In this document: one piece after another, positions 1-23,331 of the stretch
Layout of the letters: every line of letters starts with the position of its first letter
How positions within the stretch are numbered: position 1 is the stretch's first letter
Virus record (IMG/VR): IMGVR_UViG_3300049027_000050
Location: 1-23,331 of that record
Origin: a virus
DNA length: 23,331 bases
Reading direction: 5' to 3' (one strand)
Notes under the pieces: generated by a model
Database searches by the model: none
The model's input: only the letters and a program-made list of their open reading frames with translations
Told to the model about the DNA's origin: nothing
Position numbers and translations under genes: made by a program

Positions 1-48
1 GTCGTTACCCCCGCCTACACCGGCCCCGATCGCAGGAAGGCGGGCTAA
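1..48 (+). CDS. C-terminal end of an upstream gene (partial)
   Basis: The first 48 bases read as 15 codons and a TAA stop, ending in YTGPDRRKAG. The basic, proline-containing tail resembles the C-terminal tails of small Cro-like phage repressors. A Cro-type gene would be the expected left neighbour of a CII-like gene, but the visible part is too short to identify. The frame could also be open by chance. Confidence 0.4.
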   Translation, partial: VVTPAYTGPDRRKAG

Positions 49-79
49 TCCATGCCAGTTGTCTCCGTGCCTGCCAACC

Positions 80-221
80 GTATCGATACATCCGTAATGG
101 TGACGGCGCGGACTTCCCTGGACTTCGGGCTCGGGCTTTTTGTTCGAAGTAATTCGCTGTTGAGGCATGCGACGGATCGTCCCTTTTTTTGTCTTGCGAA
201 GCACCCCTAACGACCCCTAAC
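80..221. promoter_or_regulatory. Candidate control region before the CII-like gene
   Basis: This gene-free stretch has a perfect 10-bp palindrome, GTATCGATAC, at 80-89. It also has two copies of ACCCCTAAC at 203-211 and 213-221, spaced exactly 10 bp (one helical turn) apart. A small hairpin, GACG-GAT-CGTC, followed by a run of seven T lies near 170-190 and could be a weak terminator. I found no good sigma-70 promoter here. The repeats lie just upstream of the ribosome binding site at 226-231, where an operator or activator site would fit. Confidence 0.35.
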
Positions 222-237
222 TCTTATGGAGGGCTGA

Positions 238-624
238 GTGAAGCTGTTTTACGACGATGAATTCGATGCCATTACACAGGCCGTGAACGACAGCGGCAAG
301 TCGTGGAAGGAAGTCGCCGCACACGTGTTCCCGGACATGAAGCCGGAAAGCGCCTACGCGCGGCTGAAAGCTTGCGCGAACCCTACCGGGGACCAGCGGC
401 TTACGTTTGGCCAGGTCGTACGCCTAATGCGGTTCTGCGAATGCTACGACCCCCTGATGTACGCATGCGATGAGACGTTGCACGCGCGGCCGGATCGAAA
501 GGCCCCGGAAGACGAGGAACTCAAGCTGGCCGAAGTTGTGAAGTCTGCGGCGGGGACGATGGAGCGCGCGATGAGGGCTCTTGAACGCGTTCAGCGGCGC
601 AACGAACTCAAGGCGGTCGCATGA
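238..624 (+). CDS. CII-like phage regulatory protein
   Basis: This 128-residue protein resembles the CII-type (Phage_CP76-like) regulators found at the left end of early operons in many proteobacterial prophages. It has an N-terminal helical DNA-binding-type region (about residues 8-75, with the PESAYARLK segment) and a C-terminal helix rich in Ala, Arg and Glu (about 95-125) that could oligomerise. The start is GTG, chosen because GGAGGG lies 6 bases upstream; the ATG at 225 is followed at once by a stop. It overlaps the next gene by ATGA. By analogy it would control the lysis-lysogeny choice or early transcription. The assignment comes from recalled sequence resemblance and position. Confidence 0.65.
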   Translation: MKLFYDDEFDAITQAVNDSGKSWKEVAAHVFPDMKPESAYARLKACANPTGDQRLTFGQVVRLMRFCECYDPLMYACDETLHARPDRKAPEDEELKLAEVVKSAAGTMERAMRALERVQRRNELKAVA

Positions 625-821
625 ACGAGTCGATAGTTCCTCACGCAGTGATTACCAAGCAGGCGCTCAATGCGGCGCGCCACTTCAAGAAAACGGGGAT
701 TAAGCCTTCGAGCCTGTACTGCGCTCACTTCGAGCCCGAGCACCACGCCGAGTTCTCGCGCGGCTACTACAGCGCGTTGCAGCGCATGACGACATCCACG
801 GAAAGCGAGGCGCCGAAGTGA
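621..821 (+). CDS. Small hypothetical phage protein (66 aa)
   Basis: I do not recognise the family. The start codon overlaps the stop of the CII-like gene (ATGA), which suggests translational coupling. The protein is soluble and mostly helical, with a central CAHFEPEHHAEF segment rich in Cys, His and Glu that could bind metal, and a Ser/Thr-rich tail. Its stop overlaps the GTG start of the next gene. The tight packing and high-GC third codon positions support a real gene. Confidence 0.6.
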   Translation: MNESIVPHAVITKQALNAARHFKKTGIKPSSLYCAHFEPEHHAEFSRGYYSALQRMTTSTESEAPK

Positions 822-1000
822 ACTTCTACGCAAGCCACGACGGCAAGAGCTGGCTTGTGCGCAGCGAGTGCGCCGAGGGGCGGCTCACGCAGTTCGTGTC
901 CGAGGAGGTCTCGGTCGGTGCACGCGAGAGGGCGACCGAAGAGGCTGGAGCTTCCTACGAAGCCGCAAGGCAACTGCCTCACCTTGGAGCCACCCATTGA
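818..1000 (+). CDS. Small hypothetical protein (60 aa)
   Basis: The GTG start overlaps the preceding stop (GTGA) and the stop overlaps the following TTG start (TTGA). The N-terminus (NFYASHDGKSWLVRSECAEG) reads like a small beta-rich domain and the rest is helical and Ala/Glu-rich. No family is recognised. Other frames are open here, but this one fits the stop-start chain on both sides without gaps. Confidence 0.55.
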   Translation: MNFYASHDGKSWLVRSECAEGRLTQFVSEEVSVGARERATEEAGASYEAARQLPHLGATH

Positions 1001-1308
1001 GCACCGAGCAAAAGCACCGAATCCTGCGCGCGGTCTCGCAGGAGGCGAAATCCATTTACGACCGCAACTTTGGTTTGTCAGTGCATCAGGTCCGCGTGTA
1101 CGTCGATCAGATGGAGAGCGCGGGCCTGGTGGTGCACCGCGACGACGACATGCTGGAGATCACGCAAGCGGGACGTGCGGAACTGAGCCGGCCGACTTCG
1201 ATCGCCACAGCGCCCATGCGCATTACGTTCGACCCGTTGGAGCCGAAACGTTGGCTGTGTCCGCGGTCGGGCGGGGACGACCACAAGCGCTTCAAGAGCC
1301 TGACCTGA
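997..1308 (+). CDS. Winged-helix-like protein (103 aa)
   Basis: The start is TTG at 997 inside the TTGA overlap with the previous stop; an in-frame ATG at 868 would extend it across the previous gene with Arg-rich, unprotein-like sequence. Residues 3-60 look like a winged helix: a first helix (EQKHRILRAVSQEA), a recognition-type helix (LSVHQVRVYVDQMESAGLV) and a wing (VHRDDDMLEITQAGRAEL). It ends in a basic tail (KRWLCPRSGGDDHKRFKSL). It is probably a DNA-binding accessory protein; the target is unknown. Confidence 0.6.
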   Translation: MSTEQKHRILRAVSQEAKSIYDRNFGLSVHQVRVYVDQMESAGLVVHRDDDMLEITQAGRAELSRPTSIATAPMRITFDPLEPKRWLCPRSGGDDHKRFKSLT

Positions 1309-1316
1309 GAACCGCG

Positions 1317-1631
1317 ATGTCCTGCGCCCATCCGACCCATGCCACGCCTACAAATTCCCTCAGCATGCATCTTCCTGCAGATTCCTGCAGCGACGGTCAG
1401 CCGCTGCCGCTACCGCGCGTAGGGCGCGGCCTACTGCACTTCAACGATGACTTCGAACGCGACTACTACCTCGCGCACTGCCGTCGCCAGCGCGAGGAAG
1501 CCCTCGCTCGTTGGGAGCGCGAGAGCGATTTCGTGAACGTTGGCGAGGTCGGATTTTGGACGCGCGAGCTTGCGAGGGTGGGGGCGCCGCTTCACGGGGC
1601 AAAAACATCACTTTGCGGCCCTGCCGCTTAA
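1317..1631 (+). CDS. Hypothetical protein (104 aa)
   Basis: I do not recognise the protein. The N-terminal 35 residues are low-complexity, rich in Ser, Pro and Thr. The following part (HFNDDFERDYYLAHCRRQREEALARWERES) is a charged helix, and the C-terminus has little structure. The ATG at 1317 lies 9 bases after the previous stop. A tandem TTCCTGCAG repeat lies inside the N-terminal coding part. Confidence 0.5.
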   Translation: MSCAHPTHATPTNSLSMHLPADSCSDGQPLPLPRVGRGLLHFNDDFERDYYLAHCRRQREEALARWERESDFVNVGEVGFWTRELARVGAPLHGAKTSLCGPAA

Positions 1632-1647
1632 CACAGGAGAAATCTAT

Positions 1648-1986
1648 ATGGCTGGTCACAGACCGTTTACCGACACATTGGTCGCGCTGCGTTTTGGCAC
1701 GCTCAATGACGACCTCACGAAGGCCCTCAATGAGCTTGTCGCCGTCTGCGCGGAAACCGGAAAAGTCGGCGAGTTGAAGCTGTCGATCAAGCTGAAGCCT
1801 GGCAAGGGCGGTCAGATCGAGGTGTTCGATGACATCGCGATCAAGGCTCCGAAGGAGGAGCGCGGCAGCTCGATCATGTTCGCCACGCCCGAGGGCAACC
1901 TCCAGCGTGAAGACCCGAGGCAGCTCTCCATTGATGGTTTGCGCAGTGTCAACATGGAAACCGGCGAACTGCGCCGGGTGGGGTAA
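1648..1986 (+). CDS. Hypothetical phage protein upstream of YfdQ-like gene (112 aa)
   Basis: A clear ribosome binding site (ACAGGAGAAA) precedes the ATG at 1648. The protein begins with a helix (FTDTLVALRFGTLNDDLTKALNELVAV) and continues with beta strands (ELKLSIKLKPGKGGQIEVFDDIAIKAPKEE). Proteins of this kind sit just upstream of DUF2303/YfdQ genes in many proteobacterial prophages, as here, where the next gene starts 4 bases later. The function is unknown; the gene pair may act together. Confidence 0.65.
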   Translation: MAGHRPFTDTLVALRFGTLNDDLTKALNELVAVCAETGKVGELKLSIKLKPGKGGQIEVFDDIAIKAPKEERGSSIMFATPEGNLQREDPRQLSIDGLRSVNMETGELRRVG

Positions 1987-1989
1987 GCG

Positions 1990-2775
1990 ATGGACGACAA
2001 CATCCAAGCCGCCCTGAATGCTGGCACGGCTCTCGCGGGTCACAGGGAAATCGATGGCTTCCCCTACGTCGTGTTGCCGGAAGGTTACGCGTTGCACGAC
2101 GCCGAGAAGTTTCTGGCGAGTCCGACGCGCAAACGCGGCACGGTCACGCTCAACGATGTCGCGAGCTTCGTCGAGTACGTGAACGTGCAAAAGGGCGAGA
2201 CGACGCGCCTTTACGGGCAATTCCAACCGCCTGCATTCTTGGCCGTCTTCAACGACTATGGCGACGATCCCGCATGGAAGGACTACCGCGCCAGCTACGC
2301 GTGCCCCTTGTCGCCGGAATGGAAGGCGTGGCTCGGGTCATCCGGGAGGCAGATGGGGCAGGCCGACTTTGCCGCATTCATAGAGAACAACCTTCCCGAC
2401 ATTGCCGTCCCGCCGGCCGCCGACATGCTGGAAATCAGCCGCAGCCTCGAGGCGAAGAAGAAGGTGAACTTCGCCAGCGGCATTCGGTTGTCGAACGGAC
2501 AGAACGAACTCACCTACGAGGAGCACATCAGCGGCACCGCCGCGAAGGGAAAGCTTCAGGTCCCCGAGGAATTCACGCTCGGCATACCTGTCCTCGAAGG
2601 TGGGCAGCGGTACGCGGTGCAAGCGCGACTGCGCTACCGCATTGCTGACGGCGGGTCGCTGTCGATGTGGTACGAGCTGATCCGCCCGCACAAGATCATC
2701 GAGGACGCGGTTTCCGCTGTCTGGAACGAGATCGCGGAGAAGACCGAGCTTCGCGTCTTCAACGGCAAGCCATAA
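1990..2775 (+). CDS. yfdQ-like: DUF2303 (YfdQ-like) phage protein
   Basis: At 261 residues this matches the usual length of the DUF2303/YfdQ family. Recognisable segments are the N-terminal VLPEGYALHDAEKFL, the central LNDVASFVEYVNVQK, the FNDYGDDPAWKDYRASYACP region and the C-terminal beta-rich half ending in LRYRIADGGSLSMWYEL. YfdQ is carried on the CPS-53 prophage of E. coli and its homologues are common early-region phage genes of unknown biochemical role. It sits between the small gene at 1648 and the replication module, its usual place. Confidence 0.85.
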   Translation: MDDNIQAALNAGTALAGHREIDGFPYVVLPEGYALHDAEKFLASPTRKRGTVTLNDVASFVEYVNVQKGETTRLYGQFQPPAFLAVFNDYGDDPAWKDYRASYACPLSPEWKAWLGSSGRQMGQADFAAFIENNLPDIAVPPAADMLEISRSLEAKKKVNFASGIRLSNGQNELTYEEHISGTAAKGKLQVPEEFTLGIPVLEGGQRYAVQARLRYRIADGGSLSMWYELIRPHKIIEDAVSAVWNEIAEKTELRVFNGKP

Positions 2776-2787
2776 AGAGACAAGCTG

Positions 2788-3762
2788 TTGTCCGAAGTTC
2801 CCCCGCCGCTCACGCCGGCCGACTGTGACCTGCAGGACTTCGAGTTCATGCCGGTCATGGTGCGCAGGCTCCTTAAGTCCGAGACATGGTCGCTCGGCAA
2901 CGGAGATGAGCGCGCGGCGGCAGTGGCGCTTTGGTTCGAGAGCTGGCACCAGGTGCCGGCGGCGAGCCTTCCCGAGAATGACAGGTTGCTGCGAAAGCTT
3001 GCCGATTCTGAGAAGTGGTCGAAGGTCAAGGCCCAAGCACTTCGCGGCTGGATTCGTTGCAGCGACGCCCGCCTGTATCACCCAGTGGTCGCCGAAAAGG
3101 CGCTGGAGGCATGGGTCGAGAAACTCCTGAATTCAATCAGCGGCAGCGCGGGTAACGCGAAGCGCTGGGGCGTTGCCATCGACACATCGGCTGATGTAGA
3201 GCGGCTGCGCCTTGCCGTCTCGATGTTGCGCGTGATCAATCCAAAGTCAAAGTCGCTGAACAAGAAAGCGCTCCTCACAATCATCGCCACCCAATCGCCC
3301 CCCGATGTCAACGAGGGGGGTAATGGGGTAGGGGTGGGCGACTCGCCCCCCGACTCGCCCCAGGAGTCGCCACCCGATCGCAAGGGACAGGGACAGGGAC
3401 AGGGACAGGGATCTAGTTCCGTACCTATCGGTACGGGCGGCAAGCCGCCAAAGCTGACCGACCCGAAAGAAATCATCTTCGGCTACGGCCTGGCGCTGCT
3501 GGTGAACGCTGGTACCCCAGAAAAGCAGGCGCGGTCATTCCTCGGCGGCAGGGTGAAGGAGCACGGCGAATGGGCTGTTGTCGATGCGCTGGGGGAATGC
3601 GCAAAGAACAAGCCGCTGCAGCCGTTGGAGTGGCTTGCCGCAGCGCTTCCGCCGCTCAGCGCGGGCAAGTCTCGCCCGAATTCGCAAGAGGCCCTAGAGG
3701 CGGCTAACGCCGACGTGGTACGGCGCGTTCTCGAGAAGGAAAAAGCTCATGAAAATCAGTGA
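2788..3762 (+). CDS. DUF1376-domain replication protein
   Basis: Residues about 13-110 match DUF1376 (DLQDFEFMPVMVRRLLKSETW ... GWIRCSDARLYHPVV), a domain of phage replication proteins. A low-complexity linker (about 165-215) holds Ser/Pro repeats and five Gly-Gln units. The C-terminal domain (DPKEIIFGYGLALLVNAGTPEKQARSFLG) is the type paired with DUF1376 in other phages. TTG at 2788 is taken as start because it leaves the usual short leader before the domain. It probably binds the origin and recruits the loader encoded next, as lambda O does. The linker DNA is unusual and may contain the origin. Confidence 0.75.
   Translation: MSEVPPPLTPADCDLQDFEFMPVMVRRLLKSETWSLGNGDERAAAVALWFESWHQVPAASLPENDRLLRKLADSEKWSKVKAQALRGWIRCSDARLYHPVVAEKALEAWVEKLLNSISGSAGNAKRWGVAIDTSADVERLRLAVSMLRVINPKSKSLNKKALLTIIATQSPPDVNEGGNGVGVGDSPPDSPQESPPDRKGQGQGQGQGSSSVPIGTGGKPPKLTDPKEIIFGYGLALLVNAGTPEKQARSFLGGRVKEHGEWAVVDALGECAKNKPLQPLEWLAAALPPLSAGKSRPNSQEALEAANADVVRRVLEKEKAHENQ
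3315..3436 (+). other. Candidate replication origin inside the replication gene
   Basis: Within about 120 bp lie a four-tract G-quadruplex motif (G runs at 3315-3320, 3325-3328, 3331-3334, 3336-3338), a perfect period-6 tract of five GGG runs separated by ACA (3384-3410), and a perfect hairpin, CCGTACC-TATC-GGTACGG (3419-3436). They fall in the linker between the two domains of the replication protein. In lambda the origin is also inside the initiator gene, in a repeat-rich stretch. The structures are seen directly; the origin role is inference. Confidence 0.45.
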
Positions 3763-4384
3763 CAAGCCGGCGCTTCTCACCACGGTTTCCGATGTCCTCG
3801 GCTATTACGGCAAACCCGTCTCCGAGTTCACCCTGAGCGTGTGGTGGCAAGCCTGCCAGCCTTTCGAGCTGGAGCAGGTTTCCAAGGCGCTGACGGCGCA
3901 TGCCATGGACCCGGAGCGCGGCCAGTACGCGCCGAAGGTGGCCGATATCTTGCGCGTGCTTGCGGGTACGGCGACGGACCGCGCACAGCTTGCCTGGGGC
4001 AAGGCATACGACGCAATGGCTCGCGTCGGCGCGTACACCGATATCGTTTTTGACGATGCCGCGATCCATGCTGTGATCGAAGACTTGGGCGGCTGGCCGA
4101 AGGTTTGCCGAGCGGAGCTGAAGGAGCTGAGCTACCTGCAACACCGTTTCTGCGAGAGCTACCGAGCGTATGCCGGAAGAGGCGAGTTCGACTATCCGCG
4201 TCGTCTTGCTGGCGATCGCTCGCCCGACTCGGAATACGAGAAAAAGGGATTGCCTCCACCGCGCCCCGCTGTCGTGGGCAACGTCGACAAAGCGAGGCAA
4301 GTGTTCCGCGGCGGTGGCAGCGGCAAGGCGGCGATCAGCTTCAAGCCGCTTCAGCAGCTCGTCGATATGCGGGAGCCGGCATGA
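3749..4384 (+). CDS. Putative replication partner / helicase-loader-type protein
   Basis: This 211-residue protein overlaps the end of the DUF1376 gene by 14 bases. It has a helical N-terminal region (residues 1-75: LTTVSDVLGYYGKPVSEFTLSVWW) and a middle region (GKAYDAMARVGAYTDIVFDDAAIHAVIEDLGGW) that I recall from phage proteins assigned to DUF6475. The C-terminus is basic and probably flexible. Its position directly after the replication initiator is that of lambda P or DnaC-like loaders, so a role in loading the host helicase is likely. No P-loop is visible, so it is not a DnaC-type ATPase. Confidence 0.65.
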   Translation: MKISDKPALLTTVSDVLGYYGKPVSEFTLSVWWQACQPFELEQVSKALTAHAMDPERGQYAPKVADILRVLAGTATDRAQLAWGKAYDAMARVGAYTDIVFDDAAIHAVIEDLGGWPKVCRAELKELSYLQHRFCESYRAYAGRGEFDYPRRLAGDRSPDSEYEKKGLPPPRPAVVGNVDKARQVFRGGGSGKAAISFKPLQQLVDMREPA

Positions 4385-4869
4385 CCGAAATCGGCCTGGA
4401 CTGGCTGCATGCGCGCTGCGCAGAGGTTGACGGCTGCTTGGTTTGGAAGCTTGCCGCGGCGCACGGCACGGAACCGCAAGCGCGCGTCGGCCACTTAACC
4501 GTGTTGGTTCGCCGCATGGTGTGGGAGCTGGTGAACGGGCGCGCGTTCCCGTGCAACCACAACGCGCGATGCACATGCGGTACCGACCTGTGCGTTCACC
4601 CCGATCACATCCAGCCGATGAGCAAGAGCAAGATCATGGTCGGCAAGGCCCTCCCGCTCACGCAGCGAGCCAAGATCGCCGCGACCAAGCGATCGCAAAG
4701 CAAGTTGAGCGATGAGGCAGTTGCGCTCATCAGGGCGAGCAAAGGCCCCATCGAAAAGGTCGCCGATGAGTTCGGTATCGATCCTACCTACGTGAGTCAG
4801 ATTCGCCTTGGCAAGGCGAGAGTGGACTACGTCAACCCGTTCGCCGGATTGGGGGCGCGGGCCGCATGA
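4381..4869 (+). CDS. HNH-type zinc-finger nuclease-like protein with C-terminal helix-turn-helix
   Basis: The N-terminal half (residues 1-80) ends in a Cys/His cluster (C58, H60, C64, C66, C71, H73, H76; LCVHPDHI). It resembles the zinc-binding loop of His-Me-finger homing-type endonucleases. Residues 105-148 (KLSDEAVALIRAS ... VADEFGIDPTYVSQIRLGKA) form a helix-turn-helix of the kind that follows such nucleases in phages. Start and stop overlap both neighbours by ATGA. It may be a nicking or homing endonuclease, or a DNA-binding protein that kept the fold without activity. No full HNH catalytic set is certain. Confidence 0.65.
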   Translation: MTEIGLDWLHARCAEVDGCLVWKLAAAHGTEPQARVGHLTVLVRRMVWELVNGRAFPCNHNARCTCGTDLCVHPDHIQPMSKSKIMVGKALPLTQRAKIAATKRSQSKLSDEAVALIRASKGPIEKVADEFGIDPTYVSQIRLGKARVDYVNPFAGLGARAA

Positions 4870-4872
4870 CCG

Positions 4873-5046
4873 ATGCTCGATTGGCAATCGCACCTACAGG
4901 AACAGGCCAGACATCTCCACTGGATGGCGCAGATGCCCGGAGCCGTAGACCACGCAAGACATCGCCTGCGGGAGCTGATGCAAACGCCGTCGTACGAGCA
5001 GCTCCCGGCGCTAATACGCGAGTTGCAAGCGAAGGAGAGGAGCTGA
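4873..5046 (+). CDS. Small helical phage protein (57 aa)
   Basis: A 57-residue ORF (MLDWQSHLQEQARHLHWMAQ to the tail LQAKERS) lies between the HNH-like gene and the nuclease gene. Its composition (Leu, Gln, His, Arg) predicts an amphipathic all-helical protein. The competing frame, a longer N-terminus for the next gene, gives a disordered Ala/Pro/Arg sequence. The stop TGA shares one base with the next ATG (TGATG), and the next gene's ribosome binding site lies inside this gene's last codons. No family is recognised. Confidence 0.65.
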   Translation: MLDWQSHLQEQARHLHWMAQMPGAVDHARHRLRELMQTPSYEQLPALIRELQAKERS

Positions 5047-5333
5047 TGGCTCTTCACATCCGAGCCGAGAAACTTCCGCAGCCCCAGCGCGAATGGCGCT
5101 TCCACGTCAATCGTCGCTGGCGATTTGATTTCGCGTGGCGTGAGCGAAAGCTTGCGGTCGAAGTAGAGGGCGGGGTGTGGAGCAAAGGGCGCCACACGAC
5201 CGGGGTCGGGTTCACGAAAGACATCGAGAAATACAACGCAGCCGCAATTCTCGGCTGGAAAGTCCTGCGCTTCACGACGCAGCAGGTTCGGAGCGGGGAG
5301 GCCATCAAGACTCTCATGGATGTCTTCCGATGA
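5046..5333 (+). CDS. DUF559/Vsr-like PD-(D/E)xK nuclease-fold protein
   Basis: This 95-residue protein has the compact restriction-endonuclease fold signature: RWRFDFAW (D28), KLAVEVEGG (E39, E41), a GRH loop (residues 48-50), DIEKYNAAAILGWKVLRFT and a final helix. Similar proteins occupy the recombination region of many phages, where they may process branched DNA in place of RusA. The ATG at 5046 is preferred over 4866 because AAGGAGAGGAG lies directly upstream and the longer N-terminus looks non-coding. It overlaps the next gene by ATGA. The cleavage target is unknown. Confidence 0.75.
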   Translation: MALHIRAEKLPQPQREWRFHVNRRWRFDFAWRERKLAVEVEGGVWSKGRHTTGVGFTKDIEKYNAAAILGWKVLRFTTQQVRSGEAIKTLMDVFR

Positions 5334-5578
5334 ACAGTCTATACATCGTGCCGTGTGAAAGGCGCAAGAGTGACCCGTGGGGTCTGAATGACCGTCAACA
5401 GGCAGCAGCGGCCCTCCTGTTTGAACTTGAGACAACCAAGGCCATTGCCAAACGGTTGAACATTGCCGAGATCACTGTCAAGACCCACCTTACAGGAGTC
5501 TTCCGCAAGATGGGCGTAAGGACGCGCGTTGGGGCTGCGGTGAAGTGGGAGCTGTTCATAAGGGGCATGGAGTCATGA
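5330..5578 (+). CDS. LuxR/GerE-type helix-turn-helix regulator (82 aa)
   Basis: Residues 19-75 form a LuxR-type domain: LNDRQQAAAALL (first helix), TKAIAKRLNIAEITVKTHLTGVFRKMGV (helix-turn-helix and recognition helix) and RTRVGAAVKW. There is no receiver or ligand domain; the protein is essentially one stand-alone DNA-binding domain with an 18-residue leader. It is tightly coupled to both neighbours by ATGA overlaps. Single-domain LuxR proteins occur in phages as local transcription factors; the target is unknown. Confidence 0.8.
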   Translation: MNSLYIVPCERRKSDPWGLNDRQQAAAALLFELETTKAIAKRLNIAEITVKTHLTGVFRKMGVRTRVGAAVKWELFIRGMES

Positions 5579-5739
5579 GGCAAGCCATGACCTACGAACC
5601 GTGGCAATGCCAGCGCTGCGGCGCGTGCATCGGATACCTCGGGCGCTTCATGCGCGGCCTCTTGGGGCGACGGCTGTATGCGCGCCTGATCGGCTGCCGC
5701 ATGGACGCCGATGGCGCGAAAGGACCGGAACATGTCTGA
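5575..5739 (+). CDS. Small zinc-ribbon-like basic protein (54 aa)
   Basis: The start overlaps the previous stop (ATGA). The protein has a CxxC pair near residues 11-14 (WQCQRCGACIGYLGR) followed by an Arg-rich, Leu-rich helix (FMRGLLGRRLYARLIGC). Only a partial zinc site is visible. The last codons (GPEHV) contain the ribosome binding site and start of the next gene. Confidence 0.55.
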   Translation: MRQAMTYEPWQCQRCGACIGYLGRFMRGLLGRRLYARLIGCRMDADGAKGPEHV

Positions 5740-5929
5740 CCGTGAAACGCAAGCGCAAATGCTCGCTCAAGTAGAAGAACCCACTTCACAGCTGGATTAC
5801 ACAGAACGCCAGATCGTATTCGGCTACGGCGGCATTCTTTTGTCTGGCCAAACTCTCAACGAAAAACAGGAGGCAACGTTGCGCGGCCTCTGTGCCGCTC
5901 ATGGCGTGGAAGGACCGTCTCATGTCTGA
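5732..5929 (+). CDS. Small hypothetical protein (65 aa)
   Basis: The ATG at 5732 has AAAGGA upstream inside the previous gene. The protein is acidic at the N-terminus (SDRETQAQMLAQVEEPTSQ) and then has a helical segment (ERQIVFGYGGILLSGQTLNEKQEATLRGLCAAHG). It ends in GPSHV, almost the same as the end of the preceding gene (GPEHV), because both gene junctions share one sequence. No family is recognised. Confidence 0.6.
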   Translation: MSDRETQAQMLAQVEEPTSQLDYTERQIVFGYGGILLSGQTLNEKQEATLRGLCAAHGVEGPSHV

Positions 5930-6119
5930 TCTTCAAATTGGACAGCAGATCAAGGACAACGACCCGCGCGTGAACATCAATCGCGTGCTGACTATCGTCG
6001 AAATTCTTCCAAATGGCGTTGCCGCGAAAGATAGGCGGGGTCGTGTGTTTATCTACCTTCGCCACCGCATTCACACGGACGGCAAACCGCGCCGCAACGG
6101 GTTCTCTCTTGTCATTTGA
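5922..6119 (+). CDS. Small SH3/KOW-like phage protein (65 aa)
   Basis: Compact beta-rich sequence: IGQQIKDNDPRVNINRVLTIVEILPNG, then VAAKDRRGRVFIYLRHRI and the tail HTDGKPRRNGFSLV. This pattern recurs in small proteins of early regions of many phages and looks like a single SH3/KOW-type barrel, which would bind nucleic acid. The ATG at 5922 has GGAAGGA upstream and overlaps the previous gene's end by 8 bases. Function unknown. Confidence 0.65.
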   Translation: MSDLQIGQQIKDNDPRVNINRVLTIVEILPNGVAAKDRRGRVFIYLRHRIHTDGKPRRNGFSLVI

Positions 6120-6139
6120 TGAACCGAAAGGGCCGAAAC

Positions 6140-6406
6140 ATGGCTGACCTGACAAGCATTCAGTTGGCGATCCTGAGAGCGCTGAATTTCGACTCCGGTT
6201 ATGGCGGCTTCGTGATTGGCAACATTGCTTCCTTTGTCGCCCGACAGCCGGGCCATGAAAGCAATCGCGCGCACTCTGCGCTTATCAGCCTGGAGTGCAG
6301 GACGCTTGAGCGCGCCGGACTGCTGCGTCGATTGGACGACGAGACGCCCATCGCTTGGTGCATCGCCTCTGGCGAGACCACAGATGGAGGGATGAGCAAT
6401 GGCTAA
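6140..6406 (+). CDS. Winged-helix-like small protein (88 aa)
   Basis: The start is ATG 6140, preceded by GAAAGGG; a TTG at 6116 in the same frame would add eight basic residues. Residues 3-70 look like a winged helix: TSIQLAILRALNF, VIGNIASFVARQPGHESNRAHSALISLECRTLERAGLLRRL, and a strand PIAWCIASG. Such small wHTH proteins are common phage accessory regulators. It overlaps the next gene by 8 bases. Confidence 0.6.
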   Translation: MADLTSIQLAILRALNFDSGYGGFVIGNIASFVARQPGHESNRAHSALISLECRTLERAGLLRRLDDETPIAWCIASGETTDGGMSNG

Positions 6407-6632
6407 GGTCCGCACGGGCGACGCTCGCTCTCCAGATCAGCGAACCGTGGACGGCATCCGCGAGTTCTATCTCGGATTCCTGTCGCGGTGTTTGCCAATG
6501 GAGGCATTCGACCGTGTGCGGCACGCCAGCGTCACCGAAATGGCAATGAAGATGCTGCAGGGAATCCGGGAAGAGATTGCCTCCTCTGGCGTGATTACGT
6601 CTTCCGAAGGTGAACAGAAAGGAGGGGCGTGA
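6399..6632 (+). CDS. Small hypothetical protein (77 aa)
   Basis: The protein is predicted all-helical (VDGIREFYLGFLSRCLPMEAFDRV; VTEMAMKMLQGIREEIASSG) with a polar tail. The ATG at 6399 follows GGAGGGATGAG, which gives a good ribosome binding site. No domain is recognised. It sits in the run of small, closely packed early genes, and its stop shares a base with the next start. Confidence 0.55.
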   Translation: MAKVRTGDARSPDQRTVDGIREFYLGFLSRCLPMEAFDRVRHASVTEMAMKMLQGIREEIASSGVITSSEGEQKGGA

Positions 6633-6901
6633 TGCCTCAACTCAACATTATTCTCGACGGCGATGGATGCTGGCCTGACCTGCACGAAAAGGCGCCAGCG
6701 CAGGTGAAGTGGGATAGCCACATCGGCGCGCCGTCCATCGCAAAACTGCCAATGGGAACCCTGGGCGGGAACGACAGTGTGGCGCTGCGGCTCGATATGC
6801 CAGACGGCAGCGTCGTCATCACGCAGTTCACGATGAAGCTGTTCCTGGCCGCCGCAGACGCCTTTCGTGCGCGCATGGAAATCGAGGGGAAGCCGCAATG
6901 A
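6632..6901 (+). CDS. Hypothetical beta-rich phage protein (89 aa)
   Basis: The sequence begins PQLNIILDGDGCWPDL and continues with strands around VALRLDMPDGSVVITQFTMKLFLAAADAFRARME. The ATG at 6632 follows GAAAGGAGGGGCGTG, a near-perfect ribosome binding site; a GTG at 6629 in the same frame is a less likely start. The stop overlaps the next ATG (ATGA). Proteins of this pattern recur in phage early regions with no assigned role. Confidence 0.6.
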   Translation: MPQLNIILDGDGCWPDLHEKAPAQVKWDSHIGAPSIAKLPMGTLGGNDSVALRLDMPDGSVVITQFTMKLFLAAADAFRARMEIEGKPQ

Positions 6902-7215
6902 GCCTCACCACCGATCCGAACCATCCCGAACTTGGGCGCGGCGGCGACGACAAGCCCGGTCCGCAGAACACGGTCTACCTTGTCCTCAGCGAAGAAGAGC
7001 GCGCGAAAGGATTCGCTCGCCCGTACCGCGATGCGTACAAGCACGATGCGTGTGGCACGGTCACGACGATGGGCCGTGCGCTGTCGGAAACGTATGCGCG
7101 CGACCCGAAGTTCTACGGCGCGACGTACTGCTGCACGTGCCAAATGCACAAGCCGGTCGGCGAGTTCCGCTGGTATGAAATGGACGGGACCATCGGCCCC
7201 GTGGTCGGATCGTGA
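6898..7215 (+). CDS. Hypothetical phage protein with a Cys cluster (105 aa)
   Basis: The protein begins with an acidic, Pro-rich stretch, then NTVYLVLSEEERAKGFARPYRDAYKH, and carries Cys at 52, 78, 79 and 81 (ACGTVTTMGRALSETYARDP; YCCTCQMHKPVGEF), a likely zinc site. I recall near-identical proteins in many proteobacterial prophages, always as unnamed small genes in the nin-like region. The stop overlaps the GTG of a tiny ORF (GTGA). Function unknown. Confidence 0.65.
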   Translation: MSLTTDPNHPELGRGGDDKPGPQNTVYLVLSEEERAKGFARPYRDAYKHDACGTVTTMGRALSETYARDPKFYGATYCCTCQMHKPVGEFRWYEMDGTIGPVVGS

Positions 7216-7268
7216 ACGCGCTCCGCATCATCGCTGGCCCGCTCGAAGCTTACCTGCACCGCGAATGA
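7212..7268 (+). CDS. Possible 18-residue leader ORF before ninB
   Basis: A GTG overlapping the previous stop opens an 18-codon frame (MNALRIIAGPLEAYLHRE) whose TGA overlaps the ATG of the NinB gene. Without it there would be a 49-base gap in an otherwise gap-free chain. It may serve mainly to carry ribosomes to ninB. The peptide itself is not recognised. Confidence 0.4.
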   Translation: MNALRIIAGPLEAYLHRE

Positions 7269-7747
7269 CGGAATCCCGCATCAGCCTCAGACTGTTCAAC
7301 GCCCAACAGGGCTATCAGGAACTGCTTCGCGCATGGCAATGGACAAAGAGCATGCTGGTTGCCGGCCATCGCCTAGTGCTGGAGGTGAGGCTAGAAAACC
7401 GCTCGGACAAACAAAACAAACTTCTCCACTCGCGCATCAACGACATTGCAAAACAGCTCGAATGGGACGGCTGCAAGCGCGACACGGACACGTGGAAGCG
7501 CCTGTTCACGGCCGCGTGGCTGCGCCTTCGCGGCGAGCATGTCGAAATTCTTCGCGCACTGGATGGCCACGGCGTGGATGTTGTGTTCCGCCATACCAGC
7601 AAGCTCACTCGCGCCGAGTGCGCCGAGCTGAGTGAATACATCATGGCATGGGGAAGCAATCGCGATGTTCCCGTCAGGTGGTGCATTGCTAGCTTGGCCG
7701 GCGAGGTCGATGAAGAGACGGGTGAAGTCCTGGAGCTGGCCGCATGA
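7265..7747 (+). CDS. ninB: NinB family recombination protein
   Basis: This 160-residue protein matches NinB (lambda Orf) in length and in its landmark segments: LEVRLENRSDKQNKLLHSRINDIAKQ, WKRLFTAAWLR, VDVVFRHTSKLTRAECAELSEYIMAWG and a C-terminal acidic tail. NinB binds single-stranded DNA and SSB and loads the recombinase, replacing RecFOR. It lies in the equivalent of the lambda nin region beside other DNA-processing genes. The start at 7265 sits in an ATGA overlap; longer in-frame versions run through the previous gene. Confidence 0.9.
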   Translation: MTESRISLRLFNAQQGYQELLRAWQWTKSMLVAGHRLVLEVRLENRSDKQNKLLHSRINDIAKQLEWDGCKRDTDTWKRLFTAAWLRLRGEHVEILRALDGHGVDVVFRHTSKLTRAECAELSEYIMAWGSNRDVPVRWCIASLAGEVDEETGEVLELAA

Positions 7748-7869
7748 AGTGGTGCGACCGAACCGAAGCATCGGCACCGCTGCCACCGGAGCTGCGCGGC
7801 GCGCGCACCAAGCGCAAGCACGAGATGGTTGACCAAGACACCGGAGAGATCGCGGAGGTGGCAGCGTGA
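7744..7869 (+). CDS. Small hydrophilic protein (41 aa)
   Basis: The start overlaps the ninB stop (ATGA) and the stop overlaps the next GTG (GTGA). The peptide is polar and charged (MKWCDRTEASAPLPPELRGA, ending in TGEIAEVAA). The ending echoes the TGEVLELAA ending of NinB just upstream. No family is recognised; the stop-start chain is the main support. Confidence 0.5.
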   Translation: MKWCDRTEASAPLPPELRGARTKRKHEMVDQDTGEIAEVAA

Positions 7870-8102
7870 GCCCCTTGGATGTTGTAAATGCGACGGCGAG
7901 GGCGCGACGAGCGATGACCCTTCAGCGCGGTCCAACGCCGTTAGCGTATGACCCGCGCAGGCATAAAGCAGCTTCCGTCCCGAGCAAGCCATTCCTCACC
8001 GGCGCGCTTGTGGCAGATGCGGCGTCCATGCGTCTGATCGGCTGCATTGCCATCGACTTCTACCAATACGAGGCAGCAGCGGACTCTGCTGCACAACCCT
8101 GA
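7866..8102 (+). CDS. Hypothetical protein with shared EAAADSAAQP tail (78 aa)
   Basis: The GTG start overlaps the previous stop. The protein is basic in the first half (ARARRAMTLQRGPTPLAYDPRRHK) and has no recognised domain. Its last ten residues are identical to those of the NinG-like protein ending at 10448, although the proteins are otherwise unrelated. The shared end is a 47-bp hairpin-bearing repeat, followed by GAGAGGAA for the next gene. Confidence 0.55.
   Translation: MSPLDVVNATARARRAMTLQRGPTPLAYDPRRHKAASVPSKPFLTGALVADAASMRLIGCIAIDFYQYEAAADSAAQP
8056..8102 (+). repeat. Hairpin-bearing gene-end repeat, copy 1
   Basis: This 47-bp segment is about 85% identical (40 of 47) to 10402-10448. 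It contains a perfect 7-bp stem GCAGCAG / CTGCTGC (8073-8079, 8086-8092) around the loop CGGACT and runs exactly to the stop codon. In the other copy one stem pair changes from A-T to C-G on both sides, so the stem is kept. Confidence 0.8.
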
Positions 8103-8111
8103 GAGGAACCA

Positions 8112-9062
8112 ATGGCACAAGTAGCCGTAGCAGGTCGAATCATCGAAGTGAGGCCCATCGAGGGCGCTGACTTCATTCAGGCCGCGACCGTCGTTTGCGG
8201 AAGCGCTGGAATTTGGTCTGGAGTCGTGGGGAAGGACATCACCGCCGGCGACTCGGCCATCGTGTTTCTTCAGGACGCGCTCCTGCCGCCAGACGAACGC
8301 TGGTCCTTCATGGAAAAACACAAGTGGCGCGTGCGGATGGCGCGCTTCAAAGGTGTTCCCAGCGAGTGCCTGATCGTGAAGAGTGCGGACCATATGACGC
8401 CCGGTACTGATTTGGCCGAGGCGCTCGGCGTCTCGAAGTACGAGAAGCCGATTCCTCATGGCATGCAAGGCGACATCGTCGGCGCGTTCCAGGGCCACAT
8501 CCCTAAGACCGACGAGCCTAACTTCCAGAGTGTGCCTGGGCTGGTTGAACGCATGCGCACCGAGCCATGGTATGTGACGGAAAAGGCGGACGGGTCAAGC
8601 TGCACCGCCTATGTTGACGACGCCGGCCTGCATGTCTGTTCGCGCAATTGGGAGCTGAAGGAGTTCACGGCGAGCGGAGCGAAAAATGTGTACTGGGTCG
8701 CGGCGCGAAAGTACGGCCTGGAGCGCTTGCCGCAGGGCGTGGCGCTGCAATTCGAGGTCGTCGGCCCCGGCGTGCAATCGAACCCGATGGGACTCGCCGA
8801 AATCGAAGCGCGCGCCTTCACGTTGCGCGATACGCGTGAGCATCGCTACCTGTCATGGGCAGAGCTGGTCAACCAAGCGCATGCGCTCGGCATGCCGACT
8901 GCGAGATTCGTCACGAACGGCACAGCGGGCATGACCGACGACGAGCTGCGCAGGCTAGCCGAAATCAAGTACCCGAACGGCAAGCACGCCGAGGGCGTCG
9001 TGATTCGCGCGCTTGATTCGAGCTGGTCATTCAAAGTCATCAGCCTTCTGTACAAGGACTGA
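8112..9062 (+). CDS. RNA ligase, DraRnl (Rnl5-like) family
   Basis: This is a 316-residue nucleotidyltransferase with the ligase motifs in order: motif I EKADGSS (adenylated K158), SRNWELKE (about 177-184), motif III LQFEVVGPG (212-220), motif IV EGVVIR (294-299) and motif V SFKVIS (306-311). An N-terminal OB-like module of about 100 residues precedes the catalytic domain, the arrangement of Deinococcus DraRnl rather than T4 Rnl1 or Rnl2. Such enzymes seal 5'-phosphate/3'-OH nicks in duplex RNA. Here it probably repairs RNA, possibly tRNA cut by host defence. It starts after AGAGGAA and follows the hairpin repeat. Confidence 0.85.
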   Translation: MAQVAVAGRIIEVRPIEGADFIQAATVVCGSAGIWSGVVGKDITAGDSAIVFLQDALLPPDERWSFMEKHKWRVRMARFKGVPSECLIVKSADHMTPGTDLAEALGVSKYEKPIPHGMQGDIVGAFQGHIPKTDEPNFQSVPGLVERMRTEPWYVTEKADGSSCTAYVDDAGLHVCSRNWELKEFTASGAKNVYWVAARKYGLERLPQGVALQFEVVGPGVQSNPMGLAEIEARAFTLRDTREHRYLSWAELVNQAHALGMPTARFVTNGTAGMTDDELRRLAEIKYPNGKHAEGVVIRALDSSWSFKVISLLYKD

Positions 9063-9073
9063 AGGCGAGCCCC

Positions 9074-9130
9074 ATGAACACCAAAGAGCAGTACCTGCAG
9101 TTCCGGCGCGAGAAGGCGGATGGCCAATGA
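9074..9130 (+). CDS. Possible 18-residue leader ORF before the methyltransferase
   Basis: An ATG preceded by AAGGCGAG opens an 18-codon frame (MNTKEQYLQFRREKADGQ) whose TGA overlaps the methyltransferase ATG. It has the same length and the same stop-start arrangement as the 18-residue ORF before ninB. The polar sequence reads as a normal peptide start. It may couple or tune translation of the methyltransferase. Confidence 0.45.
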   Translation: MNTKEQYLQFRREKADGQ

Positions 9131-9879
9131 CGAATCCTGTAGTAATCGGGCATGCCACCTTGTACCGTGGGGACTGCTGGGACGTGCTACCGCAGCTTGA
9201 GGGCATCAATGCGGTCATCACCGACCCGCCGTATTCCGAGCGGTGCCATACCGGCCACGATTCTGGCGCAGCCGAGGCGAGGGATGGAGCCGCACGCAAT
9301 GCTCTGGGGTATGCAGCCCTGAGCGAAGAAGCCGCGCACCAACTGGCCCGCGCATATGCCGCCTGCTGCTCCGGCTGGATTGTTTGGATGACCGACAGCG
9401 ACCTCGCCTTAGTGGTTCGCAAGGCGCTGGAGCAGGCCGGTCGGTATGCCTTTGCCCCGCTGCCGTTCTATCAGCCGGGGCGCAGCGTGCGACTCTCGGG
9501 TGACGGCCCGAATAGCTGGACCGACTGGATCGTGGTGGCGCGCACCAAGGCGCAGATGAAGTGGGGAACCCTGCCGGGCGGCTACATCGCCGGGCCGGGG
9601 TGGAACGATAAGGCCCGTATGGGAGGGAAGCCGACCGCGCTGATGGAGGCGCTGGTGCTGGATTACTCGCGGCAGGGCGACACGGTTCTCGATTCGCACA
9701 TGGGCGCGGGAACCACTGGCGTTGCGTGCATGAGAACGGGCCGGAAGTTCATCGGCTGCGAAGTCGACCCGGAGGCATTCGACATTGCCTGCCGCCGCAT
9801 AGAACAAGCCTACGCGCAGCGCCCGCTGTTCGATGCGGAGCCGCAGAAAAAGCCCGAGCAGCTGGAGATAGGCGCATGA
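9127..9879 (+). CDS. DNA methyltransferase (N6-adenine or N4-cytosine type)
   Basis: This 250-residue protein has the catalytic motif IV DPPY (D33-Y36) near the N-terminus, a KP-containing motif X-like segment (GGKPTALMEALVLDYS, about 167-181) and the AdoMet-binding motif I late in the chain (LDSHMGAGTTG, 188-198), followed by FIGCEVD. That order is the beta class. It transfers a methyl group from AdoMet to an exocyclic amino group in DNA. No restriction enzyme partner is next to it, so it is probably an orphan that protects phage DNA or alters regulation. It overlaps the next gene by ATGA. The target site cannot be read. Confidence 0.85.
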   Translation: MTNPVVIGHATLYRGDCWDVLPQLEGINAVITDPPYSERCHTGHDSGAAEARDGAARNALGYAALSEEAAHQLARAYAACCSGWIVWMTDSDLALVVRKALEQAGRYAFAPLPFYQPGRSVRLSGDGPNSWTDWIVVARTKAQMKWGTLPGGYIAGPGWNDKARMGGKPTALMEALVLDYSRQGDTVLDSHMGAGTTGVACMRTGRKFIGCEVDPEAFDIACRRIEQAYAQRPLFDAEPQKKPEQLEIGA

Positions 9880-10448
9880 AGCGATCCGCCATCAAGCGCA
9901 CTCCGTTCCGCCGCCCCGTCGGCACTGCCTCGAGCCTCGCCTACGATCAGGGCGACATCGCAGAGCTGCGGACGGCAGCGGTGCCGAGGGTGCAATCGCT
10001 ACGTCGAGGCGTGATCGCGCGCATAGGCAGCGAAGTGAGGGCGATGCCCAAGACCGAGCCAGGGCGCAATCCGGTACTGCTGAAGATGGCCGAGGGGCGC
10101 CCGTGCCTTCTTACGGCCGTCGAGCGCTGCCAAGGAGTGCGCGGCGACACCACAGTCGCCTGCCACCGTAACGAGGGAAAGGGCATGTCGCTCAAGCAAA
10201 GCGACGCCTGCACATGCTGGGGCTGCGCGCCGTGTCACGAGTGGTATGACTTTTCAGGATCGCCGCGCGCAGAGAAACGCAGGGCGTTCATGGCTGCGCA
10301 TCTGCGCCAGTTACTTGAGTGGCGCCGAATCGCCGTCGACCCAAGCGAGCCAGAGCGATTCAGGCGGGCGGCGCTGTGGGCGCTGAACCAACTGAATGCG
10401 AACGTCTACCAACCCGAAGCAGCCGCGGATTCGGCTGCACAACCCTGA
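9876..10448 (+). CDS. NinG/DUF1364-like nuclease
   Basis: The 190-residue protein opens with the basic leader typical of this group (MKRSAIKRTPFRRP). It has a Cys/His core: GRPCLLTAVERC (C77, C85), VACHRNEGKGM (C96, H97), CTCWGCAPCHEWYD (C112-H121) and a helix AHLRQLLEWRR. DUF1364/NinG-like proteins are HNH-related nucleases placed near NinB in phages and thought to act on recombination intermediates. The region at residues 20-60 looks poorly ordered and is unlike family members I recall, so it may be an insertion. The last ten residues are the shared EAAADSAAQP tail. Confidence 0.75.
   Translation: MKRSAIKRTPFRRPVGTASSLAYDQGDIAELRTAAVPRVQSLRRGVIARIGSEVRAMPKTEPGRNPVLLKMAEGRPCLLTAVERCQGVRGDTTVACHRNEGKGMSLKQSDACTCWGCAPCHEWYDFSGSPRAEKRRAFMAAHLRQLLEWRRIAVDPSEPERFRRAALWALNQLNANVYQPEAAADSAAQP
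10402..10448 (+). repeat. Hairpin-bearing gene-end repeat, copy 2
   Basis: This is the partner of 8056-8102. The stem here is GCAGCCG / CGGCTGC (10419-10425, 10432-10438) with loop CGGATT. The two differences in the stem compensate each other, and the encoded ten-residue tail is unchanged. It ends at the stop codon and is followed by AAGGAAG for the next gene. Confidence 0.8.
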
Positions 10449-10457
10449 AGGAAGAAC

Positions 10458-11360
10458 ATGAAATTTATCGATGACCGAGGAGACCCGCAGGTCGCCAAGA
10501 TCGTGATGACCGCCGCCGGCGCTGTCTTCGTCTTGATCATGCTGGCCGTCCTGTGGCCATTCAGCATCGTGCCGACCGGCTACCGCGGCGTGGTGACGCA
10601 GTTCGGCGCGATCAAGGGCATTGAGGGCGAGGGTTTGGTGCTCCTGCCGCCGTGGCAGCGTCTGGACAACTTCAATATCCGAGCCGAGCAGGCAGACATC
10701 GACAAGGCAGATGGGGCCACCGCAGACACCCAGCCGGTGACGGTTTCCATGACGGTGCGCTACAACATCGCGCCCGACAAGGTCGCCGAGGTGTTCGAGA
10801 AGTACAGCCGCAACGGTGACCTCACCAGCTACATGCAGACTGCCACGTCGGACGCGCTGAAGTCCGTGACCGCGCGCTACACGGCGCCGGACCTGATTGC
10901 GAAACGAGCGCAAGTGGCGAACGACATCAAGACCAGCCTTCAGGCCAAGGTGATGCAGTTCGGCGCGGTCGTGATCGGCATCGACATGCGCAACTTTGAG
11001 TTCGGCAAGGCATACATGGATGCCATCAACGACAAGGTTACGCAGGAGCAAAAACGCCTCGCCGCCGACAACAAGCTCAAGACCGTCGAGGCCGAGCAGA
11101 AGCAGAAGGTGGCGATTGCCGAGGCTGAGGCAGCAGCGTTGCGGGCCAAGGCGGATGGCGAAGCGTACGCAAACCTCAAGGTCGCTACGGCGCAAGCCGA
11201 TGCGCTCAAGATTCAAAACGCGGCCCTGGCTCAAAACAAAGATGTACTGGAGCTTAGGCGCATCGAAGTGGAGATGGCGAAGGCAGGCAGGTGGGACGGG
11301 AAGCTGCCGCAGGCCATCTACGCGGGTGCGCCGGTTCCGTTCCTCAAGGTCGACAAGTAG
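10458..11360 (+). CDS. SPFH/Band 7 (prohibitin-like) membrane protein
   Basis: This 300-residue protein has one N-terminal membrane helix (about 14-36) and a Band 7 domain starting IVPTGYRGVVTQFGAIKGI (about 37-190). A long Ala/Glu/Lys-rich coiled coil (about 195-265) and a short C-terminal domain ending VPFLKVDK follow. The layout is that of prohibitin and HflC/HflK-type proteins. Bacterial SPFH proteins form membrane rings and HflKC controls the protease FtsH, which degrades lambda CII. A phage copy could affect lysogeny, membrane state or exclusion. It starts after AAGGAAG and is followed by a small two-helix membrane protein. Confidence 0.9.
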   Translation: MKFIDDRGDPQVAKIVMTAAGAVFVLIMLAVLWPFSIVPTGYRGVVTQFGAIKGIEGEGLVLLPPWQRLDNFNIRAEQADIDKADGATADTQPVTVSMTVRYNIAPDKVAEVFEKYSRNGDLTSYMQTATSDALKSVTARYTAPDLIAKRAQVANDIKTSLQAKVMQFGAVVIGIDMRNFEFGKAYMDAINDKVTQEQKRLAADNKLKTVEAEQKQKVAIAEAEAAALRAKADGEAYANLKVATAQADALKIQNAALAQNKDVLELRRIEVEMAKAGRWDGKLPQAIYAGAPVPFLKVDK

Positions 11361-11500
11361 GAAGAGAGAGGGGCTGCGCTATGACGGCGAGATCGGTTGC
11401 TACACGCGCGAGCCCGGCGAAATCAATGCTTGGATGTTCAAGCGGTCCTCAGATTAGCGGGTAACGCGCTACCCTCGACGGCGCAAGGAAAAAACTCTTC
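11361..11500 (+). other. Short gap with a hairpin and a doubtful ORF
   Basis: These 140 bases lack a clear gene. A 27-codon ATG frame (11381-11464) is possible but its peptide (MTARSVATRASPAKSM...) is low-complexity. In another frame a more protein-like stretch ends SSD at 11457 but has only a CTG start. A near-perfect palindrome, GGGTA-ACGCGC-TACCC, lies at 11459-11474 with no T run after it. It may be a processing or pausing site. Confidence 0.3.
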
Positions 11501-11656
11501 ATGATCGCAACGTACATATTTTCAAGCGCAGCGTTTTTCACCGTGTGGGCGCTTGCATCGATCATGCCGCCGCGAAAGGAGTACGACGCGATCTGCGCGG
11601 CCATCAGCACAGCCTTTGCCGTGCTTGGCTGGATTGCGGCCGCTCGCTGGTTCTAA
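11501..11656 (+). CDS. Small two-helix membrane protein (51 aa)
   Basis: The ATG at 11501 follows CAAGGAAAAAA. The protein has two likely membrane helices, MIATYIFSSAAFFTVWALAS and AICAAISTAFAVLGWIAAA, joined by a polar loop (PPRKEYD). It follows the SPFH gene and could be its partner, or an exclusion protein. It resembles a holin in shape, but no endolysin is near. No family is recognised. Confidence 0.6.
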   Translation: MIATYIFSSAAFFTVWALASIMPPRKEYDAICAAISTAFAVLGWIAAARWF

Positions 11657-11682
11657 AGCAAAAGGGGAAGAGGAGTACAGCC

Positions 11683-12447
11683 ATGTTCGGACCAGACGGA
11701 GACAACCCCGAGCGCCCATCTATCGAAGAGATGTACGAAAGCGCCACGAACACCAGTAGCCTGAAGCACTACGCTGACAGGCGAAGCGCTGCGGATGTCT
11801 TGCGTGATGTGGCCATGAGCGCTAGCGAACTCGGCTCCGCGCTGCGCTGGCTGCTCTCGGAATGGAGCGCCGCGGCAAAGCCGAAGCGCGCCGCCGAGGA
11901 CCAAGTGAAGGCCATTGCAGACCGCTTGCGCCGGGAAGACGCGCAGGCCCGCATGCGCTGGGGTCCACCTGACCCAGGCGCCCAGAGGCCTGGCGATGTG
12001 ATGACGCGCGCGCGCGCCGAGGCGGCCAAGTGGCATCGGAACGAGCTGCGCATCTTGGCAAGCCGCCTGAAATCGCGGCAGGCCGTGTGGGAGAAGCTGT
12101 CCCCGTGGCTCGCGCAGGAGGGCATTGAACCCAGGGCCGCTGCCGCGGTGCTGCTGCACTGGCTGGACCCCAAGTGTCCTCTGTGTCATGGGCAGAAGTG
12201 GCAGGCAATCCACGGCACCCCGGGCCTATCGAGCCGGACGTGCCCTCCGCCCGCCAACGGCGGGTGCGGTGGAACCGGTGAGGCCCGCGTCCCTCACGGA
12301 CAGGATGGGCGGAAGCTGGAGAATCACTTAGATCAGTGTGCGCACCTGTCGACGCATACGCTGAAAACCCGCCGCAAGGCCCTCGCATCCATCCCGCCGA
12401 TCGATCGCTTGTCCAAGCGCATGCAGCCCGGAAACGACGAAGACTGA
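11683..12447 (+). CDS. Zinc-finger protein, candidate Q-type antiterminator
   Basis: The 254-residue protein has a helical N-terminal half (LRDVAMSASELGSALRWLL; basic helices about 70-135) and a Cys cluster at about 165-219: CPLCHGQKW, then CPPPANGGCGGTGEARVP and DQC. The CxxCxG / CGGTG pattern is a DnaJ-like zinc finger as in some lambda Q-family antiterminators. It is also placed late in the early region. If so, it would bind near the late promoter and let RNA polymerase read through terminators. The start follows GGGGAAGAGGAG. The Q assignment rests on motif and position only. Confidence 0.55.
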   Translation: MFGPDGDNPERPSIEEMYESATNTSSLKHYADRRSAADVLRDVAMSASELGSALRWLLSEWSAAAKPKRAAEDQVKAIADRLRREDAQARMRWGPPDPGAQRPGDVMTRARAEAAKWHRNELRILASRLKSRQAVWEKLSPWLAQEGIEPRAAAAVLLHWLDPKCPLCHGQKWQAIHGTPGLSSRTCPPPANGGCGGTGEARVPHGQDGRKLENHLDQCAHLSTHTLKTRRKALASIPPIDRLSKRMQPGNDED

Positions 12448-12459
12448 AAGAATCTCAAG

Positions 12460-12897
12460 ATGGAACAAGTCGCATCTTTTGGCCTCGAAATAGCCGACCC
12501 AACTATCCCGTGGCCCAAGCGAGGCTCCGCCGAAAGGGAGCTCACCGAGCGCGACGGCTGGGAGCGCCGGATCATTCCTGTCGTGAATGACGGCGTGCCG
12601 TCCACGATCGAATCCATGTGTCGGGGCGAATTGTCGGTGAATCTGATGCAGGGTGGGAAAGAGGGCTTCGCCATCAGCCTTGCCAGCACCGGTTACCGCC
12701 TGTCCTGCGGTGGGCGCGTCTTCGTGAGTTGCGCAGCTGCTATGGCCGTCGCCGAGGCAATGCTGGCCGCCACTCCCGAATGGGATGCAGTCCAGCCGCT
12801 CGGGTACAACGCAACGCAGCGCGCGGCGCTCATCGCGGCCAGCAACGTAGCCGAGCGCCGCGGCGAGGTCATGCTGGATCGGGTGTATCCGAAGTGA
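12460..12897 (+). CDS. Hypothetical phage protein (145 aa)
   Basis: I do not recognise a family. After a variable N-terminus the protein has a compact region (RGELSVNLMQGGKEGFAISL ... YRLSCGGRVFVSCAAAMAVAEAMLAATPEW) and a helical end (ATQRAALIAASNVAERRGE). It follows the Q-like candidate by 12 bases with only a weak ribosome binding site. Normal codon pattern and position support a real gene. Confidence 0.6.
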   Translation: MEQVASFGLEIADPTIPWPKRGSAERELTERDGWERRIIPVVNDGVPSTIESMCRGELSVNLMQGGKEGFAISLASTGYRLSCGGRVFVSCAAAMAVAEAMLAATPEWDAVQPLGYNATQRAALIAASNVAERRGEVMLDRVYPK

Positions 12898-12929
12898 AGC
12901 GGATGTTGCCCGGCGGGGAAGAGGATTGA
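12894..12929 (+). CDS. Possible 11-residue ORF
   Basis: A GTG overlapping the previous stop opens an 11-codon frame (MKRMLPGGEED) ending 6 bases before the next ATG. Its end covers GAAGAGGATTGAAGGAAA, the ribosome binding region of the next gene. It could be a coupling leader like those at 7212 and 9074, or chance. The evidence is weak. Confidence 0.2.
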   Translation: MKRMLPGGEED

Positions 12930-12935
12930 AGGAAA

Positions 12936-13241
12936 ATGAGCACGCCCAATGACTACTTCGCCGATGGCGAGAATCCAAGCCCGAAGGCGCGGGCGTTCGT
13001 TGAGGAACTGTCTGCGCTATGCAAGAAGCATGGCGTGGTGCTATCCACCAGCGACTATGACGGGTTACAGGTGTGGGACCGCACGCCCGAGGACAAGGAG
13101 CCAATTTACGCGGCGGGTATCCAGGACATGACGGCCGGCCGAACGGAGCGACGCGGAGTTATCTCCGCCCCGCTGCCCACCGGAGCCGCATTGGTGGTTG
13201 CAGAGATGTTCGGCCGGAAAGATCAGAAGACCTCGCCATGA
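12936..13241 (+). CDS. Hypothetical protein (101 aa)
   Basis: Good ribosome binding site (GAAGGAAAATG). The sequence has a helix (PKARAFVEELSALCKKHGVVLST) followed by strands (DYDGLQVWDRTPEDKEPIYAAGIQDM) and a C-terminal helix. Small alpha/beta proteins with this order are frequent in phage accessory regions, with no assigned role. It overlaps the next gene by ATGA. Confidence 0.6.
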   Translation: MSTPNDYFADGENPSPKARAFVEELSALCKKHGVVLSTSDYDGLQVWDRTPEDKEPIYAAGIQDMTAGRTERRGVISAPLPTGAALVVAEMFGRKDQKTSP

Positions 13242-13633
13242 AATACGCAGTCGCTGAACTATCGGGAGCCCTTCTGGATGCAGCAGTGGCGAAGGCGATG
13301 GGCTGGATCGTGGACGGAGCGTGGTGCACCGACCCGACCCGGCCGCACGATCCGATCCACTTGGGCATGCCCGGCGAATGGGCCTATGGCGAACACTTCG
13401 CGCCCTCGCAGCGCTGGGAGGACGGCGGCCCGATCATCGAGCGGGATCAAATCGCGACGGCGTGGTCTGGCGATCAATGGATGGCGTTTTTGTGGCAGCA
13501 CCACTCAGGCTATAAGAACGGCTACATCGACGTGGACGCCTTCAAGGCTGACGGACTCGGCCCCACTCCCCCGATCGCCGCCATGCGCGCGTACTGTCAT
13601 GCCAAGTTTGGCGAGACGGTGGAGCTGCCATGA
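13238..13633 (+). CDS. ninX-like: DUF2591 / NinX-like protein (131 aa)
   Basis: The start KYAVAELSGALLDAAVAKAMGW is the hallmark of DUF2591 (NinX of P22-like phages), and the body keeps the family order: PHDPIHLGMPGEWAYGEHFAPSQRWEDGGPIIERDQI, then a central helix and PIAAMRAYCHAKFGETVELP. NinX is a nin-region gene of unknown function. It is joined to both neighbours by ATGA overlaps. Confidence 0.8.
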   Translation: MKYAVAELSGALLDAAVAKAMGWIVDGAWCTDPTRPHDPIHLGMPGEWAYGEHFAPSQRWEDGGPIIERDQIATAWSGDQWMAFLWQHHSGYKNGYIDVDAFKADGLGPTPPIAAMRAYCHAKFGETVELP

Positions 13634-14040
13634 AGCTCCTGAATGATTGGGAAGGCGGCACCGCTACCGATGCTTTCAAAGACTTCGCCGGCACGCGCTG
13701 GTCTGCCCTGCCTCTGGAAGAGAAACCCGAGTTCAAGGGCTTCGAGATTCTTCTCGCCAGCTATGCCTACGAGAACTACAGCGGTGATGCTTTCGTGCTG
13801 GCGCGCAAAGACGGCAAGCTCTACGAAGTGAACGGCGGGCACTGCTCCTGCTACGGGCTTGAGGGTCAGTGGGCCCCTGAGGAAACCACCATCGCCGCGC
13901 TTCGTCACCGACTGGACGAGGGCAGGCTCGGCGCTGTTGACGGATGGAGAGGCGATGTGTTCGCCGCAGAACTGCGAGCCGTGCTGGACGAGCTGGAAGC
14001 CGCCCCTGGCGTGAACTCGGATGGAGGGAAGAGGCGATGA
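13630..14040 (+). CDS. Hypothetical phage protein (136 aa)
   Basis: The core (FKGFEILLASYAYENYSGDAFVLARKDGKLYEVNGGHCSCYGLEGQW) occurs in small proteins from many phages and some plasmids. It gives a mixed alpha/beta domain with a possible HCSC metal site. The C-terminus is helical (WRGDVFAAELRAVLDELEAA). It overlaps the NinX-like gene and the next gene by ATGA. No biochemical role is known to me. Confidence 0.65.
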   Translation: MKLLNDWEGGTATDAFKDFAGTRWSALPLEEKPEFKGFEILLASYAYENYSGDAFVLARKDGKLYEVNGGHCSCYGLEGQWAPEETTIAALRHRLDEGRLGAVDGWRGDVFAAELRAVLDELEAAPGVNSDGGKRR

Positions 14041-14750
14041 ATCCGCCCGTACCCCCCGTTTCCGTGCCGATCCCGCACGCCCACATCGATCGCGTAGAGC
14101 GCATGGTGCGCGTGAACGGCATCATCTACCGGGCCACCGGCTTTTATGGGTGCCAGCTAGAAAGCATCGAATGGCACCGACCGACCGCCTTCGATCGGAG
14201 CTGTTACCGGCACATCGTCGGGCACACACTGCATCCGTTCACCGTGCAGCGCGCCGGGTTGCGATGGCGGATCACCTGGGCACTGCACGAGGTTCCGCGC
14301 CTCCCCATCGACCAGGCCCGCAGCTACATCCTGAGTTTCTACCGGGAACTTTGGGGCACAGCCGATTCTGGCGTGGCGGTATCCTCTCAATCACAGGAAA
14401 ACAGCGATGGTCGGTGGCAGCGCGATGGTGGTGATCAACAACATGCGGAACGCGGACGGCTGGGCGGTGGCCGTGGTGCTGGCCGTGACGCTGCTGTCGG
14501 TGCTGGGCCTGCTGATTGCGATCGGCTGGAGCGAATGGAAGGAACGGCGCAAGCGCCGAACGCCGAAGAAGTAGCAGTTCTGCTGCCGCGCATTGACGCG
14601 GCCATACAGCGAATCGTCAACGGTCAGGGGTGCATGCGCATCCCCGCCGATCCCGAAGACCCTGACCTGGTGCTTGCCGACTGCAAGCGCCTGCTGACGC
14701 TCGCCTATGGCGTGAATTCACCCGAAGGGAAGAGCCATGAAGATCGTTGA
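14037..14750 (+). CDS. Apparent fused protein: N-terminal domain read through into a downstream gene
   Basis: One open frame of 237 codons. Residues 1-118 look like a normal phage protein (MVRVNGIIYRATGFYGC ... FYRELWG). Residues about 120-165 are Gly/Arg-rich and look like out-of-frame sequence. They overlap a membrane-protein gene in another frame (14407-14574). From about 167 normal protein resumes (NAEEVAVLLPRIDAAIQRIV ... CKRLLTLAYG). The likely history is loss of the first gene's stop codon near 14390, joining it to the third gene. Whether the long product is made is unknown. The stop overlaps the next gene by 14 bases. Confidence 0.5.
   Translation: MNPPVPPVSVPIPHAHIDRVERMVRVNGIIYRATGFYGCQLESIEWHRPTAFDRSCYRHIVGHTLHPFTVQRAGLRWRITWALHEVPRLPIDQARSYILSFYRELWGTADSGVAVSSQSQENSDGRWQRDGGDQQHAERGRLGGGRGAGRDAAVGAGPADCDRLERMEGTAQAPNAEEVAVLLPRIDAAIQRIVNGQGCMRIPADPEDPDLVLADCKRLLTLAYGVNSPEGKSHEDR
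14407..14574 (+). CDS. Small single-helix membrane protein in an overlapping frame (55 aa)
   Basis: An ATG preceded by CACAGGAAAACAGCG starts a 55-residue frame with one clear membrane helix (about 19-40: WAVAVVLAVTLLSVLGLLIA) and a strongly basic tail (WSEWKERRKRRTPKK). That is the shape of an inner-membrane protein with its C-terminus inside. It lies wholly within the longer frame 14037-14750, whose translation here looks non-natural, so this frame is the more credible one in this stretch. No family is recognised. Confidence 0.65.
   Translation: MVGGSAMVVINNMRNADGWAVAVVLAVTLLSVLGLLIAIGWSEWKERRKRRTPKK
14535..14750 (+). CDS. Small helical phage protein (71 aa), separate-start version
   Basis: An internal ATG at 14535, with GGAG just upstream, gives a 71-residue protein with the core VAVLLPRIDAAIQRIVNGQG, MRIPADPEDPDLVLADCKRLL and a polar tail. 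Short proteins ending in MRIPADP...DPDLVLAD are common stand-alone phage products, so this start probably reflects the original gene. It is in the same frame as the long ORF from 14037 and overlaps the membrane-protein gene by 40 bases. Confidence 0.6.
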   Translation: MEGTAQAPNAEEVAVLLPRIDAAIQRIVNGQGCMRIPADPEDPDLVLADCKRLLTLAYGVNSPEGKSHEDR

Positions 14751-15126
14751 CCGCAAGACGTTTCTGGCGCTGCCCGCCAACACCGTGTTCTCGAAATACG
14801 AGCCGTGCATCTTCGGGGACCTGTGCATCAAGGGTGACAGCTTCGGGGAAATCGACTTCTTCTATCAGCCGATCAGCGACGCCATCGACTGCCACGACAG
14901 CGGCGAGTTTCACGACAAGCTGACGGCTGCGCAGGAGCGTGGCGAGTCGGTTTCTGTGGACCTTGACTGCCAGAGCCGCGACGGTCTTTTCGATGCCGAC
15001 CAGCTCTTTGCGGTTTGGGAGCCTGCCGATGTTGCCACGTTGATTACCCGCCTGGCGCGCTGCGCTCATGGCGTGCCAGTCGGCTCACCGGCTGCTGATG
15101 CGCAGAGTAACGAAAGAACGACATGA
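14737..15126 (+). CDS. Hypothetical phage protein (129 aa)
   Basis: The start KIVDRKTFLALPANTVFSKYEPCIFGDLCIKG matches a family of small phage proteins I have seen in similar early regions, without a named function. The rest is mixed alpha/beta (FHDKLTAAQERGESVSVDLDC ... YDADQ-like FDADQLFAVWEPADVATLITRL). The start follows GAAGGGAAGAG and overlaps the previous gene; the stop overlaps the next ATG. Confidence 0.6.
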   Translation: MKIVDRKTFLALPANTVFSKYEPCIFGDLCIKGDSFGEIDFFYQPISDAIDCHDSGEFHDKLTAAQERGESVSVDLDCQSRDGLFDADQLFAVWEPADVATLITRLARCAHGVPVGSPAADAQSNERTT

Positions 15127-15491
15127 CGACCGAATCCTTTTCGCTCGGCGCGGTGCTGACCGTCACCACCGGCACGCTGCTGTGCCCGATAGACGGCATC
15201 TACCGAATCCTCAACTTCATGACTGGCGACGGCATCTACACGCACCAACTCGGCCGCGTGTCCGAGGAGTGCAAGCCGCACCTGCTGCGCCAGTTCCCGG
15301 CCCTGGCTGATGTGGACGCCAGTGGTGTCACGCCGGACAACTGGCAAGCCTGGTTGCTCGCGCAGGAGGCGGTGCACGGCGACATGCTTGCGGTGGAGCC
15401 GCTCCCACCCGGCGAGCACTACGAGATTGACCCGCTGTCCGATCTGGCCGAGAAGGTGCACCCCAGCAAGATCGCGACGGTGAAGCGATGA
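15123..15491 (+). CDS. DUF7736-like phage protein (122 aa)
   Basis: The sequence ESFSLGAVLTVTTGTLLCPIDGIYRILNFMTGD is the start of a widespread small phage family that I recall as DUF7736, continuing with THQLGRVSEECKPHLLRQFP and DVDASGVTPDNWQAWLLAQE. Members are early-region proteins of unknown role. It is joined by ATGA overlaps on both sides. Confidence 0.7.
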   Translation: MTTESFSLGAVLTVTTGTLLCPIDGIYRILNFMTGDGIYTHQLGRVSEECKPHLLRQFPALADVDASGVTPDNWQAWLLAQEAVHGDMLAVEPLPPGEHYEIDPLSDLAEKVHPSKIATVKR

Positions 15492-15739
15492 GCGAGAGCA
15501 TTCAATTCGTGTTGTTCATCGGCTCAATGGCCGCAGGCAGCTTCGGCATCCTGTGGCTGTGCTCCCGCAAGTGCGAGCACCGCTACGACCTTGCGGACCT
15601 TAGCAAGCGCGACGAGCGCGGCATCGTGCATTGCCAATGCTACAAGTGTGGCGCGGTTCACTTTGCGGAATATGGCTTGGCGCTGCCTGGCATCTTCGAC
15701 CGGAACAGCACTGCTGACGCGGGAGGACTGAAGCGATGA
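15488..15739 (+). CDS. Membrane-anchored Cys-rich small protein (83 aa)
   Basis: An N-terminal membrane helix (IQFVLFIGSMAAGSFGILWL, about 5-24) is followed by a cytoplasmic-type segment with Cys and His (CSRKCEHRYDLADLSKRDER, HCQCYKCGAVHF). This is a probable small zinc ribbon. No family is recognised. It shares ATGA overlaps with both neighbours. Confidence 0.6.
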   Translation: MSESIQFVLFIGSMAAGSFGILWLCSRKCEHRYDLADLSKRDERGIVHCQCYKCGAVHFAEYGLALPGIFDRNSTADAGGLKR

Positions 15740-16041
15740 GCCAAGCACACGAATCTGGCGAGCTGACACAGCAAGGGGCCCGCGATCATGCCTGGGTACT
15801 GCTGGACGCAAACCCGGTTGTGGAAGGATTCATCGCGAGGCTTCGCTCGCTTGCCGACGACCACGAACGGCATGAACAAGGAGGCGGTGCAGCGCATGAG
15901 CTGCACCAATCCGCCGACGCATTGGAGGCCCTGGTACGAACCGCCGTGCGCATCATCAGCCAGCCACCGATGACCAAGCACTTGATGCGCACGGCCAGCG
16001 CGCGGGCCGTGCATCGTGTCCGTGAAATCGCTGAACGCTGA
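15736..16041 (+). CDS. Helical hypothetical protein (101 aa), last of the rightward early run
   Basis: The protein is helical with His/Glu-rich parts (IARLRSLADDHERHEQGGGAAHELHQSADALEALVRTAVRIIS) and a basic end. No domain is recognised. Right after its stop lies a hairpin (GCGGCT-AGGA-AGCCGC, 16047-16062) and then the convergent leftward region, so transcription probably ends near here, though no T run is visible. Confidence 0.6.
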   Translation: MSQAHESGELTQQGARDHAWVLLDANPVVEGFIARLRSLADDHERHEQGGGAAHELHQSADALEALVRTAVRIISQPPMTKHLMRTASARAVHRVREIAER

Positions 16042-16050
16042 TTGCTGCGG

Positions 16051-16164
16051 CTAGGAAGCCGCGGCCTTCGCAAGCTCTTCAAACCGCGCGTCAAGCCGTG
16101 TGAGCCAGTCCAGGCGCTCGCCGTCGTATTGGTGCCGGTTGTAGATTCCCACAATGGTGTGGAA
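16051..16164 (-). pseudogene. C-terminal remnant of a tyrosine integrase
   Basis: Read on the minus strand, an open frame gives ...FHTIVGIYNRHQYDGERL, then DWLTRLDARFEELAKAAAS and TAG (16051-16053). This matches the C-terminal end of phage tyrosine recombinases, where YNRxxYxxER follows helices of the catalytic core; the Tyr codon at 16141-16143 is probably the former nucleophile. There is no start codon, and the same frame has a TGA at 16192-16194. The rest of the gene is missing, so this is a broken relic downstream of the leftward operon. Confidence 0.6.
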
Positions 16165-16180
16165 GGGGGGGCGTCGATGC

Positions 16181-16402
16181 TTAGGGCGGAGTCAACTCGC
16201 GCAATCGCTCGGCGAGAAGATCGAGCAACAGGGCGCGCTCCTGAGTCAGCCGGAGTAGATCGACGTATAGACCTTCCGGGACACCAGCCCCGGCAACCCA
16301 ACGGCGCATGGTGCGATCGGAGACGGCGAGGTCGCGCGCGAGTGCCGATTGCCACAGGGGACCATAGAGAGCCTCTCCGCACTCGACCAGCAGCCGGCTC
16401 AT
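16181..16402 (-). CDS. Small helix-turn-helix regulator, Aca-like position (73 aa)
   Basis: The product is 73 residues, nearly all helix, with a helix-turn-helix at about 17-38 (WQSALARDLAVSDRTMRRWVAG) and a C-terminal Leu-rich helix (LTQERALLLDLLAERLREL) suited to dimerisation. It is the last gene of a leftward three-gene operon, its ATG overlapping the previous stop. Similar small proteins are found in Pseudomonas and Burkholderia prophages. Size, fold and place fit an anti-CRISPR-associated (Aca) repressor that binds a palindrome in its own operon promoter. I cannot assign it to a named Aca family. Confidence 0.75.
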   Translation of the reverse strand: MSRLLVECGEALYGPLWQSALARDLAVSDRTMRRWVAGAGVPEGLYVDLLRLTQERALLLDLLAERLRELTPP

Positions 16403-16662
16403 TGGAGCGGCATCAAGCGCACGATTGGGCATCCGTTGCGATCCTTCCCGATCTCGCTGCGGCACTCTACGACGCGCCCACTGCGCAGCTCGGATGCGAT
16501 GAACGTGCGGTCTTCGTACGGCGTGTTCGCCTCGCCATCGAGGCGGCGCACCCGCGCCAAAACCGCGCCGCCGCGCTTGTTGATTGTTTCGGCCTGCCAC
16601 CCGGCAGTCGCCAGGGTCGCGGCGAAATTGTCGCGGCTGATCTTGTTGATGGTCTTGGTCAT
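16399..16662 (-). CDS. Unknown small protein, second gene of the leftward operon (87 aa)
   Basis: The ATG at 16662 is chosen because GAGGA lies 7 bases upstream; a GTG at 16686, overlapping the previous gene, would add eight residues. The sequence is mixed alpha/beta: MTKTINKISRDNFAATLATA, then INKRGGAVLARVRRLDG and TFIASELRSGRVVECRSEIG. No family is recognised. Its size and its place before a helix-turn-helix gene are typical of anti-CRISPR candidates, but nothing in the sequence proves that. Confidence 0.65.
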   Translation of the reverse strand: MTKTINKISRDNFAATLATAGWQAETINKRGGAVLARVRRLDGEANTPYEDRTFIASELRSGRVVECRSEIGKDRNGCPIVRLMPLQ

Positions 16663-16682
16663 AATGCGGTCCTCATGCCAAA

Positions 16683-16904
16683 TCACAGGCGTTGCTCGAG
16701 CACGCGCTCGCCGGTTTCGGTGTCGATCACGACGAGCATCGGACCGTAGCCCTTATATCCCCAGGCCGGGAACGCCGCGCGCGCATAGGCGGCCGCTTTT
16801 CTGCGCGCACCTTCGACGGTGCCGCGATGCTCGAAAGTCACGCCGCTTTGCTGCGCGGAATAGGCGCTGTAGCGGAGATTGCGGGGGGTGGTGATCTTGG
16901 ACAT
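16683..16904 (-). CDS. Unknown small protein, first gene of the leftward operon (73 aa)
   Basis: The start has an excellent ribosome binding site (CAGGAGGCCAC before the ATG). The protein is basic at first (MSKITTPRNLRYSAYSAQQS) with a central helix (VEGARRKAAAYARAAFPAWG) and a C-terminal strand pair (GPMLVVIDTETGERVLEQRL). No family is recognised. It is the promoter-proximal gene under the consensus promoter at 16956-16984 and so should be the most strongly expressed of the three. Confidence 0.65.
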   Translation of the reverse strand: MSKITTPRNLRYSAYSAQQSGVTFEHRGTVEGARRKAAAYARAAFPAWGYKGYGPMLVVIDTETGERVLEQRL

Positions 16905-16947
16905 GTGGCCTCCTGTGCCAGCTGCGGCGGGCCTGATTGCCCTGCCG

Positions 16948-16984
16948 ATGTCCTAAATATAGGACATGTAATAGGGCCTGTCAA
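16948..16984 (-). promoter_or_regulatory. Strong sigma-70 promoter with overlapping palindromic operator
   Basis: On the minus strand: TTGACA (16984-16979), a 17-bp spacer, and TATATT (16961-16956), close to the full sigma-70 consensus. The -10 box lies inside a perfect inverted repeat, ATGTCCTA-aata-TAGGACAT (16948-16967). A protein bound there would block polymerase. GGACATGT, part of the repeat, occurs again over the start codon of the first gene (16899-16906). The likely binder is the helix-turn-helix protein ending the operon. Confidence 0.85.
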
Positions 16985-17137
16985 GCGGTCGTGTGGCGAT
17001 CCGACGAACGGTAGTGATGTTCGCCCGACACTTGCCCGCACTCGCGCGGGTGTGGAGACCGCTGCCGAAAGTTGGCCGCCGAAAGCCATGCCACCGTCGC
17101 CCGCTCCTGGCCCGGTTCCGTCGCAAGCATAGAATCC

Positions 17138-17167
17138 TTGCGTGTGGCTCAGCAGCTAGGCTAGAAT
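17138..17167 (+). promoter_or_regulatory. Possible rightward promoter
   Basis: TTGCGT (17138-17143), an 18-bp spacer and TAGAAT (17162-17167) on the plus strand. A second TAGAAT lies at 17130-17135. The region 16985-17302 otherwise holds no convincing gene. This is where a late promoter would be expected, after the Q-like gene and before the packaging genes. The -35 match is weak. Confidence 0.35.
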
Positions 17168-17302
17168 TGTGGTAGGGACCGCAGCCGCTGCTACCGCGAC
17201 TCGCGCCCGGACTCTCCGCAGAGACACCCGCAACCACAGCCTGGCTCAATGCCTGTAGCGACTGCGGGCCGACCTTAGCGGGGATGCTTTCCCTGAAATT
17301 CC

Positions 17303-17506
17303 ATGCCCATCACCGTCCGTTTCGATCCCGGGTTCGCGAATCGCCTTGCGACGGCGCGCGACCGCGCGGTGCGGCAGGCGCTTGAGAGATCCGCGCAGAA
17401 AATTGGCGCAAAGGCGCTGGAACGCCTTCCCGACTCCATCCGTGCATATCACGCTTCCGAAGGCGTGGACGCGATTTTGACCCGTAGCAGCGGCCAATCC
17501 CGCTGA
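17303..17506 (+). CDS. Doubtful small protein (67 aa)
   Basis: This is an ATG frame with normal-looking codon use: PITVRFDPGFANRLATARDR, then AVRQALERSAQKIGAKALERL and a polar end. The helical middle reads like real protein, but the ribosome binding site is weak and no family is recognised. It lies between the possible rightward promoter and the tRNA. Confidence 0.4.
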   Translation: MPITVRFDPGFANRLATARDRAVRQALERSAQKIGAKALERLPDSIRAYHASEGVDAILTRSSGQSR

Positions 17507-17561
17507 GATAAACAACACCCGTCACGCCGAGAGCAGCGCACCCTGGCGGGTTACTTTTTTC

Positions 17562-17636
17562 TGCGGTGTGGAGCAGTAGAAGCTCGTTGGGCCCATAACC
17601 CAAAGGTCGGACGTGCAATTCGTCCCGCCGCAACCA
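17562..17636 (+). tRNA. Initiator-type tRNA-Met (CAU), unusual loops
   Basis: A 75-base cloverleaf with encoded ACCA: acceptor TGCGGTG/CGCCGCA (17562-17568, 17626-17632), D stem GAGC/GCTC, anticodon stem TTGGG/CCCAA with loop CCCATAA (anticodon CAU, 17594-17596), variable AGGTC, T stem GGACG/CGTCC. All stems pair; only one pair, T-G in the acceptor, is a wobble. Initiator hallmarks are present: three G-C pairs closing the anticodon stem and A11-U24 in the D stem, and it resembles E. coli tRNA-fMet. Odd points are U1-A72 instead of the C1xA72 mismatch, C33 instead of U33, a seven-base D loop (AGTAGAA) without the GG pair, and T loop TGCAATT with G55. These could make tRNA finders miss it. It may work as a phage initiator or as a decoy. 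Confidence 0.85.
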
Positions 17637-17974
17637 AATTCGGCGGAAAAAGCCGGCCAGAACGACCCCGCAGCGCGAGAGGGTGAAACGCCTACCGCGC
17701 TTCCGTGACGACACGGAGCCACGGGAACCGCTGGCCGCCCCGTTCCCGGCAACACCTGTCCGGGCTATGCAGACGGTCCGCCGAACCTTCCTCGCGCCCC
17801 CTTCATTCCGCGAGCCAGCGCGCGGCCCGGCCAGGGGCTCAAATGGCCGGTTCTCTCCGGTCCCCTGCGCACTCCAGAGGCTCGCTGACGCGAGTGCGAA
17901 CCGCATCAGTCCCCCAGCCTGCCGCGAGCAGGTAAGTCGGCATGGGCTGGACTAACCCCGAACACAGGAATCGC
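17637..17974 (+). ncRNA. Hairpin-rich gene-free stretch, candidate structured RNA
   Basis: After the tRNA no convincing gene is seen for about 340 bases; open frames here are Pro/Arg-rich and lack good starts. The stretch has several perfect inverted repeats: CCGTG-acga-CACGG (17703-17716), CGGGAAC/GTTCCCG (17722-17748), CCGGCCA/TGGCCGG (17827-17850), CTCGC-tgac-GCGAG (17881-17894) and CCTGC-cgcga-GCAGG (17918-17932). A GC-rich sequence forms hairpins by chance, so this remains a candidate RNA. With the tRNA it would form the 5' part of the late transcript. Confidence 0.35.
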
Positions 17975-18172
17975 ATGACTACCGAAATCCACTTCAGGGG
18001 CGAACTGCACACTATCCCGGCGGGCAGCGCACTTGTGCTGAGAGTCGACCACCATATAACGGAAAAGCAAGGCCAATTGATCCGCGCTCATTGTCGTGAG
18101 GTGCTCGGGGAGCAGTGTCGCGTATTGGTGATCGGTCCTGAGTTGACGGCGGTGGTGGCCCCGAGCTCATGA
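17975..18172 (+). CDS. Small hypothetical protein (65 aa)
   Basis: The ATG follows ACAGGAATCGC. The sequence TTEIHFRGELHTIPAGSALV, LRVDHHITEKQGQLIRAHCREVLGEQCRVLVIGPEL is a compact alpha/beta domain. Small proteins of this kind occur just before the packaging genes in related phages. It overlaps the next gene by ATGA. Function unknown. Confidence 0.65.
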   Translation: MTTEIHFRGELHTIPAGSALVLRVDHHITEKQGQLIRAHCREVLGEQCRVLVIGPELTAVVAPSS

Positions 18173-18351
18173 CGAGCGGAACTGACACCATGGCGATCTG
18201 CACCATCGACGTCAAGGTCAAGATTGCGTGGTGGGTGCGCCCTCTGATAAAGGCGGCAGCCCTCGTGCATCGTCTGACCGGCTGGCCGTGTGCAGTGGAC
18301 TGGCTGGCGCACTTCATCGTTCGGCGCGGCGTCCGTTGCCGGTTGGCGTGA
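18169..18351 (+). CDS. Small phage protein of the AWWVRP type (60 aa)
   Basis: The core VKVKIAWWVRPLIKAAALVHRLTGWP matches a common short phage family placed just before the HNH and terminase genes; members have a Trp-rich amphipathic or membrane-associated helix. An internal ATG at 18190 is an alternative start. It is joined to its neighbours by ATGA and GTGA overlaps. Function unknown. Confidence 0.65.
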   Translation: MTSGTDTMAICTIDVKVKIAWWVRPLIKAAALVHRLTGWPCAVDWLAHFIVRRGVRCRLA

Positions 18352-18704
18352 AGCTTCAGGCCCTCAAGCCACGCATCGCAACGGCGCCGGGTCGGCTACA
18401 GCAGGCCGCCACCATGGCGACAAAGCGCATCCGCGGCAGCGCCCACCAGCGCATCCGCGACCGGATCATGAGCAGGGACTGCGGCATCTGCTGCTGCGCA
18501 ACATGTCAGCGCACAGGAGCCCTGAGCCTAGCCCACGAAGTGGAGCATCGCATCCCTCTATGGGCGGGCGGCCAAGAGGACGACTCCAACCGCTACGCCA
18601 TCGCCCGAGATTGCCACAAGGTAAAGACCAGGTGCGAAGACCGGATGCGGGCGGCGGGTGGCTGGCTTCAGACGGCGTGCATCTGCGGGCAGCACGAGGG
18701 TTGA
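18348..18704 (+). CDS. HNH endonuclease next to terminase
   Basis: This 118-residue protein has Cys pairs (CGICCCATC, about 45-53; CIC, 111-113) and the HNH core AHEVEHRIPLWAGGQEDDSN ... ARDCHKVKT (H67, N81, H90). In HK97-type phages an HNH nuclease sits directly before terminase and helps it cut the concatemer at cos during packaging. The GTG start overlaps the previous stop; the terminase genes follow after a 151-base gap. An internal ATG (18414) could also start the conserved part. Confidence 0.85.
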   Translation: MKLQALKPRIATAPGRLQQAATMATKRIRGSAHQRIRDRIMSRDCGICCCATCQRTGALSLAHEVEHRIPLWAGGQEDDSNRYAIARDCHKVKTRCEDRMRAAGGWLQTACICGQHEG

Positions 18705-18720
18705 CCGGATCGAGATCGAA

Positions 18721-18752
18721 GCCCCTGCGTCAGTCTGACGCGACGGCGGGGC
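18721..18752. other. Nested inverted repeat in the HNH-terminase gap, candidate cos-region element
   Basis: GCGTCA-gtc-TGACGC (18727-18741) is a perfect hairpin nested within GCCCC/GGGGC (18721-18725, 18748-18752). It lies between the HNH nuclease and the terminase small subunit, where cos and terminase-binding sites are usually found. No T run follows, so it is not a normal terminator. Whether it is a cos element cannot be decided from sequence alone. Confidence 0.35.
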
Positions 18753-18855
18753 ATAGGCTGGGGGATAGGGGGCGTCCGATCTTTGGAGCTTTCCCTTCTG
18801 GAAATGTCCCTGTTCCTCACGCGCAAAACTCGCCCTCGAATCAAAAGGAAATCAA

Positions 18856-19179
18856 ATGGCAGGAGTGAAAGGCAAGAGCGGGGGTAAGCGTCCCAACGCC
18901 GGCCGGAAGTCGAAGCCGGCGGTCGAAATCGCGCCCGAAGTGGCAAAAGTGGTCGATGGCGAGCCTTTGGACCCGCGCCCAACGCTGGAATTGATCGCCC
19001 TGGGTCACATGGACGTGAGCCCGGCCCAGCTCAAGGCCTTGACCGCGCTGCTGCCCTACGTGCATGCCAAGAAAGGCGCCGCGGCCACGAAGCCGGAAGC
19101 CCCGGCCAAGCCTGCGGCTCCGAAGTATGGCGTTCGCTCCGGCCCTCGCTTGGCTGCCGCGGGCGGTAAACAGCTCTGA
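18856..19179 (+). CDS. terS: Terminase small subunit
   Basis: This 107-residue protein begins AGVKGKSGGKRPNAGRKSKP, the basic leader typical of phage small terminase subunits of this kind. A helical middle follows (LELIALGHMDVSPAQLKALTALLPYVHAKKG) and then an Ala/Pro/Lys-rich tail. It binds the packaging site and directs the large subunit. It has AAAGGAAATC upstream and is followed 2 bases later by the large subunit gene, as expected. Confidence 0.85.
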   Translation: MAGVKGKSGGKRPNAGRKSKPAVEIAPEVAKVVDGEPLDPRPTLELIALGHMDVSPAQLKALTALLPYVHAKKGAAATKPEAPAKPAAPKYGVRSGPRLAAAGGKQL

Positions 19180-19181
19180 CC

Positions 19182-20858
19182 GTGGACTGGACGACCGCCT
19201 GCCCGGACTGGGAGCCCCGGATTGTGGCGCGTGAGTCCCTGATCGCTTGCCAGCCGCTTTTCCCCGATGTGGCGGCCGAGGCCTGGGAGCGTTGCAGCAA
19301 CTTTCGGCTGATGGATGTCACCGGCCAGCCCCTGCTGGGTGAAGCGGCTTTGCCCTGGCTGCGCGACTTCGTCATGGTGGTGTTCGGCGCCGAAGACCCG
19401 GAAACCGGCCGGCGTCATATAAACGAGTTCCTGCTGATGGTCAGCAAGAAGAACGCGAAGAGTACGATCGCTGCGGCCATCATGCTCACAGCGTTGCTGA
19501 TGAACTGGCGCCAGTCGGCCGAGCTTTTGATCTTGAGCCCGACCAAGGAAATCGCGGACAACAGCTACAAGCCGATCCGGGACTTCATCAGGGCCGACGG
19601 GGAACTGCAACAGATCCTGAAGGTGCAGGACTATTTCCGCACCATCACCCATATCCAGACCGGCGCGACCCTCAAGGTGGTGGCGGCCGACAGCGACACG
19701 GTCAGCGGCAAGAAGGCCAGTTTCGTCTTTGTGGACGAGCTGCATGAATTCGGCAAGCAGGCCAAGGCCAGCAACATGCTGCTGGAGGCCACCGGCGGGC
19801 TGACATCGCGGCCCGAGGGATTCGTGATCTACGCGACGACCCAGTCGGCTGAACCGCCGGCCGGGGTGTTCAAGACCAAATTGGCCTATGCCCGCAAGGT
19901 GCGCGATGGGCTGATCCAGGACCGCAAGTTCCTGCCGCTGATCTACGAATTCCCCGAGGCCATGGTCAAGTCCAAGGCTTACGAGGATCTGGCGAACGCC
20001 TACGTGACGAACCCGAACTGGGGCGCGTCGGTGGACATCGAGCGCATCACCCAGCTACGCAGCCAGGCGAAGGAAGAGGGCGAAAACGAGTTCAAGGAGT
20101 TCCTCGCCAAGCACCTAAACATCGAGATCGGCCTAAATCTGCGGTCGGATCGGTGGGCCGGCGCCGACTTCTGGTCGTCATCCGAAGTCGTCCTGACCTT
20201 CGACGAGCTGCTGCGCCGTTGCGAGGTCGCGGTGGTTGGCGGAGATGGCGGCGGGCTGGATGACTTGCTCGGGCAAGCTGTCGTCGGGCGCGAGCGGGGA
20301 ACCGGCAAGTGGCTCGCGTGGTTCCATGCCTGGGCGCACAAGATCGCACTCGAACGGCGCAAGGAAATTGCTCCGCGGCTGCTGGATTTCCAGCGCGAAG
20401 GCAGCCTCACTATCGTTGACCGTCCGGGCCAGGACGTCCAGGAGTTCGTGGACAACGTGTGCCGCGTGCGAGACGCCGGCCTGCTGCCAGAGGCAAGCGG
20501 GATCGGGGTGGACGCGGCCGGCATCGGCGACATCGTGGACGAATTGGCTGCGCGCGACTTCAATGTGGACCCCGGCGGCGACGTGGTTGCCGTTAGCCAA
20601 GGGTGGCGCCTGAACGGGGCGATCAAGACCACAGAGAGAAAGCTTGCCGGCGGTGAGCTGCTTGTCGCGGCATCGACGCTCATGCCTTGGTGCGTGGGTA
20701 ATGCCAGGATCGAGGACAAGGGTAACGCCATCTCCATCACGAAGCAGGCCAGCGGCAAGGCAAAGATCGACCCGCTCATGGCCCTGTTCGATGCCGTCTC
20801 GCTGATGGCCCTGAACCCTGTCGGCAGGGCGGGCCTCTCATTCTGGGAAACCGCCTGA
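19182..20858 (+). CDS. terL: Terminase large subunit (Terminase_1 family)
   Basis: This 558-residue packaging motor has a Walker A-like VSKKNAKST (87-95), Walker B FVFVDE (181-186) and coupling motif YATTQS (217-222). The C-terminal nuclease domain carries acidic residues in VVGGDGGG (D355), GIGVDAAG (D444) and KIDPLMALFDA (D530). It drives DNA into the prohead and cuts it at the packaging site. The start is GTG, 2 bases after the small subunit. The stop shares one base with the next ATG. Length and motif order are normal for HK97-type phages. Confidence 0.95.
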   Translation: MDWTTACPDWEPRIVARESLIACQPLFPDVAAEAWERCSNFRLMDVTGQPLLGEAALPWLRDFVMVVFGAEDPETGRRHINEFLLMVSKKNAKSTIAAAIMLTALLMNWRQSAELLILSPTKEIADNSYKPIRDFIRADGELQQILKVQDYFRTITHIQTGATLKVVAADSDTVSGKKASFVFVDELHEFGKQAKASNMLLEATGGLTSRPEGFVIYATTQSAEPPAGVFKTKLAYARKVRDGLIQDRKFLPLIYEFPEAMVKSKAYEDLANAYVTNPNWGASVDIERITQLRSQAKEEGENEFKEFLAKHLNIEIGLNLRSDRWAGADFWSSSEVVLTFDELLRRCEVAVVGGDGGGLDDLLGQAVVGRERGTGKWLAWFHAWAHKIALERRKEIAPRLLDFQREGSLTIVDRPGQDVQEFVDNVCRVRDAGLLPEASGIGVDAAGIGDIVDELAARDFNVDPGGDVVAVSQGWRLNGAIKTTERKLAGGELLVAASTLMPWCVGNARIEDKGNAISITKQASGKAKIDPLMALFDAVSLMALNPVGRAGLSFWETA

Positions 20859-21073
20859 TGAAACACACACTGCAGATGATTGCAGCGCGGGCGGCCAAAG
20901 GGCTGCAACGAATCGCGGCGTTCGGCGTGGCATGGAGGCCTGATGCCTTGATGGCGGCCGGCGCCGGGGCGCTGTCGTACGGGGCAAGCCTGATCTATCC
21001 GCCGGCCGGCTGGCTGGTGGCGGGCGCGCTGGCGCTAACTGCGGGCGTGCTGGCGGCGCGGAAAGCCGCCTGA
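20858..21073 (+). CDS. Small membrane protein between terminase and portal (71 aa)
   Basis: After a basic amphipathic N-terminus (MKHTLQMIAARAAKGLQRIA) there are two hydrophobic helices (LMAAGAGALSYGASLIY and GWLVAGALALTAGVLAA). Small genes occur at this place in several HK97-type phages without known function. It shares a base with both neighbours' start or stop. A holin role is possible in shape, but no lysis enzyme is near. Confidence 0.65.
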   Translation: MKHTLQMIAARAAKGLQRIAAFGVAWRPDALMAAGAGALSYGASLIYPPAGWLVAGALALTAGVLAARKAA

Positions 21074-22431
21074 TGGGATTTCTCTCGTCCATCGTCGCGC
21101 CGGCGTCGCAACGCATGAATGTCGCATTCCAGGAAGGCGTCTGGCCGGAGTTGTTCGCCAAGTCGAAGGCCGGCCCCGCTGTGACGCTCGACGCCGCCCT
21201 CAAGGTATCCGCAGCGTTCGCCTGCATGCGCGAGATCTCGCAGGGACTGGCACAGGTGCCGTTCAAGCTGATGCAGGACTTCGAGAAAGACGGACTGCGG
21301 CGCAAGAGGGTCGCGCGCGACCACCAGGTGCACGAGCTCATCTCCGCGAGGCCGAACGACTGGCAAACGTCATTCGAATTCATGGAAACCCTCGGCCTGC
21401 ATGCAACCTTGGGCAACGCCTACGTTTACAAAGTGATGGTGCGCGGAGCGCCCCGCGAGCTGATCATCCTGGACCCGTGCCGGGTGACGGCGGAGCTGTC
21501 CGATCGGTACGAGCCTGTGTACCTGGTAACAGGCCGTGATGGCAAGCAAGAGACCCTGGACCGCTCGCGTATTTGGCACGTGCGCGGCGCCTCGTGGGAT
21601 GGCTTCCTCGGCCTGGAAACTCTGAAGCTGGCGCGCGAGGCGCTGGGGCTATCGATCGCACTGGAGGACAGCGTCTCTAGTCTGCACGCGAACGGTGTGC
21701 GTCCGACTGGTGTCTATTCGGTCGATTCGACGCTGGATAAAAAACAGTACGAGCAGCTCACGGACTGGCTGAAGAAGCAGGCTGCGGCGGGAGCCGGGAC
21801 GCCTCTGGTGCTGGACCGCGGAGCGAAGTGGCTGCAGCAGACCATGACCAGCGTGGACGCGCAGCACCGGGAGATGCGGCAGCATCAGATCGAGGATGTC
21901 TGCCGCTTCTTCGGCGTGCTTCCGACTATTGTGGGCTATACCGGCGATAAAGCAAACACGTACGCCAGCGCGGAAGTAATGGAGAACGCGCACAAGGTCC
22001 GCACGATGGGCCGGTGGTTCAAGCGCATCCAGGATTCGGCCGACATCAACCTGCTGACCGACGCCGAGCGCCGCGAAGGCGGCTACTACACGAAGTTCAC
22101 GACCAACGCGCTGATGGCCGCATCGGCGGCTGACCGCGGCGAGTTCTACGCTAAGGCCTTGGGCTCAGGCGGCTCGCCCGCGTTCATGACGCAGGACGAG
22201 ATCCGAGCGCTCGAGGATCTTGACCCGATGGGGGGTGAGGCCGCAAAGCTGCCGCCCCGCGCAGGCGCCGAATCTTCGGATCAACCAAGCGACGACAACC
22301 AACCTGCCGACCAGCGCCGGCAACGCCTGAACGTCGGCCGCGTCCTGTCTTCGCGCAATGAACGCCGCATCCGAGACGCCGACGGCCTGCTGAACGACGT
22401 GCTTGCCGAACTCGACGAGCCACAGGAGTAA
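21073..22431 (+). CDS. Portal protein (HK97 family)
   Basis: This 452-residue protein matches the HK97-type portal: VTLDAALKVSAAFACMREISQGLAQVPFKL near the N-terminus, then QTSFEFMETLGLHATLGNAY, IWHVRGASWDGFLGLETLKLAREALGL and DVCRFFGVLPTIVGYTGDKANTYAS. The portal ring is the DNA entry vertex of the head and docks terminase. The variable C-terminus (after about residue 390) is Pro/Asp/Gln-rich and helical. It follows the small membrane protein and precedes the protease, the standard order. Confidence 0.95.
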   Translation: MGFLSSIVAPASQRMNVAFQEGVWPELFAKSKAGPAVTLDAALKVSAAFACMREISQGLAQVPFKLMQDFEKDGLRRKRVARDHQVHELISARPNDWQTSFEFMETLGLHATLGNAYVYKVMVRGAPRELIILDPCRVTAELSDRYEPVYLVTGRDGKQETLDRSRIWHVRGASWDGFLGLETLKLAREALGLSIALEDSVSSLHANGVRPTGVYSVDSTLDKKQYEQLTDWLKKQAAAGAGTPLVLDRGAKWLQQTMTSVDAQHREMRQHQIEDVCRFFGVLPTIVGYTGDKANTYASAEVMENAHKVRTMGRWFKRIQDSADINLLTDAERREGGYYTKFTTNALMAASAADRGEFYAKALGSGGSPAFMTQDEIRALEDLDPMGGEAAKLPPRAGAESSDQPSDDNQPADQRRQRLNVGRVLSSRNERRIRDADGLLNDVLAELDEPQE

Positions 22432-22435
22432 GACC

Positions 22436-23317
22436 ATGAAGAAGATTCTTGACCTCGCCGTGATGCGAGGCGCGATGAACCGTTGCCCAGCGTCGGCCGT
22501 CGGCCCGGGTGTCGTTCGTGTCAATGCGGCCGAAGGCGCCGACGAAGCCGAGGTCTTCATCTACGGCGACATCGGCGGCTGGCTCGGTGGCGTCAGCGCA
22601 GAGGAGTTTGCCAAGGAAATCGCGGCCCTCGATGTGAAGACCATGAATGTTCGCCTGAACAGCCCCGGCGGCCTCGTGTTCGAAGGCGTCGCGATCTACA
22701 ACGCGCTGGCCCGTCACTCGGCCCATGTGGTGGTGCACGTCGAAGGCATCGCCGCGAGCATCGCCTCTGTGATCGCGATGGCCGGCGACGAGGTCCGCAT
22801 CGCCGAGGGTTCGCGCTTCATGGTCCATGACCCATGGACATTCGCCATGGGAAACGCGGCGGACCTGCGCGCCGAGGCTGATGTTCTGCAGGGCTTGAAG
22901 TCCGACCTGATCGACATCTACAGCGCGCGGACCGAGCAGTCGCGCGGCGACCTGTCCGACTGGATGACGGCGGAGACCTGGCTCAGCGCCCGGGACGCCG
23001 TCGAAAATGGATTCGCCGACAGCATGACGCCGGCCAAAAAGAAGGAAAAGAAGGACGCGCACGCGCGCTCAGCGGTGATCAAGCTGTTCCGAAATGCGCC
23101 CCAAGACCTTGTTGTCGCTGGCGACGAGGCTCCCCCAATTCGAGAGTTCGAAGCCTTTCTTCGCGACGGAGAAGGACTTTCACAGACCCAGGCCAAGCGC
23201 ATCGCCGCCGCGGCCCGGGCCATCACCGTGCAACGTGACGATGCACGGGCAACGCCCCAACGAGACGATGGGGCATCGCAGCGGCTTGCCGCGCACATCC
23301 GCGCGATGACCGCCTAG
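22436..23317 (+). CDS. ClpP-like prohead maturation protease
   Basis: The 293-residue protein has an S14 (ClpP-type) domain at about 38-200: LNSPGG (75-80), the nucleophile segment GIAASIAS (likely S108), MVHDPW (likely catalytic H131) and ETWLSARDAVENGFADSM. It cleaves the capsid/scaffold precursor during head maturation. The C-terminal part (about 205-293) is charged and helical, perhaps a scaffold-like or targeting region. Start at 22436 follows ACAGGAGTAAG. The major capsid gene is expected next, outside the window. Confidence 0.9.
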   Translation: MKKILDLAVMRGAMNRCPASAVGPGVVRVNAAEGADEAEVFIYGDIGGWLGGVSAEEFAKEIAALDVKTMNVRLNSPGGLVFEGVAIYNALARHSAHVVVHVEGIAASIASVIAMAGDEVRIAEGSRFMVHDPWTFAMGNAADLRAEADVLQGLKSDLIDIYSARTEQSRGDLSDWMTAETWLSARDAVENGFADSMTPAKKKEKKDAHARSAVIKLFRNAPQDLVVAGDEAPPIREFEAFLRDGEGLSQTQAKRIAAAARAITVQRDDARATPQRDDGASQRLAAHIRAMTA

Positions 23318-23331
23318 CCCCTACCCACCCC

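Follow-up and report, generated by a model that had tools for sequence, protein, structure and literature searches.

A conserved two-hairpin leader RNA and exchangeable cargo in a probable Aca-like counter-defence cassette of a tailed phage

By the account of Birkholz et al. from 2024, Aca2, which is encoded in the acrIF8-aca2 operon of Pectobacterium phage ZF40, is reportedly an RNA- and DNA-binding regulator. Operons of the acr-aca type are recognised by a small helix-turn-helix (HTH) gene that stands last, after small unrelated genes, by an inverted repeat within the core promoter, and by linkage of a homologue of a known anti-CRISPR (Acr) protein to the HTH gene. In Aca2, R30 is a key DNA-binding residue (PMC8434428), and the Aca10 promoter carries a palindrome, the operator AATACGCTCATTGAGCGTATT (PMC9410881). 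In archaeal viruses, many small anti-defence genes that are unrelated to one another can be recognised by a regulatory sequence conserved among them (PMC11065993).

The window, by which we mean the whole 23.3-kb stretch of DNA analysed, is an IMG/VR virus record that represents a tailed phage by its gene content (Table 1). A leftward operon at 16984-16181 (-) comprises P0001, P0002 and then the HTH protein P0003, and all three open reading frames are present as the first-pass annotation had described them. The operon lies on the strand opposite to its recognisable neighbours, as had also been proposed, and is situated upstream of + strand genes for HNH, terminase, portal and protease proteins. 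The start codon of P0003 overlaps the stop codon of P0002 by 4 nt. In an analysis of GC content by codon position, P0001 (GC3 0.78) and P0002 (GC3 0.83) are typical of the genes of this phage, and P0003 and the antisense open reading frames are less typical of phage genes; coding of P0001 and P0002 is thus favoured over the antisense frames. The operator, the leader and the HTH gene are conserved in about 60 other loci, indicating that the operon is more than a chance arrangement. In our judgement, the operon probably serves this tailed phage as an Aca-like counter-defence cassette that represses itself and whose cargo is exchangeable. Elsewhere in the window, a tRNA-Met (CAT) gene lies at 17562-17636 (+), between the operon and the terminase region, and the segment 8112-11360 (+) contains genes for an RNA ligase and a DNA methyltransferase as well as one whose product has a match to PHROG 200 'lipoprotein'; the ligase and the methyltransferase may have a counter-defence role too.

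Table 1. Features of the operon and tailed-phage genes of the window
Feature	Position	Strand	Basis
-35 element TTGACA	16979..16984	-	consensus scan
-10 element TATATT, 17-nt spacer	16956..16961	-	consensus scan
Operator palindrome ATGTCCTA-N4-TAGGACAT, perfect inverted repeat, over the -10 element	16948..16967		inverted-repeat search
Leader hairpin 1, CGGC-A(bulge)-GGGC-AAUCAG-GCCC-GCCG	16925..16947	-	fold + covariation
Leader hairpin 2, UGGC-ACAGGAG-GCCA, Shine-Dalgarno in loop	16906..16920	-	fold + covariation
P0001, cargo protein 1, 73 aa, orphan	16683..16904	-	ORF + homology searches
P0002, cargo protein 2, 87 aa, orphan	16399..16662	-	ORF + homology searches
P0003, Aca-like helix-turn-helix protein, 73 aa	16181..16402	-	ORF, profile, predicted fold
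Terminase	19182-20858	+	tailed-phage gene
Portal	21073-22431	+	tailed-phage gene
Head protease	22403-23317	+	tailed-phage gene

The near-consensus promoter and the perfect palindrome that overlaps it were likewise recovered, the former (TTGACA-17-TATATT) matching 11 of 12 consensus positions. Across the 2-kb region, a consensus scan detected no second site resembling a promoter (0.4 expected). Most related cassettes carry TTGAC or TTGC at equal spacing, and their commonest spacer is 17. The 18-bp core of the palindrome, TGTCC-N8-GGACA, is present as a single copy in the window even at 3 mismatches (0.19 expected), and the core with at most 2 mismatches is found in 58 of 60 cassettes versus 27 of 1200 control windows. 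As in acr-aca operons, this inverted repeat is located within the core promoter. In six cassettes (L107, L096, L046, L148, L110 and L146), the palindrome is positioned 9-11 bp further upstream, approximately one helical turn; since the N8 spacing is kept despite this shift, the sequences point to selection on the palindrome itself, beyond the -10 element.

Viral contigs contain 30 close relatives of P0003, and a profile search raises the number of relatives to at least 111. Upstream of these relatives lies a block of DNA that is constant although the genes in between differ, and that runs in the order promoter, palindrome, AGGGCAATCAGGCCCG, then TGGCnnAGGAGGCCA and a start codon. About 60 other sequences, mostly viral, carry both constant ends around different small genes. 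Specifically, a P0003-type HTH gene lies downstream of 55 of the 60 leaders identified with a covariance model, with one (34 cassettes), two (16), three (4) or no (1) genes in between. The window and these 55 of 60 cassettes therefore share the acr-aca layout, in which a small HTH gene comes last, after small unrelated genes. The linkage also holds in reverse: operator-bearing leaders identified from the DNA pattern alone are followed by the HTH gene wherever the contig reaches far enough. Leader-pattern matches that lack the operator (L045, L048, L050, L060-L064 and L066) were discarded as chance. A 4-nt overlap between the cargo stop codon and the HTH start codon is seen in 32 of 54 cassettes and suggests translational coupling of the HTH gene to the cargo.

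Two related loci depart from the common arrangement. In an alphaproteobacterial assembly (Neomegalonema; L049:677-1108, -), the HTH protein has diverged and is fused to an extra C-terminal domain (143 aa), and the leader is kept. In L157, two leaders (113-183, -, and 262-326, +) point apart with about 80 bp between them, as if two cassettes were divergently arranged, and the rightward cassette contains a DUF4942-like protein. In bacterial genomes, the leader model matched one, already known, of 399 genomes of one order, under strict filters that may lose weak matches. A search for the HTH protein yielded two strong matches in 301 host-family genomes, whereas the family to which genome G003 belongs, sampled with 248 genomes, had no match. 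Because the leader and the HTH gene are scarce in the surveyed host genomes, the cassette looks phage-borne.

The constant block further comprises a conserved two-hairpin mRNA leader, a feature beyond what the first-pass annotation described. The leader of the window is predicted to form two hairpins (fold z -2.7) and scores 83.1 bits against the covariance model, which was built from 26 leaders and finds leaders in most of 80 loci, many of them outside its training set. For 59 distinct leaders, in an alignment that was fitted to the model and hence leans towards the structure, the paired positions contain 94 double-sided changes versus 29.1 in shuffles (0 of 500 shuffles) and have a covariation score of 0.356 versus 0.100 in shuffles, and the double-sided changes drop to 7-16 when the partners are slid along the alignment. 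The unfitted first MAFFT alignment agrees, with 20 double-sided changes versus 5.4 (0 of 500 shuffles). Hairpin 1 has the best support from covariation; for hairpin 2, covariation is seen at the outer pair, with inner pairs that are mostly constant. A search of 4227 Rfam models gave no match to the leader at E up to 1, and by this comparison the two-hairpin leader RNA, which falls in no Rfam family, appears to be previously undescribed.

By analogy with what is reported for Aca2, the leader suggests that a second layer of control operates on the RNA. The hairpins could instead act alone, by affecting the stability of the mRNA or the access of ribosomes, or through a host factor, with the HTH protein regulating through DNA only; this reading bears on the RNA step alone and can be combined with an Aca-like cassette. 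A stable 5'-terminal hairpin can protect mRNA, and the ribosome site lies in the loop of hairpin 2 and not in its stem, which could favour access. However, hairpin 1 shows conservation that goes further than its pairing, in the AAUCAG loop and the bulge (mostly A), as a protein site would; the ZF40 leader, whose repressor has been published as RNA-binding, folds in a similar layout; and hairpin-like elements recur before internal genes in two sister cassettes. Weighing these points, we regard action of the hairpins alone as a real possibility, at somewhat less than an even chance. The internal elements (L156:750-1480 and L087:2456-2516) resemble the leader hairpins, being GGGC-loop-GCCC and a GGC...GCC hairpin that encloses a ribosome site, and they precede internal operon genes where no promoter is seen; they fit RNA-level control of single genes.

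Between leader and HTH gene, the cassettes encode 81 cargo proteins, which fall into 65 sequence clusters (55 of them single) and have a median length of 79 aa. At the level of sequence, the comparison establishes that cargo has been swapped between phages while the cassette ends remain constant, as is expected if the cargo inhibits host defences that vary. Family searches with 68 representatives identified few well-described families: one DUF4942 protein, one GP88 protein and one hexapeptide transferase, examples of cargo that is neither small nor Acr-like. Further matches were to PHROG DNA methyltransferases and to PADLOC mad2, and the DUF4942 protein also matches DNA methyltransferases. When three cargo proteins were searched by tblastn in phage records, only one family was matched, in a Desulfovibrio phage. 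A recurrent cargo family with the motif KYRIT...MPN..GW occurs also in other phage operons without this leader. In L173, L174 and L176 (about 1420-1850), a KYRIT/MPN gene stands just upstream of a different small XRE-like HTH gene with a different promoter, possibly another Aca-like family. In L171 and L172 (about 1380-1500), the promoter palindrome CTCAATTTGAG and two predicted hairpins precede a KYRIT-type gene and may represent a second leader family of like design. At acr loci, genes are typically exchanged from one regulator to another (PMC9765179).

One cargo protein is related to a known anti-CRISPR. L107 has a single cargo protein, which matches PHROG 8786 'type I-E anti-CRISPR protein' (E 1.4e-4, residues 1-52) and solved AcrIE3 (E 1.2e-3, 52 residues, ungapped), modest E-values for a single case among 68 cargo proteins. 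With 68 queries, a chance match of this strength to any family would be unlikely, and one to an anti-CRISPR family far more so. The linkage of a known Acr homologue to the HTH gene that characterises acr-aca operons is accordingly found in the sister cassette L107 and not in the window. The cargo of L135, which had been suspected to be AcrIF11-like, had no solved-structure match, and this reading was rejected.

The same cargo could belong to a general 'moron' cassette, a self-regulated promoter-leader-HTH unit that carries assorted accessory genes for host takeover, metabolism or superinfection exclusion and is not specifically anti-defence. Most cargo is without known function, and the hexapeptide transferase, the GP88 protein and the methyltransferase-matching DUF4942 protein would suit such a unit; the small size and extreme diversity of the cargo, the Aca2-related HTH gene downstream and the AcrIE3 homologue nevertheless fit acr loci better. 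DNA methyltransferases, moreover, can act against restriction. We consider a general accessory cassette unlikely. The constant promoter-operator-leader and HTH gene around hypervariable small cargo strongly support the acr/aca-like architecture put forward in the first-pass annotation, with further support from the remote homology of the HTH protein to Aca2 and from the AcrIE3 homologue as sole cargo in L107. That reading appears right in kind, and is partly supported: the cassette is of an Aca-like type, and among its sister copies one contains a relative of an anti-CRISPR.

P0001 and P0002 had been called unrecognised, and homologue searches returned no match to any family. Specifically, neither has a homologue in viral contigs, phage records, Pfam, PHROGs, NCBIfam or PADLOC, and 301 host-family bacterial genomes gave chance-level pieces only, several with internal stops; by these searches, both are orphans without convincing homologues in the collections covered. 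A single-sequence model of P0001 is beta-beta-alpha-beta-beta (pLDDT 71), and its top fold matches, which lie below trust level and serve as a lead only, are two T4-like phage Dmd antitoxins (Z 6.0 and 5.7) and AcrIF9 (Z 5.7). The best DALI match of AcrIF9 is itself Dmd (PMC7714069), and the three proteins may share a common simple fold. The model is suggestive but weak as an indication that P0001 is a counter-defence binder. No homologue links P0001 or P0002 directly to defence, and their anti-defence role is putative.

P0003 itself is, by its profile matches, remotely homologous to Aca2. The best solved-structure (PDB) matches of its family profiles are to Aca2 (E 1.3e-4 and 2.8e-4), followed closely in score by the HigA2 antitoxin. 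In hhalign comparisons with HTH regulators of ZF40, the value is 91.5% for Aca2, 55% for the CI repressor and 5% for the Cro-like protein. The AlphaFold2 model of P0003 (pLDDT 96) resembles AcrIF25 (Z 7.9), Aca2 (Z 7.2; 70 residues, 2.2 A), Aca10 (Z 7.1), HigA2 (Z 6.9), Aca7 (Z 6.6) and Aca1 (Z 6.2), Z-scores that by themselves prove only a common fold. In particular, R30 of P0003 is aligned with R30 of Aca2 in the homologous HTH domain and is invariant in 36 relatives. Of the named families Aca1-Aca12 and the 36 AcaFinder families (PMC9765179), the comparison covered Aca1, Aca2, Aca7 and Aca10, through their solved structures. Homology to Aca2 extends over the HTH domain, for which Aca2 is the best solved-structure match, and not to the C-terminal dimerisation domain: P0003 ends at residue 73, and the alignment spans Aca2 residues 1-73. 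Because this domain is absent, P0003 is not filed as Aca2. The alternative of a toxin-antitoxin module (HigBA, YdaST), in which P0003 would be a HigA/YdaS-like antitoxin or regulator and the toxin would be P0001 or P0002, had been left open by the first-pass annotation and is rejected as very improbable. HigA2 is among the closest solved structures, and YdaS is matched weakly (E 0.0064, under the Pfam cut-off), but family searches found no toxin family in P0001, P0002 or other cargo, and the partners of the HTH gene vary, unlike constant toxin-antitoxin pairs.

We propose the following mechanism for an Aca-like, self-repressed cassette. At infection, the strong promoter would yield a burst of the two cargo proteins, and the HTH protein would be made last, from the same mRNA. 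An HTH dimer on TGTCC-N8-GGACA over the -10 element would then shut the promoter, a model of repression that reporter tests have established for Aca families (PMC9410906); from the operator and the HTH domain, we infer such autorepression by P0003. Judged from the position of the -10 element, the transcript should begin at or just before hairpin 1, and hairpin 2 would present the ribosome-binding site in its loop. P0003 could bind hairpin 1 or hairpin 2 and damp translation, as reported for Aca2; damping by the leader fold alone is less likely than damping by P0003. The full proposal, in which a widespread phage cassette uses an HTH protein of about 70 residues to control its exchangeable counter-defence cargo at two levels, on DNA and on the leader RNA, and cargo enters by recombination between leader and HTH gene, is tentative, and we place it just short of an even chance.

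Two elements are new: a structured leader that is conserved, and the extent to which cargo is exchanged while the ends stay constant. As a bait for new phage counter-defence genes, the cassette is well suited, as its leader can be searched by sequence and structure independently of recognising the cargo; this bait already yields the 81 cargo proteins, nearly all without assigned function, from environmental phages. If the HTH protein binds the leader, control at both DNA and RNA would not be peculiar to Aca2 but rather a more general design of counter-defence operons, and P0003 would offer a minimal protein for working out how a single helix-turn-helix recognises DNA as well as RNA.

Among described systems, the acrIF8-aca2 operon of ZF40 is similar in that an HTH protein related in sequence and fold is encoded last in a leftward operon, a palindrome lies over the promoter, and the leader folds in two hairpins beside the ribosome site. 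It differs in the sequences of operator and hairpins and in its regulator, Aca2 having 116 aa with the C-terminal domain that the 73-aa P0003 lacks; RNA binding by P0003 is a proposal. P0003 shares a small HTH fold with Aca10, Aca7, Aca1 and AcrIF25. Aca10 also resembles it in having a promoter palindrome, whereas the operator differs, and a sequence search of P0003 against Aca10 gave no significant match (E 0.37). AcrIE3 aligns without gaps with the L107 cargo but is absent from the window, and P0001 and P0002 are unrelated to it. The HigA2 antitoxin has an HTH of similar sequence and fold, whereas the HTH gene here has no toxin partner and accompanies cargo that is variable, not constant. 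The anti-defence genes of archaeal viruses were identified through a shared early promoter, whereas the cassettes described here combine their promoter with a structured leader and a linked HTH gene.
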